Source of the DNA: Brumimicrobium glaciale
GTDB taxonomy: Bacteria > Bacteroidota > Bacteroidia > Flavobacteriales_D > Crocinitomicaceae
Assembly: GCF_004152935.1 (NCBI RefSeq)
Contig: NZ_SETE01000001.1
Span: 744,001-808,000 of the forward strand
Reading direction: 5' to 3'
DNA length: 64,000 nt
Shown: one piece after another, positions 1-64,000 of the stretch
Layout of the letters: each line of letters opens with the position of its first letter
How positions within the stretch are numbered: position 1 is the first letter of the stretch
The notes under the pieces: generated by a model
The model's database searches: none
Told to the model about the DNA's origin: nothing
The model's input: the letters and a program-made list of their open reading frames with translations, nothing else
Position numbers and translations under genes: made by a program

Positions 1-469
1 AATCTCCAATTGCAAAGCCCTCAACCCCACGCCCCGGCTTTAAACGAAAAGCTTGTTGAACTTGTTTGCCCAATTCCACAGCGATAAAAAGCGACAAAAG
101 AAGCTCTTTTAGCGCTGATTGGATTGGTGCAAAACAAGGAGACAACTTGAAGGTGGAGACGGATTAAGGCGCCCAAAAAGAAATAATCACTGCAATTTTC
201 CTTTGTGTATAGTAAGGACGTTTTGCAAAACTTCCCTACTACACGCAAACATATATAAACAAACGCTCAGCAAATTGTCCGAATCATCTTAAATCTTGAT
301 TTTAACCATAATTTTCGAAAACAAACCTTCCGATTACTTGATAATTTTCCTAATTTTCATTTGCTTTGTTGATTACAATTAATTGAATCAAATAATGAAT
401 GCGGTTGAATTTTGAACATCAGAAAACGATTTTATTTTTAATACACGCAGGAATAAAAAACAACAAACA
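1..469. other. unassigned leading region
   Basis: No convincing gene lies here. A 75-codon open frame runs on the minus strand from 248 down to a TGA at 21-23. Its product is rich in Ser, Phe and Cys, shows no signal peptide or domain I recognise, and has no clear ribosome binding site. The first 180 bases are richer in G+C than the following AT-rich stretch (250-469), which is the leader of the next gene. The G+C-rich part could be the edge of a repeat or a non-coding RNA cut by the window boundary. Confidence 0.3.
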
Positions 470-1843
470 ATGAAGAATATTTTAATATTAGGAGCAGGGT
501 TATCATCTTCCTCACTAATACGTTACCTTCTCCAAAATGCGGAAAAGGAACAATGGCACTTGAAAATTGTAGATCAAAACAAAGAAGCTATTGAGAAAAA
601 AATCAACGGATCGAAGTATGCAACGGCAATGGTTTTTAATGCTTTGGATCCTATCGAAAGAAGACCAGAGATTGAAAAAGCAGACATCGTAATCAGCATG
701 TTACCAGCACGTTTCCACGTGGATGTAGCAAAGGATTGTATTCAAATGAAGAAAAATTTGATTACGCCTTCTTACGTTTCTCCGGAAATGAAAGCGTTGA
801 ATGAAGAAGCAAAAGAAGCTGGAATCATCATCATGAACGAAATTGGAGTTGATCCTGGAATCGACCACATGAGTGCGATGCGTGTAATTGATGAAATTCG
901 TGATGCCGGTGGTGATATGAAAGTTTTTGAATCATTTACAGGTGGATTAGTTGCCCCAGAAAGTGATGACAATCCTTGGAATTATAAATTTACTTGGAAT
1001 CCAAGAAACGTTGTTTTGGCGGGTCAAGGCGGAACGGCACAATTTATTCAAGAAGGACTTTACAAGTATATTCCTTACTATAAATTATTCCGTCGAACAG
1101 AAATAATCGACATCGATGGATACGGTCGTCTTGAAGGATATGCCAACAGAAATTCATTGATGTACCGGGAGTTATACAATTTGGAAGGAATTCCAACAAT
1201 TTACCGTGGAACATTGAGAAGGGTTGGTTTTTCTAGAGCTTGGGACGTTTTTGTTCAATTGGGAGCAACGGACGATTCTTATACTTTGGAAGGAAGTGAG
1301 AATATGAGTAACCGTGATTTTATAAACTCATTTTTGCCATACAATCACAGCGATTCTGTTGAATTGAAATTACGTCACTACATGAAAATCGACCTTGATG
1401 ATTCACTGTGGGACAAATTGGTTTGGTTAGGAATTTTTGATGGAAACACGAAAATGGGATTGAAAAATGCCACACCAGCTCAAATGTTACAAAAAATTCT
1501 TGAAGCGAAATGGGAATTGAAACCAGACGATAAAGACATGATTGTGATGTACCACAAATTTGTTTATTTATTGAATGATGAATTAAAAGAAATCACTTCT
1601 GAAATGGTAAACATCGGTGAAGACCAAACGTTTACTTCAATGAGTAACACTGTTGGTTTACCAGTTGGGATTTGCGTAAAGAAAATATTAAACGGAACAA
1701 TTCAATTAAAAGGAGTTGTTATTCCAACCCACAAAGAAGTGTACACTCCGATTTTAAAGGAATTAGAAGAATACGGAATTGTGTTTAAAGAAAAACAAAT
1801 TCACCCACCAAGATTGTACAATACAGAAGAAACGTGGAAGTAA
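470..1843 (+). CDS. saccharopine dehydrogenase family protein
   Basis: This 457-residue protein belongs to the saccharopine dehydrogenase / saccharopine reductase (LYS9-like) family. The N-terminus carries a Rossmann nucleotide-binding motif (ILGAGLSSSSLIRYLL, residues 4-19), and the central EIGVDPGIDHMSAM motif (about residue 125) is typical of the family. Family members interconvert lysine or 2-aminoadipate semialdehyde and saccharopine with NAD(P). In Bacteroidota the gene is usually a stand-alone cytosolic enzyme of lysine or related amino-acid metabolism, and its exact substrate cannot be read from sequence. The ATG at 470 follows an AT-rich leader and gives the full Rossmann fold. It appears monocistronic, followed by a repeat-rich gap. 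Confidence 0.85.
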   Translation: MKNILILGAGLSSSSLIRYLLQNAEKEQWHLKIVDQNKEAIEKKINGSKYATAMVFNALDPIERRPEIEKADIVISMLPARFHVDVAKDCIQMKKNLITPSYVSPEMKALNEEAKEAGIIIMNEIGVDPGIDHMSAMRVIDEIRDAGGDMKVFESFTGGLVAPESDDNPWNYKFTWNPRNVVLAGQGGTAQFIQEGLYKYIPYYKLFRRTEIIDIDGYGRLEGYANRNSLMYRELYNLEGIPTIYRGTLRRVGFSRAWDVFVQLGATDDSYTLEGSENMSNRDFINSFLPYNHSDSVELKLRHYMKIDLDDSLWDKLVWLGIFDGNTKMGLKNATPAQMLQKILEAKWELKPDDKDMIVMYHKFVYLLNDELKEITSEMVNIGEDQTFTSMSNTVGLPVGICVKKILNGTIQLKGVVIPTHKEVYTPILKELEEYGIVFKEKQIHPPRLYNTEETWK

Positions 1844-1847
1844 ATCT

Positions 1848-1901
1848 AAATCGTTAGAGACGCGTTTGTAAAATCGTTAGAGACGCGATGCATCGCGTCT
1901 C
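1848..1901. repeat. palindromic element with short direct repeat
   Basis: A 17-bp word (AAATCGTTAGAGACGCG) occurs at 1848-1864 and again at 1871-1887. The second copy runs into a perfect 22-bp palindrome at 1880-1901 (GAGACGCGAT followed by its mirror). It lies 5 bases past the stop codon of the upstream gene. Its layout (GAGAC, a variable palindromic core, GTCTC) matches the element at 10958-11001. Confidence 0.85.
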
Positions 1902-2031
1902 CACGTTTTACAATTGCAACAGCGTCTTTCGAGTTTTTGAGAGTAATATGTTTAGAATTAATGAAAGCGTTGTTTGAGAAATCATTCAACGCTTTTTCAA
2001 TTTTGCGCGCAAGTTATGAGTGTGACTGCGA

Positions 2032-2301
2032 TGACTGAGCATTCTAAGATATAACCTAATTGTTTTGATGTTATTTTCATTTTTTCAAAACGTTTTTCCA
2101 TTTGCCTTCGATGCCTTCGACAGGCTAGTCAGCAAGATTGACCTTCGGTGACTGAGCATTCTAAGATATAACCTAATTGTTTTGATGTTATTTTCATTCT
2201 TTTAAAAACGTTTTCTATTTGCCGCATTGCCTTCGACAGTCAGTCAACGGATTGCTCTTCGGTGTCTTCGGTGACTAGAGCCTGTCGAAGGTATCGAAGG
2301 C
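2032..2301. repeat. direct repeats nested with a long inverted repeat
   Basis: A word of about 50 bp beginning TGACTGAGCATTCTAAGATA occurs at 2032-2081 and 2149-2198. Two long inverted arms, 2104-2128 and 2275-2301, share the words GCCTTCGAT and CCTTCGACAGGCT and enclose the second copy. The word CAACGGATTGCTCT inside (2245-2258) recurs at 54949-54962, so this is a dispersed family. The gap 1844-2344 holds no gene. Confidence 0.85.
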
Positions 2302-2319
2302 GTTCCAATACAGCGAAAT

Positions 2320-2353
2320 CCCGTTAATAATTAATCATCAAACATTAATCATT
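2320..2353. repeat. AT-rich gene-end repeat, copy 1
   Basis: The stretch CCCGTTAATAATTAATCATC and its AT-rich continuation matches the pattern at 30020-30058, 31032-31070 and 43832-43865. All four lie at the 3' end of minus-strand genes. Here it overlaps the stop codon (2345-2347) of the membrane protein. Confidence 0.65.
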
Positions 2354-2938
2354 AAAAAAGTCAAGCCAAAACTTCACCCCAACAATTACCAAAACATACA
2401 CAAACCCAGGAAGTGCAATTAAATTGGCTAATCCGATTGCCAAAATTCCCCCTGCTATTGCAATATAAAGCGCTTTTCTTCTAGAGAAAATTAAGTTTTT
2501 CCATGATTGGATTTGGTAAGCTCCTGTCTTCACAAACATAGCTTTGTATTGCTGATAATTTCCTAAAATTACCAACGGCAATAAAATATATCCTTGAGGA
2601 ATTGGAAGTCCAGCTTCTTCATAGCTTAAAAACGCTACAATTTGTTTAGGGAAATCAATTCCTGGAACAATAAAATAGACTGCGATTTGTGAAATTATAA
2701 TAACAAGGAACATCAAGATAGAATTGAAAATTAACCTTCCATACCTTAATGAAAAAGGAAAATTAATTTTCTGAAATTGAATGATTTTATTGACTTTGAT
2801 GTACACAAAAACTTCTGTGGCAATTAAATCGATGAAGTAGAAAAGAAGAATAAAGTAAATTCCCCATTCAAAAAACACCAAGCCCAAGATTGGGATTACC
2901 GCTTCACTGATTGCGTTTACTAGTTTCAAACGATTCAT
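2345..2938 (-). CDS. integral membrane protein of unknown function
   Basis: I do not recognise a specific family for this 197-residue protein. It shows about five or six hydrophobic segments: near residues 12-30, 26-45, 73-95, a VIL-rich stretch near 118-127, and two at 155-175 and 178-190. It ends in a short charged tail (DFFND). It starts 6 bases downstream of the TPR lipoprotein gene on the same strand, so the two are probably co-transcribed. No catalytic motif is visible. Confidence 0.7.
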   Translation of the reverse strand: MNRLKLVNAISEAVIPILGLVFFEWGIYFILLFYFIDLIATEVFVYIKVNKIIQFQKINFPFSLRYGRLIFNSILMFLVIIISQIAVYFIVPGIDFPKQIVAFLSYEEAGLPIPQGYILLPLVILGNYQQYKAMFVKTGAYQIQSWKNLIFSRRKALYIAIAGGILAIGLANLIALPGFVYVLVIVGVKFWLDFFND

Positions 2939-2944
2939 TAGAAT

Positions 2945-3991
2945 CTAGTATTTTTTACGCAATTTTTCAGCTGCTTCTTTTGCTGGAATGAAATTTTTAT
3001 CTATTTTCAATGCTTCAGCATAATATCTTCCAGCTTCCGGAAATCTATCCTGCTCATAATACAATTCACCCATCTGAAACCACGCTGGAGTATATTGCGG
3101 ATTTACATCAAGCGCTTTGTCATAATAATACGCAGCGCTATCCAATTCTTTTTGATAATAATGTTTGATGTATGCTTGATTGAAATAAGTGATGTAAAAA
3201 TCAGGCTCAAACTTTTCTATTTTACGGTATTCTTTTAATGCATTATCATATTCACCCAAATCTTGCAAACTTTTAGCAACTCCATAAATGGCATTTAGAT
3301 TTTCTGGTTTTAAATCCACAGCATTTTGATAATATTGAAGTGCTAATTTGTGTTTCCCCATAGATGTCAACAACCAACCAGTATTCAGATGTCCAATAAA
3401 AAACTCTGGATCAATTTGAAGAGCAGTTTGGTAACTTGAAACAGCCAAGTCATTTTTCTCTAAAGTTTTATATATTGAACCTTTCAAAACGTAAGCATCA
3501 CGGTAACGTTCATCCATTCTTAAAGCATCGTTGATGTATTTAATTGCTGTTTTAAAATCCCCTGTTAATGAATATGTATTGGCTAATTCCACCAAAGTTT
3601 GAGGATCTTTAGGTTTTAATGAAAGAATATATTGATAATGGCGTTTTGCTCTTTCGATATCAGATCGTGGCGTTTCAGGCTTATTTATTAATGTCCAAGC
3701 ATACAATTGACGTGCTTTTATATTTGTTGAATCGATTCTAAACGCTTTTGCTCCGGCATTTAAGGCACAACTGAAATTCATATTTTCTTTACAAATCTCT
3801 CCTTGACGAATCCAAAGATTTATGTTTTCGGGATTTTTTTCTAGACTATCTGAAATTTGAGCTAACTCATCTTTTTCAATGTTTACTTCTTCTTTTACAA
3901 AGAATTGATCATCATCTGTTTTGTTTTCTGAGGTACAAGAAAACAATAGTCCGAAACCTAAAATCGTATATAAAAACCTGTTTTTAATCAT
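2945..3991 (-). CDS. TPR-repeat lipoprotein
   Basis: The 348-residue protein begins with a lipoprotein signal peptide ending in a lipobox (LLFSC, Cys at about residue 19), so it should be lipid-anchored in the envelope. From about residue 90 to the end it is a series of tetratricopeptide repeats of about 34 residues, with typical motifs such as AYVLKGSIYKTLEKNDLAVS and AIYGVAKSLQDLGEYDNALK. TPR lipoproteins act as protein-protein scaffolds and no partner can be named. It is upstream of, and close to, the membrane-protein gene ending at 2345. Confidence 0.85.
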   Translation of the reverse strand: MIKNRFLYTILGFGLLFSCTSENKTDDDQFFVKEEVNIEKDELAQISDSLEKNPENINLWIRQGEICKENMNFSCALNAGAKAFRIDSTNIKARQLYAWTLINKPETPRSDIERAKRHYQYILSLKPKDPQTLVELANTYSLTGDFKTAIKYINDALRMDERYRDAYVLKGSIYKTLEKNDLAVSSYQTALQIDPEFFIGHLNTGWLLTSMGKHKLALQYYQNAVDLKPENLNAIYGVAKSLQDLGEYDNALKEYRKIEKFEPDFYITYFNQAYIKHYYQKELDSAAYYYDKALDVNPQYTPAWFQMGELYYEQDRFPEAGRYYAEALKIDKNFIPAKEAAEKLRKKY

Positions 3992-4119
3992 AATTTTCTA
4001 ACTTAATGGGGCAAAGGTAAACAATTAACTTTGTTGAAAGCATCGCTTTTCTTAATTCTTAAAGTTCAGATTCCGTGCAGAGGCTTATCTTAAAACTACG
4101 CTTAACGCAATAATAATCT

Positions 4120-4785
4120 CTATATTTTTCGAGCCCGCAGCATTTCTCTTTTTCCTGGAGGGCCTGGAATTTTTTCTACTTCAAAACCTAAACTGATTAA
4201 ACTTCTGCGGACATCTCCTTTAGCACAATACGTAACAAAGATGCCATTGGTTGACAAAGCATCATACATTTTTTGTAAAACTTCAGTTGTCCACATGAAA
4301 GGTTGAGCTCTCGGGCCAAATGCATCATAATAAATCAGGTCAAAAGATTCCTTTTCGGGAATATAATCTTCCATCTTTTGTTCAACTTTCTTTAAAGTAA
4401 ACGATTCACTTATTGCTACAAATTCATCCCATTTTGCAGTATGTAGCTTTTGATAGGATTCACTAAACGGAGCAATATACTCTAGTTCATCATACTTTAA
4501 AAGTTCAATATCTTCCAATGTTACAGGGAAAGCTTCTAGACCTGTGTAATGAACAGTCTTGTTGTCATTTTGACCTGCAATTACAGTAATTATAGTATTT
4601 AATCCAGTCCCAAATCCAATTTCTAAAACGCTTACTTCTTTTGTTTTTATTTCATCCCAACCACTTTTGATGAAAACGTGCAATGCTTCTTGGAGCGCTC
4701 CATGATTAGAGTGGTAATGTTCGTATATGTCTGGCATATAGATCGTTTTTGATCCGTCTTTTGTTGTGATTATTTCTCTTTTCAT
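4120..4785 (-). CDS. mnmD: tRNA 5-methylaminomethyl-2-thiouridine methyltransferase MnmD
   Basis: The 221-residue protein is a class I SAM-dependent methyltransferase of the MnmD/MnmC1 (DUF752) type. Motif I is EIGFGTGLNTI (about residue 55), and the family motif YYDAFGPRAQPFMW lies near residue 150. It performs the last methylation in making mnm5(s2)U at wobble position 34 of tRNAs. Length matches stand-alone MnmD, without the FAD-dependent MnmC2 domain found in the enterobacterial fusion. It is divergently transcribed from dnaB with about 230 bases between them. Confidence 0.88.
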   Translation of the reverse strand: MKREIITTKDGSKTIYMPDIYEHYHSNHGALQEALHVFIKSGWDEIKTKEVSVLEIGFGTGLNTIITVIAGQNDNKTVHYTGLEAFPVTLEDIELLKYDELEYIAPFSESYQKLHTAKWDEFVAISESFTLKKVEQKMEDYIPEKESFDLIYYDAFGPRAQPFMWTTEVLQKMYDALSTNGIFVTYCAKGDVRRSLISLGFEVEKIPGPPGKREMLRARKI

Positions 4786-5006
4786 GTTTATATCTTTTAA
4801 AAAAATGAATTCTAAATAGTTTCACTTTTAGGAGTTGTTTATCGTAACTTTGTATGTGCAAAACTAATGATTGTTTTCGGTTATGAAGCAACTAAGAAAA
4901 AGCACCAATCAAGGCTCTAGCCAGATAAAAGTTATACAGCAAAATAGAGTTTTACACAATCTTAAAAGATGATGACATTAAAACCGAGTTTCAGATTGGT
5001 TTTAAA

Positions 5007-5014
5007 TATATTTG
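5007..5014 (+). promoter_or_regulatory. candidate -7 box of dnaB
   Basis: TATATTTG fits the Bacteroidota -7 consensus TAnnTTTG and ends only 4 bases before the dnaB ATG at 5019. If used, transcription would begin at or next to the start codon and give a leaderless mRNA. A convincing -33 TTG at the usual distance is not obvious, so this is tentative. Confidence 0.35.
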
Positions 5015-5018
5015 CAAT

Positions 5019-6593
5019 ATGGAGAAGCAGGATAAAAAAGATGGAAAAGTTGTAGTCAGTAGGAGCACGCGTGGTAGCAAAAGTCCTATGGATGTTGGGC
5101 GTATCCCGCCACAAGCTACTGATTTAGAGCAGGCTGTCTTGGGTGCCATGATGATTGATGGTACTGCCATGAATAACGTAATTGATATTCTGCGTACTAA
5201 AGATGCTTTCTATGATCCTAAGCACCAGGCAATTTTTGAAGCGATGTCAGAATTGTACAATACCACAACTCCAATTGACTTGCTAACGGTGACGGAACAA
5301 TTACGTAAATTGGCAAGTTTAGAAAAAGCAGGTGGTGCGTATTATTTATCGACTTTAACCAATAAAGTAGCTTCTGCGGCTCACGTTGAACACCACAGTA
5401 GAATTATTATTGAAAAATATATCCAACGTGAAATTATTGGAATTTCTAGCGAGATTTTAAAGGAAGCATACGACGAAACGAAAGATGTTTTTAGTGTACT
5501 TTCAAAAGCGGAGGAAGAACTGTTTGCCATTGCTCAAAACAACATGAAGAAGAGCTACGACACCATGCAAACTGCCATGAAAGGTGCAATTGAGGAAATT
5601 GAAAGTGCCCGTGGAAATAAAGATGGTGTTTCTGGAGTTCCAACTGGATTTAAAGCATTGGATAAGATGACCTCTGGTTGGCAACGTTCGGATATGATTG
5701 TAATTGCGGCGCGTCCTGCAATGGGGAAAACGGCTTTCGTTTTGTCGATGGCAAGAAATACAGCGGTTGACTATAATATGGGAGTTGCATTTTTCTCATT
5801 AGAGATGTCAAGTGTTCAGCTCGTTAAACGTTTGATTTCTTCAGAAGCTCAAATTGATGCCGAAAAACTGAGAAAGGGAAATATTGAGGACCACGAATTT
5901 CAAATGATTCACACAAAAATTGCACGTTTATCTAAAGCACCAATTTATATTGATGATACGCCAGGAATTTCGATTTTCGAATTGCGTGCAAAGTGTCGTC
6001 GAATGAAACAAAAGCACAATATTGAATTGGTGATTATTGACTACCTTCAGTTAATGACTGCCGGAACAAATAAAGGTGGAGGAAACCGTGAACAAGAGAT
6101 TTCACAAATTTCTCGATCAATTAAAGAGATTGCAAAAGAATTAAATATTCCAGTGATTGCCTTGTCTCAGCTGAGTCGTTCGGTTGAACAACGTGGTGGA
6201 GATAAAAGACCAATTCTTTCAGATTTACGTGAATCTGGAGCAATTGAGCAAGATGCCGATATCGTTTCCTTTATATACCGTGCAGAATATTACGGTTTAT
6301 TAGAAGACGAAAAAGGGCCAACACAAGGAATGGGAGATATCATTATTGCGAAACACAGAAATGGTTCCACAGATACGGTACGACTGAGATTTATTGGTAA
6401 GTTCGCTAAATTCGACAACGTTGAATCATTTGGAATGGATGATGAAGTTCAACAACCAGGTGCATTGCCAGTCGGACGTGATTTTGACACTTCGGAAGTT
6501 GAAAATCGCATGGTTATTTCCAGTAGAATGGATGATATCGATGATGATGATTTTGATATGTCACATGATGAATCAGATGAAGCACCGTTTTAA
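5019..6593 (+). CDS. dnaB: replicative DNA helicase DnaB
   Basis: This 524-residue protein is the hexameric 5'-3' replicative helicase. The N-terminal DnaB domain starts near residue 29 (PPQATDLEQAVLGAMMIDG) and the RecA-like C-terminal domain carries Walker A (AARPAMGKTAF, about residue 230), Walker B (LVIIDYLQLM) and the SRSVEQRGGDKRPILSDLRE region. No intein interrupts it. The C-terminus has an acidic tail (DDIDDDDFDMSHDESDEAPF). The start at 5019 adds about 28 basic residues ahead of the DnaB domain; an in-frame ATG at 5088 is the alternative if the -7 box at 5007 is real. Confidence 0.97.
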   Translation: MEKQDKKDGKVVVSRSTRGSKSPMDVGRIPPQATDLEQAVLGAMMIDGTAMNNVIDILRTKDAFYDPKHQAIFEAMSELYNTTTPIDLLTVTEQLRKLASLEKAGGAYYLSTLTNKVASAAHVEHHSRIIIEKYIQREIIGISSEILKEAYDETKDVFSVLSKAEEELFAIAQNNMKKSYDTMQTAMKGAIEEIESARGNKDGVSGVPTGFKALDKMTSGWQRSDMIVIAARPAMGKTAFVLSMARNTAVDYNMGVAFFSLEMSSVQLVKRLISSEAQIDAEKLRKGNIEDHEFQMIHTKIARLSKAPIYIDDTPGISIFELRAKCRRMKQKHNIELVIIDYLQLMTAGTNKGGGNREQEISQISRSIKEIAKELNIPVIALSQLSRSVEQRGGDKRPILSDLRESGAIEQDADIVSFIYRAEYYGLLEDEKGPTQGMGDIIIAKHRNGSTDTVRLRFIGKFAKFDNVESFGMDDEVQQPGALPVGRDFDTSEVENRMVISSRMDDIDDDDFDMSHDESDEAPF

Positions 6594-6641
6594 ATTGTTG
6601 AGTCAATAATTTTTTATTACTTTGTTCAAAACGAAATAATT

Positions 6642-7901
6642 ATGCGGTATATATTTACAACATTAATAGCACTTTTATTAGGTTCGCAATTGTTTGCAGC
6701 TTCTATTTTAGTGCCTATGGATAAGGCACAAGCCAATCACTTAAAGGCTTACGGAATTGCCTATTTTGTATTGGAAAATGGTGTGACATTGGAATGGTTG
6801 TTAAATTATAGAGGAGGTTCATTTTTGATTCCACACCTCACAGCTATTGAAAACGAGTTGGTAATTCGTGGTGTAAGCTATGAAATTGTTGCCGATGGTC
6901 AAGTCAATACAATTAAAAGAAATATTTCTTCTCCTGAAGTAAATCAAGAAGTGGTGCAATTAGAAGTAGCGCCTAAGATTGCTGTTTATACGCCCGGTGG
7001 AAAACAACCTTGGGATGATGCGGTAACTTTAGTTATGGAATATGCCGAAATTCCTTACGATAAAATTTATGACAGTACCATAATTGCTGGAGGATTAAAA
7101 GAATACGATTGGCTGCATTTGCACCATGAAGATTTCACTGGTCAATACGGTAAATTTTATTCTGCTTATAGAAATGCACCTTGGTACCGCGAACAAGTTG
7201 CCACATTAGAAGCAAGCGCTCAAAGTTTAGGCTTCTCAAAAGTTTCCGACATGAAATTAGCTGTTGCCGAAACGATTAAAAGTTATGTTTTCTCGGGTGG
7301 ATTTTTATTCACCATGTGCAGCGGAACAGATAGTTTTGATATTGCATTGGCAGCCCACGAAACCGATATTGTTGAACACATGTTTGACGGCGACGGAATG
7401 GATCCGAATTACAAATCAAAGTTAGATTTCAAGAAATCTTTGGCTTTTGAAAATTATGAAATCGTTGAGAATCCATTGGAATATGAATATTCAACTATCG
7501 ATGGAACGAATAGACACAGAAGAATACCTGAAAAAGACGATATTTTCACTTTGTTTGAATTTTCTGCAAAATGGGATGTTGTGCCTACAATGTTAACCCA
7601 AAATCACACAACAATTCTTAAGAATTTCTACGGTCAGACAACAGATTTTGTTAAAGAATTTATTAAACCTTCTGTTACAATTATGGGAGAATCCAAAGCC
7701 ATTGAAACAGTGAAATACCTGCATGGAGAATTAGGTCTCGGAACTTGGACTTTCTACGGTGGACATGATCCAGAAGATTATCAGCACAGGGTAGGAGATC
7801 CGCATACAGATTTAACTTTGCATCCTAACTCACCAGGTTACCGTTTGATTTTAAACAATGTTCTTTTTCCAGCAGCGAAGAAGAAAAAACGTAAAACATA
7901 G
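6642..7901 (+). CDS. periplasmic GATase1-like protein, often labelled 'asparagine synthetase B'
   Basis: The 419-residue protein has a cleavable signal peptide (MRYIFTTLIALLLGSQLFAA). It resembles Bacteroidota proteins commonly named asparagine synthetase B, but I see neither an N-terminal catalytic Cys after processing nor the SGGxDS ATP-pyrophosphatase motif of true AsnB. The segment KIAVYTPGGKQPWDDAVTLV (about residue 110) and the strand-turn FLFTMCSGTDSFDIALA (about residue 223) look like a class I glutamine-amidotransferase/ThuA-like fold with a cysteine at the nucleophile-elbow position. The function is unknown and an envelope location is inferred. It follows dnaB by 48 bases. Confidence 0.7.
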   Translation: MRYIFTTLIALLLGSQLFAASILVPMDKAQANHLKAYGIAYFVLENGVTLEWLLNYRGGSFLIPHLTAIENELVIRGVSYEIVADGQVNTIKRNISSPEVNQEVVQLEVAPKIAVYTPGGKQPWDDAVTLVMEYAEIPYDKIYDSTIIAGGLKEYDWLHLHHEDFTGQYGKFYSAYRNAPWYREQVATLEASAQSLGFSKVSDMKLAVAETIKSYVFSGGFLFTMCSGTDSFDIALAAHETDIVEHMFDGDGMDPNYKSKLDFKKSLAFENYEIVENPLEYEYSTIDGTNRHRRIPEKDDIFTLFEFSAKWDVVPTMLTQNHTTILKNFYGQTTDFVKEFIKPSVTIMGESKAIETVKYLHGELGLGTWTFYGGHDPEDYQHRVGDPHTDLTLHPNSPGYRLILNNVLFPAAKKKKRKT

Positions 7902-7906
7902 AAATT

Positions 7907-8359
7907 TTGGGCTTCCTCTTTAAAAAAGAATACCGTTTAGGGCTTTTACTCGTGCTTGTTTTTGGATTATTCCTCTACTACGCTGATCAAACTTCTGAGC
8001 AAATTATAACGTATTTCACTAATACGATGTTTCAATATGAAAAACCAGCCTATTTGAAATTGGTGTATTTGGTCTTACTAATCGTTACGATCGCCATGTT
8101 AGCGACATTAAATAGAAGTGAAATCTCAACCATTGAAGAAAAGAAAGATGCATTTAATTCTTTTGTAATTTCAAGTGTTTCATCCTTTTTTCCCGGTTGG
8201 ATTGTGCATTTATATTTCGTTGTTCAAACAGTAGAAAACAGAGCGAGTTTTATGGAGTTAGAAGACCAATTCTGGATTTACCATTGTGCAGACTTGACAT
8301 TTGTAGCAGGTTTTGCTTTTGCAGGATTTATGAAATTGAGACCAGCTATTCATAAATAA
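7907..8359 (+). CDS. small membrane protein of unknown function
   Basis: A 150-residue protein with four predicted membrane segments (about residues 11-26, 48-64, 84-106 and 125-142). I do not recognise its family. The frame opens with TTG at 7907, 5 bases after the stop of the preceding gene. The next ATG (8028) would remove the first membrane segment, so TTG with translational coupling is preferred. The stop codon (8357-8359) overlaps an AATTACGAATT repeat. Confidence 0.6.
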   Translation: MGFLFKKEYRLGLLLVLVFGLFLYYADQTSEQIITYFTNTMFQYEKPAYLKLVYLVLLIVTIAMLATLNRSEISTIEEKKDAFNSFVISSVSSFFPGWIVHLYFVVQTVENRASFMELEDQFWIYHCADLTFVAGFAFAGFMKLRPAIHK

Positions 8360-8529
8360 TTACGAATTTTTTAATTACGAATTACGAATTGTTGGATTTG
8401 TGCTTTAATGAGTAAGTGTTTCTATATATAAAAAAATCCGCGTCATCAGCGTTCCGTCATCCACCTAGCCATAGCAAATCACGTTACATTGGGTCAAACA
8501 ATTATCAATTATCAATTGTGAATTATCAA
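8358..8529. repeat. AATTACGAATT / AATTGATAATT AT-rich repeats
   Basis: The word AATTACGAATT occurs in near-tandem copies at 8358-8390, and AATTATCAATT variants fill 8499-8529. The middle holds AAAAATCCGCGTCATCAGCG (from about 8430), another dispersed-looking intergenic word. Related AATTACGAATT copies lie at 28806-28835 and 35095-35119. The repeats touch the stop codons of both flanking convergent genes. Confidence 0.75.
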
Positions 8530-9207
8530 TTAGATTAACTTTTTCTTCGAAGGCGTAACCACAAAATCTTTCAAATACTTCGGTTCAAAATACGCAACAT
8601 CTTCGAACTGTTCATTTTTGAATTTCTCGAAAGCAATTTCCACTTGTCCAGCGGCACTTGAAACAATAGATTCATCAATAATTACATCACGGTTATTCCA
8701 AATTTCTTTGGTTTTACTTGCTCCATCTCCACAAACAACAATTGGCAAATATTTCTCATAAGATTCCTCTTCTAAAATGTCAGCAGAAAGACTTTTGATC
8801 ACTTTAAAATCTGCATCAAATATCGTAGAAAAAACCTCCATTCTTCTGGCGTCGATCATTGCACAAATCGATGAATTTGGATGTTTTTTTCGTGCTAAAT
8901 AGGCAATGCTTTCAAGTGTATTTACAGCAATCATCGGAATACTTAATGCATAACATAATCCTTTCGCTGTTGAGACTCCTATGCGCAATCCAGTGTAGGA
9001 GCCTGGTCCACTAGTGACAACAATTGCATCGAGTTCATTCAATTTCCAGTTGTTTTTCTTACAAATTTGGTCAATGAAAACTGTAAGTCGTTCGGAATGA
9101 ATGTAAGCATCAGAACTTTCTTCCAATAAGTCAATTAATTGCCCATTTTCAGAAAGTGCAACGGAGCATACTTTTGTTGAAGTTTCAATGTGAAGAAATT
9201 TTGCCAT
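8530..9207 (-). CDS. tsaB: tRNA threonylcarbamoyladenosine biosynthesis protein TsaB
   Basis: The 225-residue protein matches TsaB (YeaZ), the non-catalytic partner of TsaD in making t6A37 of ANN-decoding tRNAs. The N-terminal half shows the ASKHA-fold signature: LHIETSTKVCSVALSENGQL (from residue 5) and VVTSGPGSYTGLRIGVSTAKGL (about residue 63). Length is normal for TsaB. It faces the preceding membrane-protein gene convergently and is divergent from metK. Confidence 0.93.
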   Translation of the reverse strand: MAKFLHIETSTKVCSVALSENGQLIDLLEESSDAYIHSERLTVFIDQICKKNNWKLNELDAIVVTSGPGSYTGLRIGVSTAKGLCYALSIPMIAVNTLESIAYLARKKHPNSSICAMIDARRMEVFSTIFDADFKVIKSLSADILEEESYEKYLPIVVCGDGASKTKEIWNNRDVIIDESIVSSAAGQVEIAFEKFKNEQFEDVAYFEPKYLKDFVVTPSKKKLI

Positions 9208-9296
9208 ATCTTATAATTCGTTTTGCAAGAATAAGGTTTTTTGCACTAATCACATTTAATTCTATTAAAATTAGGGCAGATTTGGTGAAGTATTGC

Positions 9297-9304
9297 TATT
9301 TTTG
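9297..9304 (+). promoter_or_regulatory. candidate -7 box of metK
   Basis: TATTTTTG matches TAnnTTTG and lies 27 bases upstream of the metK ATG (9332). The only nearby TTTG (9281-9284) is closer than the normal -33 spacing. I see no SAM riboswitch-like fold in the 124-base leader. Confidence 0.3.
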
Positions 9305-9331
9305 GAAGTTCTAATTTAGAAATATTCAAAC

Positions 9332-10588
9332 ATGTCATATTTATTCACATCCGAGTCAGTTTCGGAAGGACACCCAGATAAAGTAGCGGATCAAATATCC
9401 GACGACTTAATAGACCACTTTTTAGCTTTTGATAAAGATTCTAAAGTTGCTTGTGAAACTCTTGTAACAACAGGATTAGTAGTTTTAGCAGGAGAGGTAA
9501 ATTCTAGCATTTATTTAGATGTTCAGAAAATAGCAAGAGACACAATCGAACGCATTGGTTATACCAAAAGTGAGTATCAATTTGATGCTAAATCTTGTGG
9601 TGTAATTTCAGCAATTCATGAGCAATCAGAAGATATTAACCGTGGTGTTGACCGTGGTAATCCTGAAGATCAAGGAGCTGGTGACCAAGGAATGATGTTT
9701 GGTTATGCAACTAACGAAACGGAAGATTATATGCCATTGGCACTTGATTTATCGCACCGTTTGTTGATGGAATTAGCAGAACTAAGAAGAGAAGAAAAAG
9801 AAATCACTTATTTACGTCCAGATGCGAAAGCTCAGGTGACAATCGAATACAGTGACGACAATAAGCCACAAAGAATTGATACAATTGTTCTTTCAACGCA
9901 GCATGATGATTTTGATGCAGACGAGAAAGTAATGTTGGATAAAATCAATAAGGACATCAAAGAGATTTTGATTCCAAGAATGATTAAAAAAATCAACACT
10001 CCTGCAATTGAAAAATTATTTGATGGTAATATTAAATACCACATTAATCCAACAGGGAAATTTGTTATTGGAGGTCCTCACGGAGATTCAGGATTGACAG
10101 GTAGAAAAATTATCGTTGATACTTACGGAGGGAAAGGCGCACATGGTGGTGGAGCGTTCTCAGGAAAAGATCCATCAAAAGTGGACCGTTCTGGAGCTTA
10201 TGCAACACGTCACATCGCGAAAAACCTTGTAGCTGCAGGATTGTGTGAAGAAGTACTTGTACAAGTTTCTTACGCAATTGGTGTTGCAGAACCAATGGGA
10301 TTATACGTAAACACATACGGAACGGCGAAAGTTGATATGACTGATGGTGATATCGCTCGTGAGATTTCAAAAATGTTTGACATGCGCCCAGCCGCTATCG
10401 AAAAACGTTTGAAATTAAGAAACCCAATCTATGGTCCAGCTGCGGCCTACGGACACATGGGAAGAAAACCAGAAATCAAAACTGTAACATTTGAAAACGC
10501 AGGTAGAAAAGAAACTCTAGAAGTTGAATTCTTTACTTGGGAGAAGTTGGATTTTGTAGATCAGATTAAGACTACTTTCAAATTGTAA
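9332..10588 (+). CDS. metK: S-adenosylmethionine synthetase
   Basis: The 418-residue enzyme makes S-adenosylmethionine from methionine and ATP in the cytosol. Diagnostic motifs are the N-terminal [20 protein letters not shown], the loop [14 protein letters not shown] (about residue 112), and [18 protein letters not shown] (about residue 272). It is complete, with the expected start just before the FTSESV motif. It is monocistronic and ends in a clear hairpin terminator. Confidence 0.98.
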
Positions 10589-10610
10589 TAGTTAATTTGA
10601 TGATATATTG

Positions 10611-10642
10611 AAAAGGTCGGCGATTGTGTCGGCCTTTTTTTT
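10611..10642 (+). terminator. rho-independent terminator of metK
   Basis: AAAAGGTCGGC pairs with GTCGGCCTTTT through a short loop, with two G-U pairs, and runs into eight T residues. It begins 23 bases after the metK stop codon. Confidence 0.85.
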
Positions 10643-10659
10643 GTTGATTATGTTTTGAT

Positions 10660-11139
10660 AACACGCGGTACCGGATTATGATTTTTAGATGTATTTCCGT
10701 TTTGATATGTTGAACGTTTAAATGTGGTAGTACGTTAATAAAAATTTGGATACGTTTAGATATGTTGATGTTTTGGAATATGATGTTACGTTAATAATGA
10801 TTCTGGAACGTTTAGTTATGTTGATGTGTTTAAAATTATTGATGCGATTAAATGCGATGAACGTTTGATTACATTGATGTGTTTAAATGTGATGAACGTT
10901 TGAATGTATTGATGCGTTATTAATATTGTCGATACGTATTAATAATGTTGATACGTATTAATAATGTAGAGACACACGGCCGTGTGTCTCTACATTATTA
11001 AAATGGGTTTCAACATTATTAAAAAACGCGTCCCAATATTATTTATAAACGTATTTCTACATATTGAAAAAACCATCAATACGTTGAAAAACCATCCAAT
11101 CGTTAATACGTCCAAAAACCGTATTCAATCGTTGAAAAA
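10660..11139. repeat. degenerate short-word repeat field between convergent genes
   Basis: The gap between metK and the S9 peptidase is built from variants of short words such as GATACGTATTAATAATG, GATGAACGTTTGA and TTGATGCGTT. Units near 10856 and 10891 are 35 bases apart; those near 10930-10970 are about 19 apart. Left of the palindrome at 10958-11001 the ACGTT-type words read on the plus strand. To its right the same kind of words (CGTTGAAAAA, CGTTAATACG) are clearest on the minus strand. No coding potential was found. Confidence 0.8.
10958..11001. repeat. 44-bp perfect palindrome
   Basis: The arms TTAATAATGTAGAGACACAC and beyond are mirrored exactly around a GGCC centre at 10978-10981. 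The inner GTAGAGAC...GTCTCTAC frame with a variable palindromic core resembles the elements at 1880-1901 and 37451-37470. It would form a strong hairpin on either strand and could terminate transcription from both convergent genes. Confidence 0.93.
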
Positions 11140-13170
11140 TTAATTCTTCAACGTCTCATCCAACCATTTATAAAACTCTTTCTGCCAAATCATAGCATTT
11201 TGTGGGGCCAAAATCCAGTGGTTTTCAAGTGGGAAATAAATCATTTTTGACTTTATTCCTTTCAATTGTGCCACTTGAAAAGCTTCAAAACTTTGTCCTT
11301 CTGGTACACGGAAATCAATTCCTCCTTGGATAATAAGAATAGGCGTATCCCATTTATCTACCAGTTTGTGTGGACTAAACTCTTCATAAGATTTTTTGTT
11401 TTCTTTTTCCCAATATGGTCCACCTAAATCCCAATTCGCAAAGAACAATTCTTCTGTTGTTCCATACCAAGAAGTCATGTTAAATAATCCAGCGTGGGCA
11501 ATCAATGATTTGAATCGTCCTTCATGAACTCCAGCTAAATAATAAACTGAATATCCGCCATAAGAAGCTCCAACTGCTCCAATCCTATCTTTATCAACAT
11601 ATTTTTCTTTACTTACATCATCGATTGCAGATAAATAATCACGAATCGATTGACCTCCCCAATCTTTTGAAATAGCATCGTTCCATTTTTGACCAAATCC
11701 AGGTAAACCTCTTCTGTTTGGTGCTACCACAACATATCCTTGAGAAGCCATTAATCTGAAATTCCAACGGAAAGAGAAAAATTGACTCACCGCAGACTGT
11801 GGTCCACCTTGACAATATAATAAAGTAGGATATTCTTTGTTCTCATCAAAGTTGGGTGGTAAAATAACCCATGTCAGCATTTTCTTATTGTCAGTTGTCG
11901 TTACCCATCTTTTTTCAATTTTTGGCGCATCAAATTGTTTTAAAGCTTCATCATTTGCATGTGTTAATTGTTTTGATTTCCCCGTTTTGATGTCCACTTC
12001 GAACATTTCATTTGGATGTAACATAGATTGACGCATGGTTATCAATTTACCATTTACCAAAGCTAAACTTCCATAATTGTGATCACCTGTCGTTATTTGT
12101 CTGTGTTTTTTCGTTTTTACATCCAATTCAAACAATTGATAGGTGGCTTCAATAACAGCTAAGAAATAGATTTTGTCTCCTTTTTCATTCCATATAAAAT
12201 CACTCACTGTTAAATCAATACTTACTGTTAAATTTTGATCTTCTTGTGTCTTAATGTCTCTAACAATAATGTCATTTTTATCAGATTCAAAACCGTCGTT
12301 TGCCATGCTTAACCAAGCCAGTTTTTGGGTGATTTCATGAACATTCGGACTAGCATCATATCCATTGTAAGCTTCTGTCCAATTACTTGTTTCTTTTTTT
12401 TCAATATCATAAACGTACAATTCAGAATCTGTACTTGTAGCATACTCTTTTCCTACTTTCTTTTTTGAAGCGTAAATCACATGCTTTTCATTTAAAAAAG
12501 TCACGTTTTCTAATCCACTAAATGGCTTCATCACTCCATCATAAGGTGTGTCCGCCAATAAATTGATTCCTTTTGGATTCGCTTTACCGTCTTCCATCGT
12601 ATATAAAAACAATTGTTCGCTGAATTCATCTTGCCAAGTATCCCAATGTTTATATAACAAATCATCATAAATCTGAACATTTGCTTCAGGATACTCCGGA
12701 TACATGTCCAAAGTAGTTTTTCTTGTTTTCACACGTTCTAATGTAATAAGGTACTTTCCTTTTGGACTGATTTTAAAATCAATTAAATCCTTTGAAGGCT
12801 TACTTAAAACAGTTTGCAATTCAGCTTTATTAATTGAAGAAGTAACAATTTTCTTATTGTCTTTATCGCTAATCACACCAGCAACACCATCATTGGTCCA
12901 ATGCATCCCTTGGATTTTCGCGTTTTCTCCAACAATTTTATCATGAGTTCCTTTCTTTAAGTCATAGATATAATAATCTCCTTTTCCAGCATTTTTATCC
13001 ATTTCATAAACAGAAGACCTGTATAGAATGTTGGATTTGTCAGGAGAAACAGTTCCTCCACTTATTCGTTTCAATTCCCAAAGTTTTTCAGGAGTAAATG
13101 TCTGTTGTTGCCCAAAAACAAAAGGAGCAATCAGCAATAATAAACCGCTTGTAATTTTCTGTAAATTCAT
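11140..13170 (-). CDS. S9 family prolyl oligopeptidase / dipeptidyl peptidase
   Basis: The secreted serine peptidase has an N-terminal signal peptide (MNLQKITSGLLLLIAPFVFG, then QQQ). I therefore place the start at the ATG at 13170 rather than the longer frame opening at 13215. About 400 residues of beta-propeller (WD40-like TolB strands) precede an alpha/beta-hydrolase domain. The catalytic Ser is in GASYGGY, the Asp in GGIDFRVPEGQ, and the His in LENHWIL. It should cleave peptides in the periplasm or outside the cell. It is transcribed alone, convergent with metK. Confidence 0.92.
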   Translation of the reverse strand: MNLQKITSGLLLLIAPFVFGQQQTFTPEKLWELKRISGGTVSPDKSNILYRSSVYEMDKNAGKGDYYIYDLKKGTHDKIVGENAKIQGMHWTNDGVAGVISDKDNKKIVTSSINKAELQTVLSKPSKDLIDFKISPKGKYLITLERVKTRKTTLDMYPEYPEANVQIYDDLLYKHWDTWQDEFSEQLFLYTMEDGKANPKGINLLADTPYDGVMKPFSGLENVTFLNEKHVIYASKKKVGKEYATSTDSELYVYDIEKKETSNWTEAYNGYDASPNVHEITQKLAWLSMANDGFESDKNDIIVRDIKTQEDQNLTVSIDLTVSDFIWNEKGDKIYFLAVIEATYQLFELDVKTKKHRQITTGDHNYGSLALVNGKLITMRQSMLHPNEMFEVDIKTGKSKQLTHANDEALKQFDAPKIEKRWVTTTDNKKMLTWVILPPNFDENKEYPTLLYCQGGPQSAVSQFFSFRWNFRLMASQGYVVVAPNRRGLPGFGQKWNDAISKDWGGQSIRDYLSAIDDVSKEKYVDKDRIGAVGASYGGYSVYYLAGVHEGRFKSLIAHAGLFNMTSWYGTTEELFFANWDLGGPYWEKENKKSYEEFSPHKLVDKWDTPILIIQGGIDFRVPEGQSFEAFQVAQLKGIKSKMIYFPLENHWILAPQNAMIWQKEFYKWLDETLKN

Positions 13171-13392
13171 TTGTTGTTTCTTTATTAAAAAGTGAAAATA
13201 TGAATAATTTGTCATGTATAGAAGGTAATTAGGGACAAAAGATGGAAAGGGAGTGTTTTTAATAAGGATCTAAGTAAAAAGAGATTTCTCAGGAATAAAA
13301 ACGATGATGAATTTCTTTTTATTTCCTACTGTTTTTAGGGAAATTAAAATATCATCAAATCTCAATAGCTAAGGCACAAACAAAATTCGTAT

Positions 13393-13411
13393 TTCGTAAT
13401 TGACAATTCGT
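13393..13411. repeat. TTCGTAATTGACAATTCGT repeat
   Basis: This exact 19-bp word recurs at 28942-28960. Here it lies in the 301-base gap between the divergent S9 peptidase and aldolase genes, just upstream of the aldolase promoter. Confidence 0.75.
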
Positions 13412-13420
13412 AATTCTTAA

Positions 13421-13449
13421 TTTGTAATTGATTATAATTAGTATCTTTG
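13421..13449 (+). promoter_or_regulatory. Bacteroidota-type promoter of fbaA
   Basis: TTTG at 13421-13424 and TATCTTTG at 13442-13449 are separated by 17 bases. They fit the -33/-7 pattern (TTTG, spacer of about 17-21, TAnnTTTG). The -7 box ends 22 bases before the ATG at 13472, leaving a short leader. Confidence 0.65.
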
Positions 13450-13471
13450 CTAACCTAAAAAACATTAAATT

Positions 13472-14539
13472 ATGTCACACTCAATAAAGCCCGGTGTTGC
13501 AACGGGAGACGAAGTTCAGAATATATTTAAGCATGCGAAGGAAAATAACTACGCATTGCCAGCTGTTAACGTTGTAAGTTCAAGTACAATTAATGCTTGT
13601 TTAGAAACTGCCGCAAAAGTTAATGGACCTATTATCATTCAATTTTCGAATGGTGGAGGAATATTTAATGCTGGAAAATCTCTTTCTAACGAGAATGAAC
13701 AAGCTTCAATTGCAGGAAGTATTGCAGGAGCGCGTCACATTCATTTGATGGCAGAATTATATGGTGCTACCGTAATTTTACATACAGATCACGCTGCTAG
13801 AAAGGTGTTGCCTTGGATTGATGGTTTGTTGGATGCTAGTGAAGAAGAGTTCAAAAGAACTGGAAAACCTTTGTTTAGCTCACACATGATTGATTTATCT
13901 GATGAACCATTAGAGGAAAATATCGCAACATGTAAAAAGTACCTTGAGCGCATGAGCAAAATTGGTATGACGTTGGAGATTGAGTTGGGAATTACTGGAG
14001 GTGAGGAAGATGGTGTTGATAATAGCGACGTAGATGTTTCAAAATTATATACACAGCCTGAAGAAGTAGCTTATGCTTATGAAGAATTATTGAAAATCAG
14101 CGATAAATTTACAATTGCTGCTGCTTTTGGTAATGTTCATGGTGTTTACCGTCCAGGAAATGTAGTTTTGACGCCAAAAATTTTGAAAAATTCTCAAGAA
14201 CATATTCAAGAGAAATTTAAAACAGGCCCTAACCCAGTAGATTTCGTTTTTCATGGTGGATCAGGTTCCTCAGTTGAAGAAATTCGTGAAGGGATTAACT
14301 ACGGTGTAATTAAAATGAACTTGGATACAGATATGCAGTATGCATTCAACGAAGGTGTTCGTGATTACATGGTGAAATACAATGATTATTTGAATTCACA
14401 AATTGGCAATCCAGAAGGAGATAATTTACCAAATAAAAAGTATTACGACCCACGTAAATGGTTAAGAGAAGGAGAGACCGCTTTTGTTAAAAGATTGACG
14501 AAATCATTCGAAGATTTAAACAATATCGATACCTTATAA
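13472..14539 (+). CDS. fbaA: class II fructose-bisphosphate aldolase
   Basis: The 355-residue protein is a zinc-dependent class II aldolase that interconverts fructose 1,6-bisphosphate with dihydroxyacetone phosphate and glyceraldehyde 3-phosphate. Family motifs are LHTDHAA (about residue 110, catalytic Asp and zinc His), ELGITGGEEDGVDNS (about 174), a zinc-ligand region AFGNVHGVYRPG (about 222), and VFHGGSGSS (about 263). Length fits the long class IIA (E. coli FbaA-like) group. It lies 49 bases upstream of accD on the same strand. Confidence 0.96.
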   Translation: MSHSIKPGVATGDEVQNIFKHAKENNYALPAVNVVSSSTINACLETAAKVNGPIIIQFSNGGGIFNAGKSLSNENEQASIAGSIAGARHIHLMAELYGATVILHTDHAARKVLPWIDGLLDASEEEFKRTGKPLFSSHMIDLSDEPLEENIATCKKYLERMSKIGMTLEIELGITGGEEDGVDNSDVDVSKLYTQPEEVAYAYEELLKISDKFTIAAAFGNVHGVYRPGNVVLTPKILKNSQEHIQEKFKTGPNPVDFVFHGGSGSSVEEIREGINYGVIKMNLDTDMQYAFNEGVRDYMVKYNDYLNSQIGNPEGDNLPNKKYYDPRKWLREGETAFVKRLTKSFEDLNNIDTL

Positions 14540-14588
14540 AGACTTATTTAAAAATATCACTAGCTTAGTGATGAAAAAATAGAAATTA

Positions 14589-15434
14589 ATGGTTTGGTTT
14601 AAGAGAAAATTAGAAGGAATTCAGACATCAACAAAGGACAAGAAGGAAACCCCAGAAGGTTTGTGGTATAAATGTCCAAAGTGTCAAACTGTAGTTACAA
14701 CAGAAGATCATATTGTGAACTTCTTTATTTGTGAGCGCTGTAGTTTCCATGAACGTATTGGTTCGGAGGAGTACTTTCAACTCTTTTTTGACGATGCGAA
14801 ATACAAAGAAATCGATAAGAAATTAAAGTCTGGTGATCCACTAGAGTTTGAGGACACAAAAAAATATGTGGAACGCATAAAGCAAACACAGAAAAAGACA
14901 GGTCTATCTGATGCGATTCGTACAGCTTACGGAAAAATCGACGGGCAAGATTTCGTTATTGCAGCAATGGACTTTAGTTTTATTGGAGGTTCATTAGGAT
15001 CTGTAATGGGAGAGAAAATCGCTAGAGCAATTGATCAAGCAATTAAAATGGAAGCACCATTTATGATTATTTCAAAGTCTGGTGGAGCAAGAATGATGGA
15101 AGCTGGACTTTCATTAATGCAAATGGCAAAAGTGAGTGCTAAACTGAACCAGTTGTCAGACGCTAAATTGCCTTATATTTCATTATTGACAGACCCAACA
15201 ACAGGTGGTGTTACAGCATCTTTTGCAATGTTAGGAGATATCAATATCGCTGAACCTAATGCTTTAATTGCATTTGCTGGACCGCGTGTGGTAAAAGAAA
15301 CAATTGGTAGAGAATTACCTTTAGGATTCCAACGTTCAGAATTCGTTTTAGAACATGGTTTCTTGGATTACATTGTAGACAGACATAACTTAAGAGAAGA
15401 AGTTTCTAAGTCTGTGAGGATGTTTATGAACTAG
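14589..15434 (+). CDS. accD: acetyl-CoA carboxylase carboxyltransferase subunit beta
   Basis: The 281-residue protein is the beta subunit of the carboxyltransferase that makes malonyl-CoA, the first step of fatty acid synthesis. It has the N-terminal four-cysteine zinc finger (CPKC ... CERC, about residues 29-51) and the crotonase-like carboxylase fold with KSGGARMMEAGLSLMQMAK and PTTGGVTASFAMLGDI. Its partner accA is not in the window. It is probably co-transcribed with fbaA, and a hairpin terminator follows. Confidence 0.96.
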   Translation: MVWFKRKLEGIQTSTKDKKETPEGLWYKCPKCQTVVTTEDHIVNFFICERCSFHERIGSEEYFQLFFDDAKYKEIDKKLKSGDPLEFEDTKKYVERIKQTQKKTGLSDAIRTAYGKIDGQDFVIAAMDFSFIGGSLGSVMGEKIARAIDQAIKMEAPFMIISKSGGARMMEAGLSLMQMAKVSAKLNQLSDAKLPYISLLTDPTTGGVTASFAMLGDINIAEPNALIAFAGPRVVKETIGRELPLGFQRSEFVLEHGFLDYIVDRHNLREEVSKSVRMFMN

Positions 15435-15764
15435 AAATAGAATATTTATATTTTTAAAAGCTCTCAGAAATGGGGGCTTTTTTTGGTTGATTAAAATTCA
15501 TTAAATCAGAGTATAGATTTGATGTCAATGAAAATTATGTCTTTTAATTTCAATAAGATTATGTTTCGTTTAAATATTTAAGCCGATTATTTAATAACTT
15601 ATTAACTAGAGTTTTACGTTGTGTTTTCCCAATATGTTGTAATTTGAAATAGTTTTTTTTAATCAAAAACACTTTTGTATATGCTTTTTTTTAAGTAAAT
15701 TGTTAATCAATAAATTCTAAAATGGGTTTTTATTGAATGAATATATTTACAAATCTACAAAGTT
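15435..15764. other. intergenic leader of the secreted array
   Basis: After the accD terminator (15456-15484) this gap is very AT-rich and has no open frame with coding character. The stretch ending near 15755 contains TATATTTA, a weak -7 look-alike about 20 bases before the first array gene. Confidence 0.5.
15456..15484 (+). terminator. rho-independent terminator of accD
   Basis: AAAAGCTCTC pairs with GGGGGCTTTT (two G-U pairs) around AGAAAT and is followed by a run of T residues. It lies about 20 bases past the accD stop. Confidence 0.8.
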
Positions 15765-18700
15765 ATGAAACACACTATAGCTCATTTTTCAAATAATAAA
15801 AAGGGTTTTGACTCAGAATCCAAGAGATTATTTCCTGCAAATAAAAACACAATTCTATTCTTTTTAAGTGTTGTTTTTACTTTGTCAATTTCTTTTGATA
15901 ATTCTTTTCATGCCCAAGCTTGTCAAAATAATATTAATTCAAACACTTACGGTAACAGTCAATGGTTAGGACACGTTTATAGGCATGATGGTAGTGGTAA
16001 CCCTGTAAATAACCCTTTTGCAGATTATCGCGGTTCTTATTATGAAAACTCCATTGTATTTGATAGAATTTGGGGTAATTCAAGCCCTGATTGTGTAAAT
16101 AATGACAGGTTTGCGGTTCGTTATAAAATGAGAGTAAATGTTAATTGCGGTTTATACAAATTTACAATTGGGGGTGATGACGGTATGCGCTTAAGTATTG
16201 ATGGAGGAGCCACTTGGTTGTTTGGGATTTGGAGTAATCATGGATATTCTACAGTGACTTCACAATTGGTTCATCTTAATGGAACTGTAGATTTAGTTTT
16301 GGAATATTATGAAAACGCAGGAAGTGCACGTGTATCTTTTGATTATGCTGGTCAAACAGGATTCATAACAGCTGGAACAACACAGTTGTCATCTAATTCT
16401 GGAGCAATTAATTCTACAATAAACGGCTTAGTTACGAATGGAAGTGTTGGAACAGGTTTTAATTATCAATGGCGGTATTCCGATGATAATGGTTCGAGTT
16501 GGTCTGATATAGCTGGCCAAACATCTGAAAATTTAACTACTACAGCGCAAGGTAGTGTAGGTACTCGTTTATATCGAAGAGAAACTAAGTGCTCTGGTTC
16601 GGTATCCTATTCTGTAGGAGCTAGTTATACTACTGTAAGTCCATGTGCGTCCGCAGTGAATATGTCTTGTGGTACAAACTATTCAGCAACTTTAGGAACA
16701 TCAGGGGTTTGGAATTCATATAACGGTTGTTCATGGACCGAACCTGGCGGTGAAAAGGTTTACACTTACACTCCTTCAAACTCTGGAAGTTATACTTTCT
16801 CAGCGAATACAACAGGTGGTGATCCGGATTTTTTCTTGATGAGTTCTTGTGGACCAAGCGGTACTAATCTCAATCCAGGTTGTTGGAATGATGGAAATCG
16901 AACTGTTAACTTGGTTGGTGGCACAACATATTATCTTATCGTAGATAATTACTCTGGTGCTAACCCAGCCTCTTTTACCGTTTCAGTTTCTTGCTATGTA
17001 AATCCAGCTTGGAAAAGTGCATGGATATCTATGGATACTGGTTCATCCAATTGGTGTCCAGGTGAAACAAGATCAATAAGTGTGAGGGTGAGAAATATTG
17101 GAAGTGCAACTTGGACAAATTCTTCACCGGATATTAACATTGGTGTGAAGTGGGATAATCAATCAAATGCAGCGGCAATTAAAACCAATGCAAATGGTTT
17201 AGCGTCTGGAGCAGTTCAAACCTATACTTTCAATGTTACAGCTCCTTTGACACAAGGAACAAATAGATTAACTTTTGATGTGGTTAATGAAGGTAATTTC
17301 TGGTTTGCAGATAATAACAATGGAGGAGGTCCAGGAAATGTGATTTATCAAAGTGCTCCAATTAATATCGAACAATTTGGTAATCCTGCGTTATTTGGAG
17401 ATAATTTCTGGTATGTATATGGGTATGATGGCGATAATACAGATTTATCTTTAAATGATTACAAAGGCTTTTATAAACAACCCGATTTAGGGAGTGGAGA
17501 TTACGGAGTATCCACAGAAAACTTTTGGTCAAATGGAAACTCTCCTTCCTTTGCGGGTGATGTTATAAATGATGGAAGCCTGTGGAATGGGTGTGGTGAT
17601 GTTATTGATGATTATTTTAGTTTTACTCATAAAAGAAAGGGCTTTCCTTGTGGGAACTATACTTTTTCGATGGAGAATTGGGATGATGAGACAAGGGTGA
17701 TAATTGACGGGGTAAATATTTGGTCTTGCGGTGTATGGGAGGGAGCTGTTAATTCAGGTAGTAATTACAATACGAATGCTTCGACCTACCAATGCGGGGC
17801 AACTACAACTTTTACTTATCCATTAGATGCAGATTCTAAAGTAGAGTTTCAAACCTTTGAGGGCAATGTGCTTGCGAATCTTGGTGTGAAAATCACTAAA
17901 AACAATCCTTCTTCTTTAACTATGGCCTCTAGTGCATCAAGAACATGTAGGGTAAAAGGAAATTCTTTCATTTATTTTTATGATACTGACAGTAGATTAA
18001 TTGCCGCTATCAATCCTAATGGAGATGATTTAGGAGATGTTACAATAAAAAGTTTTATAGGGTCACCAGATGTTATGGAAGACTGTAGCATACCCGCAAA
18101 TACTTCTTACCATACAGCATATATGGGGCGAAGATGGATTATGACATCAGATGTATATACCAATGGTAGTGATTTTAATAATAATGTGACAGTACAATTA
18201 CCATATACTTTGACTGACTTATCAGCATTGAATTCAAGTGCTCAGAATATAACATTGGGAAATTCAATGGATGGTGGTAATATAGATCCGGCTCGAAGGG
18301 ACAATCTAATGCTTACAAAAATAACTGGTTCAACAGAAAATGGTATTGCCAATCAGGCAGATTGTGCGAGTAACATACGTGCAATAACTAGCTCAACAAA
18401 TGGTACTCAAATTGAGTCGATTCCCAGTACAGAATACGTGGTTTTCAATATCGGACAATTTTCAGAGTTCTTCTTGCATAAAAATAATGAAGGTTCTGCA
18501 CTCCCAGTTAAATTGACCAATTTCTCAGCCTCTTGTGATGACATAGTTTCCATTAATTGGACAACAGCTACTGAGCAAAATTCAGATTACTTTGTTCTAG
18601 AAAAAAGTCGAGATGGACAAACTTGGACTTTCTTTGCAGAACAAAATGCAGCCGGAAATTCCAATTCTAGAATCAATTACAGTTCCTTAGATGAGAATAG

Positions 18701-19055
18701 TTCGAACGGAATTGTTTATTATCGTTTAAAACAAGTTGATTTTGATGGTGAAGAAGAAATCTACGGGCCCATTAGTGTTTTGTGTGACGGTGATAAAAGT
18801 AATATGAAAATTTATCCAAATCCAAATAATGGAACTTTCACAATTGAGGTTTCGAGTGGTGAAAGTTACTCAGATGTACAATTATTATTGACGGATATCA
18901 CTGGGAAAATCGTTACTTCAAAAAAAGTAGATATTTCAAATGGAACAACTCAGGTTCTGATGAATGATTTAGATTTGCGAAAAGGATCATATTTAGTTTG
19001 GCTAAAAGGAACAGATGTAGCACTAAAACCTATAAAGGTGATTGTAAGTCAATAG
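15765..19055 (+). CDS. large secreted PA14/Ig/PPC protein with T9SS type A sorting domain (array gene 1)
   Basis: This 1096-residue protein has a long basic N-region, then a hydrophobic segment (residues 29-43) and a likely signal cleavage near HAQA (about 51). Modules in order: a PA14-type sugar-binding-like domain (about 60-195), an Ig-like segment (200-285), a PPC-like domain (295-410), a CARDB/NBR1-like Ig domain (415-540), a second PA14-like module (FGDNFWYVYGYDGD ... HKRKGFPCGNYTF, 545-715), a conserved block with AYMGRRWIM, an FN3-like stretch (LPVKLTNFSASC), and a T9SS type A C-terminal domain (IYPNPNNGTFTIEV to the end). It should be exported by Sec and then T9SS to the surface. The ligand is unknown. 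Confidence 0.85.
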   Translation: MKHTIAHFSNNKKGFDSESKRLFPANKNTILFFLSVVFTLSISFDNSFHAQACQNNINSNTYGNSQWLGHVYRHDGSGNPVNNPFADYRGSYYENSIVFDRIWGNSSPDCVNNDRFAVRYKMRVNVNCGLYKFTIGGDDGMRLSIDGGATWLFGIWSNHGYSTVTSQLVHLNGTVDLVLEYYENAGSARVSFDYAGQTGFITAGTTQLSSNSGAINSTINGLVTNGSVGTGFNYQWRYSDDNGSSWSDIAGQTSENLTTTAQGSVGTRLYRRETKCSGSVSYSVGASYTTVSPCASAVNMSCGTNYSATLGTSGVWNSYNGCSWTEPGGEKVYTYTPSNSGSYTFSANTTGGDPDFFLMSSCGPSGTNLNPGCWNDGNRTVNLVGGTTYYLIVDNYSGANPASFTVSVSCYVNPAWKSAWISMDTGSSNWCPGETRSISVRVRNIGSATWTNSSPDINIGVKWDNQSNAAAIKTNANGLASGAVQTYTFNVTAPLTQGTNRLTFDVVNEGNFWFADNNNGGGPGNVIYQSAPINIEQFGNPALFGDNFWYVYGYDGDNTDLSLNDYKGFYKQPDLGSGDYGVSTENFWSNGNSPSFAGDVINDGSLWNGCGDVIDDYFSFTHKRKGFPCGNYTFSMENWDDETRVIIDGVNIWSCGVWEGAVNSGSNYNTNASTYQCGATTTFTYPLDADSKVEFQTFEGNVLANLGVKITKNNPSSLTMASSASRTCRVKGNSFIYFYDTDSRLIAAINPNGDDLGDVTIKSFIGSPDVMEDCSIPANTSYHTAYMGRRWIMTSDVYTNGSDFNNNVTVQLPYTLTDLSALNSSAQNITLGNSMDGGNIDPARRDNLMLTKITGSTENGIANQADCASNIRAITSSTNGTQIESIPSTEYVVFNIGQFSEFFLHKNNEGSALPVKLTNFSASCDDIVSINWTTATEQNSDYFVLEKSRDGQTWTFFAEQNAAGNSNSRINYSSLDENSSNGIVYYRLKQVDFDGEEEIYGPISVLCDGDKSNMKIYPNPNNGTFTIEVSSGESYSDVQLLLTDITGKIVTSKKVDISNGTTQVLMNDLDLRKGSYLVWLKGTDVALKPIKVIVSQ

Positions 19056-19476
19056 TATTGATATTCGTTATTGTAAAATGATTTATAGAAAAGAAGATCC
19101 TTCAAAAATAAAGGCTTTTTCATCTTCTCTAATTAATAGGGGAATTTAATTCTGTTGTTTATGATTTCAAGTGGTTATGAGTAAGTGTCTTAAGTCTGTA
19201 TCTTTAATGGAAAGAGCGGTAAAAAAAAGAAGTGATTCTCTTTTTCTTATACTGACATGATTACTAGTTGTTTAGAGGCGTATTTAGTCAGTGTGTTAAC
19301 CCTCTCAACTTGTCAAGAAATTAATTATTCTCCTGGAAGTACCGATCCTAAAGAGATAATATGATTTTAATTTTAATTTTTTTTTAAACAATCTACTAAC
19401 TATCAGAAACTTCTGTTTATTTTTGTATTAAGAATCTAATCCACTAAGTCATAATTAGAAAAACTAATTTGAAATT
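19056..19476. other. intergenic region between array genes 1 and 2
   Basis: No gene is seen. AGAAGAT at 19092-19098 can pair with ATCTTCT at 19122-19128 as a weak terminator-like hairpin without a T-run. TATTTTTG at 19418-19425 matches the -7 consensus about 50 bases before the next ATG, but lacks a clear -33 box. Confidence 0.45.
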
Positions 19477-21996
19477 ATGGGATATAAAGATTTTGCTACT
19501 AAACAACTGTTAAACAATCAAGAATTGATTTTTTCTAATTTTTCAAAAGTTAGAAGTGGTTTATCATTTAAGAAGTTTACCTTTTTATCTCATCTGATTT
19601 TAATCTTTTGTTTATCAAGTCTTAACTTTACTTTTGCTCAAACTCAAACATGTGATACAGGAGGTGATGAAACCACTTATGGAATTGATAAATGGATAGG
19701 ATATGTTTATCAACATGTACCTGCGGATTTCCCGCTTTCAACTCCGGTTTCAAATGATTATCGAGGTTACGTTACCGAAAATGAATTGTTTGATAGAGAT
19801 TGGGAATCAGCAAGTCCAAGTTGTTCAAATAATGACAATTTTGCGATTCGTTATAAGATGAATAAAACCTTTGCATGTGGTACTTATAGATTTATTTTAG
19901 GAGGAGATGATGGCGTGCGATTGAGTTTAGATGGCGGTGCAACCTGGTTGATTTCAAAATGGACAAATACAGCTTATACAACTGTTTCCTCTGCTCCAAT
20001 AAGCATGAGCGGAAATACAAATTTGGTTTTGGAATATTATGAAAGAACAGGATTGGGAAGGGTTTCATTTGGGTATGCGACTTTACCTTTTGCAGCTGGT
20101 GTTAGCGCTGGTCCTGACAAGGAAGATTGTAATGGAGGAAATATTGTTTTAAATGGTAGTTTTAATACTAATGATCCAAGCCCAACTTATTTATGGTCAG
20201 GCGGTCCAATTGTGAGTGGTGAAAATACACTTACACCAACAGTTAACCCAACAAGTACCACAACTTACACTTTAACTGTAACATCCAAAAGTTGTACAGC
20301 AAGTGATGATGTTTTGGTCACTGTAGGCGCAGGTTTAACTGGTAATCCTGCAGATTTTGGAGACAATGTTTGGAACGTTTATGGCTATAACGGGAGCAGT
20401 ACTACTTTGTCAAATAATACATACAGAGGTTTTTATGTTCAGCCTAGTTTAAGTACAACGAATTTCGGAGTAAATACACAAAATTTTTGGTCAAATATTA
20501 AATCCCCTTCTGATGCTGGCACAATAAAAGACAATAAGGATCTATGGCAAGGATGTGGCAGTGTAAACGTTAATAATCATACTTTTACAAGTAAAAGACA
20601 AGGATTTCCATGTGGTAACTATACATTTAAGTTTAATAATTGGGACGATGAAACCCGCTTGTATATTGATGGAGTGAGTATCTGGTCATGCGGTGCTTGG
20701 AGCGGAAGCAATTCAACAAATAACTCAAATAGCTCGCAATATGCCTGTGCGGGAGGTGGTACATTTACAGTAAAATTGGATGCCAACTCTAGAGTAGAGT
20801 TTCAAACTTTTGAAGTAGGCGGAGGGTCTAATTTAAGTGTTGATATTGTAGGAGTTACGCCAACTGCCTTGGCTGGTTCTGCAACAAGAACATGTGCTGT
20901 AAAAGGAAGTTCTTGGAATCATTTTTATAATGATCAAAATCAATTAATAGCATCTATCAATCCAAATGGAAGTGATTTAGGCAATGTTACAATGAGAAGT
21001 TTTTTAGGTTCACCTTTGGTTATGGAAGCTTGCACTACTTCTGATCCTTTATATCATACCGCATATATGGGAAGAAGATGGATAATGTCATCAAGTTTAT
21101 ATCCAAATGGAACAAACATAGGAAATAGTGTTGTCGTTCGGTTGCCTTATACCTTAAGTGAACTCACAGAATTGAATAACCATGCAGAAAATGTCACCTT
21201 ATCAAATCCAGAAGATGGAGGAAACTCATTGCCGGCAACAAGGTCTAATATGATGTTGACGAAAATTAGTGGTGGAACTGAGGATGGAGTTGCAAATCAA
21301 TCGGATTGTGTAAGCCAAATTCGAGGAGTAACAAATGGTGGAAGCCTTGTTAATGTATTCACTATACCCAACACTGAGGCTATCGATTTTAGTATAGCTC
21401 AATTCTCTGAATTTTTCCTGCATAAAAACAACGATGACTCCCCTTTGCCAGTTACTTTAACTAAGTTTTCAGCTTCTTGCAGTGATTTTATTTCAATTAA
21501 TTGGACAACAGCATCAGAACAAAATTCAGACTACTTTGAAGTAGAGAAAAGCCGTGATGGTCAAAACTGGACTTTAGTTGATGAACAAAATGCCGCAGGG
21601 AATTCTAGTAACAATATCAATTATAGTTTGGTAGATAAAAATGGCTGGAAAGGATTAACTTATTATCGCTTAAAACAAGTTGATATTGATGGAAAAGAGG
21701 AAGTTTTTGGACCAATAAGTGCTTCTTGTGATGGTAATGAGAACAACATGATTGTTTATCCTAATCCAAATAATGGGAATTTCACTATTGAAATTTTTAG
21801 TGACAATAGTTATTCAGATGTCCAAATGTTAATGACTGATATGACTGGAAAAGTTATTAATTCAAAAAAAGTAGATATTGCTGAAGGAACAACTCAGATT
21901 TTAATAAATAACTTGGATTTGAAAAATGGCTCTTATTTGGTTTCTATTATTGGAGCACAAGTTTTGATTAATCCAATTAGGATTGTTGTGAATTAA
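19477..21996 (+). CDS. secreted PA14 protein with T9SS type A sorting domain (array gene 2)
   Basis: An 839-residue paralogue of the preceding gene. A long N-region (about 35 residues) precedes a hydrophobic core and a cleavage near FAQ (about 55). It keeps the first PA14 domain (TYGIDKWIGYVYQH ... SFGYA, about 63-200). One Ig-like segment follows (about 210-285), then the PA14-like module (FGDNVWNVYGYNGSS ... SKRQGFPCGNYTF, about 290-450), the AYMGRRWIMSSSLYPNG block, the FN3-like stretch and the T9SS type A domain (VYPNPNNGNFTIEI). The PPC and CARDB modules of gene 1 are absent. A surface or extracellular binding role is inferred. Confidence 0.85.
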   Translation: MGYKDFATKQLLNNQELIFSNFSKVRSGLSFKKFTFLSHLILIFCLSSLNFTFAQTQTCDTGGDETTYGIDKWIGYVYQHVPADFPLSTPVSNDYRGYVTENELFDRDWESASPSCSNNDNFAIRYKMNKTFACGTYRFILGGDDGVRLSLDGGATWLISKWTNTAYTTVSSAPISMSGNTNLVLEYYERTGLGRVSFGYATLPFAAGVSAGPDKEDCNGGNIVLNGSFNTNDPSPTYLWSGGPIVSGENTLTPTVNPTSTTTYTLTVTSKSCTASDDVLVTVGAGLTGNPADFGDNVWNVYGYNGSSTTLSNNTYRGFYVQPSLSTTNFGVNTQNFWSNIKSPSDAGTIKDNKDLWQGCGSVNVNNHTFTSKRQGFPCGNYTFKFNNWDDETRLYIDGVSIWSCGAWSGSNSTNNSNSSQYACAGGGTFTVKLDANSRVEFQTFEVGGGSNLSVDIVGVTPTALAGSATRTCAVKGSSWNHFYNDQNQLIASINPNGSDLGNVTMRSFLGSPLVMEACTTSDPLYHTAYMGRRWIMSSSLYPNGTNIGNSVVVRLPYTLSELTELNNHAENVTLSNPEDGGNSLPATRSNMMLTKISGGTEDGVANQSDCVSQIRGVTNGGSLVNVFTIPNTEAIDFSIAQFSEFFLHKNNDDSPLPVTLTKFSASCSDFISINWTTASEQNSDYFEVEKSRDGQNWTLVDEQNAAGNSSNNINYSLVDKNGWKGLTYYRLKQVDIDGKEEVFGPISASCDGNENNMIVYPNPNNGNFTIEIFSDNSYSDVQMLMTDMTGKVINSKKVDIAEGTTQILINNLDLKNGSYLVSIIGAQVLINPIRIVVN

Positions 21997-22031
21997 AAGG
22001 AAAGAAGTATAATTTAAAATACGTCTTACCG

Positions 22032-22128
22032 TCAGGTCACGAAATCCTCCGTCTTTTTTATCAAGCACGTCTATAATGAAAAAAGCATCTGCCATGAGAT
22101 CTGATATCGGATCTATTTCGTGGTCTGA
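22032..22128. repeat. 97-bp inverted repeat in the gap before array gene 3
   Basis: TCAGGTCACGAAAT (22032-22045) is mirrored by ATTTCGTGGTCTGA (22115-22128) at 12 of 14 positions. Inside are CTTTTTT/AAAAAAG arms and a near-palindrome (AGATCTGATATCGGATCT, 22097-22114). The rest of the 560-base gap 21997-22562 shows no gene. It could be a structured RNA, a terminator for gene 2, or a degenerate inverted-repeat element. Confidence 0.55.
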
Positions 22129-22562
22129 TTTTATCTTGTTTTGCTAAACTGGCTTTCTAAGTCAAAGTCGAATAAATTCTGTTATTTATAAGATTTACAC
22201 TGACCAAATTTCTTCTTCAAAATAATTGTTGAAATGTTTAACACGAATAGAATAAAACTGCAAAAATTTAAAACTGCTTTTAGATTTAAATTAACCTAAA
22301 ATTCTTTATGTTTTCAAATGAAATCTAACACAAGACGCCTGAACCTCGCTTTCCAAAAAGGATTCGTCTATAAATTCATTCGCTTGTAGTGGTTCTTGTA
22401 AGTTTAGAAGTCTCATTAACAATGATTAACAAATCCCGTTAAATTATTCGTCTAAAACCTAACTAGATTAAAGGAGTTCTTTGTCCGAAACCTTAAATTT
22501 ATATAGTCAAACAGCTAATTTTCACCTATGTCGAGAATGTTTATTCATGAAATATTTTGGGT

Positions 22563-25058
22563 ATGAAATATTATACACTGTTACGAAAATTTGACTACAC
22601 AAGTTTAATAATCAAAAAAGTAAATAAGTGTTTATTTTTAAGTGTTGTTTTTTGTTTTATAGTCAATATCAGTATTTCACAGCAAGGATTTGGAGATGGC
22701 TATTGGAATGTCAATGTTTATGATATTAGAGGAGCATCAGGAAATATTAATACTTTGCCAATTAATTACAAAGGGTATTATACGCAGAAATTAGATGTAA
22801 CTGGAAATTACGGAGTAAATACAACACTTTCATGGTTCGCAGCTGGTGGAACATCGAATTCAGCTTCAAATGCTGCTGCGTTTAATAACAGTAATGGAGA
22901 AGGTACTAAATACACGAATGTGAATGGAACAACTTCTGGAGAAGATTTTACATTTATTCATAAACGAAAAGGTTTTCCGAGTGGTAAATACAAAATTGTA
23001 GTTGACTTTTGGGATGATGAAACTTATATATTCATAGATGGTGTTCTTAAAACATTTGTAGGTAGTAATCTTGGAAGCTGAGGTACTTCAGCTGTTACTT
23101 TACTACATTGCGTGGATTTAGATGAAAACACTACAATTGAAATAAGAACCTCAAGCCAACAAAATCCATCAAATTTAGGAATGACCATTACCTCAACGGA
23201 CTTAACTGTAGATGCGGGTGAACAAAAGCAAATTTGTGATGGAGATAATGTTGTGTTAGACGGAAGTCCAAACACGAATAATGCTACATACTCATGGACT
23301 GGAGGTTCTTTTGTGAGTGGTTCAACAACTTTAACTCCTACAGTAAGTCCTACTACAAACTCAACTTATACTATAACTGCCACTTTGGGTGAATGTACTG
23401 CATCTAGTGATGTCTTGGTTAACGTTGATATTCACTTAGGTCAAAGTGAATTTGGCAATCAAGTTTGGAACGTATATGGATACAATGGAAATAACAGGAA
23501 TTTGAATAATGCTTACAGAGGGTTTTATGTACAGCCTAACCTTGCATCACCAAATTTGGGAATTAACACAGAACAATTCTGGACAAAGACTCTATCTCCA
23601 TCCTCTTCTGGAACTACAAAAGATAATAGTGACTTATGGAATGGCTGTCCAGTCAATGTTAATAATCATACCTTTATTCATAAGCGAAAAGGTTTTCCTT
23701 GTGGGAATTATACTTTTACTATGAATAGATGGAATGATGAGGTTAGAGTTCTTATTGATGGAACAATCGTATGGAGTTGCACGACTAATAGCGGAGCTGC
23801 CAATTGCACAGATAGAACTTTTACTGTCCAGTTAGATGTTGATTCAGAAGTTGAAATTCAAGTCTTTGAAAATACAGGAACATCAAATTTGAATATAGAG
23901 CTTATACCTGTGCCGATATCTTCCCTTACCCCATTAGGAGTGTATACAAGAAAGTGTAAAGTAAGCGGAATTGAATGGGTTAGGTTTTTTGATGAAAATG
24001 ACAAATTAATAGCTTCAATTAATCCAAATGGAAGTGATTTAGGTAATGTTACAATGACCAGTTATGTTAGTTCGCCAATGATTATGGAGGCTTGTAATAC
24101 TCCACATCCACTTTATTATATTGCTTATATGGGACGAAGATGGGTGATGAGTTCCGATCTTTATCCTAACGGAGCAAACTTTAATAACAATGTGACGGTT
24201 CGCTTACCTTATGATGAAAATGATTTGTTTGGCTTGAATGCTCATGCTCAATTAGTAACAATTCAAAATATGTTTGATGGAGGCGATGTTGAACCTGTCG
24301 TGAAAGAGAACATAATGTTAACGAAAATTACTGGTGGAGTAGCAGATGGAACTGCCAATAGCCTGGATTGTGGAGCTACTTTTCTTGGAATTGATAACAC
24401 AGGAAGAGGTCTGGAGATGGAGTCGATTTTGAATACCGAATATGTTGATTTTGAAATCCAACAATTCTCAGAGTTCTTTCTTCATAAAAACAATGGTGGT
24501 TCTGCTCTACCAGTAGAATTAACCAACTTTTCAGCATCATGTGAAAACAATGCTTCAATAAAATGGACAACGGCTTCAGAACTAAACTCAGATTATTTCT
24601 TAGTTGAAAAAAGCCGTGATGGTCATAACTGGACTTTGGTTGAAAAGCAAAATGCTGCTGGGAATTCAAATGCTGAAATCAACTACAGCTTTGTTGATGA
24701 AGATAGGTGGAATGGACTGTCTTATTACCGTTTAAGACAAGTTGATTTTGATGGAAAAGAAGAAGTTTTTGGTCCAATAAGTGTGTCTTGTACTGGAAAT
24801 GAGAACAGCATGACAGTTTATCCTAATCCAAATAATGGAACTTTTATAATTGAAATTTCGAGTGACAATGGTTATTCAGATGTACAATTGTTTATGACAG
24901 ATGCAACTGGTAAAATTGTTGTTTCAGAGGAAATAGATATTTCCAATGGAACAACACAATTTACAGTGAATAAGTTAGATTTATCAAAAGGAGTGTATTT
25001 GGTTTCTATTATTGGAGTTGATAATCAGCTGAAACCAGTAAAAGTTGTTTTGAATTAA
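22563..25058 (+). pseudogene. secreted PA14/T9SS type A paralogue interrupted by in-frame TGA (array gene 3)
   Basis: One reading frame runs from ATG 22563 to 25058 and is broken only by TGA at 23079-23081. The upstream part (172 residues) has a signal peptide (cleavage near SISQQG) and most of a PA14-like module. The downstream part, from just after the stop, continues that module, then an Ig-like segment, a second PA14-like module (FGNQVWNVYGYNGN), the AYMGRRWVMSSDLYPNG block, FN3-like stretch and T9SS type A domain (VYPNPNNGTFIIEI). No frameshift is present. The 3' part has only a GTG (23112) and no signal peptide, so it should not be exported alone. The stop falls in a loop between two conserved strands. 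The choice between pseudogene, readthrough and sequencing error is open. Confidence 0.8.
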
Positions 25059-25124
25059 AAGGAAATAAATAGAGTTATTGAAAAGTATTTAACAGTCAGC
25101 TGCCACAGATTGTATCCCAGCCAG

Positions 25125-25141
25125 TCCCGTATTTATCGGGA
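25125..25141. repeat. TCCCG...CGGGA hairpin
   Basis: TCCCGTATTTATCGGGA forms a short hairpin in the gap between the convergent array gene 3 and the antiporter gene. A related TCCCGAT...ATCGGGA hairpin lies at 45693-45711. Confidence 0.6.
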
Positions 25142-25177
25142 GGGTCGACTTTAACTTAGCAATCTAATTCCCAAAAA

Positions 25178-26698
25178 CTATTTCTTTGGCTCATCAATAT
25201 CTTCGTCGCTATCTGAATCGTTTTCTAAATCATTATCAGTTTCATTCAGTGGGGAATCTTCTTTTTCAATATTTTGAGATTCAACACTTTCTTCCTCCGT
25301 TTCGTTGACTACTGAGCCAATTTCTGAAGCAATTTTGTCTTTAACTATCTCCTCTGCTTGATGGGCGTTTTCTAATAGTTCATCTTGCTTTTTATCAGTT
25401 GCTACTTTGTCTGTTTTTTCTCCAGTAACTTCTCCATCAGAATCCAATGATATACTTGCGTCAGAAGACCCCATAGACATTTTTTCTTTTATTCTGGTGA
25501 AGAATGTTTCATCCTTTTCTTTGTTGAACATCAATCCAATCATCATTACGACTACTGAGAGTAATATCACTTGCGTTATTAAAGTCTCACTAACGATGTC
25601 AATATTGTCTTCTGGTGCAATGTATAAGAACAGTAAGATGGTAATTAATCCTCGAGGAGCAACGAACATCAATGGCATTACCGGAACTTTAGATATTTTC
25701 AATTGAACAAAACGAATTAAAAAGATTAGTCCAACAATTCCTAATGTCCAATAGAATGTATCTAGGTCTAATAATTCCTCTGTATTAATAAGGAATCCGA
25801 ACAATAAAAAGAACATTACCCGAACTAAAAAAGTACCTTCTCTTAAGATTTCATGAAATTTTGTGACTTCATGTTCCAGTTTATTAAGCTTAAACTTCTG
25901 TATGAATTTGATGCGTTTTATTTCCTCTAAATTCCCTAAGAACAATCCAAACAACATAATAAATATCAAGGCAGGTAAATGATAGATTTTAGAGATTGTA
26001 TAAATAAGAATGACTAAAATGATAATAGGAATAAACTTAATCTGGTGATTTATTCTTGCTAATAAGTAGGATAATCCGATAGTTGCAATGAATGAAACAA
26101 CTGCGATAATTAACAATTGAAGAAGGAAAACCCATAAAGAATCAAAATCAATAACAGTATTTCTAAATACGAAATCAAAGAATAGAACACCTAAAATGTC
26201 AGATAAACTACTTTCATAAGTAACGAATTCTTTATTTTTCTTACCTAAATTAACGGCACTTGGAATAGCAATAGCGGAACTAATAACGGTTAAAGGGATT
26301 GCTCCGATTAATGCTTTTCTAAAGTCAGGATCTACATAACCAGAGCCATAATGTATTTGGTAGTAATAAAATGCTCCAGCGAGTATAAACCCAAGTACCA
26401 TCATTGGAATAAGTGCAACAATAATGGACTTTTTAATCATGGGGAGCTTGGACTTGTTGAACTCCAATTCCAAAGAGCCTTCCAAAACAATCACAATAAG
26501 TCCAATGGTTCCTAAGAATGGCAATAAACCATCTAGATTAGGAACATTGATTTTAAAAACATCAGTAATCTGATGTAATCCCCAACCTAAAATAAGTAAA
26601 AGAATAACAGAAGGAATTTTAGTTTTTGAAGTCGTAAGATCAAATATATATGCCACTATGATCAACACACAAAAGGCAATGATGAAAGTATTTGTCAT
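25178..26698 (-). CDS. cation:proton antiporter (CPA family) with acidic cytoplasmic tail
   Basis: The 506-residue protein has about twelve membrane helices from residue 4 to about 405, in the Na+/H+ exchanger (CPA, NhaP-like) pattern, with VILEGSLELEFNKSKL in the first third and SSLSDILGVLFFDFVF near residue 165 as the likely ion-site region. It should exchange Na+ or K+ for H+ across the inner membrane. The last 95 residues form a strongly acidic, Glu/Asp/Ser-rich tail (for example NDLENDSDSDEDIDEPKK), which is longer than the core transporter needs and may be regulatory. Confidence 0.88.
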   Translation of the reverse strand: MTNTFIIAFCVLIIVAYIFDLTTSKTKIPSVILLLILGWGLHQITDVFKINVPNLDGLLPFLGTIGLIVIVLEGSLELEFNKSKLPMIKKSIIVALIPMMVLGFILAGAFYYYQIHYGSGYVDPDFRKALIGAIPLTVISSAIAIPSAVNLGKKNKEFVTYESSLSDILGVLFFDFVFRNTVIDFDSLWVFLLQLLIIAVVSFIATIGLSYLLARINHQIKFIPIIILVILIYTISKIYHLPALIFIMLFGLFLGNLEEIKRIKFIQKFKLNKLEHEVTKFHEILREGTFLVRVMFFLLFGFLINTEELLDLDTFYWTLGIVGLIFLIRFVQLKISKVPVMPLMFVAPRGLITILLFLYIAPEDNIDIVSETLITQVILLSVVVMMIGLMFNKEKDETFFTRIKEKMSMGSSDASISLDSDGEVTGEKTDKVATDKKQDELLENAHQAEEIVKDKIASEIGSVVNETEEESVESQNIEKEDSPLNETDNDLENDSDSDEDIDEPKK

Positions 26699-27015
26699 GA
26701 ATTTGGTTTAAATGTTTTTCGACTAAACTCCCAATAAAAGAAGATGAAAAACATAAATTTTGTTTTCTAAATATAACAAGAAATAAAAAACCTGAAAGTA
26801 AAAAGCTATCAAATTTATTGGTTTGGCTATAACCAGTTTTACAAGTTAAATTATATCGTGTTCTTAATGGTTGTTAGTAAGGTGATTGAACAGATTCTTG
26901 AATGTTATTTTATTGAATTAAAACTTTGATTTGAAAACTTAAATTATAAGATCCTTAAAAGGGCAAATGATAGCGGATTCAATGTTTTGTTAGGTCAATC
27001 AGCAAAGATAATTCC
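26699..27015. other. AT-rich intergenic region
   Basis: This gap separates the antiporter (starting at 26698 on the minus strand) from the end of the YceI gene. It is strongly AT-rich. I see no gene, clear hairpin or repeat in it. Confidence 0.4.
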
Positions 27016-27564
27016 CTATTTTAATTGACATTTAATAACAATCGAAATCTCTTCTCCTATTGTTATCGTACTTGTGTCTTCGCCGATTTTATAATCAAGT
27101 CGGTTCACTTTTATACGGCCTTCTAGCAATTTGTTTTCAAAATTCATTGGTATTTTTACCGATTTAGTTACCCCGTGCATGCTTAAATTCCCTTCTACTG
27201 AATATGTATTTGAACTTTTTGAAATCCGCGAAGATTTGAAACAAATTTCAGGATATTTTTCTACATGAAAGAAATCTGCCGTTCTTAAATGGTCATCTCT
27301 TTTTTGATTGTCAGTATTTACTGAAGAGGCATCAATACAAACATCAATTCTTGATTGATCCAAGTTTTTGATATCAAATTTCACTTCACCCGAAAAGCCA
27401 GAAAAAGTTCCTTCTACTGTATTGACATACATGTTGTCGACTTCGAATTCAACGATGGATTTTTTGCTATCTATTGTTTGTGCCTCAATTGACTGATTAA
27501 AAAAAGCTAAGAATAAAAATAAGCTGAGTATTTTAGACATTTTGACTGAAATAATGATTTTCAT
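27016..27564 (-). CDS. YceI family protein
   Basis: The 182-residue protein has a signal peptide and a YceI-like lipocalin-type beta-barrel, with SKKSIVEFEVDNMYVNTVEG near the mature N-terminus and the family pattern RDDHLRTADFFHVEKYPEI about residue 90. YceI proteins bind isoprenoid or similar lipids in the periplasm. The start may be the second Met (MSKILSLFLFLAFFNQSIEA, ATG at about 27540), which gives a cleaner signal peptide. It is divergent from the MpaB-like gene. A second YceI protein lies at 39123. Confidence 0.88.
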   Translation of the reverse strand: MKIIISVKMSKILSLFLFLAFFNQSIEAQTIDSKKSIVEFEVDNMYVNTVEGTFSGFSGEVKFDIKNLDQSRIDVCIDASSVNTDNQKRDDHLRTADFFHVEKYPEICFKSSRISKSSNTYSVEGNLSMHGVTKSVKIPMNFENKLLEGRIKVNRLDYKIGEDTSTITIGEEISIVIKCQLK

Positions 27565-27636
27565 TAAAAATAAGGTAAAATTTGAAGCTTTTCCTTTTAA
27601 TATTTCTTAAATTATCAATTTGTAATTAAATCATCA

Positions 27637-28818
27637 ATGAGTAAGTTTGAATTAACACCAAGATATAAAGATGCTGCACATTTCAAATCCTACTGGGAAA
27701 AAGGAAATGGAAAAAACATAATTGAATGGAGTCATGCAGAAGTGAATTTTGAGAATTTTGCAAAGAAATCAGATTTGTATTATCAAGTAGATGACTTGGG
27801 AGATCAAGTAATTCAAGATTTTTATGTGAATCAACCTTTTCATGAAGTAAATCAAAAAATTGAAAACTATATACGAAATGGAATTCCCAAAGATGAAGAT
27901 GTTCCTGAAAGTGTAAAATCTTTATTTGAATTCTCTGAACAAGTTCCAGAATGGCTAGATCATAATTTGTTGAAATTAGGTGCTGAAGCTTGCATGAAAA
28001 CTGGAAGAGATGCTTTAATGTCTTTGCGAGATTATTCTTTAATGGGTGGATATGATTATGCATACCTCAATAAACCACTTGTTTTTACCGGAGCATTAAA
28101 GAAAGGAGCGCTCAAAAGACTATCTGAAACTTTAGATTTTTGGGTAAATGTGACCAGATCAAATGCTATGGAAGTTCATGCAAAAGGATATGAATTTGCC
28201 ATAAAAACACGTTTAATTCACTCTTATGCTCGTTTTCATCTCAAAAAGTATGTTAAAGATTGGGATTATGAAAAGATGGGTGAGCCTATTAATTTGTGGG
28301 ACATGACAGCGACTTCTAACGGATTCAGTTTGGTGTTACTCCATGGATTAAAAAAGTTAGGAAACACGTTTACAGAAGAAGAGGAGCTGGGAATGTTCCA
28401 TTTGTGGAAATACATTTCATATTTAATGGGGGTTCCTTTAGAACACTTGCCCGACAATAAAAAAGAAGCGACAGAAAGCTTTTATTTGTGGACATCCATT
28501 CAACCGCCTTCAGATGAGGATTCTGTTTATTTGGCACAATCGCTAGTGAAAGAGTCTTTAGAAAATCCAATTCTGCGTTACCAATACCAAAGAAATTTCC
28601 TGAATTATATTCACATTAGTAGTTCTAAGTTTCTACTAGACTCAGCAGTATTTGAAAGACTAAAACTTCCCCAAGTTTGGAATGCGAACTTTATTCCCAA
28701 GACACTGAAATTAGGAAACCGAGTGATGCAGAAATACCTTTCAAGGGAAACTCAAATCAAACGAGGAAATAAATTACAGATGCATATTTTAAAACAATAC
28801 ATAGGAATTACGAATTAA
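27637..28818 (+). CDS. oxygenase MpaB / rubber-oxygenase (DUF2236) family protein
   Basis: The 393-residue protein resembles the MpaB/Lcp catalytic domain family. The central segment (about residues 125-205) contains RDALMSLRDYSLMGGYDYAY, ETLDFWVNVTRSNAMEVHAK and KTRLIHSYARFHL; the last holds an Arg/His pair in the region that coordinates heme in Lcp-type enzymes. Known members are heme oxygenases that cleave double bonds in prenyl chains or rubber; the substrate here is unknown. No signal peptide is present. The last three codons and stop (ITN*) are formed by an AATTACGAATTAA repeat. Confidence 0.8.
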   Translation: MSKFELTPRYKDAAHFKSYWEKGNGKNIIEWSHAEVNFENFAKKSDLYYQVDDLGDQVIQDFYVNQPFHEVNQKIENYIRNGIPKDEDVPESVKSLFEFSEQVPEWLDHNLLKLGAEACMKTGRDALMSLRDYSLMGGYDYAYLNKPLVFTGALKKGALKRLSETLDFWVNVTRSNAMEVHAKGYEFAIKTRLIHSYARFHLKKYVKDWDYEKMGEPINLWDMTATSNGFSLVLLHGLKKLGNTFTEEEELGMFHLWKYISYLMGVPLEHLPDNKKEATESFYLWTSIQPPSDEDSVYLAQSLVKESLENPILRYQYQRNFLNYIHISSSKFLLDSAVFERLKLPQVWNANFIPKTLKLGNRVMQKYLSRETQIKRGNKLQMHILKQYIGITN

Positions 28819-28960
28819 ATCAATTACGAATTTTTAAATTATGCTTTTTGTATAATTTTAAAGCGCTAACTAAACAGATTTTAGATTTATATTATCTCAT
28901 TTTTGAAAGACGAAAAATCAATGAACTTTTTAAAATCGTAATTCGTAATTGACAATTCGT
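28806..28960. repeat. AATTACGAATT repeats and TTCGTAATTGACAATTCGT word
   Basis: Copies of AATTACGAATT lie at 28806-28816 and about 28822-28832; the first contains the stop codon of the MpaB-like gene. The 19-bp word at 28942-28960 is identical to 13393-13411 and overlaps the pirin stop codon (28960-28962) by one base. The two repeats fill the gap between the convergent genes. Confidence 0.75.
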
Positions 28961-29835
28961 CATTCTAATGTTCCGAATTTCCCTTCGTTAAAATCTTGAA
29001 AAGCCTCCACCAATTCTTCTCTCGTATTCATTACAAATGGTCCATGCGCTGCAATCGGTTCATTGATTGGTTCTCCACTCAAGACCAAAACTATTGTATC
29101 TTCTGTAGCTTCGATTTCAAAATGTTCACCATCTCTGTCCATTAATGCTAAATGTTCTGTTGGGATTTCTTCTTTTCCATTTACTCGAATACTACCTTCA
29201 ATTAAAAGTAAAGTTGTCGTATAATTCGCTGGGAAATTAAATTCAGCTTTTCCGCCTTTCTTCAGTTTTGCATTCATCATGTGAATAGGAGTGAAGGTAG
29301 AAGCGGTTCCTTTTACACCTTGATGTTCGCCAGCAATAACTTCTATTGTTCCTGCATTATTTGGTAATTCAACACGACTTATTTCATCGTATTGAACAGC
29401 TTGGTATTTTGGAGCTGTACTTTTGTCTTTTTTGGGAAGATTTACCCACAATTGAACCATTTGGAATATTCCACCAGTTTTACTCCATTCTTTTTCGTGA
29501 AATTCTTTATGTAAAACACCTTTTCCGGCCGTCATCCACTGAATTTCTCCTTCACCAATGATTCCACCTCCGCCACTGCTATCGTGGTGTTCAACTTTAC
29601 CTTTATAGGCAATAGTCACCGTTTCGAAACCTTTGTGCGGATGAACACCAACTCCTTTTGGTTTGTCTGCTGGTGGAAAAACATGCTTTGAATTATAATC
29701 CATCATGATAAACGGATCCATACTTTGCATATCCATTCCTTGAACTCCAGGAATGAAATTATGAACCCTAAATCCATCCCCAACAAAGTGAGGTGGATTG
29801 GGAGTTACTATAAAATCTACGTTTTTCGTTTTCAT
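28960..29835 (-). CDS. pirin family protein
   Basis: The 291-residue protein is a bicupin of the pirin family. The N-terminal cupin contains the metal-binding histidine pattern GVHPHKGFETVTIAYKGKVEHHDSSGG (from about residue 62) and the downstream GKGVLHKEFHEKE. The C-terminal pirin_C cupin follows (PIHMMNAKLKKGGKAEF). Some bacterial pirins oxidise quercetin and others modulate metabolic enzymes; the role here cannot be fixed. Expected location is the cytosol. Confidence 0.92.
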   Translation of the reverse strand: MKTKNVDFIVTPNPPHFVGDGFRVHNFIPGVQGMDMQSMDPFIMMDYNSKHVFPPADKPKGVGVHPHKGFETVTIAYKGKVEHHDSSGGGGIIGEGEIQWMTAGKGVLHKEFHEKEWSKTGGIFQMVQLWVNLPKKDKSTAPKYQAVQYDEISRVELPNNAGTIEVIAGEHQGVKGTASTFTPIHMMNAKLKKGGKAEFNFPANYTTTLLLIEGSIRVNGKEEIPTEHLALMDRDGEHFEIEATEDTIVLVLSGEPINEPIAAHGPFVMNTREELVEAFQDFNEGKFGTLE

Positions 29836-30019
29836 ACTTAAAATATAATTACTGTTTAACAGTGTTTAATTAATTGATAATTACGAATTATGAATTAGAG
29901 AAAATTCAATGATTTTTAGCTTTTCAGAAAATATAATTAGTAAGTCTCAAACTGAATAACCGAAGGTCTAAACTTTTCCATTCAGCAATCTAAAAATTCG
30001 TAATTCTTCAAAGCCCTAT

Positions 30020-30058
30020 CGCGTTAAGCATTAATAATTAAACATTAAAAATTAAATG
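30020..30058. repeat. AT-rich gene-end repeat, copy 2
   Basis: CGCGTTAAGCATTAATAATT and its continuation match the copies at 2320, 31032 and 43832. It ends 6 bases from the stop codon of the K+ channel gene. Confidence 0.65.
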
Positions 30059-30064
30059 TAAAAA

Positions 30065-30877
30065 TTAACAATCATCTTCCCGAGTATCTTCTTTAATTTT
30101 CTTTTTACCAGCTTTCAAAAGCTTAGTTTCTACCTCTTTTTTGCTTTTTTCATTCTCTAATAAGGCTTCATCTTCTATTTGTCTGGCTTTTGTCAAAGCA
30201 CTCGCTACCAAACCAGCTGGAATTGTTACAATACCAACTCCTACCATCAACATGAAAAATGTAAATATTTTTCCACCAACAGTTATGGGGTAAACATCTC
30301 CATATCCTACAGTTGTTAGGGTAACTATCGCCCACCAACCACCATGGAAGATTGAAGTGAATTTGTCTGGTTGTGCTGCATTTTCGAAGTAATATATTCC
30401 TGCAGAGGCAAGGAAAATAAAAATACCCGTCACGATAAGGAAAAGAATTACTTCCTCTCGAATTAGCTTCCAAACAATTTCAAAACGGTTGAGTGCCTTG
30501 TTGTATCGAATTAATTTAAAAGCTCTAAATATTCTGAATATTCTGAAAGCACGTAAAGCCATCAAATCGTAAGTAGCAGTTAAGAAGAACGGAAATATAG
30601 CAAGGAAATCTATAATGCCATAAAAGCTAAAAATATATTTGAAAGGATTTTTCGCAATGTATATCCTTATAATGTATTCAATCGTAAATAAAATAATGCA
30701 AACAGTTTCAATCCAAAAAAGGATGGATTGAGTTAAAGGAGAAATATTTGGTAAAGTCTCAATAGCATAAGCCGTCAAAGAAATGAAAATCAAAATTTGA
30801 ACTACATTGTCAAAAATCTTCCCCTTCTTAGTGGTATTGTCATCTACAATTTTGCGTAATACATCTTTATAAGCCAT
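30065..30877 (-). CDS. voltage-gated potassium channel (six-helix ion transporter)
   Basis: The 270-residue protein has six membrane helices. S4 is an arginine-spaced voltage sensor (LRAFRIFRIFRAFKLIRYNK, about residue 107), and the pore loop has the K+ selectivity filter TLTTVGYGDVYP (about 190). A short charged cytoplasmic tail (EKSKKEVETKLLKAGKKKIK) follows. It should form a tetrameric K+ channel in the inner membrane. It starts at an ATG giving AYKDVLRKIV, and the gene appears monocistronic. Confidence 0.93.
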   Translation of the reverse strand: MAYKDVLRKIVDDNTTKKGKIFDNVVQILIFISLTAYAIETLPNISPLTQSILFWIETVCIILFTIEYIIRIYIAKNPFKYIFSFYGIIDFLAIFPFFLTATYDLMALRAFRIFRIFRAFKLIRYNKALNRFEIVWKLIREEVILFLIVTGIFIFLASAGIYYFENAAQPDKFTSIFHGGWWAIVTLTTVGYGDVYPITVGGKIFTFFMLMVGVGIVTIPAGLVASALTKARQIEDEALLENEKSKKEVETKLLKAGKKKIKEDTREDDC

Positions 30878-31031
30878 TGAGATTTCCCTTTAGTCACTTT
30901 GAAAAGTAAAATTATATTTTATTTGTTAATAAGCGGGTTTTTGAAGAGATAAATAGGAAAGCGAAAATAATCATCCATTCTCACCTCTGAAAATTCATAA
31001 TTCATAATTCAACATTCATAATTAATTTCAC

Positions 31032-31070
31032 CGCGTTAACAATTAATTAATAATTAACCATTGACAATTA
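31032..31070. repeat. AT-rich gene-end repeat, copy 3
   Basis: CGCGTTAACAATTAATTAAT and its continuation match the copies at 2320, 30020 and 43832. It ends 4 bases from the stop codon of the pentapeptide-repeat gene. Confidence 0.65.
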
Positions 31071-31074
31071 TAAG

Positions 31075-31644
31075 TTATCCTACTTTTATCTGATATTTAT
31101 TCAACAACCCAACCACATTTTGTTGTGAAAACTGAGCGCCTTTCATTCTGTTTTTTTCTGGATCTATTGAAAGATTGATTGCTGTTCTAAAATCTGCTTT
31201 AGCCAAAGTACAGTTGGTAAAAGTGGCGCCAGTGATGTCACAATCATCAAAATCAGCAGAAGTTAAATTGCAGTCTGTGAAATCAACTTCTTGAAGTTTA
31301 CATTGCAGGAAAGAAGTTTTAACTAGCTTATTTGAGAAGAACGAAGAATGATTTAATAGACAATTATCAAATGATACTTGAAATAGGAAGTCACTGCATT
31401 CATCAAATTGAATTCCCAACATTTTACAGTTGATGAAACGAACATCTTGAAGTCCTGTTCCTCCAAGTTTTGTAGCACTTAAATTACAATCTTGAAACTC
31501 ACAGTCAACAAATCGGATGTTGGTTAAGTCAGAATTAGCGAAATTACAATTCACAAAAGTACAGACTTCGTAATCTCCTCTTTCTAAACTTTCTAATGTG
31601 AAATCTTCCTTTTCGAAAGTTGTTTCCTCTACAAAACTTGCCAT
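31075..31644 (-). CDS. pentapeptide-repeat protein
   Basis: The 189-residue protein is made almost wholly of A(D/N)Lxx-type pentapeptides (NCNFANSDLTNIRFVDCEFQ, DFTDCNLTSADFDDCDITGA), predicted to fold as a right-handed quadrilateral beta-helix. Cysteine is frequent in the repeats (about 15). Size and layout resemble Qnr/McbG-like gyrase-protecting proteins, but many such proteins have other or unknown roles, so I give no function. It is cytosolic, as no signal peptide is seen. Confidence 0.88.
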   Translation of the reverse strand: MASFVEETTFEKEDFTLESLERGDYEVCTFVNCNFANSDLTNIRFVDCEFQDCNLSATKLGGTGLQDVRFINCKMLGIQFDECSDFLFQVSFDNCLLNHSSFFSNKLVKTSFLQCKLQEVDFTDCNLTSADFDDCDITGATFTNCTLAKADFRTAINLSIDPEKNRMKGAQFSQQNVVGLLNKYQIKVG

Positions 31645-32170
31645 TTCCTTTGTTCTTTTAAGTATTCAGCAAAGATAAACCGAGAATGTGATGGAACAAA
31701 TTATAATGGCTAATTAAAAAGATTGAAGTAGAAGGAAAGACATTTGATGTGATTTGAGGATTTTTAAATCGAGATTGCTTTTAATATCCAAAAAAAAATA
31801 CCCTCCACCCAAATTATGAGCGAAGGGCAACTAAAACCAAACAACTTAATAGTGTTGATTAAACTGTCTGGATTGATTCACATCTTTAATATTTTTATCT
31901 TATTTAGTGTCCGAAAGAAAACTAAAGATTTTTAAGTCTTTGATAAGAAAATTTCAAAGACAAGGCGTTTGAAGTTTTTAATTGTCAGAAGATTAATTTT
32001 ATAAATACGATGCCCTGAGCTGTGCATAGCCTGTCGAATTAAGCCTGTCGATGGGATTGCAATTAAAAATAAGCATAACACAGTATTTGGAGTTTTCTTG
32101 CAAAGACTATTTATATCATTTTTAGTAGACGTAAAATAACATGCTTTAAGTAGACGTAAAAATCACGTTA
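31645..32170. other. intergenic region with short repeats
   Basis: No gene is seen. The word AGTAGACGTAAAA occurs at 32124-32136 and 32149-32161, 25 bases apart, just past the MscS stop codon. AGCCTGTCGA occurs twice near 32029-32050 and relates to the GACAGGCT repeat at 2104-2301. A poly-A run lies near 31791. Confidence 0.55.
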
Positions 32171-33103
32171 TTAAATCGGTTTTTCAGTTTTCACATTCAC
32201 CACAGGAATATTCACAATTTCAAATGTAGCAGATGCGAATTCCACTTTTCCTTCCAAATTGTGAAAGCGATGTTTTATTTCTTCGTTGAGTATGCTTTTC
32301 GTTGCTCTTCTTTTTTTATAATCAACAATGTAGCGCAGGTCAAGTTCTATCCAATTATCTGTTAGTGTAACCGCTAAAGTTGGATTAATTTGCGCATCTT
32401 CGATATAATATTTATGGACTACAGATTTCCATTCTTCTTGGGCTTGCCTAGCGTATTCTGAAAGATGCTTTGTGGCAATTTCAATAATTATTGACTTAGC
32501 TAATTCTACATCAGAACTATAGCGAATTGGAATTCTCACTTCATCCCAAACAAATGGAAAGTTTTGAGAATAGTTGTAAACGGGGCCTTTAAAGACAAAA
32601 GCATTACTGATTTTCACAATTCTTCCGCTGTAATTATCACTATTTACCCATTCGCCAATTTCCATCATTGTAGTGTAAATACTGTCCACATCAATGACAT
32701 CTCCTTTAATTCCGTTCAATTCTATTCTATCACCAGGTTTGTAAACTTTAGAAAGTACAATGAAAAAAGAGCCGGCAATACTCAATATAAGTTCTTGTAA
32801 AGTAATGGTAATTCCCGCAGTTAATAATCCAATGGCCAGTCCAAAGTCTTTAATACTTCCTGAAAAGAAAAAGACAGTGACAATAAGCATTAAAATATAT
32901 CCCAGAACTTCAATTCCCTTTTGGGACCTGTATCGCATGCCAACATTAGGAAGCCTTTTTTTGAGAAAACGTCTTAAAACAGTTATTAATATAAAAATAG
33001 AACCCATCCAAAGAACGTACTTACCTATTTTGACAAGAACAGGGAATTCCGTTGAAAAGTGTTTTAGTGCTTCTATAAGATCCATTCGTTTACTATTTAT
33101 CAT
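32171..33103 (-). CDS. small-conductance mechanosensitive channel (MscS family)
   Basis: The 310-residue protein has three N-terminal membrane helices (about residues 20-40, 62-85 and 88-118), then the MscS beta domain (FFIVLSKVYKPGDRIELNGIKGDVIDVDSIYTTM, about 113) and an alpha/beta C-terminal domain. It opens under membrane tension to release solutes on osmotic downshock. Residues 1 and 7 are both Met, so the start could be 18 bases downstream. It is divergent from the helicase gene. Confidence 0.88.
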   Translation of the reverse strand: MINSKRMDLIEALKHFSTEFPVLVKIGKYVLWMGSIFILITVLRRFLKKRLPNVGMRYRSQKGIEVLGYILMLIVTVFFFSGSIKDFGLAIGLLTAGITITLQELILSIAGSFFIVLSKVYKPGDRIELNGIKGDVIDVDSIYTTMMEIGEWVNSDNYSGRIVKISNAFVFKGPVYNYSQNFPFVWDEVRIPIRYSSDVELAKSIIIEIATKHLSEYARQAQEEWKSVVHKYYIEDAQINPTLAVTLTDNWIELDLRYIVDYKKRRATKSILNEEIKHRFHNLEGKVEFASATFEIVNIPVVNVKTEKPI

Positions 33104-33274
33104 TAAAGTAAATGATTTTTTTTAAATTTTAAGCAGATATTTTGATTAATCCATCATTTTTCGTCCATCCGTTCAAATTTTCAAAGATGTATGGAACTTT
33201 TGCATACGTCCGACTAATATGAAAACCATCTTTAAAAATTAACTATTTTCGTAAACGTTAATTCAAAGTAGAAT

Positions 33275-35107
33275 ATGGAAGTAGGCACAGTGATTCAGGA
33301 AATGAGAGAACTTTTGCGTTTGGAAGAAGAAGCGCAAGAAAAAAAGTGGTTTGAACAAGATGTTTCACTGAAAGATTTACGAAGAGAAGGGATCATTTTA
33401 CATCCTGTAAATATTCAAAATAAAAGCTTTGGATACACTGACCAACCTGTGATTACCGTAACTTTTCATACACCGGGCGGAGTAAATAATTCATATTATA
33501 GTCAAGGAACTCCAGTGGCATTATTTCTTCCTTCTTCAAATGAAATTTGTAACGGACAATTGCTCTCTATTTCGGATAGAAAAGCAGAAGTTTTATTGTA
33601 CACCGACGATTTTCCAGATTGGATAGATGAAAAGAATTTAGGAATTAAAAGATTGCCTGATAACCGAACTTTTCAAATGATGCACAGTGTTTTAAAGCGC
33701 ATCGATAAAGGAGAGGATAAATCGATAAAAGATCTTTTTGAATATGTTCATGGAATAAAAAAGCAAGCTGAAATCCAACCTTCTGAAAAGAAAATTAATA
33801 TTGGAGATCATCTGAATGAATTTCAATTAAAAGCTGTTGAAAATGGATTATGTGATTTGCCACTTCAGATCATTCACGGACCTCCAGGAACTGGAAAAAC
33901 AACAACAATTGTTGCGTTAATTCAGTCTTTGCGCAAACAAGGATTAAGTATTATTGCTTCGGCTCCAAGTAATGCAGCTGTGGATCATTTGGCACAACAA
34001 TTATTAAACAGCGGACTCAAAGTTTTGCGTTTGGGAAATACTGCTAAAGTGAATAAAACAGTTTGGGAACATACGCCTGAAGGAATTTTAAGTCAGGATA
34101 AATACAGCAAGCAAATAAAGAAACTAAAGATTCAAGCTGCTGAATACCGTAAAATGGCGCATCAATACAAACGAAGTTTTGGAAAGTCAGAACGTGAACA
34201 GCGCAAATTATTATTCAATGAAGTCTATGCGATTCGTGATCAAATAAAATCAATGTCAAAGCATTATTTGTCCCAATTTTTTGACGCTGCCGATGTTATT
34301 TTAGGAACACCCATTGGATTAATGGATTCGATGTTGAAAGAAAAGAAATTTGATGTGGCTTTTCTTGATGAAGCCGGACAATGCATAGAACCTTTGGCGT
34401 GGTTAGTTCTAGAAAAAGCAAATCGCGCCATTTTAAGTGGTGACCATTTACAACTTCCTCCAACAATCATAAGTGATGAAGCAGCAAGAAAAGGATTAGC
34501 TACTTCTGTTTTGGAAAGAGCAATTGATGCAGGAGTTCAAAGAGATTTGTTAGAAATTCAATACCGAATGACGCCAGAAATAGCAGGATTTTCATCAAGA
34601 TATTTCTACGAAGGAAAATTACAATCGCACGCAGCCTCGATTCCAGAATCAATGATTTTTTACGATACTGCTGGAGCAGGTTTTGATGAAAAAAGATTAG
34701 AAAATAGCAGGAGTACAGCCAATCCTGAAGAACTGAGAATTGTTGTAGAAAATGCAGATAAATGGATTGAAGAAGGCCAGACTGCTGTATTTATTTCGCC
34801 GTATTCGAGTCAAGTGGAATTAGCAAAAGCAGAACTTAAAAACATTGAAGTAAGTACAATCGATGCCTTCCAAGGTCAAGAAGCTGATGTGATAATTTTA
34901 AGCCTAGTAAGAAGCAACACCGAAGGAAAAATCGGTTTCTTATCAGATTACCGAAGAATGAACGTTGCCTTAACAAGAGCAAAAAAGAAACTCATAGTCA
35001 TTGGAGACTCCGCAACTTTAGCCAATGATAAATTCTACCGAGAATTTGTTGAATACGCCGAAGAAGTTGGAGGATATCGGAGTGTATTTGAAATAATTAC
35101 GAATTAA
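33275..35107 (+). CDS. SF1 helicase of the UPF1/IGHMBP2 type
   Basis: The 610-residue cytosolic ATPase resembles eukaryotic IGHMBP2/SMUBP-2. Motifs in order are Walker A HGPPGTGKTTTIVALIQSL (about residue 204), motif Ia ASAPSNAAVDHLAQQLL, Walker B FDVAFLDEAGQCIEP (about 363), motif III ILSGDHLQLPPT, motif IV IQYRMTPEIAGFSSRYFY, motif V STIDAFQGQEADVIILSLVRS and motif VI DYRRMNVALTRAKKKLIVIG. The substrate (DNA or RNA) is not known. The last codons and stop (ITN*) coincide with an AATTACGAATTAA repeat. Confidence 0.93.
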   Translation: MEVGTVIQEMRELLRLEEEAQEKKWFEQDVSLKDLRREGIILHPVNIQNKSFGYTDQPVITVTFHTPGGVNNSYYSQGTPVALFLPSSNEICNGQLLSISDRKAEVLLYTDDFPDWIDEKNLGIKRLPDNRTFQMMHSVLKRIDKGEDKSIKDLFEYVHGIKKQAEIQPSEKKINIGDHLNEFQLKAVENGLCDLPLQIIHGPPGTGKTTTIVALIQSLRKQGLSIIASAPSNAAVDHLAQQLLNSGLKVLRLGNTAKVNKTVWEHTPEGILSQDKYSKQIKKLKIQAAEYRKMAHQYKRSFGKSEREQRKLLFNEVYAIRDQIKSMSKHYLSQFFDAADVILGTPIGLMDSMLKEKKFDVAFLDEAGQCIEPLAWLVLEKANRAILSGDHLQLPPTIISDEAARKGLATSVLERAIDAGVQRDLLEIQYRMTPEIAGFSSRYFYEGKLQSHAASIPESMIFYDTAGAGFDEKRLENSRSTANPEELRIVVENADKWIEEGQTAVFISPYSSQVELAKAELKNIEVSTIDAFQGQEADVIILSLVRSNTEGKIGFLSDYRRMNVALTRAKKKLIVIGDSATLANDKFYREFVEYAEEVGGYRSVFEIITN

Positions 35108-35275
35108 ATAATTACGAATTTTAACCGCGGAGACGCAAAGGGAAGGCGCAAAGTTCGCAAAGTTTTTAAGCTAAAAAAGTGGAGAATAAATCCTCCACTT
35201 CAATTATAATACTCTAACCTTTTTTTTCTTCTCTGCGACTTTAGCGAAAACCTCCGCGACCTGCGCGGTTAAATT
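35095..35275. repeat. mixed repeats between helicase and E1 genes
   Basis: AATTACGAATT copies at 35095-35105 and about 35109-35119 overlap the helicase stop. ACCGCGGAGACGCAAAGG (about 35124) is answered by GACCTGCGCGGTTAA near the other end (about 35258), as inverted edges. A hairpin between them pairs AAGTGGAG (35177-35184) with CTCCACTT (35193-35200). A similar 'CGCAGAG/GCAAAG' edge pair surrounds 61610-61935. Confidence 0.7.
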
Positions 35276-37366
35276 TTAGTATTCTATCAATTCTCGAAGC
35301 GCCTCCCCAACCTTATCCGCATTCGGCAATAACGCAAACTCTAAATCACTATGCAAAGGAATAGCTGGCGTATCAATCGCTCCAACAATCGCAACTGGTG
35401 CATCTAAATACTCAAAACATTCACGCTGAATTCTTCCTGCTAATCCCAATGTGAAACTCGCTTCAATAGATTCTTCAGTCACCAATAAAACTTTACTGTG
35501 TTTTTTCGCAGCTCCATAAATCGCATCCGTATCCAATGGACTTAAAGTACGTAAATCAATGATTTCAACTGCTCCTGGATAGTTTTTCGCAGCTGCTGTA
35601 GCCCAATAAACTCCCATTCCGTAAGTAATCACAGTAACACTTTCACCACTGTCAATTTTATCCTGATCAGCTTCCTGAACTATTCTCGCTTTTCCAATAG
35701 GTATAACGTAATCACTATCTGGTTCAACAGACATTGCGCCTTCAGTTCCTTTTATTTTTGACCAATACAATCCTTTATGTTCTAAAATTAGCACTGGATT
35801 TGGGTCGTAATAAGCTGCTTTCATTAATCCTTTCAAGTCAGCTCCTGTGGAAGGATAAACCACTTTTATTCCACGAATGTTAGTCACAACGGACTCCACA
35901 CTTGAAGAATGGTAAGGTCCTCCAGAACCATAAGCGCCAATTGGAACACGAATTACTGAACTCACAGGCCATTTACCATTTGAAAGATAGTTACTGCGGC
36001 TCAATTCTGTAAACAATTGATTCAATCCAGGCCAAATATAATCGGCAAACTGAACTTCAACGATTGGTTTTAATCCAACAGCTGACATTCCAACAGTACT
36101 TCCAATAATGAAAGCTTCCATAATTGGCGTATTGAAAACGCGGTTCTCACCAAACTTTTTACCCAAAGTAGCTGCTTCTCTAAAAACACCACCTAGTCTT
36201 GCTCCAACATCTTGTCCGTACAATAAAGCTTCTGGATGTTTTTCCATTAACTCACGCACCGCAAATAAAGCGCAATCTACCATCACAGTTTTTTGCTTTC
36301 CTTTTGGCTCACGCTCACCTTTTTCTTCAGTGATTGGTGTAGGAGCAAAATAATGGTCTAATAAACTTGCTGGGTCAGGATCTTCAGCGTTAAATGCATC
36401 TTCATAAACTTGATCAACTAATTTCTTAGTTTCCGCTTCAAAGTTGATTAAATCCGCTTCGTCAATTCCAACTGATCTAGCCAGTTCTTTGATTTTTGGA
36501 TAAGGATCTCTTAAAGCATGTTCATCCAAATCATCACGGTAAAATTCCATTCGAACACCAGAAGTATGGTGACCCAATAAAGGAACTTTCGCATGAATCA
36601 AAAATGGACGACGTTCTGTTCTGATCAATTTTAATACCTTTTGAATGGTGTTGTAAGACTCTTCAAAGTCAGAACCATCGATAGAATAAACTTCAACTCC
36701 TTTAAAGCCACGGGCATAATAGGCCATGTCTTGTGCTCTGATTTCGTCTGCACTGGCTGAAATATCCCATTCGTTATCTTGTACTAAATACAAAATTGGC
36801 AATTGCTTTAAAGCGGCCATTTGAAGTGCTTCAGAAAACTCTCCTTCTGTACAAGCGGCATCACCGATTGAACAAACTGAAACTGGGTTTTCACCGTTTA
36901 AGTCTTCCGCTAATCCTTCAATTTCTTTGTATTGCATTCCCATCGCAACTCCCGTCATTGGAATGGCTTGCATTCCTGTTGCAGAAGATTGGTGTGGGAT
37001 TTTTGGCATATCCGGACGATTCAATGAAGGGTGAGAATAATAGGTTCTTCCTCCAGAAAATGGTTCGTCTTTCTTTGCAAATATGTGGAGCATTAATTCG
37101 TATGGCGTAATTCCCATACCTAATAAAATGCTGTCGTCTCTATAATAAGGAGCTACAAAATCCTGTGGCTTCAATTGCATTCCTAATGCCAACTGTATTG
37201 CCTCGTGTCCACGCGATGTCGCATGAACGTATTTACTTGTTACTTCTTTATGCGCCTCATACTTTTCGGATAGAGTTTTTGCTGTACACATCAACTCAAA
37301 TCCTTTACGCACTGTAGATTGATCAATTTTCACTGTCTTCGTTTTGGCTGTATCTGTATTTGGCAT
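35276..37366 (-). CDS. 2-oxoacid dehydrogenase E1, fused alpha and beta subunits
   Basis: This 696-residue protein joins the E1 alpha chain (residues 1 to about 345) and the E1 beta chain (about 360-696), usually separate proteins. The alpha part has the thiamine diphosphate site (GDAACTEGEF ... VQDNEWDIS, about 165-200). The beta part has LLYGQDVGARLGGVF and GAYGSGGPYHSSSVES. It should decarboxylate a 2-oxoacid, most likely branched-chain or pyruvate-like, and pass the acyl group to a lipoyl E2; E2 and E3 are not adjacent. Such fusions are common in Bacteroidota. Confidence 0.92.
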   Translation of the reverse strand: MPNTDTAKTKTVKIDQSTVRKGFELMCTAKTLSEKYEAHKEVTSKYVHATSRGHEAIQLALGMQLKPQDFVAPYYRDDSILLGMGITPYELMLHIFAKKDEPFSGGRTYYSHPSLNRPDMPKIPHQSSATGMQAIPMTGVAMGMQYKEIEGLAEDLNGENPVSVCSIGDAACTEGEFSEALQMAALKQLPILYLVQDNEWDISASADEIRAQDMAYYARGFKGVEVYSIDGSDFEESYNTIQKVLKLIRTERRPFLIHAKVPLLGHHTSGVRMEFYRDDLDEHALRDPYPKIKELARSVGIDEADLINFEAETKKLVDQVYEDAFNAEDPDPASLLDHYFAPTPITEEKGEREPKGKQKTVMVDCALFAVRELMEKHPEALLYGQDVGARLGGVFREAATLGKKFGENRVFNTPIMEAFIIGSTVGMSAVGLKPIVEVQFADYIWPGLNQLFTELSRSNYLSNGKWPVSSVIRVPIGAYGSGGPYHSSSVESVVTNIRGIKVVYPSTGADLKGLMKAAYYDPNPVLILEHKGLYWSKIKGTEGAMSVEPDSDYVIPIGKARIVQEADQDKIDSGESVTVITYGMGVYWATAAAKNYPGAVEIIDLRTLSPLDTDAIYGAAKKHSKVLLVTEESIEASFTLGLAGRIQRECFEYLDAPVAIVGAIDTPAIPLHSDLEFALLPNADKVGEALRELIEY

Positions 37367-37437
37367 ATTTCTATTTTGGATGGCTAAGATAGTGATATTT
37401 TTTTGTTTTTAAGGCATTAATTTGTGGGCATTATGTG

Positions 37438-37484
37438 GGGCGATATGTATGGGCGATTTGCAAATCGCCCCTACCTATACGCCC
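37438..37484. repeat. palindrome GGGCGATTTG/CAAATCGCCC with extended arms
   Basis: A perfect 20-bp palindrome at 37451-37470 (GGGCGATTTGCAAATCGCCC) is extended on both sides by imperfect mirrored arms (GGGCGATATGTAT left, CTACCTATACGCCC right). The stop codon of the neighbouring methyltransferase gene (TAG at 37471-37473 on the minus strand) and its last codons lie in the right arm. Confidence 0.88.
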
Positions 37485-38316
37485 TCAACAAATGCCCAAA
37501 AAACATGTCCTTACCTGTAAAAGTCTTTTTCCACAACTCCGAAATCTCTACTTTTTTGAAATGCTTTTTCGCATAGTAATTGATTTCCTTCAATTTTACT
37601 TTTGGCGAATATGTATTGAGAATCAATAATCCACCAGGATGTAAAAGTTGTGATGCTACTTCAATTAAACCTTCGAGTTTTTGTTCTATTTTCCATTTTT
37701 CTTTGTTGGCACCAATTCCCCAAGCGGGTGGATCCATGACAATTAAATGGTATAAGTTTCCTCTTTTAAGTTCGCGTTCTGCATATTTTAAAGCATCTTC
37801 ATGCATCCATCGAATGTCTTCTAATCCAGAAGCTTCCATGTTTGATTTTGCCCAAGAAATCAGTTGTTTGACAGAATCTACATGTGTAACTTCTGCTCCT
37901 TTTGATCTTGCAACAACAGAAGCTGCTCCCGTGTAGGCAAAAAGATTCAACATTTTCATTCCAGGCTTAGCAAGATGATTTGAAATCAATTTCCAGTTGG
38001 TTACTTGCTCTGGGAAAAGACCTACATGCTTAAATTTAGTTGTTTCTAAATTGAATGTCAAGTCCTTAAATTGAATTTTCCACTCTCCTTCAGGCAATGC
38101 CTGACGAGTAATCCAATTTCCAGCAGTGTTTCCTTTTGGAACGAATTCTAAATGTGCTCTTTTATTCCATTCTTCCTCTGACATTCCAGGCTTAAAATAC
38201 GCTTGGCGCTCTGGACGAATAGTTACAATATTTCCCCAGCGTTCTAATTTCTTTTCATTTCCTGCATCGAGAAGTTCATACTCTGACCAACTTTCACTAT
38301 ATGTTTTTTCAACCAT
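37471..38316 (-). CDS. class I SAM-dependent methyltransferase (RlmI/RlmK-like)
   Basis: The 281-residue protein contains a SAM-binding methyltransferase core: motif I MLNLFAYTGAASVVARSKGA (about residue 118), acidic VDSVKQLISWAKSN, and the catalytic-type IVMDPPAWGIG (about 197), which resembles rRNA cytosine methyltransferases of the RlmI/RlmK group. The PUA domain of full-length RlmI is missing. The target is not known; RNA is the most likely. Its ATG overlaps the stop of the upstream DUF3109 gene (TAATG), so translation is probably coupled. The C-terminal AYR* is encoded within a palindromic repeat. Confidence 0.85.
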   Translation of the reverse strand: MVEKTYSESWSEYELLDAGNEKKLERWGNIVTIRPERQAYFKPGMSEEEWNKRAHLEFVPKGNTAGNWITRQALPEGEWKIQFKDLTFNLETTKFKHVGLFPEQVTNWKLISNHLAKPGMKMLNLFAYTGAASVVARSKGAEVTHVDSVKQLISWAKSNMEASGLEDIRWMHEDALKYAERELKRGNLYHLIVMDPPAWGIGANKEKWKIEQKLEGLIEVASQLLHPGGLLILNTYSPKVKLKEINYYAKKHFKKVEISELWKKTFTGKDMFFGHLLRAYR

Positions 38317-38906
38317 TATTGATCTTTCTCGTTTTGCTTTTCTAATTCTTTGTGCACTTGTTTCAATGATTCGTAAAATTCATCGCCATAAGCACGCGTA
38401 AGTGGTGCTTTTAGGAATTGGTAAACGGGAATGTTTAATTGCTCACCTAAAACGCATCCAGGTTTACAAATATCAATTTCTTCGTAATTAAGGGCTGTGA
38501 AACTTTCGTATTTCTTAGCACGAATAGGGTAAAGCTCACATGAAATTGGTTTTTTCCAATCCACATCACCGTTTCTGTAGGCTTGTTCAATCGTACATTT
38601 TGTGGTTCCATCAGGATCATAAGATACAAAAGCACATGCACCGCCTTCAACTAAACTTGTTACAGGTTCATTAAAACGGTCAAGATAGAAAACACCATCT
38701 TTTTCGACTTTCGCTATTCCTTCTTTTGTCATGTAAGGTTTCACTTTTGGAAAGATTTCCTCCATGATTTTGATCTCGTCATCTTCCAATGGTGCTCCAT
38801 CGTCCCCTTCAACGCAGCAAGCGCCTTTACACTTCGATAAGTCACACACAAACTTGCGTGAAAAAATCTCATCGGTTACTATTTTATCGTCAATTTCTAT
38901 TAACAT
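38316..38906 (-). CDS. DUF3109 family protein
   Basis: The 196-residue protein matches the DUF3109 family of small cysteine-rich proteins. Conserved cysteines are in VCDLSKCKGACCVEGDDGAP (about residue 20), GGACAFV (about 88), TKCTIEQAYRNGDVDWKKP (about 103) and EIDICKPGCVLG (about 145); they look like a metal- or FeS-cluster-binding set, by analogy with CxxxCC-type proteins. The function is unknown. It is the first gene of a coupled pair with the methyltransferase. Confidence 0.88.
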   Translation of the reverse strand: MLIEIDDKIVTDEIFSRKFVCDLSKCKGACCVEGDDGAPLEDDEIKIMEEIFPKVKPYMTKEGIAKVEKDGVFYLDRFNEPVTSLVEGGACAFVSYDPDGTTKCTIEQAYRNGDVDWKKPISCELYPIRAKKYESFTALNYEEIDICKPGCVLGEQLNIPVYQFLKAPLTRAYGDEFYESLKQVHKELEKQNEKDQ

Positions 38907-39122
38907 GGGACAAATTTACCGAAAGGAAATGACCTTGCATAAAATAATGTGTGAATTGTTTGATTGTGGGTCTTTTTTTAGAATAATCAATAAAAACTCT
39001 GCCGATTAATAAACGCAAAATCCTTATAAATGTCACTTTTATTCAACCCTTGAAAAATTCCCTACCAATGGATTAGAAATTAGCCTCATTTCTTCCTATA
39101 TTTATCAAAAATACGAGAGGTT

Positions 39123-39770
39123 ATGATGAAAAATACAAAATTTTTATTTATCGCTTTGGCAGGTTTGATGATTTCAAGTTGTGCTGAAGGAACGGATGAT
39201 ACTGCTAGTGCAGATGTTGATAACAAAGAAACTTGTTTATACAGTTATTCGGCAGAAAATTCTGAGCTAAAATTCACGGCTTATAAATTTTTAGGTAAAA
39301 CTGGAGTTGGTGGAACATTCAATGAAATCAATGTAAAAGGTGGTGAAGAAAATGAAAGCGCTATTGCAGTTCTTGAAAGCTTAAGTTTTGAAATTCCTGT
39401 TTCTAGCATCGCAACAAAAGATGAAGGGCGTGATGAGAAAATTAAAGAACATTTCTTTGGTCAAATTAACACTCCTACTTTAACCGGTAAAGTGGTAAGA
39501 ATAAATGAAGAGGCAAATAGCGCTACTTTAATTATTACGATGAACGAAGTAAGTAATGAAGTGAGAGGAAAATATACATTAAACGATGGTGCTTTTACTT
39601 TTGATACAGAAATTAATGTTAACGATTGGCAAGCAAATGAAGGGATTGTTCGTTTGAATGAAGTGTGTAAAGATTTACATACGGATCATGCAAATGGAGA
39701 TACTGAGTCAAAATTATGGCCAGATGTAACACTTTCTTTTGTAACACAATTGAAAAAGAATTGTAATTAG
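39123..39770 (+). CDS. YceI-like lipoprotein
   Basis: The 215-residue protein begins with a lipoprotein signal ending in MISSC (lipobox, Cys about residue 20), followed by an acidic linker and a YceI-type domain (SAENSELKFTAYKFLGKTGVGGTFNEI ... GRDEKIKEHFFGQINTPTLTG). It is probably anchored in the envelope and binds a hydrophobic ligand, as family members do. It differs from the soluble YceI at 27016 by its lipid anchor. A strong terminator follows. Confidence 0.85.
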   Translation: MMKNTKFLFIALAGLMISSCAEGTDDTASADVDNKETCLYSYSAENSELKFTAYKFLGKTGVGGTFNEINVKGGEENESAIAVLESLSFEIPVSSIATKDEGRDEKIKEHFFGQINTPTLTGKVVRINEEANSATLIITMNEVSNEVRGKYTLNDGAFTFDTEINVNDWQANEGIVRLNEVCKDLHTDHANGDTESKLWPDVTLSFVTQLKKNCN

Positions 39771-39786
39771 AATAAACGATATTATT

Positions 39787-39817
39787 AAAAAAAGCCAGGG
39801 TTTGCTCTGGCTTTTTT
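39787..39817 (+). terminator. rho-independent terminator after the YceI lipoprotein gene
   Basis: AAAAAAAGCCAG pairs with CTGGCTTTTTT around GGTTTGCT, 16 bases past the stop codon. The A-rich 5' arm means it could also work on the other strand. Confidence 0.9.
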
Positions 39818-39910
39818 GTATTAAAGAAATAAATATCAAAATTTAATAATATTTTTGTCGGTTTTGAGTTAATTATACCAATTGGTAACAATAGGGAGTA
39901 GAAGAAATTT

Positions 39911-42613
39911 ATGAAACGTATTAAAAACAAACGTACAACAATTGGGATTTTAGTAGCATTTTTTGCTCTGACTCTAATAATTGGCGCATGTTCGACAGAG
40001 AAAAATACCTTTATAACGCGTACTTATCACAGTACAACGGCAAAGTATAATGGGTATTTTAATGCTAAAGAACTTATTAGGATTGGATTAGAAGATTATA
40101 GAAAGAATTATAGAGAAGACTATAATAAAATCTTAGCTATCGAATTAATGCCGAATGAGGATGATGTTGTTGATTTTTACCCAGTTGTAGATACAGCAAT
40201 TGCAAAATGTCAAACTGTGATTTCAAAACACAGTATGCCTACTTCATCAAAGCCTTCTAAAAAGAAAACCGAACATGCCAGATGGATAGATCAAAATTGG
40301 TTTATTATTGGTTATGCGAATTATATTAGAAGAGATTATGACCAAGCTTTAAAGAATTTCGAATATATCCGGAAATTTTATGTGGATCGTCCAAGTACCT
40401 ACACAGGTCAATTATGGGAAGCCAAAACCTATATTAAAATGGGTGATTTGTCTGAGGCGACTAGAGCTATTCAAAAACTAGAGGTCAGAGCCAATAAGGT
40501 TGTTATGGCGGATATTGAAAAGCCTAAAAAGAAGAAAAGGTCTAAAGCGAAATATGCGAAAAGCAAAAGTTCAGACGAAGATGATATTCCTGAATTACCT
40601 AAGAATTTTGTCTATGAATTTGCGAAAGTTAAAGCAATGTTAGCTTTGGCTAAGGATGATTCGCAAATCGCAATTGAAGAATTAAGAAAAGCATTGGATA
40701 AAGCACCTAATAAAGTGGATAAAGCTAGATTAAGTTTCATTTTAGGTCAACTCCTTCAACGAGAAGGTGATCCCGGAGCTAGGGCGTTTTATACACAAAG
40801 TATAAAAAAGAATGCCTCTTTTGAAATGAGTTTTAATGCTAAAATCAATAGAGCTGTTGTGAGTGACCTCAATGATCAAGCAATGATTGAAGAGCTTGAA
40901 GACTTAGCAAAGGAGGAGCGTTACTTAGAGTTTAGAGATCAAATTTATTTTGCAATGGCAAAAGTAGAATTGGGAAGAAACGATAGGACAGTAGCGAAAT
41001 ATGACTTAACGAAATCTGTATTTTATTCTTTAAATAATCCACGTCAAAAAGGGGTGAGTTATGAAAAGCTTGGTGATTTGTCTTTTGAAGAAAAGAATTA
41101 TGTTTTCGCTCAAAAGTATTATGACAGTTCAGCAAAAGTAATTCCTGAAACGTATTTTAATTTTGAAGTTATTAAAAACAAAGCCGATAAATTAGCCAAT
41201 CTTGTAGAAGATATTGATTTAATCACCTTTGAGGATAGTGTTCAAAGAATTGCAAAAATGGGAGAGAAAGACCGTGAGCAATTCTTGAAAGATGTAATTA
41301 AACAGATTCAAAAAGAAGAGCAAGAAAAAAAGGAAAGAGAAGCTTTACGTGCTGAACAAATGCGTAAACTTCAACAAACCTACGCTGAACAAAATCAAAA
41401 AACAGGAAGTAAATGGTATTTTTCTAATCCAAAAGCATCAAAAGAAGGTTTAGAAGAATTTAGAAGAATTTGGGGGCAAAGAGAAAATGAAGATTATTGG
41501 AGATTGTCGAAAAAACCAGCAAGAATTGCATTTGACTTTGTAGAAAATGACACTATTCCGCAAGACTCTCTAAAAGGAGGAGCGGACGTTGCCGAGAAAG
41601 TTGCGGCTGATGAGCTGACTGTTGAAGGTTTGCTGACCGATATTCCACTTACCGATTCATTAATGGCATTGAGTAATGAACGACTTTTGGAAGCGCTTTA
41701 TAGTTCGGGTATGATTTATAAAGAGCAATTGGACGAGAGCCAAATGGGAGCTGTTCAATTTCAGCGTGTTTTAGATCATAATATAGAAAATGAACACAAT
41801 GTACTTTCCGCGTTCCAGTTGTATACTATAAATGAGAAAAGCAGTAAAGCGGGTCAATATGAAACATATATTTTAAACAACTATCCAAATTCTGATTACG
41901 CCAATTACTTGAGAGACCCTGATTATTTCATTAAGAAAAAGGAACGAGATGCTTTAGCGTTGAAAGATTATTTAAGATCAGTTACCCGATTCGAGCAAGG
42001 ATTGTTTTATCCTGTAATTCTTAAAGCTGAAAAAGTAATTGATGAAGAGCCAGATAATGTCTTTAGAAAAGAATATTTCTTACTAAAAGCAATGGCAATG
42101 GGACAAATAAATCAAGATAAAACTTCTTTATTGCCTGTTTTGGAACAAGCTATTTTGGAATATCCTGAAACTGATGTCGCTATAAGATCTCAAGAATTAA
42201 TTGATTTAATTAATAACGGTGTGCCTCCTTTCGAAGAGTTTACTGTCACTGATGCAGAGTTATTCTCTATGGATTCAAAAGAATACTATGTACTTGTCTT
42301 TTTGGAGGAAGGACAGAATGGCAATAGTTCAGCAAACAATGTTTCTAACTTTAACAGAGATTACTTTAGCCGACTTCGTTTGACTACTTCTTCGCAGATT
42401 TATGATAAAATCACTAGTTTTGTAATGATAAAGGATTTTATCTCAACATCAGATGCGAAAGATTATATTCGTGATTTTAGAAAGACAAAACGACATATAG
42501 GCAATTTAATGGAGAATGAACTGATGTTTATTTCGAGAGAAAACTTTAAAGTTATGCTACAGAAGCTAAAATTAGTTGAGTATAGAGAATTCTTTGAGAA
42601 TACATACAAATAA
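39911..42613 (+). CDS. porW: type IX secretion system lipoprotein PorW/SprE
   Basis: The 900-residue protein has a lipoprotein signal (FALTLIIGACSTEKN, Cys about residue 27) followed by TPR repeats and long helical regions. The opening FITRTYHSTTAKYNGYFNAKELIRIGLEDY after the lipobox is characteristic of PorW/SprE, the T9SS lipoprotein reported to link PorLM-type motor and PorN/K rings to the translocon and to be needed for gliding. It contains Lys/Glu-rich helices (about residues 450-490). It heads a run with bactofilin 11 bases downstream, then the atpZ-like gene. Confidence 0.88.
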   Translation: MKRIKNKRTTIGILVAFFALTLIIGACSTEKNTFITRTYHSTTAKYNGYFNAKELIRIGLEDYRKNYREDYNKILAIELMPNEDDVVDFYPVVDTAIAKCQTVISKHSMPTSSKPSKKKTEHARWIDQNWFIIGYANYIRRDYDQALKNFEYIRKFYVDRPSTYTGQLWEAKTYIKMGDLSEATRAIQKLEVRANKVVMADIEKPKKKKRSKAKYAKSKSSDEDDIPELPKNFVYEFAKVKAMLALAKDDSQIAIEELRKALDKAPNKVDKARLSFILGQLLQREGDPGARAFYTQSIKKNASFEMSFNAKINRAVVSDLNDQAMIEELEDLAKEERYLEFRDQIYFAMAKVELGRNDRTVAKYDLTKSVFYSLNNPRQKGVSYEKLGDLSFEEKNYVFAQKYYDSSAKVIPETYFNFEVIKNKADKLANLVEDIDLITFEDSVQRIAKMGEKDREQFLKDVIKQIQKEEQEKKEREALRAEQMRKLQQTYAEQNQKTGSKWYFSNPKASKEGLEEFRRIWGQRENEDYWRLSKKPARIAFDFVENDTIPQDSLKGGADVAEKVAADELTVEGLLTDIPLTDSLMALSNERLLEALYSSGMIYKEQLDESQMGAVQFQRVLDHNIENEHNVLSAFQLYTINEKSSKAGQYETYILNNYPNSDYANYLRDPDYFIKKKERDALALKDYLRSVTRFEQGLFYPVILKAEKVIDEEPDNVFRKEYFLLKAMAMGQINQDKTSLLPVLEQAILEYPETDVAIRSQELIDLINNGVPPFEEFTVTDAELFSMDSKEYYVLVFLEEGQNGNSSANNVSNFNRDYFSRLRLTTSSQIYDKITSFVMIKDFISTSDAKDYIRDFRKTKRHIGNLMENELMFISRENFKVMLQKLKLVEYREFFENTYK

Positions 42614-42624
42614 AATTTTGATCA

Positions 42625-43065
42625 ATGTTTAAAGGGGAGAAAGGTAAATCCAAACCAGAAAGTCCAGACAGGCTTAATAGATTGGTTGCAGGTACTAAGT
42701 TAACAGGAGATTTGACTGCCAATAGTAGTCTTCGAGTGGATGGAGAAATTGTTGGAAATATAGAATGTAAAGGCAAATTTGTTCTTGGACAAGACGGAGT
42801 TGTAGCGGGTAATATTAATGCAGCAGAAGTTGAAATAGACGGGAAAGTTGAAGGTCAAATTAATGCAGAAGTACTCTTGATTTTACATCAAACTGCAGTC
42901 GTTCATGGTGATATTCAAACGGGTAGAATTGTAATTGAAGACGGTGCTCAAATTGAAGGTAATATCCAAACAGGAGATGCTGGAAAGAACAGCAAAGGTA
43001 TGTTTGGTAAGAGCATAAACAAACCTAACGGGAAGAAATTAGAGACTTCAGAAGCGGTCTACTAA
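42625..43065 (+). CDS. bactofilin (polymer-forming cytoskeletal protein)
   Basis: The 146-residue protein has the bactofilin core (about residues 17-112), a right-handed beta-helix with Gly/Ile/Val-spaced repeats (VDGEIVGNIECKGKFVLGQD, VEIDGKVEGQINAEV, IVIEDGAQIEGNIQTG), flanked by short disordered basic tails. Bactofilins assemble into nucleotide-free filaments at membranes in cell shape or scaffolding. It is 11 bases after the porW gene, and its TAA overlaps the ATG of the next gene (TAATG), indicating an operon. Confidence 0.93.
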   Translation: MFKGEKGKSKPESPDRLNRLVAGTKLTGDLTANSSLRVDGEIVGNIECKGKFVLGQDGVVAGNINAAEVEIDGKVEGQINAEVLLILHQTAVVHGDIQTGRIVIEDGAQIEGNIQTGDAGKNSKGMFGKSINKPNGKKLETSEAVY

Positions 43066-43310
43066 TGGAAGTCGAAGAAGGCGATAAAAAGCGCGTTAAC
43101 AGCTATGTTAAGTTTTCTGGAATGGCGATTCAAATGGGAATTGTCATTACAGCTGGTGCACTTGGGGGGAATTGGCTAGATGAAAAACAAGAAAATGAGT
43201 TTCCTATTTGGACACTTGTGCTAACACTTTTAGCTATTTTCGGTTCACTTTATCAAATCATTAGAGCAGTAATAAAATTGGGTAAAGATGAAGATGATTC
43301 TAAAGGATAA
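43065..43310 (+). CDS. AtpZ/AtpI-family small membrane protein
   Basis: The 81-residue protein has two membrane helices (about 17-35 and 46-66) joined by a conserved loop (GGNWLDEKQENEFPIWTLVLTL), as in AtpZ/AtpI proteins that help assemble the rotor ring or transport ions for ATP synthase. Its ATG overlaps the bactofilin stop and it is read in the same transcript. No atp genes follow here. Confidence 0.82.
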   Translation: MEVEEGDKKRVNSYVKFSGMAIQMGIVITAGALGGNWLDEKQENEFPIWTLVLTLLAIFGSLYQIIRAVIKLGKDEDDSKG

Positions 43311-43683
43311 TTTGGTTTTTGCAACTTTCTTTGCAGGTATAGCATTAATCCATTATGGAATATATGAAATGTATCCTTCAATCTATTTTGGTGATGAGAT
43401 TATTTTATCCTACGCTCTATTGTTTATCCTCAACAGTGTTGGGGCCACCATATTTTATTTAGGAAACAATGGAACATTCAAAATAGATTTTGCGCAATTG
43501 TATCTTGTATTCACCACTATTCAAATGTTGGGTTGCTTTTCCTTTGCTGCTTATGTGAAATTCAAATTTGAGGAAAATGCTAAGGTAGCGTTGATTCAAT
43601 TTGTAATCCTGTTTTTTGTATCATTGGTTTTTCAAACCATTTATTTGGTAAAAACGAAAGTAAGAAAAACAATTACAGATTAA
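43288..43683 (+). CDS. small four-helix membrane protein following atpZ
   Basis: The 131-residue protein has four predicted membrane helices (about 7-27, 34-54, 68-88, 98-118) and resembles small DUF6168-like membrane proteins that sit between atpZ and atpB in Bacteroidota. It overlaps the preceding gene by 23 bases; a second ATG at 43294 gives an equally good start. No function can be given. It ends the operon that starts with porW. Confidence 0.7.
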   Translation: MKMILKDNLVFATFFAGIALIHYGIYEMYPSIYFGDEIILSYALLFILNSVGATIFYLGNNGTFKIDFAQLYLVFTTIQMLGCFSFAAYVKFKFEENAKVALIQFVILFFVSLVFQTIYLVKTKVRKTITD

Positions 43684-43831
43684 TTAATTTTCAATTCCGA
43701 ATTTCCGATGTATCTTACTCGAGAGAGAAGCCATAAAGTCTGTTGTAAATCTGTAAGCATTTTCTAATCCTTGAATTTTTCAATCCTTGAATCCTTGAAT
43801 CAATATCGAAACGACAAAGTCCAATCAACAC

Positions 43832-43865
43832 CCCGTTAATAATTAAACATTAATAATTAACCATT
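43832..43865. repeat. AT-rich gene-end repeat, copy 4
   Basis: CCCGTTAATAATTAAACATT and its continuation match the copies at 2320, 30020 and 31032. It ends 5 bases from the stop codon of rfaE2. Confidence 0.7.
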
Positions 43866-43870
43866 ACAAA

Positions 43871-44386
43871 TCAGCGTTCTAGTCGCGCAATTATCCCCGT
43901 AGTTGAAAAACCTTCTTCTAACTCAATTGTAGCTACTTTTCCGCCTAATGCTTTTATTTCTTTAGCACCAACAATGTATTTTGGATTACTTTCATCCGTT
44001 ACTTCTGCGTCATAATCTGCACCTTTAACAAGGATCGATGGAGCTATTTTATTGATGAGTTCTTTAGGTGTGTCATTTTCGAAAATAACTACTAGATCAA
44101 CCACTTTAAGTGACGCAATAATTAATGCACGTGATTCCTCATCGTTTACTGGTCTGCCAGGTGCTTTGTTTAGTCTTTTTACACTTTCATCAGCATTCAC
44201 TCCTACAACTAAATAACTTCCTAATGAGGCTGCTTTAGCTAAGTAAGTAATGTGACCACGGTGTAAGATGTCAAAACATCCGTTTGTGAAAACAACTTTT
44301 TTATCATCATCCTTCCAAGAAGAAATAATCGCTTTAGCTTCTTCCTGAGAAACTAATTTATGCTTGATTTGCTCCCACTTTGTCAT
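43871..44386 (-). CDS. rfaE2: D-glycero-beta-D-manno-heptose 1-phosphate adenylyltransferase
   Basis: The 171-residue protein is a nucleotidyltransferase like the C-terminal half of HldE. It carries the HxGH-type motif in FTNGCFDILHRGHITYLAKA (about residue 33) and the LNKAPGRPVNDEESRALIIA stretch. It activates heptose phosphate to ADP-heptose for lipopolysaccharide inner-core synthesis. The kinase half (RfaE1) is a separate protein not seen in this window. It overlaps the flippase-like gene by 29 bases on the same strand, so co-expression is likely. Confidence 0.93.
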   Translation of the reverse strand: MTKWEQIKHKLVSQEEAKAIISSWKDDDKKVVFTNGCFDILHRGHITYLAKAASLGSYLVVGVNADESVKRLNKAPGRPVNDEESRALIIASLKVVDLVVIFENDTPKELINKIAPSILVKGADYDAEVTDESNPKYIVGAKEIKALGGKVATIELEEGFSTTGIIARLER

Positions 44387-45419
44387 CGCTTTCTTTTTTA
44401 TAGTTTCTTGGTAATAGTGCCAAAGATATTAATCCTAATAATATCATTAATATGGTTTGTGACAACCAAATAATCATTCCCAATGCTTTCCCGATTCCTT
44501 CTGCTTGTTCCTTTACTTCAAATTGATCTCCAATGAAATAGATGACTACAATTCCAACCAAATATGGGTATGCTCCAATTCCTCCACTGGTAAACATTAA
44601 TCCAAGTGAACCTGCTATAAATCCTATTAAAACTCCGTTGACAGGGAAGTTTTCTGTTTGCTCGAAAGCCTTAAAGCATACTCCGAAAAAGAAGACATAC
44701 ATTGCCCAAATCAATACCGTATGAAAGATAAATTGAAAAGGTTTCTTCGATTTTAAAATACCAAGAACACCATTCATAACGTCTTTGACAAATTCAGTGA
44801 TTTTTGTTCTAAATTTCTCAATTTTCACCCATAAAATAGCAAAAAGTAGTATTCCTCCAGCAACAACTGAAATGATGAGGTTCAAAATCCATTGTTTACT
44901 TTCTGGTTCTACACCATCTTCTGGAGCTCCTGCAACAATAATGTCTTTAACAGCAATTAAATCATCAAAACTAAGGACAACCGTTATTAATACAACGACT
45001 CCTAACATTACCAAATCGAACATTCTTTCGGCGATAATAGTTCCAAAACTCTTTGAAAATGGGATTCTATCTGTTTGATACAATAATGCAGGTCGTGTTA
45101 CTTCGCCCGCTCTTGGAATAAGTAGATTGACTAAATAACCAACCATCATCGCATGATAACGGTGCCAGAATTTTGGGAAATAACCCAGTGGTTCCAATAA
45201 GAATTTCCATCGGTAAGCACGAATTAAGTGACTCACGAAACCCATAAACATAGAAAGTATTATCCAAAAGTAATTGGCTTCCTTTATTGCTTTGAAAAAG
45301 ATGTCCTTGGTAGGCTCATCCATCGCATTGTAAAAATGCCAAGTCAAATAAAGACCAATTGCTAAAGGGAAAACAACCTTAATAATTGATATGATTTTTT
45401 TATTGGTGCTCTTCGCCAT
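44358..45419 (-). CDS. lysylphosphatidylglycerol synthase-type membrane protein (flippase-like, UPF0104)
   Basis: The 353-residue protein has about eight membrane helices and the UPF0104/LPG-synthase membrane-domain signature (HLIRAYRWKFLLEPLG, MMVGYLVNLLIPRAGEVTRPALL, TSGGIGAYPYLVGIVVIYF). The catalytic aminoacyl-transfer domain of MprF is absent; stand-alone versions are thought to move lipids or lipid-linked precursors. The overlap with rfaE2 hints at an envelope-polysaccharide role, which is inference. Confidence 0.88.
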   Translation of the reverse strand: MAKSTNKKIISIIKVVFPLAIGLYLTWHFYNAMDEPTKDIFFKAIKEANYFWIILSMFMGFVSHLIRAYRWKFLLEPLGYFPKFWHRYHAMMVGYLVNLLIPRAGEVTRPALLYQTDRIPFSKSFGTIIAERMFDLVMLGVVVLITVVLSFDDLIAVKDIIVAGAPEDGVEPESKQWILNLIISVVAGGILLFAILWVKIEKFRTKITEFVKDVMNGVLGILKSKKPFQFIFHTVLIWAMYVFFFGVCFKAFEQTENFPVNGVLIGFIAGSLGLMFTSGGIGAYPYLVGIVVIYFIGDQFEVKEQAEGIGKALGMIIWLSQTILMILLGLISLALLPRNYKKESDDKVGANQA

Positions 45420-45582
45420 TATATAGATTCTGTTTTAGCCAACGAAGATAAAATTTTCTACCGATTTAACTTTAAAAAATCTTACGAATAGATATGGTAA
45501 AAAGGAACAGAAGCATTATGGACTGAAAGTACCATAGGTTCAAATGAGAATAAAATTCTATAACTATCAAAATATTTAGATA

Positions 45583-45711
45583 TTAGATGTTAGACCATGG
45601 ACTTTTAGTCTATTGTCTAACATCTAAAATCTATTGTTTGATATAAACTTGTTAGAAGCTAATTCCGATAACTATCGGAAGAGATGCACTAATCCCGATG
45701 GCTTATCGGGA
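45583..45711. repeat. three consecutive intergenic hairpins
   Basis: TTAGATGTTAGAC (45583-45595) pairs with GTCTAACATCTAA (45615-45627). TTCCGATAACTATCGGAA (45663-45680) is a hairpin, and TCCCGAT...ATCGGGA (45693-45711) is another. They occupy the 400-base gap 45420-45822, which has no gene. The last resembles the hairpin at 25125-25141. Confidence 0.85.
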
Positions 45712-45822
45712 GCATAGTTTTAACTCTTTCTGAGATCAATAAAATTGAGGTCTGTTGTTTTATCCACAACTAATCAGTGCTTCTAATAGCAATAAGGGGT
45801 TCAATATTGCGTTTAGTTGTGC

Positions 45823-47433
45823 CTATCTAGCTATCTGTACAAAACCATGTTCATTAATGGTTTTACCACTCAGGTCAGTAAGGTTTATTTTGTAAAAATA
45901 AGTTCCATCACTACAATCTGTTCCACTGTTATTTACCTGACCGTTCCATTCAAAATCAACTTTGTTACTTTCGAAAACCACATTTCCCCATCGGTTAAGA
46001 ATAACCACTTCTAACGACTTAATATTTTCATTAAGGGTCAACTTAAAAAAGTCATTATCTCCATCGCTATTTGGTGTGAAAATATTTGGAATTTCAAGAT
46101 TTACAATCGGATCTGTAACCGTGATGAAAGCATTTGTTGTGTCTGAACAATTGTTATCATCATAAGCAATTAAGGTTACGATATAAACTTCAGGTTCGCT
46201 ATTTGGGAAAATATGAATTGGATTTATATCAAATGAATTCGCTGAATTATCTCCAAAATCCCATAAATAATTACTCGCATTTTGTGATGTATTTGTAAAC
46301 TCAACTTCAGTGTTTTCTGTAGTCGTTGTGGTTGGACTAGCAGTGAAACTTGCAGTTGGGCCATTAATTTCTAAATCAATGGAAGCGCTTTCTTCACAAG
46401 GGCTCATGCCAACAGTATAAGTGTAAGTTCCGCTATTCATCGTTGTTGCATCAAAAGTTCCAAGATTCCCGCCAGTTAAGTTTGAAGGTCCAGTCCAAGA
46501 ACCATTATTGTCTGGATTTCCTCCCAAAATATCAAATAAATCTATTGATGCAGCACCAGGACACAATTCTACTGAGTTGTTTGTTCCAGCATTATTGTCT
46601 GTAATTAAAACAGTAACACTAGCACTTTCTTGACAAGGCGCATTTCCTACGGTATAATTATATGTTCCTGGATTCATAGTCGCAGGATTGAAAGTTCCAA
46701 GATCTCCACCAGTTAAGTTGGATGGACCAGACCATGTTCCTCCATTTATTGGATTTCCTCCCAATTGATTGAATAAATTAGATATTCCAGAAGAGGCACA
46801 AACATCTAAATTTCCGTTTGTTCCTGCATCAGGTGAACCACAATTCACTGTAACGTCGTCAATTCTCCAGTATTCAGAGTTAGACCAACATTGTACAGAA
46901 ATTCGTAATTGCAAACTATTTCCAACTGCAGGAATACAGCCAGTAGAATAAACAGTAGAATTGACATCATCAGAAGCGATAACATTAAAACCAGCGCAAA
47001 GACCTGAGCAGAAATATGAATTGTTTGGATCAACCCATCCAGTTCCATCAATATTATATTGAAAACGTACCCAGTCAACCGAGTTGCAGTCTGTTCCGCA
47101 ACCTTCCATTGTTCCCAAGCTTTCCACATTGAAACTGATTTCTATATTACCACAATTTGAAATATCAATCGGATTATCCGTTTTCCAAACCGCTTCTCCA
47201 TTCGTGTCTTGGCCTTCAAAAGCACCTGATTGTATTTCCCAATGATCGCCATTCAAACATGTAGGACAAGAAGATGACCAATTTACACCATTTGCCGTTC
47301 CAGAAGTTGTTCCGTCAGCGCCATTAAAGTTTTCTTGAAAAATGATTTGTGCATTGGTGTTGAAGCCAATAAAAAGAAAAATCACAATTACATTTAACGT
47401 ATTCCAAATTTTAACTTTACTTAATTCAATCAT
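45823..47433 (-). CDS. secreted PKD-domain protein with T9SS type B sorting domain
   Basis: The 536-residue protein has a signal peptide (cleavage near NTNAQ). A jelly-roll-like region (about 30-205, ending CGSPDAG) has several Cys residues. Two near-identical repeats of about 78 residues follow (SNLTGGDLGTFNPATMNPGT and SNLTGGNLGTFDATTMNSGT). Then come a PKD domain (YLWDFGDNSANSFDINPIHI, about 390) and the T9SS type B/gliding-associated C-terminal domain (PNIFTPNSDGDNDFFKLTLN ... LNRWGNVVFES, about 450-536). It should be secreted by T9SS. The two internal repeats suggest recent duplication. Confidence 0.88.
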   Translation of the reverse strand: MIELSKVKIWNTLNVIVIFLFIGFNTNAQIIFQENFNGADGTTSGTANGVNWSSSCPTCLNGDHWEIQSGAFEGQDTNGEAVWKTDNPIDISNCGNIEISFNVESLGTMEGCGTDCNSVDWVRFQYNIDGTGWVDPNNSYFCSGLCAGFNVIASDDVNSTVYSTGCIPAVGNSLQLRISVQCWSNSEYWRIDDVTVNCGSPDAGTNGNLDVCASSGISNLFNQLGGNPINGGTWSGPSNLTGGDLGTFNPATMNPGTYNYTVGNAPCQESASVTVLITDNNAGTNNSVELCPGAASIDLFDILGGNPDNNGSWTGPSNLTGGNLGTFDATTMNSGTYTYTVGMSPCEESASIDLEINGPTASFTASPTTTTTENTEVEFTNTSQNASNYLWDFGDNSANSFDINPIHIFPNSEPEVYIVTLIAYDDNNCSDTTNAFITVTDPIVNLEIPNIFTPNSDGDNDFFKLTLNENIKSLEVVILNRWGNVVFESNKVDFEWNGQVNNSGTDCSDGTYFYKINLTDLSGKTINEHGFVQIAR

Positions 47434-47918
47434 TTTATATTTACGCTTGTAATCGATTAATATTGTAGTACAATTATATAGTGAGACTTCAAATTGGTAA
47501 TATGTCTCAAAAAAAAACAGAATGCAAAGAAATGGTTTTTATTTCAAGTGTCTGTTACTAGAACATTAAATTTTTGAATTCTTGATGAATATCATTTTAA
47601 AGAGTGGGTTTAGAATTTTGGAGATTGAATGGTTGATTTGTTTGCGTTTCAAATTATAATATATCAATTAGAGTAAACCCAATGATAACGCTATGGGTTG
47701 AATACAGTATAAATGCCCAACGGTCTGAAGAAGCAGCTCATCAACTTTTTTTATTGGTTAAGTAGGATTCATAATTTTGAGATAAAATAACCTTGTCGTT
47801 ATAAACGTAATTTATCAACCTTACTAACACCATCAAGCTTACAACTATTCTCAAAATCGGAAAATAGTACACAGATTCTTTATAATTTTACTCAATTAGC
47901 CAATTATTATCTTGAGTT
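47434..47918. other. intergenic region before the lpxD-like gene
   Basis: This gap lies between two divergent genes. It is AT-rich, has a poly-A run near 47510, and shows no gene or convincing repeat. TATCTTGA near 47908 is a poor match to the -7 consensus ahead of the ATG at 47919. Confidence 0.4.
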
Positions 47919-48845
47919 ATGAAATTACAAGAACCAAAAACATTAAAAGAAATAGCTGAATTCTTAAACTGTGAATTTTCAGGAGATCCAGCTCATTTGA
48001 TAACAGGATTAAACGAAATTCATCGCGTTGTAGAAGGTGATGCAGTTTTTGTTGATCATCCAAAATACTATGACAAAGCGATAAAAAGTAAAGCAACCAC
48101 TATTTTAATTGATAAAGAAGTGGATTGTCCAGACGGAAAAGGACTTTTAATTAGTAAACATCCTTTTGATGATTTTAATAAATTGACTAAGCATTTTAAA
48201 CCAGTGCATTTTATGTCTGGCCCTATTGGAGAGGATTCTCAAATAGCGGATTCTGCAATGATTTATCCTAATGTAACGATTGGAAACAATGTAACAATTG
48301 GAGAAAATGTTCTGATTTATCCGGGAGTTGTAATTATGGACCGCACAATAATTGAAGACAATGTAATTATTGGAGCTAACACTGTAATTGGTCACAGTGC
48401 ATTCTATTATAAAAAGAAAGAAACAGGTTATGACAGATTGCATACCTGTGGAAATGTTCACTTAAAAAAGAATGTTGAAATTGGTGCGTTGTGCACAATC
48501 GATGCTGGAGTAACAGATTCTACAATTATTGGAGAAGGTTCAAAACTAGATAATCAAGTTCAAATTGGACATGATACCGTGATTGGTAAAAATTGTTTAA
48601 TTGCTGCAAATGTTGGTATTGCTGGTTGCACAGAAGTTCAAAATAATGTTACCATTTGGGGACAAGTGGGTTGTGCAAGTAATGTAGTGATTGGAGAAAA
48701 TGCAGTGATTTTGGCTCAGTCTGGAATTTCTAAAAGTTTAGCACCAAATAAAACATACTTCGGAAGTCCAGCAAAAGATATTCGTTTGATGTACAGAGAA
48801 ATGGCTGCTCTCCGTAAGTTGCCAGAAATCCTTGAGAATATGTAA
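47919..48845 (+). CDS. LpxD-like UDP-3-O-acylglucosamine N-acyltransferase
   Basis: The 308-residue protein has an LpxD-like N-terminal uridine-binding-type domain (about 1-95) and a left-handed beta-helix of hexapeptide repeats (about 110-285; NVTIGNNVTIGENVLIYPGV), ending in the MYREMAALRKLPEIL helix. The family catalyses N-acylation in lipid A synthesis. This may be the second LpxD-like paralogue seen in Bacteroidota rather than the main LpxD, since lpxA, lpxC and fabZ are not adjacent. The catalytic-type His in HSAFYYKK is present near residue 165. Confidence 0.82.
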   Translation: MKLQEPKTLKEIAEFLNCEFSGDPAHLITGLNEIHRVVEGDAVFVDHPKYYDKAIKSKATTILIDKEVDCPDGKGLLISKHPFDDFNKLTKHFKPVHFMSGPIGEDSQIADSAMIYPNVTIGNNVTIGENVLIYPGVVIMDRTIIEDNVIIGANTVIGHSAFYYKKKETGYDRLHTCGNVHLKKNVEIGALCTIDAGVTDSTIIGEGSKLDNQVQIGHDTVIGKNCLIAANVGIAGCTEVQNNVTIWGQVGCASNVVIGENAVILAQSGISKSLAPNKTYFGSPAKDIRLMYREMAALRKLPEILENM

Positions 48846-48849
48846 AGTA

Positions 48850-50091
48850 ATGAAGCGAAATTCTATCATTCAAGCACTGAAACAAGAGTTAAAGTTTAAA
48901 GACTTTGAGTTAAACTCCTTGCTTGAAATTACGAAAGGAATCAATTCAGATCAATCAATAGATTACCTTCTTTCTGTTTATGAGTTTATCCTTAAAGAAC
49001 AATTAGGACTCCAACAGTTTGTGCTTTATAAAAAGCAAAAAGTTTGGACTCATTTAATAAAAACAGGAGTTAAAGGAAGAATCAAGGACATTAATATCGA
49101 GCGGGATTTACTTCGTTTTCAGGAAATCACTTTAATTGAATCTTCCAGCAATAAAGAATTGAATCAGTTTGATGTTGTTATTCCTGTTTATCATCAAGAA
49201 AAAGCCTTGGCCTTTCTTTTACTCAAAGAGCAACGTGGGAATCGGAAAAGCTATAATTTTTCGAGTTCTATTAATGAATTGTCTTTTATTGAAACATTGA
49301 CCAACATCATTGTGGTAGCCATTGAGAATAAGAGAATGAATAAACAAGGCCTGATTCAAGAAAGAATTAAAAAGGAATTAGAAGTCGCCTCTGAAATGCA
49401 AAAACTACTTTTTCCAGATGATTTACCTTCTGATAAAAGATTGGATTTGGCAGCAACTTATACCGCTAGGCACGAAGTCGGTGGGGATTATTACGACTTT
49501 ATTCGCATTAGTGAAGATGAATTTATAGTTTGTATTGCAGATGTTTCAGGAAAAGGTGTTGGAGCTGCAATGTTGATGGCTAATTTCCAAGCAACCATTC
49601 GAACTTTATTGAGCTTCGAACAATTTGATTTGGAATACTTGATTCGAGAACTCAATAAAAAGGTGATGAAAGCCGCAAAAGGGGAGAAGTTCATTACTTT
49701 TTTTATCGGAAAATATAATTCTAAAACGCGACTTTTTAAATACGTGAACGCAGGACATAATCATCCAATTTTGACCAATGGAAAAAGAGCTCAATTTTTA
49801 GATAGTGGATCAATTGGCTTGGGAATGTTAGATGAAATTCCATTTATAGAGCCAGATGAAGTAATCATTCAACCCAATTCTACTTTGATTCTATATACAG
49901 ATGGAATTGTTGAACTACAGAACAAAGCTGGGGAATATTTCCAAACGGATCGATTGATTAAATTAATTCATAGTTTCTATCCATTAAAAATGGAAGATTT
50001 GAATAACCTTATTTTTTCGAAGCTAGATGAATTCAGAGAAACAGAAGAGCTTGTGGATGATACAGCAATATTCAGTTGTAGAATATTCTAA
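48850..50091 (+). CDS. PP2C/SpoIIE-type serine phosphatase with N-terminal GAF-like domain
   Basis: The protein (413 residues from ATG 48850) has a GAF-like N-terminal region (about 20-165), a coiled linker (LIQERIKKELEVASEMQKLLFP) and a C-terminal SpoIIE/RsbU-type PP2C phosphatase domain (about 200-413), with the metal-binding ARHEVGGDYYDF, CIADVSGKGVGAAMLMA, FVNAGH-like YVNAGHNHPIL and DDTAIF motifs. It should dephosphorylate a Ser/Thr-phosphorylated regulator. A longer frame using TTG at 48832 overlaps the lpxD-like gene; ATG at 48850, 4 bases after that gene's stop, is preferred. Confidence 0.88.
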   Translation: MKRNSIIQALKQELKFKDFELNSLLEITKGINSDQSIDYLLSVYEFILKEQLGLQQFVLYKKQKVWTHLIKTGVKGRIKDINIERDLLRFQEITLIESSSNKELNQFDVVIPVYHQEKALAFLLLKEQRGNRKSYNFSSSINELSFIETLTNIIVVAIENKRMNKQGLIQERIKKELEVASEMQKLLFPDDLPSDKRLDLAATYTARHEVGGDYYDFIRISEDEFIVCIADVSGKGVGAAMLMANFQATIRTLLSFEQFDLEYLIRELNKKVMKAAKGEKFITFFIGKYNSKTRLFKYVNAGHNHPILTNGKRAQFLDSGSIGLGMLDEIPFIEPDEVIIQPNSTLILYTDGIVELQNKAGEYFQTDRLIKLIHSFYPLKMEDLNNLIFSKLDEFRETEELVDDTAIFSCRIF

Positions 50092-50107
50092 AATCCAATT
50101 TTAAAAA

Positions 50108-50542
50108 CTATTGACGTACTATATTATAGCTTTCTACGTAAAAATTTGGAACAATTTTAGTCAAGACCCAATTGTTAATAGTTGAAGTGTTCTGACATGT
50201 TGGACATTCTGTAATGGTCACAGTATAATTTACTGTTTGTTGTGATTTGTTCGCTACCACAGCTCTATAATATCCTGAACTACAAGAAGCAGTAGTTTGT
50301 AATGACATTACGGAATATTTTGAGAAATCTACGGGTTTGTAATTTATTCCACCATCAAAACTAACCTCAATTAATTTATCAAAATCAGTAGATTCAGTGA
50401 TGAAATTCTCACCTTCTTCATAACCTATAACACGTACAATTGCATCTTCAATTACAATTCCTCCAATGGCATTTGTAGGATCACACTTTTTACATGATGT
50501 GATTGAAAATATAAGTAATGAAATAAAAATAAGTTTCTTCAT
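50108..50542 (-). CDS. small lipoprotein of unknown function
   Basis: From the ATG at 50542 the protein has a lipoprotein signal (MKKLIFISLLIFSITSCKKC, Cys about residue 17). This start is preferred over the longer frame at 50563 because it places the signal peptide at the N-terminus. The remainder (about 125 residues) contains Cys-rich turns (CSSGYY, TECPTC) and beta-strand-like stretches. No family is recognised. It follows lptB closely (26 bases downstream of its stop). Confidence 0.7.
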   Translation of the reverse strand: MKKLIFISLLIFSITSCKKCDPTNAIGGIVIEDAIVRVIGYEEGENFITESTDFDKLIEVSFDGGINYKPVDFSKYSVMSLQTTASCSSGYYRAVVANKSQQTVNYTVTITECPTCQNTSTINNWVLTKIVPNFYVESYNIVRQ

Positions 50543-50568
50543 GGTGTATAAATTAGAATACAAATATA

Positions 50569-51300
50569 CTATGTTTTTTTACGAAGTTCAAAATTTTGAC
50601 CTAGATATACTTTTCTAACTTGTTCATCGGCAGCTAACTCTTCAGCGGTTCCAGCTTTAAGTATACTTCCTTCAAAAAGTAAGTATGCGCGATCAGTAAT
50701 AGAGAGTGTTTCTTGTACATTGTGGTCTGTAATAAGAATACCAATATTACGATTTTTTAGATCAGCAACAATAGATTGAATGTCTTCAACTGCAATTGGA
50801 TCAACTCCGGCAAAAGGTTCATCAAGTAATACGAATTTTGGATCTGTAGCTAAAGCACGAGCAATTTCAGTTCTTCTTTTCTCACCACCAGATAAGGCAG
50901 AACCTTTGTTTTTACGAACGTGATTCAAACCAAATTCAGAAATTAATTTTTCTAATTTAGCATGTCTTTCCTCCTTATTTAACTTGGTCATTTCTAAAAT
51001 TGCCATGATGTTGTCTTCAACACTCAACTTTCTGAAAACGGAAACTTCTTGCGGTAAATAACCAACTCCAAGTTGCGATCTTTTGTACATCGGTAAACGC
51101 GTAATGTCTTTTCCGTCAAGATGAACAGTTCCTTTGTCTGGAGTTACCAAACCAACAATCATGTAAAAGGAAGTCGTTTTTCCAGCTCCGTTTGGTCCTA
51201 GAAGTCCAACGATTTCTCCTTGATTTACTTCAATAGAAATTCCTTTCACAACCTTTCGGCTTCGGTAAGACTTCGTTATATCTTTAGTATATAATTTCAT
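50569..51300 (-). CDS. lptB: LPS export ABC transporter ATP-binding protein LptB
   Basis: The 243-residue ATPase has Walker [21 protein letters not shown] (about residue 32), Q-loop [13 protein letters not shown], signature [16 protein letters not shown] (about 138), Walker [19 protein letters not shown] and the H-loop [12 protein letters not shown]. It powers LptFG-driven lipopolysaccharide extraction from the inner membrane. Its tatC and DUF5686 neighbours match a common Bacteroidota order; lptF, lptG, lptA and lptC are elsewhere. Confidence 0.95.
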
Positions 51301-51417
51301 TTTTCTTTCTCCAACTGACTAAATTAGCATTTATACTAATAGTGGTCATTAAAACAGATGAATATTTATGTTAGCATTTATTAAATGTACGTGCTTTAAA
51401 TTAGTGAGATCCAATTC

Positions 51418-53868
51418 TTAGAATCTAATTCTGAATTTAGCACGAATTCCAATAGGAGAAACTCCCGGATCTAAATGCGTTATTCTCCAAATAGCATCTA
51501 CTCTGAATACCTTAAATATGTTTTCAATTCCTATGGCACTTTCCAAATAAGGAATGTTTCCAAAAAGTTTTGTATTGTCAGGCAATAACATTCCTTCGCT
51601 TTGTTTTTCTGAAATATCACCCCAAACAGATTTTGCTGAAGCAACCAACCTCCATTTTAATTTTCTAACCAATGGAACACGATCAAAGAACAATCCATTA
51701 AAGTGTTGTTCAGCTGATACTCCAATATAACGGTCTGAAATAAATTCAAAATAATCCATTCTGTTGTGCGCTGAAGACTGGAACCAATAGGTTTGAGAGC
51801 CTTCATGAATTTTTAAGAACGGATATGCCGCTTCACCTAAAACTACACCTCCATAAATTTCGTAATACAATTTACCGAAAATCCCTAATTTTGGACTGTG
51901 ACTCAGCTTTAATTCAAATTTTTGATATTCATAGTCAGAGCCTAAAATTCCTTTTATTCCAAGAATACCTTCTAAACTAATAGCAGGATATTTTGAACCC
52001 ACAGAAATTCGGTCAAAAGTTCCAGATATGAACTCTTCATTTTTTGCATACCTTACTTTTAAAGAAGTTTCAAAAGTTGAAATATCATTTATATCATTGT
52101 AAGAAACGGATGAAGTTGGGATTCTGAATTTAGTAGCTCCCAATGCACCTAATTTCTTCCATTCCGCTCCAGCTGTCACAATAAAGTTTTTACCCATATC
52201 TTTCTCGATATTGGTTCCAAAAGCCTCCGTCAGAATTAACATATCTAAAGGTCGAGTTCTGAAAAGTGAACCCAAAGCTCCGTCAATAGCCTCAGCGCTT
52301 CCCGCCATTCCAAGTTGCGTTATATCATAATCATAATACAATTTGAGCATTCCTCGTTTTTTAGGAGATACATTGTACCTTATTCCTCCGCCGTATTTGA
52401 ATTTTTCATCCAAATATCCATAAGCAATTTTCCCCGATAACTCAACTCGCCTGCTGAAATCGTTTGAAGTTCGCAGTTGAATCTGGTTTCTAAAACCTTC
52501 AACTGTATTGAAACTAATTAAGCTTTTGAGATTTCCCAATTCAATTTTCCCCATCGGATAAAACCCCGTAGTGACTAAAAATGAGAAGTTCTTAACTGCT
52601 TTAAAAAGCGGGACTTCATTCAGCGAGTCTATCATTACATCAATATCCTCCTCTTGTTTATTTAAAGGTGTATGACGGTTTGCCCTCCAATATTCCTTGG
52701 ACCTATCACTAGCGCCATATTCAATAACTACGTTTTCGGAGGTACGATAAAAGTCAGGCTGCAAGGGAGTGTTGATAATAAAGTTCTTACGAGTGGTTAG
52801 TTTTCGACCGTAAAATCCTAACAATTTAGAGTTTTGTAAAGCTTTCAAATCCACAATAAGTTTGTCCGATGTCATCATCCAAACTTCCTTCTCCACTTGC
52901 TCAAATTCTTGCTCTAAATAAAAACCGTTTACATAGTTTATGTTTGCATTTTCCGCAACTGTTGCAGACCATTCCTTCACTGCATAAGTTGTATCGTGTA
53001 TCCACATTTCACCAGTAAAGGTTAAATCTCCTTTTCTTTTGGGTTCAAACGTCAATAAGTAACACCATTGTTTGCCAATGAAGGCACTGTCCTTTAAATA
53101 TAAGGTGTAATAAGCCCTTCCGAAATTCGCGATTGGACTAATGAAAGATTTATCGAAAATTCCGATGTAGTTTTCATAAACGTTAATGTCCTGATACATT
53201 TCACCTAAAAACTGGTTAACTTCAAGATTTTCAATCCCTGTTATACGAGAAGCTTTTACGACTTCTTTCTTCTTTGTTGGATTCGTTCTGTAGTAAAAAT
53301 CAGATAATGATTCCGTTAAAATTAGCGGTAGATATTTGTCACCATTCATTGTGTCCAAATATTCCATTACCAGATTTAGATTTTGTACAATCTTTCTGTC
53401 TTCAAATTGATCACCAATATTATTCAAATCCAATTGGATTTTATTGTATGTTTCGTATTGATAAGCGCCTAGTTTTTCCTTATTGTTAATGGGTTTATTA
53501 TTGACAACTCTTCGGTGTAAAACAGTAGAAGGTTTTTCATCAGGTGCAGTAATATACACCTCATCCGTGGTTTGAGTAATAGGTTCAACTCTAAAGTTAA
53601 TCACTTGAGATTGATCTCTTTTTACGGAAACAGTTTGTGTTGCAAATCCTGATGCACGCACTATTAATGAGTCAGTAGCATAGTAGGATTCAATTGCGTA
53701 TTTTCCATCAAAGTCGGTTTCTGTTCCAATTTTTGAATCTTGAAAAAACACACTTGCGAATGGAACAGGTTCTCCAGTTTCATCTTCAATAACAGTACCT
53801 GAAACACCTGTTTTTTGGGCGTTCAAGAAAGTACTTGTTAAGAGAAATATTATAAGAATCCACTTCAT
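51418..53868 (-). CDS. DUF5686 outer-membrane protein with carboxypeptidase-regulatory-like domain
   Basis: The 816-residue protein has a signal peptide (MKWILIIFLLTSTFLNAQKT) and an N-terminal CarboxypepD_reg-like beta-sandwich (about 20-100; SGTVIEDETGEPVPFASVFF). A long C-terminal region follows, of alternating amphipathic beta-strands that end in Phe (IGIRAKFRIRF*), the pattern of an outer-membrane beta-barrel (DUF5686). No TonB box or plug is seen, so active transport is unlikely by sequence. It lies between tatC and lptB. The function is unknown. Confidence 0.85.
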   Translation of the reverse strand: MKWILIIFLLTSTFLNAQKTGVSGTVIEDETGEPVPFASVFFQDSKIGTETDFDGKYAIESYYATDSLIVRASGFATQTVSVKRDQSQVINFRVEPITQTTDEVYITAPDEKPSTVLHRRVVNNKPINNKEKLGAYQYETYNKIQLDLNNIGDQFEDRKIVQNLNLVMEYLDTMNGDKYLPLILTESLSDFYYRTNPTKKKEVVKASRITGIENLEVNQFLGEMYQDINVYENYIGIFDKSFISPIANFGRAYYTLYLKDSAFIGKQWCYLLTFEPKRKGDLTFTGEMWIHDTTYAVKEWSATVAENANINYVNGFYLEQEFEQVEKEVWMMTSDKLIVDLKALQNSKLLGFYGRKLTTRKNFIINTPLQPDFYRTSENVVIEYGASDRSKEYWRANRHTPLNKQEEDIDVMIDSLNEVPLFKAVKNFSFLVTTGFYPMGKIELGNLKSLISFNTVEGFRNQIQLRTSNDFSRRVELSGKIAYGYLDEKFKYGGGIRYNVSPKKRGMLKLYYDYDITQLGMAGSAEAIDGALGSLFRTRPLDMLILTEAFGTNIEKDMGKNFIVTAGAEWKKLGALGATKFRIPTSSVSYNDINDISTFETSLKVRYAKNEEFISGTFDRISVGSKYPAISLEGILGIKGILGSDYEYQKFELKLSHSPKLGIFGKLYYEIYGGVVLGEAAYPFLKIHEGSQTYWFQSSAHNRMDYFEFISDRYIGVSAEQHFNGLFFDRVPLVRKLKWRLVASAKSVWGDISEKQSEGMLLPDNTKLFGNIPYLESAIGIENIFKVFRVDAIWRITHLDPGVSPIGIRAKFRIRF

Positions 53869-53952
53869 CGGATACTAAAATAGTGAAATTGTAGAGAATA
53901 TTTTAAAGTAATATTTAATTTCATAGTTAAAAGTAGCGTTTGTTAGTGTAAT

Positions 53953-54750
53953 TTATTTTCTTTTCTCAGCTTTTAATCTTTTGCGTTCAACTCGAGCACT
54001 TATTAAAATTCCTACTTCATAAAGAATGATGATTGGAATGGAAACAATTACTTGACTAATAAAATCTGGAGGTGTTATCAATGCTGAAAGAATTAATACA
54101 CCCACAATTGAATGTTTTCTGTATTTTCTTAAAAAAGGTGCATTTAAAATTCCAATTTTCGTTAGAATATAAACCACAATTGGCAACAAAAATAATAGTC
54201 CAGTGAATATAACACTTGAGATAATCAAAGACATGAACGAAGCAATCATCCAAATATTTTCAAATTCTGAAGATAAAGAGAAAATACCGAAGAATTGAAT
54301 ACATAATGGAGCAACGACAAGGTATCCGAAGACTACACCCAATAAAAATAAGACAGAAACAAAAAATGTAATTCCACTGACTTCTTTCTTTTCATTGACT
54401 TTAAGTCCTGGTTTAACAAATCCCCAAAGTTGATGAAAAACAATAGGGAAAGCTATGATAAACCCTCCAACAAATGACATTAATAATGCCGTGGAGAATT
54501 GAGAACCAACTTTATTTGATTGAAATTTAATTGGAATCTCCTCAAGACAAATACCTAAGTATTCGCACATGAAACGAAAGGAAACAAAACTAGGCTTCGT
54601 CATCGAGATGAAGATGTTTTGAATTATCCACTCTTTAAAAAACCACATTACTATCGCAAAAACAAGTATTGCAATAACTGATTTAACTATTCTCCATCGC
54701 AACTCCTCTAGATGAGCAAGGAAGGACATTTGATTATCTACTTCATCCAT
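53953..54750 (-). CDS. tatC: twin-arginine translocase subunit TatC
   Basis: The 265-residue protein has six membrane helices and the TatC signature at the N-terminus (MSFLAHLEELRWRIVKSVIA, about residue 9). It is the receptor subunit of the Tat pathway for folded proteins in the inner membrane. A longer first periplasmic loop (about residues 45-75) contains two Cys residues. TatA is not adjacent. It is upstream of DUF5686 and lptB on the same strand. Confidence 0.95.
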   Translation of the reverse strand: MDEVDNQMSFLAHLEELRWRIVKSVIAILVFAIVMWFFKEWIIQNIFISMTKPSFVSFRFMCEYLGICLEEIPIKFQSNKVGSQFSTALLMSFVGGFIIAFPIVFHQLWGFVKPGLKVNEKKEVSGITFFVSVLFLLGVVFGYLVVAPLCIQFFGIFSLSSEFENIWMIASFMSLIISSVIFTGLLFLLPIVVYILTKIGILNAPFLRKYRKHSIVGVLILSALITPPDFISQVIVSIPIIILYEVGILISARVERKRLKAEKRK

Positions 54751-54849
54751 AATTGAATGCGAAAATAGTGTTATTTCTTGTCATTTCCGATTAAATATAA
54801 AACATGTTATCTACAACAAATGAACAATTCCTTTTTGATGGATTTAAAT

Positions 54850-55005
54850 CATGGCGTCGATACAGTTGCAATGCTGTAACCATGTTTTATTAATGCCTAA
54901 AATGAATATAGCTATTCGATGCTGGTGTTGTCTTCGACTTCGCTCAGGCAACGGATTGCTCTCTGAGCTTCATGGCATCGCTGCAGTTGCACTGCTGCGA
55001 CCATG
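54850..55005. repeat. two copies of a 35-bp hairpin repeat
   Basis: Two 35-bp copies (54850-54884 and 54971-55005) start with CATGGC(G/A)TCG and end with CCATG. Each has an imperfect hairpin pairing ACAG/CTGT or GCAG/CTGC around TTGCA. The segment between them (54925-54965) holds CTTCGCTCAGG and CAACGGATTGCTCT, the latter identical to 2245-2258. The repeats lie between the tatC start and the end of the next minus-strand gene. Confidence 0.85.
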
Positions 55006-55014
55006 TACAAAAAA

Positions 55015-57072
55015 TCATTTTACTTTACGATAATCCAACAAAGTAACATGGCCATGTCTGATCACTTGAATTCCATTGCCGTCTCTTAAGGATAATCTAT
55101 AAATATAAACACCTTCATTCGCATAACGTGACTGCTCTCTTAACTGTCCGTTCCATCCTTCAGAAGGATTAGAAGTGGTGAATATTATTCTACCATAACG
55201 ATCATAAATTTCAAAAAGATAATCATCGAATTGTCTGTGTCTGGTTTCTGGTTTAAATATTGGATTTTTACCACCAACAGTAAAAGCATTTGGAATAAAA
55301 ATTAATGGTTCAATTACGCCGCAAGCAATATTACTAAAGCTCAATTCTTGAAGTCCAAATTTATTATTTGCTTCAACAGCTTGAACATAATAGCATACTT
55401 TCCCTTCGTCCGATTTTCCATAAGGAGTTACATTGTCAGTATATGTTCTTTTATTATAAGGTAAAATAGCAATAGGAGTAGTATCAAAAACGCCATCAAT
55501 TGAACGGTAAATTTTATAACTAGATATTGTGCCAATAAACTCCTCATATTGTGTCCACTGTAAAGTATGATTTTCGGCTTCCTCCTCTGTAATTACATTT
55601 AAGAGTATGGAAGTTCCAAAATTTGAAATGTCAGAAATTTGGTTGCATGTGTCAATAGTAATCGTTTGGTAAGTATAAGATCGCTCATTCACTTCAACAT
55701 CAGTATCAGTGAAAATGAATTCAGAACCCGTTCCGATTAAAGCTTCGTCAATCTTTACAAAACCTTGTGTTTTCTCGTCAAAACGTTCAAGTTGAATCGA
55801 TTTTATTCCCTCTCCATTAGCAACCCTGTGTTTGATTACGATATTTTCTCCTTCAACAGTTGCTACGCTCAAATAGGAAACTCCAGGTCCATTGCCTGCC
55901 GTTAATTTAACAGTGTCTTTGTTCGAAAAAGAAGTTATTCCCTGAAGTGAAACTGTTTGAACAGCGATAATCATTTCGTCTCCAAAATTGATATTCGTAC
56001 TGAATGTATTTACTTGAGATTGACCAACTTCTTGCCACGGGTTTCCATTTGTGCTAATAAAAATCTTGGCTTCAACAATACTGTCAAATCCTAAATATCC
56101 TGTCCAGCTCAAATTCAGCAAACGATTACATGCATCTATGGAAGAGCTGAGTTGATTGGTTGTATGTGGTTCTGCCTTTGCTGATGTTTGATAAGTTGGT
56201 GGAACATTTGTCGTGAAACAAGAATCAAATGCTGCTATAGAATATTGAAAAGGTCCATTTTCTAAATTTTCTGAATGTGTGAAAGTAGTATTTGGTCTTC
56301 CCCAAACAGTATCAATTTCTACTAAGTTTCCTGCTAAATCAGTTTGATAAACAACATATCCATAAGTGTCATTTTGATCATTTACATCCCAAGTAACAGT
56401 GATATCGTTTGTTAAGGTGTCAATGTTTACGTTTGTAATTACTGGTATATTGGGAACTATTCTGTCCTTAAATACATCTCCTGCAATATTACTTGTGAAG
56501 TCACAATTTGATGTCGGTAAAATGATTTGATAATTGATAAATTCATCACAAACAGTTATTGTATCTGAATAGTTTGTTGTATTGTAAAGAACTGAGTCAA
56601 TTAAAGTCCATGTTCCAGCAGGAAACTCTCTATAAATATGAAAATAATCATTGAAAGAACCGAGTTGAGAAGGGAAGGGCTTGTTCCATTGAAGAATTGC
56701 TTCACCATTTCCTGGATTATTCAAGTCTAAATAAATATTCTGAAGTGTATCGGAGGATTCAGGGATACTTCCCAGTACATTTGAATTTGTTGTAATGTAA
56801 TATCCATCAACTATTCCGGTTCCAGGATTAGTGATTGTTGCACTATTTGTATTGATGTTCGTGTAGTTATTATAAAAACCACCGTTTAGTCCAAACACAT
56901 CATAACTGTCAAATTCACCGTTTGGATCTGTAATAGGAGTCCAATTAATCGTAATATCTCCATTTGCTTCCGTCTTAACGCAAGTAATTTCTGGAGCATT
57001 CAAAGCACTTACTGTTTGGATATTGAATCCGAACAATGAAATTAAAAATAAAAATGGAACGACTTTATGCAT
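55015..57072 (-). CDS. FN3-rich secreted protein with T9SS type B sorting domain
   Basis: The 685-residue protein has a signal peptide (cleavage near TVSA, about 24) and about five or six fibronectin type III-like segments with recurrent beta-strand patterns (ETEANGDITINWTPITD-type starts, GYVVYQTDLAGNLVEIDTVW, SYKIYRSIDGVFDTTPIAIL). It ends with a T9SS type B gliding-associated domain (FIPNAFTVGGKNPIFKPETR ... EIYDRYGRIIFTT). It is probably a surface or adhesin-like protein exported by T9SS. It is transcribed toward the repeat-bearing gap. Confidence 0.87.
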   Translation of the reverse strand: MHKVVPFLFLISLFGFNIQTVSALNAPEITCVKTEANGDITINWTPITDPNGEFDSYDVFGLNGGFYNNYTNINTNSATITNPGTGIVDGYYITTNSNVLGSIPESSDTLQNIYLDLNNPGNGEAILQWNKPFPSQLGSFNDYFHIYREFPAGTWTLIDSVLYNTTNYSDTITVCDEFINYQIILPTSNCDFTSNIAGDVFKDRIVPNIPVITNVNIDTLTNDITVTWDVNDQNDTYGYVVYQTDLAGNLVEIDTVWGRPNTTFTHSENLENGPFQYSIAAFDSCFTTNVPPTYQTSAKAEPHTTNQLSSSIDACNRLLNLSWTGYLGFDSIVEAKIFISTNGNPWQEVGQSQVNTFSTNINFGDEMIIAVQTVSLQGITSFSNKDTVKLTAGNGPGVSYLSVATVEGENIVIKHRVANGEGIKSIQLERFDEKTQGFVKIDEALIGTGSEFIFTDTDVEVNERSYTYQTITIDTCNQISDISNFGTSILLNVITEEEAENHTLQWTQYEEFIGTISSYKIYRSIDGVFDTTPIAILPYNKRTYTDNVTPYGKSDEGKVCYYVQAVEANNKFGLQELSFSNIACGVIEPLIFIPNAFTVGGKNPIFKPETRHRQFDDYLFEIYDRYGRIIFTTSNPSEGWNGQLREQSRYANEGVYIYRLSLRDGNGIQVIRHGHVTLLDYRKVK

Positions 57073-57155
57073 TGATGTTTAAACGTGTTTTAAATACTAA
57101 TAGTATAACGTAAAGATAATGGTTTTCGTTGCCGAAAATCTTTCTAATCTTTAAT

Positions 57156-58412
57156 TTACCCAGCACTCACCACCGTAAAATCTTCCCAGTTCAAATACAA
57201 ATTAGCCAAATCCTTCACTTCTTTCGGAGTAATTTCATTTACTTCTTTAATAAACTTGTCATAATAAGAAAAGTCTAATCCGTAAGTTTCAACTGAAATA
57301 AATCTGTCCATCATGGCTTGTGCTCCATCAGATTGCTCCAAAATTTGACCAATAATGTAGTTTTTCACCAGCGACAATTCAGTTTCACTCACTTCCTCAG
57401 TTTGTAAAAGAGTGATTTCTGCTTTAATAGCTTCTAAAGTCAAGTCTTTGAATTCTTTTCCAACTTCTGTGCTGATAAAGAAATAGCCTGTTTCTAACAA
57501 TTGTGCAACGCCAGAACCAATTCCATAAGTATATCCTTTGTCTTCACGAATTGATGTCATTAATCGACTTCCGAAATAACCACCCAAAATTGTATTGACA
57601 ACACTAAATTTGATAAAATCTGTATGTTGTTTATTGAATAAAACTCTTCCAACGCGAATTGCCGTTTGAAGCGCTTGTTCTTTTTCTACGTGAATGTTAT
57701 TTGGTGTATAGCTATAATCGTAATCTATTGTAGTGACTTCGTCTTTGCTGAATTGATTTCCTAATTCTTTGATAGCATTCAAATCTTCGTCATTCAATGC
57801 ACCAACAATGCTGATGTATTGCAATCCTTTCAGGTATTTATGTTTGTGAAATTCAATTAAATCTTTTTGGTCAATTTCATCGTAATCTTCCAATTGCGTT
57901 AAATCTCCATAAGGTGAATTATTGAATAAATCGCTCAAAAAAGCACGTCTGGCTTGTGTAGAAACTTTCTCCAAACTAATTGCCATTTTCTTCTTTTTCG
58001 ATTGTAGCAATTGGTTAATTTCCTTTGGATTGAAATTAACATTAATCATTGCATCTACAACTGTTTTTGCAATGGTAACAATGTGTTCTCTTAATCCAAT
58101 AGCTGAAATAGTCGCTCTTTCAGTTGAAATTTCTACTCCCGTAAATCCTCCTAATCTGTCAATTGCTTCTTCAATTTCATCGCTTGATTTATCTGCTGAA
58201 CCTGAGAATAAAAGCTCTCCTGTCAATTGAGCAATGATTTTTGATGTTTTTAAACTTCCAGCGTCAAAAACGAAATCTATTCGAACCGTTTCATCAGTTG
58301 TTTCACGCATACTGTAAACGTCCACTTTGTTTGCTAAAGTATCAATTTCCGGTGATTGAAAATCTATATGTGTAATCGTTGATGTTTCTGGTGCAAGTGT
58401 TCTATTCATCAT
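57156..58412 (-). CDS. M16 family peptidase, inactive-type partner
   Basis: The 418-residue protein is an insulinase/mitochondrial-processing-peptidase-like M16 domain pair but lacks the HxxEH zinc motif, as expected for the non-catalytic subunit of a two-protein M16 system. Conserved C-terminal features include RVGRVLFNKQHTDFIKFSVV and GGYFGSRLMTSIREDKGYTYGIG. It starts 11 bases inside the end of the catalytic partner gene, so the two are co-translated. It probably forms a heterodimer with that product. Confidence 0.9.
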   Translation of the reverse strand: MMNRTLAPETSTITHIDFQSPEIDTLANKVDVYSMRETTDETVRIDFVFDAGSLKTSKIIAQLTGELLFSGSADKSSDEIEEAIDRLGGFTGVEISTERATISAIGLREHIVTIAKTVVDAMINVNFNPKEINQLLQSKKKKMAISLEKVSTQARRAFLSDLFNNSPYGDLTQLEDYDEIDQKDLIEFHKHKYLKGLQYISIVGALNDEDLNAIKELGNQFSKDEVTTIDYDYSYTPNNIHVEKEQALQTAIRVGRVLFNKQHTDFIKFSVVNTILGGYFGSRLMTSIREDKGYTYGIGSGVAQLLETGYFFISTEVGKEFKDLTLEAIKAEITLLQTEEVSETELSLVKNYIIGQILEQSDGAQAMMDRFISVETYGLDFSYYDKFIKEVNEITPKEVKDLANLYLNWEDFTVVSAG

Positions 58413-59649
58413 TTTTCTTTGCTTTAATAATCAATTGTGTACAGTTTGTTTTCTGTAAAATTTCTTTTGCGTATTTCTGAATTCCTTCCACCGTAACTTT
58501 TTCATACAATTCAGTTTCGGTATTGATAAGATTAGCATCACCCATTAATTCATTCATTGCCAAAGCCATACTTTTATTCAAAACACCTTGTTCAGAAAAT
58601 GCTTTTGTCGTTTTTACTTTATTGATGATTTTCTCCAATTCAGCTTCTTCAACTAAAGTCGATTTCATTTCATCAATAATTTTCCAAATCTCTGTATCAA
58701 TTTGTTCTAAAGTTGCTCCATCACTTGGGTGGACAGAAAGCATCAGCATTCCTGTATCCGTTGAACCCATGACATACGCATTGATGTCTGTCACCAATTC
58801 TAATTCCTTTTTCAAACGCTTGTATAAACGAGAAGATTTCCCTCTCCCTAAAACATCGGAAATTAAATCAGCTTCGTAGAATCCATCTTCACCTTTTCCT
58901 ACCATTTTAAATCCGTAGGTATAAACATCAGAAGGAACATCTCTTTCAATCGTTTTTGTTCTGAATTCTGTCTGTTTTGGCTCTTGTGGTAAGTTTCTAA
59001 CTTTCTTTTCTTTCGAAGGAATGTCAGCATACCATTTCGTTACCAATCTTTTTACTTCTTCTAATTCAAGATTTCCAGCAATACATAAAATTGCATTTCC
59101 AGGGTGATAATGTGTTTTGAAAAAGTCTTTCACTTCATCCATTGTCGCTTCCTTGATGTGCTCAATGTTCTTTCCGATAGTTGCCCAACGGTAAGGGTGA
59201 GTTTCATAAGCCAATGGTCGAAATTCTAACCATAAATCTCCATAAGGTTGATTCAAATAACGTTGTTTGAATTCCTCAATTACAACACTGCGTTGAACTT
59301 CTAAACTTTTTTCTGTAAAAGCCAAAGACAACATTCTATCGCTTTCCAACCACAAAGCTGTTTCCAAGTTTTGCGCTGGAACAACATCGTAATAATTGGT
59401 GATGTCATTACTCGTAAAAGCATTGTTTGATCCACCCGCTTCTTGCAATGGTCCATCGAAATTTGGAATATTGACAGAGCCTCCAAACATTAAATGCTCA
59501 AATAAATGGGCGAATCCTGTCCTTTCTGGAGATTCATCTCTTGCTCCAACATCAAATAAAGTATTGACCACCGCCATTGGTGTCGTTACATCTTTATGGA
59601 AAATTACACGCAATCCATTGTCGAGTTCAAAACGCTCAAATTCTACCAT
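58402..59649 (-). CDS. M16 family zinc peptidase, catalytic subunit
   Basis: The 415-residue protein has the inverted zinc motif HxxEH as FAHLFEHLMFGGS (about residue 45), with the distal Glu in SVVIEEFKQRYLNQPYGDLW. The C-terminal half includes GRGKSSRLYKRLKKELELV. No signal peptide is seen in this frame, so it is probably cytosolic. It pairs with the downstream partner (11-base overlap) and its ATG overlaps the last base of the upstream nitronate monooxygenase gene. Confidence 0.92.
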   Translation of the reverse strand: MVEFERFELDNGLRVIFHKDVTTPMAVVNTLFDVGARDESPERTGFAHLFEHLMFGGSVNIPNFDGPLQEAGGSNNAFTSNDITNYYDVVPAQNLETALWLESDRMLSLAFTEKSLEVQRSVVIEEFKQRYLNQPYGDLWLEFRPLAYETHPYRWATIGKNIEHIKEATMDEVKDFFKTHYHPGNAILCIAGNLELEEVKRLVTKWYADIPSKEKKVRNLPQEPKQTEFRTKTIERDVPSDVYTYGFKMVGKGEDGFYEADLISDVLGRGKSSRLYKRLKKELELVTDINAYVMGSTDTGMLMLSVHPSDGATLEQIDTEIWKIIDEMKSTLVEEAELEKIINKVKTTKAFSEQGVLNKSMALAMNELMGDANLINTETELYEKVTVEGIQKYAKEILQKTNCTQLIIKAKKNDE

Positions 59650-60605
59650 TAAAACTTAAATTTTTCATTTGTATTTTGTGCTGCCAAAGCAGTCTTGAAA
59701 TCATTAACAATCTCCTCAACGATTTGTGCGGCAGGAAGAATTTTGTGTATCAATCCTGAAACTTGTCCTATCTCTAATTCACCTTCTTCCAAATCACCTT
59801 CAAACATTCCTTTCTTCGCTCTTCCGCGACCCAATAAAGTCACTAAATCCTCAACGCTTTTACATTCGTTGTAAGCTTCAACTACTTGAGAATAAAAAGC
59901 ATTTTTGATTAAACGGACAGGAGTAATTTCTTTTAGAGTCAAGACAGTATCACCTTCTTTAGATTCAACCACTGTATTCTTGAAATTGATATGTGCCGAA
60001 GATTCTTCCGAAGCTACAAAACGACTTCCAATTTGCACTGCGTCAGCACCAAGGTTCATGGCTGCTAACATTCCAGCACCATTTCCAATTCCACCAGCTG
60101 CAATTAATGGAATATCTAGAGCTTCAGCCACCATCGGAATCAAACAAAAAGTTGTTGTTTCATCTTTTCCGTTGTGTCCACCCGCTTCAAATCCTTCGGC
60201 AACAATGGCATCAACGCCAGCTTCTTGAGATTTTAATGCGAATTTCACACTAGAAACCACGTGAACAACTGTAATTCCTTGGTCTTTTAAATGTTTCGTC
60301 CAAGTTTTTGGATTTCCAGCAGATGTAAAAACGATAGGAACTTTGTGTTTGATAATTGTCGCAATGTGCTTGTCAATATCTGGATAAAGCATAGGTAAAT
60401 TCACCGCAAAAGGTTTATCAGTCGCCGCCTTACATTTTTGAATTTGTTCATCCAAAATTTCAGGATACATACTTCCAGAACCAATAATTCCTAACCCACC
60501 AGCATTGGAAACAGCAGAAGCCAATTCCCAACCCGAACACCAAATCATTCCTGCCTGGATTAGCGGATATTCTATATTAAATAATGATGCTATTCTATTT
60601 TTCAT
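59649..60605 (-). CDS. nitronate monooxygenase / FabK-like flavoprotein
   Basis: The 318-residue protein is a TIM-barrel flavoenzyme of the 2-nitropropane dioxygenase family. Motifs are YPLIQAGMIWCSGWELASAVSNAGGLGIIG (about residue 13), GVDAIVAEGFEAGGHNGKDETTTFCLIPMV (about 130) and AAGGIGNGAGMLAAMNLGADAVQIGSRFV. It could be a nitronate monooxygenase or an enoyl-ACP reductase of the FabK type, which share this fold. The last base of its stop is the first base of the M16 gene, so the three genes form one operon. Confidence 0.86.
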   Translation of the reverse strand: MKNRIASLFNIEYPLIQAGMIWCSGWELASAVSNAGGLGIIGSGSMYPEILDEQIQKCKAATDKPFAVNLPMLYPDIDKHIATIIKHKVPIVFTSAGNPKTWTKHLKDQGITVVHVVSSVKFALKSQEAGVDAIVAEGFEAGGHNGKDETTTFCLIPMVAEALDIPLIAAGGIGNGAGMLAAMNLGADAVQIGSRFVASEESSAHINFKNTVVESKEGDTVLTLKEITPVRLIKNAFYSQVVEAYNECKSVEDLVTLLGRGRAKKGMFEGDLEEGELEIGQVSGLIHKILPAAQIVEEIVNDFKTALAAQNTNEKFKF

Positions 60606-60651
60606 AAAATGATTTTTTTATTTACGATTATTACGATGGTTTATATATGGC

Positions 60652-60705
60652 AAATTGTACGGACGGTTTGAAACCGTCCATAGGTGCAATCCGCCCGTGC
60701 AATTT
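60652..60705. repeat. palindrome GGACGGTTT/AAACCGTCC within larger inverted arms
   Basis: GGACGGTTTGAAACCGTCC (60661-60679) is a 9-bp stem. Outer arms AAATTGTACGGACGG (60652-60666) and CCGCCCGTGCAATTT (60691-60705) mirror each other with two mismatches. It lies between lgt and the nitronate monooxygenase, and its layout resembles the palindromes at 1880, 10958 and 37451. Confidence 0.8.
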
Positions 60706-60710
60706 ATCAA

Positions 60711-61544
60711 TCAATCATTTTTAGCATTCAACTTCTTCCCCCAAGCCAACAACATAATAATTATCCCTGCTAAAACAAATGGAATACTCAGCCATTGTCC
60801 AGTGTTGATTAATAATCCAGCATCGCGTTCAGCTTGACCAACTTTTACGAATTCGATAATGAATCTCCATCCGAAAATAAAGACAAGGAACAGTCCGAAT
60901 AGGAATCCACTCTTTTCTTTTAGCTTCGTTTTCCAATGTAATCTCAATAAAATGAAGAAACTTAATAAATAGGCAAGTGCTTCATACAATTGAGCTGGGT
61001 GACGATAAACATGTTCCATTCTACCGTTGACTTCAACCAAATTATCTACACTTTCATGCATAAATTTGAATCCCCAAGGCATTGTCGTAGGATTTCCAAT
61101 AATTTCGTGATTCACTAGATTTCCTAAACGAATGAAACAAGCAGCAATGGCAATAGGAGCAACGATGCGATCCAAAACCCACCAAATTGGTCTCTTCGAT
61201 ACAACTTTGCTGTAAATTATCAAGGCAATAAAAATTGCAATTGCTCCACCATGACTCGCTAATCCACCTTCCCAAACTTTGAAAATGTCGATTGGGTTTT
61301 CTCTGTAAATATGCCAATCATAAAAGAAAACATGTCCAAGACGCGCTCCCACAATTGTAGCAACTACGATGTAAATTAATAATTTATCCAACCATTCTTC
61401 TGGAATCCCTTCGGCTTTAAACATGCGCTTAGTCACGTAAAAACCAATGATTAAACCTGAAACAAAAAGTAATCCGTATAAGTTTGGAGTGCTCCAACCA
61501 TCAATGAGTTGCGAGCTCATATTCCATTCAATTCCTAATATCAC
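60711..61544 (-). CDS. lgt: prolipoprotein diacylglyceryl transferase
   Basis: The 277-residue inner-membrane enzyme transfers diacylglycerol from phosphatidylglycerol to the lipobox cysteine of prolipoproteins. It has about seven helices and family motifs: WEGGLASHGGAIAIFIALII (about residue 89), FIRLGNLVNHEIIGNPTTMPWGF (about 137) and a conserved Arg/Glu pair in FGWRFIIEFVKVGQAERDAG. Its substrates include the TPR, YceI and PorW lipoproteins found in this window. It appears monocistronic. Confidence 0.95.
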   Translation of the reverse strand: MILGIEWNMSSQLIDGWSTPNLYGLLFVSGLIIGFYVTKRMFKAEGIPEEWLDKLLIYIVVATIVGARLGHVFFYDWHIYRENPIDIFKVWEGGLASHGGAIAIFIALIIYSKVVSKRPIWWVLDRIVAPIAIAACFIRLGNLVNHEIIGNPTTMPWGFKFMHESVDNLVEVNGRMEHVYRHPAQLYEALAYLLSFFILLRLHWKTKLKEKSGFLFGLFLVFIFGWRFIIEFVKVGQAERDAGLLINTGQWLSIPFVLAGIIIMLLAWGKKLNAKND

Positions 61545-61609
61545 AATGTCTATTTTTATAATGTATGCGAAAGATACTTTTTTTGTGGTAAAGAACGGGT
61601 GGTTTTCAA

Positions 61610-61935
61610 GAAGAATTACGCAGAGTTAGGCAAAGGCGCAAAGATTCGCAGAGAATAAAAAGAAGAAAAGGGAGAAGAGGAGGGTTTGAATTTGAAAATC
61701 CCAGAGGGATGGTGTAATTCAAGCATAGGATACAATCCTATGCTTGAAAAAGTATGTGTCAAATGAATCCCAGAGGGATGGCGTAATAGAAACAATGCTT
61801 TCGCATTGTTTCCTGCTGCTCTATTGGAGCAGACAATATTAAGTGTGGATTGTGCTCTATGAACTTCCGCGTTTATCTTTTCTACGTCCTCACCTCTGCG
61901 AAACTCTGCGAAAACTCTCCGCAGCTCCGCATCAT
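61610..61935. repeat. nested repeat block between lgt and trhO
   Basis: Two copies of AATCCCAGAGGGATGG(T/C)GT (61697-61715 and 61766-61784) are each followed by a strong hairpin. The first pairs TCAAGCATAGGAT with ATCCTATGCTTGA (61719-61747) and the second pairs GAAACAATGC with GCATTGTTTC (61789-61812). A third hairpin, CTGCTC/GAGCAG, lies at 61816-61832. GCAGAG/GGCGCAAAG-type edges (about 61617-61655 and 61890-61930) surround the block in opposite orientation. No gene is present in 61545-62024. Confidence 0.88.
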
Positions 61936-62024
61936 TTTTTCTAACGAATAAAATTCGAAGGGAAAACGTTAATCAATAATGCCAAAACCAAATTCAACGG
62001 GTCATCACGCATACAGCCTACAGC

Positions 62025-63116
62025 CTAAAGCTTATTGCTTATAGCTATCGCCTCCGCCACTCTAACCGGCTTCTTATTATTATCTTTAAACTTCAATTTA
62101 TCAGACCTCCCTTTCTTGAAAATCTGATTGCTGTTCTCCAATCCTTTTCTTAGTTCTTTCTGCTCTTCAATCGGTAAATTATAAACGTCTTGACAATCTG
62201 TAGAACAACATCCTTGTAGTTTTTCCTTACAACTTTCACATTGAATAAATAGCAAATGACACGCGTCATTCACACAATTCGTATGCGTATCTGCTGCTTC
62301 TCCACATTGGTGACAAACAGAAATTATATCTTCAGTTATTCTTTCACCACGTCTTTCATCAAACACGAAGTTTTTCCCTATAAATTTATTCTCTATTCCG
62401 TTGTCTGTGCAATCGTTGGCGTATTTAATAATTCCACCTTCCAATTGATGTACATTCTTGAATCCTCTGTGTTTGTACCAAGCAGAAGCTTTTTCACAGC
62501 GGATTCCTCCTGTACAATACATCACGATATTCTTGTCTTCGTTTCCTGATAAAATTTCACTCTCTATAATAGGAAGAGATTCACGGAAAGTATCCACATC
62601 TGGAGTAATTGCCCCTTTGAAATGTCCAACTTCCGTCTCGTAATGATTACGCATGTCAATCAAAATCGTATTCGGATCATCGATTAACGCATTAAATTCA
62701 GTTGCTTTAAGGTGTTTTCCTTTATTTGTAACATCAAAAGTTGCGTCATTTAAACCATCGGCTAAAATCTTGTTACGGATTTTAATCTTTAGTTTTAAGA
62801 ATGGAAATTCTGCTTCTTCCTCGTTTACAGCGATGTTTAGTCTGATGTTGTTTAAAAAAGAAATAGTGTACAATTCTTTTTTGAACTCTTCGAACTTGTC
62901 AGCTGGAACACCCATTTGTGCGTTAATTCCTTCAGTTGCGACATAAGTTCTTCCTACGACTCCTAGATTATCCCACATTTGAAAGAGGTGGTCTCTAAAA
63001 ACTTGAGGGTTGGGAATAGAAGCATATTGATAAAAAGAAACGGTAACGAATTTTGTTCCGCGTTCTTTTAACTTTTCCACCAACTCCTCTTTACTCAATT
63101 TATTCCACAGTTGCAT
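62025..63116 (-). CDS. trhO: rhodanese-like tRNA uridine hydroxylase TrhO
   Basis: The 363-residue protein matches TrhO (UPF0176), which makes 5-hydroxyuridine at tRNA position 34. A UPF0176 N-terminal domain (about 15-120) precedes a rhodanese domain (about 140-260) with the active Cys in MYCTGGIRCEKASAWYK (about residue 198). A C-terminal extension with eight or more Cys (CHQCGEAADTHTNCVNDACH ... CESCKEKLQGCCSTDC) should bind zinc. It is transcribed alone from near the window end. Confidence 0.93.
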   Translation of the reverse strand: MQLWNKLSKEELVEKLKERGTKFVTVSFYQYASIPNPQVFRDHLFQMWDNLGVVGRTYVATEGINAQMGVPADKFEEFKKELYTISFLNNIRLNIAVNEEEAEFPFLKLKIKIRNKILADGLNDATFDVTNKGKHLKATEFNALIDDPNTILIDMRNHYETEVGHFKGAITPDVDTFRESLPIIESEILSGNEDKNIVMYCTGGIRCEKASAWYKHRGFKNVHQLEGGIIKYANDCTDNGIENKFIGKNFVFDERRGERITEDIISVCHQCGEAADTHTNCVNDACHLLFIQCESCKEKLQGCCSTDCQDVYNLPIEEQKELRKGLENSNQIFKKGRSDKLKFKDNNKKPVRVAEAIAISNKL

Positions 63117-63312
63117 GCTATGTATTTTTTATATGATTAAAGATTTTACAAAGATACAGAAAATGAATAAAACCCAAAATTGAGAGCAATTGAATTTAAT
63201 GACTTTTATCAGTTGAATCAAATTTTGTTATCTCTTCAAAATGATTTATGTTTGAATGCAATAACTTATGAATTTTTTACCCCGCTGTGTTTTATTATTA
63301 AAAACCAACACT

Positions 63313-63969
63313 ATGAAGACTATGAAAATTACTATCGCTATGCTGCTCCTAACTTTTTTAATGAGCTGCAATAAAAATGAACAATATACGATTATAGGCC
63401 GTGTTTTGTATGGCTGTGATTCACTTATTGTGAATGACAATAGTTTTTTACTAACACAGGAATTTAAAGAGGCATCACTTATACCGAGTAAAAGAGACCC
63501 AATTTACAGAGGTTTCTTTACAGATGGGAATGGTCGCTTTAAAATTATATATAAAAGGAAAGAAGCTGTTAATACAGATCTAGAATTTTATTTCAATAAT
63601 AACCATGTATATGAAGGAATTCCAGCCTACCAAGATGTTGATCTTGGTAATGTTTATGTTGGTAATACATTTGTAAGTTTCAAAATAAGACTTGATGTGG
63701 ATAGCGCTTACACTGCGAGTGATACCCTAATTATTAAAACTCATAATCAACTTCAGATTCAAATTCCAGGACCTTTTCAAAATGGGGTTGTGGATACAGT
63801 TTATAACTTTTCTTATTTTAGATCTCATCACTACACAGAAGGCGTTGAAATTAATATTGTAAATTATAGAATTTTGAATTCAGGTGTAGTTCAACAAGGT
63901 AATGTTGATTTTATGATTCCTAAATTATGCACAAACGAGCTTTTTGAAGCAGTTATAAAAATAGAGTAG
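63313..63969 (+). CDS. small lipoprotein of unknown function
   Basis: From the ATG at 63313 the protein is about 218 residues and starts with a lipoprotein signal (MKTMKITIAMLLLTFLMSC, Cys about residue 19). This start is preferred over an earlier frame at 63268 because it gives a proper lipobox signal. The rest is beta-strand rich with repeated aromatic and Asp residues (YVGNTFVSFKIRLDVDSAYT), and no family is recognised. It ends about 30 bases before the end of the window. Confidence 0.7.
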   Translation: MKTMKITIAMLLLTFLMSCNKNEQYTIIGRVLYGCDSLIVNDNSFLLTQEFKEASLIPSKRDPIYRGFFTDGNGRFKIIYKRKEAVNTDLEFYFNNNHVYEGIPAYQDVDLGNVYVGNTFVSFKIRLDVDSAYTASDTLIIKTHNQLQIQIPGPFQNGVVDTVYNFSYFRSHHYTEGVEINIVNYRILNSGVVQQGNVDFMIPKLCTNELFEAVIKIE

Positions 63970-64000
63970 AAATTAATTGATGGTTTTAAAATAAAAAAAA

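Follow-up and report, generated by a model that had tools for sequence, protein, structure and literature searches.

A tRNA-Trp whose anticodon stem holds four base pairs has been described in bacteria. Fakih et al. 2026 (PMC13092985) term tRNA-Trp of this form 'Blastocrithidia-like' and count it at 2.0% of bacterial tRNA-Trp genes, and in E. coli the overexpression of a 4-bp-stem (C27A) tRNA-Trp increased readthrough of UGA by a factor of about 2.5. G43U is cited there as a further readthrough-competent form of tRNA-Trp, while readthrough with tRNA and RF2 at their native levels is named as an open question (PMC13092985). On T9SS pseudogenes and on Brumimicrobium, nothing specific was found in the literature.

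In Brumimicrobium glaciale, a surface-protein gene with a lone in-frame UGA occurs together with an only detected tRNA-Trp of a type recently reported to raise UGA readthrough, making it a natural test site at native tRNA and RF2 levels. There is nonetheless good reason to regard this gene (gene 3) as an old, dispensable tandem paralogue that a single nonsense change put out of action not long ago.

A tandem array of T9SS-sorted genes with one interrupted member

The window, that is, the whole 64,000-nucleotide stretch analysed (G000:C1:744001-808000), belongs to a 4.27-Mb assembly of 12 contigs that is 99.98% complete. Genome-level statistics were obtained from a 464-kb sample of the same genome, and comparisons across the genus were made with one genome per species. 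Between 14.6 and 26.7 kb the window contains accD, three tandem plus-strand genes for T9SS-sorted proteins and an antiporter gene on the opposite strand, as follows (window coordinates).

14589-15434, plus strand: accD, bounding the conserved interval on the left
15765-19055, plus strand: gene 1 (paralogue 1), intact, 1096 aa, T9SS sorting domain
19477-21996, plus strand: gene 2 (paralogue 2), intact, 839 aa, with a T9SS sorting domain and about 60% identity to the 3' part of gene 3
22563-25058, plus strand: gene 3, third of the tandem genes, for a T9SS-sorted protein with two PA14/GLEYA-like domains, single TGA interruption
22563-23078, plus strand: 5' ORF of gene 3, 172 aa counted from ATG, with a hydrophobic, signal-like segment (residues 23-36) and a truncated PA14/GLEYA-like domain
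23076-23093, plus strand: inverted repeat AGCTGA-N6-TCAGCT, with the TGA within the paired stem
23079-23081, plus strand: in-frame TGA of gene 3 (codon 173), within a hypervariable loop between strands of domain 1
23112-25058, plus strand: 3' ORF of gene 3, 648 aa counted from GTG, with the second PA14/GLEYA-like domain, the T9SS type A sorting domain and no signal peptide
25178-26698, minus strand: probable cation/proton antiporter gene (name given by inspection alone), bounding the conserved interval on the right

The spacer of 566 bp between genes 2 and 3 (21997-22562) is long compared with the rest of the stretch.

Read from the ATG at 22563, gene 3 holds a single stop in 831 codons, the TGA at codon 173, and the same frame ends at a TAA (25056-25058), with neither a frameshift nor a further stop found between these two points. 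Codon use is coding-like on both sides of the TGA (0.286 and 0.290) and negative in the other frames, and the in-frame position of the stop reported in the preliminary description is thus borne out. Hydropathy reveals a signal-like hydrophobic segment in the 5' part and none in the 3' part, which retains the T9SS type A sorting domain. Unless the TGA is read through, the signal segment and the sorting domain are consequently found on separate products, and the earlier statement that the 5' product keeps the signal peptide and the 3' product the sorting domain without a signal agrees with both hydropathy and the sorting-domain match.

Domain architecture and the predicted effect of truncation

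The C-terminal 550 to 615 residues or so are common to genes 1, 2 and 3 (55-60% identity), and the T9SS sorting domain (Por_Secre_tail, PF18962 / TIGR04183) scores above the curated cut-off in each of them. At its N-terminus gene 3 repeats its own internal PA14/GLEYA-like domain, whereas genes 1 and 2 have a different N-terminal region, so that the architecture first described as the same in the three genes is shared in its C-terminal portion only. For domain search and folding, and solely for these, the TGA was read as W, and no ancestral residue is claimed by this choice. A Pfam search with domain 1 of gene 3 alone reached no family, and its homologues gave weak Pfam matches to GLEYA (4/6) or PA14 (2/6). 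The AlphaFold2 model of the read-through domain 1 displays beta structure with modest confidence (mean pLDDT 63, pTM 0.68), and Foldseek searches with this model retrieved PA14/GLEYA sugar-binding adhesin domains (5a3l, 6m8m, 6x8a and 5j6y; E 6e-6 to 3e-4), a PA14-type fold being thereby indicated from a model of modest confidence. The products of the array genes are probably sugar-binding and adhesin-like.

The stop corresponds to residue 133 of the domain 1 model, in a low-confidence loop, and three of the nine predicted strands (138-146, 151-158 and 166-172) come after it, which makes proper folding of the truncated 5' product unlikely. The 3' ORF, since it carries no signal-like segment, should not enter the Sec/T9SS route according to established T9SS biology. 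Loss of a functional gene 3 product is consequently likely on sequence grounds, from the truncation of domain 1 together with the missing signal of the 3' part. These observations also bear on the reading that gene 3 is a split gene, each part of which yields a functional protein of its own, for which the possible GTG start at 23112 and the sorting domain of the 3' ORF could be invoked. This reading is most improbable given that the 3' part is devoid of a signal-like segment, that the stop cuts through domain 1 and not between domains, and that no relative examined is split at this place.

Nature of the change at codon 173

A TGG-to-TGA or similar change had been put forward to account for the stop. 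A point change is indeed the best explanation, whereas a former tryptophan finds no backing, as the homologues share no residue at the site; the TGA lies in a surface loop too variable to reveal which residue it replaced. No homopolymer or tandem repeat was found overlapping the TGA at 23079-23081. Phase variation, which had been listed among the alternatives, therefore has no sequence basis, and repeat-based switching at gene 3 is rejected.

The two ORFs being separated by one isolated substitution, a base-call or assembly error would also produce the observed sequence, gene 3 then being intact in the organism. A consensus sequence seldom contains isolated substitution errors, the assembly is nearly complete in 12 contigs, and neither homopolymer nor repeat was found at the TGA, so that this reading is quite unlikely.

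The inverted repeat around the stop

The inverted repeat AGCTGA-N6-TCAGCT of the preliminary description is present at the stop; the placement of the stop in a predicted loop was not recovered, as the folds put the UGA within the 7-bp stem of a predicted hairpin, two bases away from its GUAC loop. This motif occurs once in the window in its exact form and twice when up to two mismatches are allowed, compared with a mean of 1.96 in shuffled sequence, and inverted repeats of six bases around a short loop are found at about 2.6 per kb of the window. The 51-nt fold at the TGA is stronger than 99.8% of the equal-length stretches in the three genes, and the 31-nt and 91-nt folds have z-scores of only -1.3. 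The hairpin is no evidence of function. As a recoding signal it is rejected, with the UGA in the stem, the motif with mismatches at chance level and no selenocysteine machinery detected.

Insertion of selenocysteine at the UGA, for which the overlap of the hairpin with the UGA would speak, has a negligible probability and is close to refuted. SelA was not found in the genome, the tRNA-Sec model gave no match above its cut-off (below gathering score), UGA is a common true stop, the homologues have no conserved cysteine at the site, and the UGA lies inside a short stem with the loop two bases away.

UGA as a stop codon in this genome

TGA terminates 46 of the 284 ORFs sampled, and both RF1-like and RF2-like genes are present, the latter encoding an SPF motif, which we take as the mark of RF2. 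A programmed frameshift is common in prfB; the RF2-like gene here (L113:1411-2496, minus strand) runs in one frame from its own ATG, and the ORF listing shows no programmed frameshift. A UCA anticodon is absent among the 34 tRNAs. A genetic code in which UGA stands for tryptophan is at odds with the RF2-like gene and with the 46/284 ORFs ending in TGA.

In the 464 kb sampled, gene 3 is the only case in which two coding-like segments of at least 100 codons each are joined across a TGA. Across TAA or TAG, 15 such joins were found, mostly with an ATG close behind the stop, as expected for neighbouring genes. Backup stops followed TGA in 74% against 55% of cases (p 0.022) before close genes were removed, and this enrichment was not significant once overlapping and close genes were taken out; stops in another frame were depleted alongside, suggesting that the apparent enrichment reflects overlapping downstream genes.

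The only detected tRNA-Trp and the possibility of readthrough

The sole tRNA-Trp(CCA) detected (L095:1501-1573; G000:C6:135379-135451) has the anticodon stem CTGGT/ACCAT, in which the unpinned C27.U43 mismatch leaves a 4-bp stem, together with a 7-nt anticodon loop, A9 and G24. The C27.U43 form is found in 8 of the 10 Brumimicrobium species and G27.U43 in the other two, the latter pair being also that of most other family members inspected in a list biased to close matches.

It could therefore be asked if the UGA at 23079 is sometimes read as tryptophan by this tRNA, giving a little full-length secreted protein. Such partial readthrough would be in keeping with the C27.U43 pair, with the 4-bp stem, which is also that of the C27A tRNA reported to raise readthrough (PMC13092985), and with the intact frame downstream of the TGA. 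It is nevertheless unlikely. The tRNA variant is shared by 8 of the 10 Brumimicrobium species, yet TGA stop use is not reduced; with close genes left out, the surplus of backup stops behind TGA is not significant; the 464 kb sampled yielded no second TGA-split gene; RF2 is present; and a TGA at this place occurs in no homologue examined. The predictions of a leaky UGA thus did not hold in the samples, be it for TGA use, backup stops or further TGA-split genes, although a weak effect would be missed in samples of this small size. Genome-wide avoidance of TGA in company with the C27 tRNA was not seen (46/284 sampled ORFs). The more specific proposal that readthrough by the natural 4-bp-stem tRNA-Trp(CCA) yields a functional adhesin, in small amounts that depend on how the tRNA and RF2 compete and with UGA still serving as a stop, is very doubtful.

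Relatives and history of gene 3

The interval between accD and the antiporter gene contains three genes of the family here, two in Brumimicrobium oceani (G003) and one in a congener (G001) (L062; L063), all of them open with the exception of gene 3. Neither G003 nor G001 was found to have an orthologue of gene 3 in this interval, which argues that the genus can do without the third gene. The search with the antiporter gene had B. oceani as its sole match. A protein search of the genome contigs with the read-through product of gene 3 returned no relative, and a second intact copy of gene 3 was not found in the B. glaciale genome. The closest relative of domain 1, in the genome G007, is 41% identical and uninterrupted, and the C-terminal and domain homologues examined are open at the place corresponding to the TGA of gene 3, with no stop there and no gene split there in any relative examined.

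Between genes 3 and 2, dN is 0.31 and dS is 1.35 (saturated). Rate tests disagree according to the outgroup. With the distant outgroup G040a, 34 protein changes were assigned to gene 3 and 37 to gene 2, hence no excess, whereas unique protein changes were in excess in gene 3 with G001 (82 vs 24) and G056 (70 vs 36) as references. The G001 gene may be orthologous to gene 2, in which case the test with G001 as reference would be biased. The saturated dS, the low dN/dS and the lack of excess against G040a suggest an old duplicate long under purifying selection, in which the stop is recent or tolerated.

Other family hits with internal stops display TAA, TAG and TGA alike, which is the pattern expected of ordinary decay. 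At G000:C1:42459-42599 (neighbourhood of L012/L013), beside a cluster of intact relatives, lies a short fragment resembling the C-terminal part of a T9SS gene with two internal TAA, probably another decayed copy. In a different genus of the same family, a T9SS-tail match with one internal TGA was observed at G139:C95:12199-12738.

Probable inactivation of gene 3 and comparison with known systems

Gene 3 bears a premature in-frame stop where its homologues are intact, as a nonsense pseudogene does. The intact homologues elsewhere, the use of TGA as a stop and the presence of RF2 speak for inactivation; against it, a lone lesion with no further decay would also be expected if the gene were functional through readthrough, if a base had been miscalled or if strains had come to differ at this codon very recently. 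The single stop in this array gene is most likely ordinary gene decay, part of routine turnover. Under inactivation, a single nonsense change would have created the TGA at codon 173 of a long-selected third paralogue, the 5' product would be exported with neither a sorting domain nor the final strands of domain 1 and presumably be misfolded or degraded, and the 3' part, if made at all, could not reach the T9SS for want of a signal peptide. The net effect would be the loss of one surface protein, with paralogues 1 and 2 left intact. As a broken paralogue, gene 3 represents turnover within a surface-protein array of variable make-up, and its importance lies chiefly in annotation.

Compared with the PA14/GLEYA sugar-binding domains of the yeast Cea1/Flo type and the PA14 domain of the Marinomonas primoryensis RTX adhesin, domain 1 is alike in the weak sequence matches of its homologues and in the fold match of the modelled domain, and it differs in that identity in the fold matches is just 10-15%, with a pLDDT of 63. 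Genes 1, 2 and 3 resemble T9SS type A sorted proteins by a sorting domain above the curated cut-off, which in gene 3 is severed from the signal peptide by the stop. The tRNA-Trp of this genome shares with the 'Blastocrithidia-like' tRNA-Trp(CCA) (PMC13092985) the unpinned C27.U43 top pair, the 7-nt loop, A9 and G24, whereas nothing in the samples from this genome points to a reassigned UGA or to a lowered use of UGA as a stop. From nonsense-interrupted pseudogenes, finally, gene 3 differs in no sequence feature, having like them one stop in an otherwise intact frame, intact paralogues and an array whose copy number varies among congeners.
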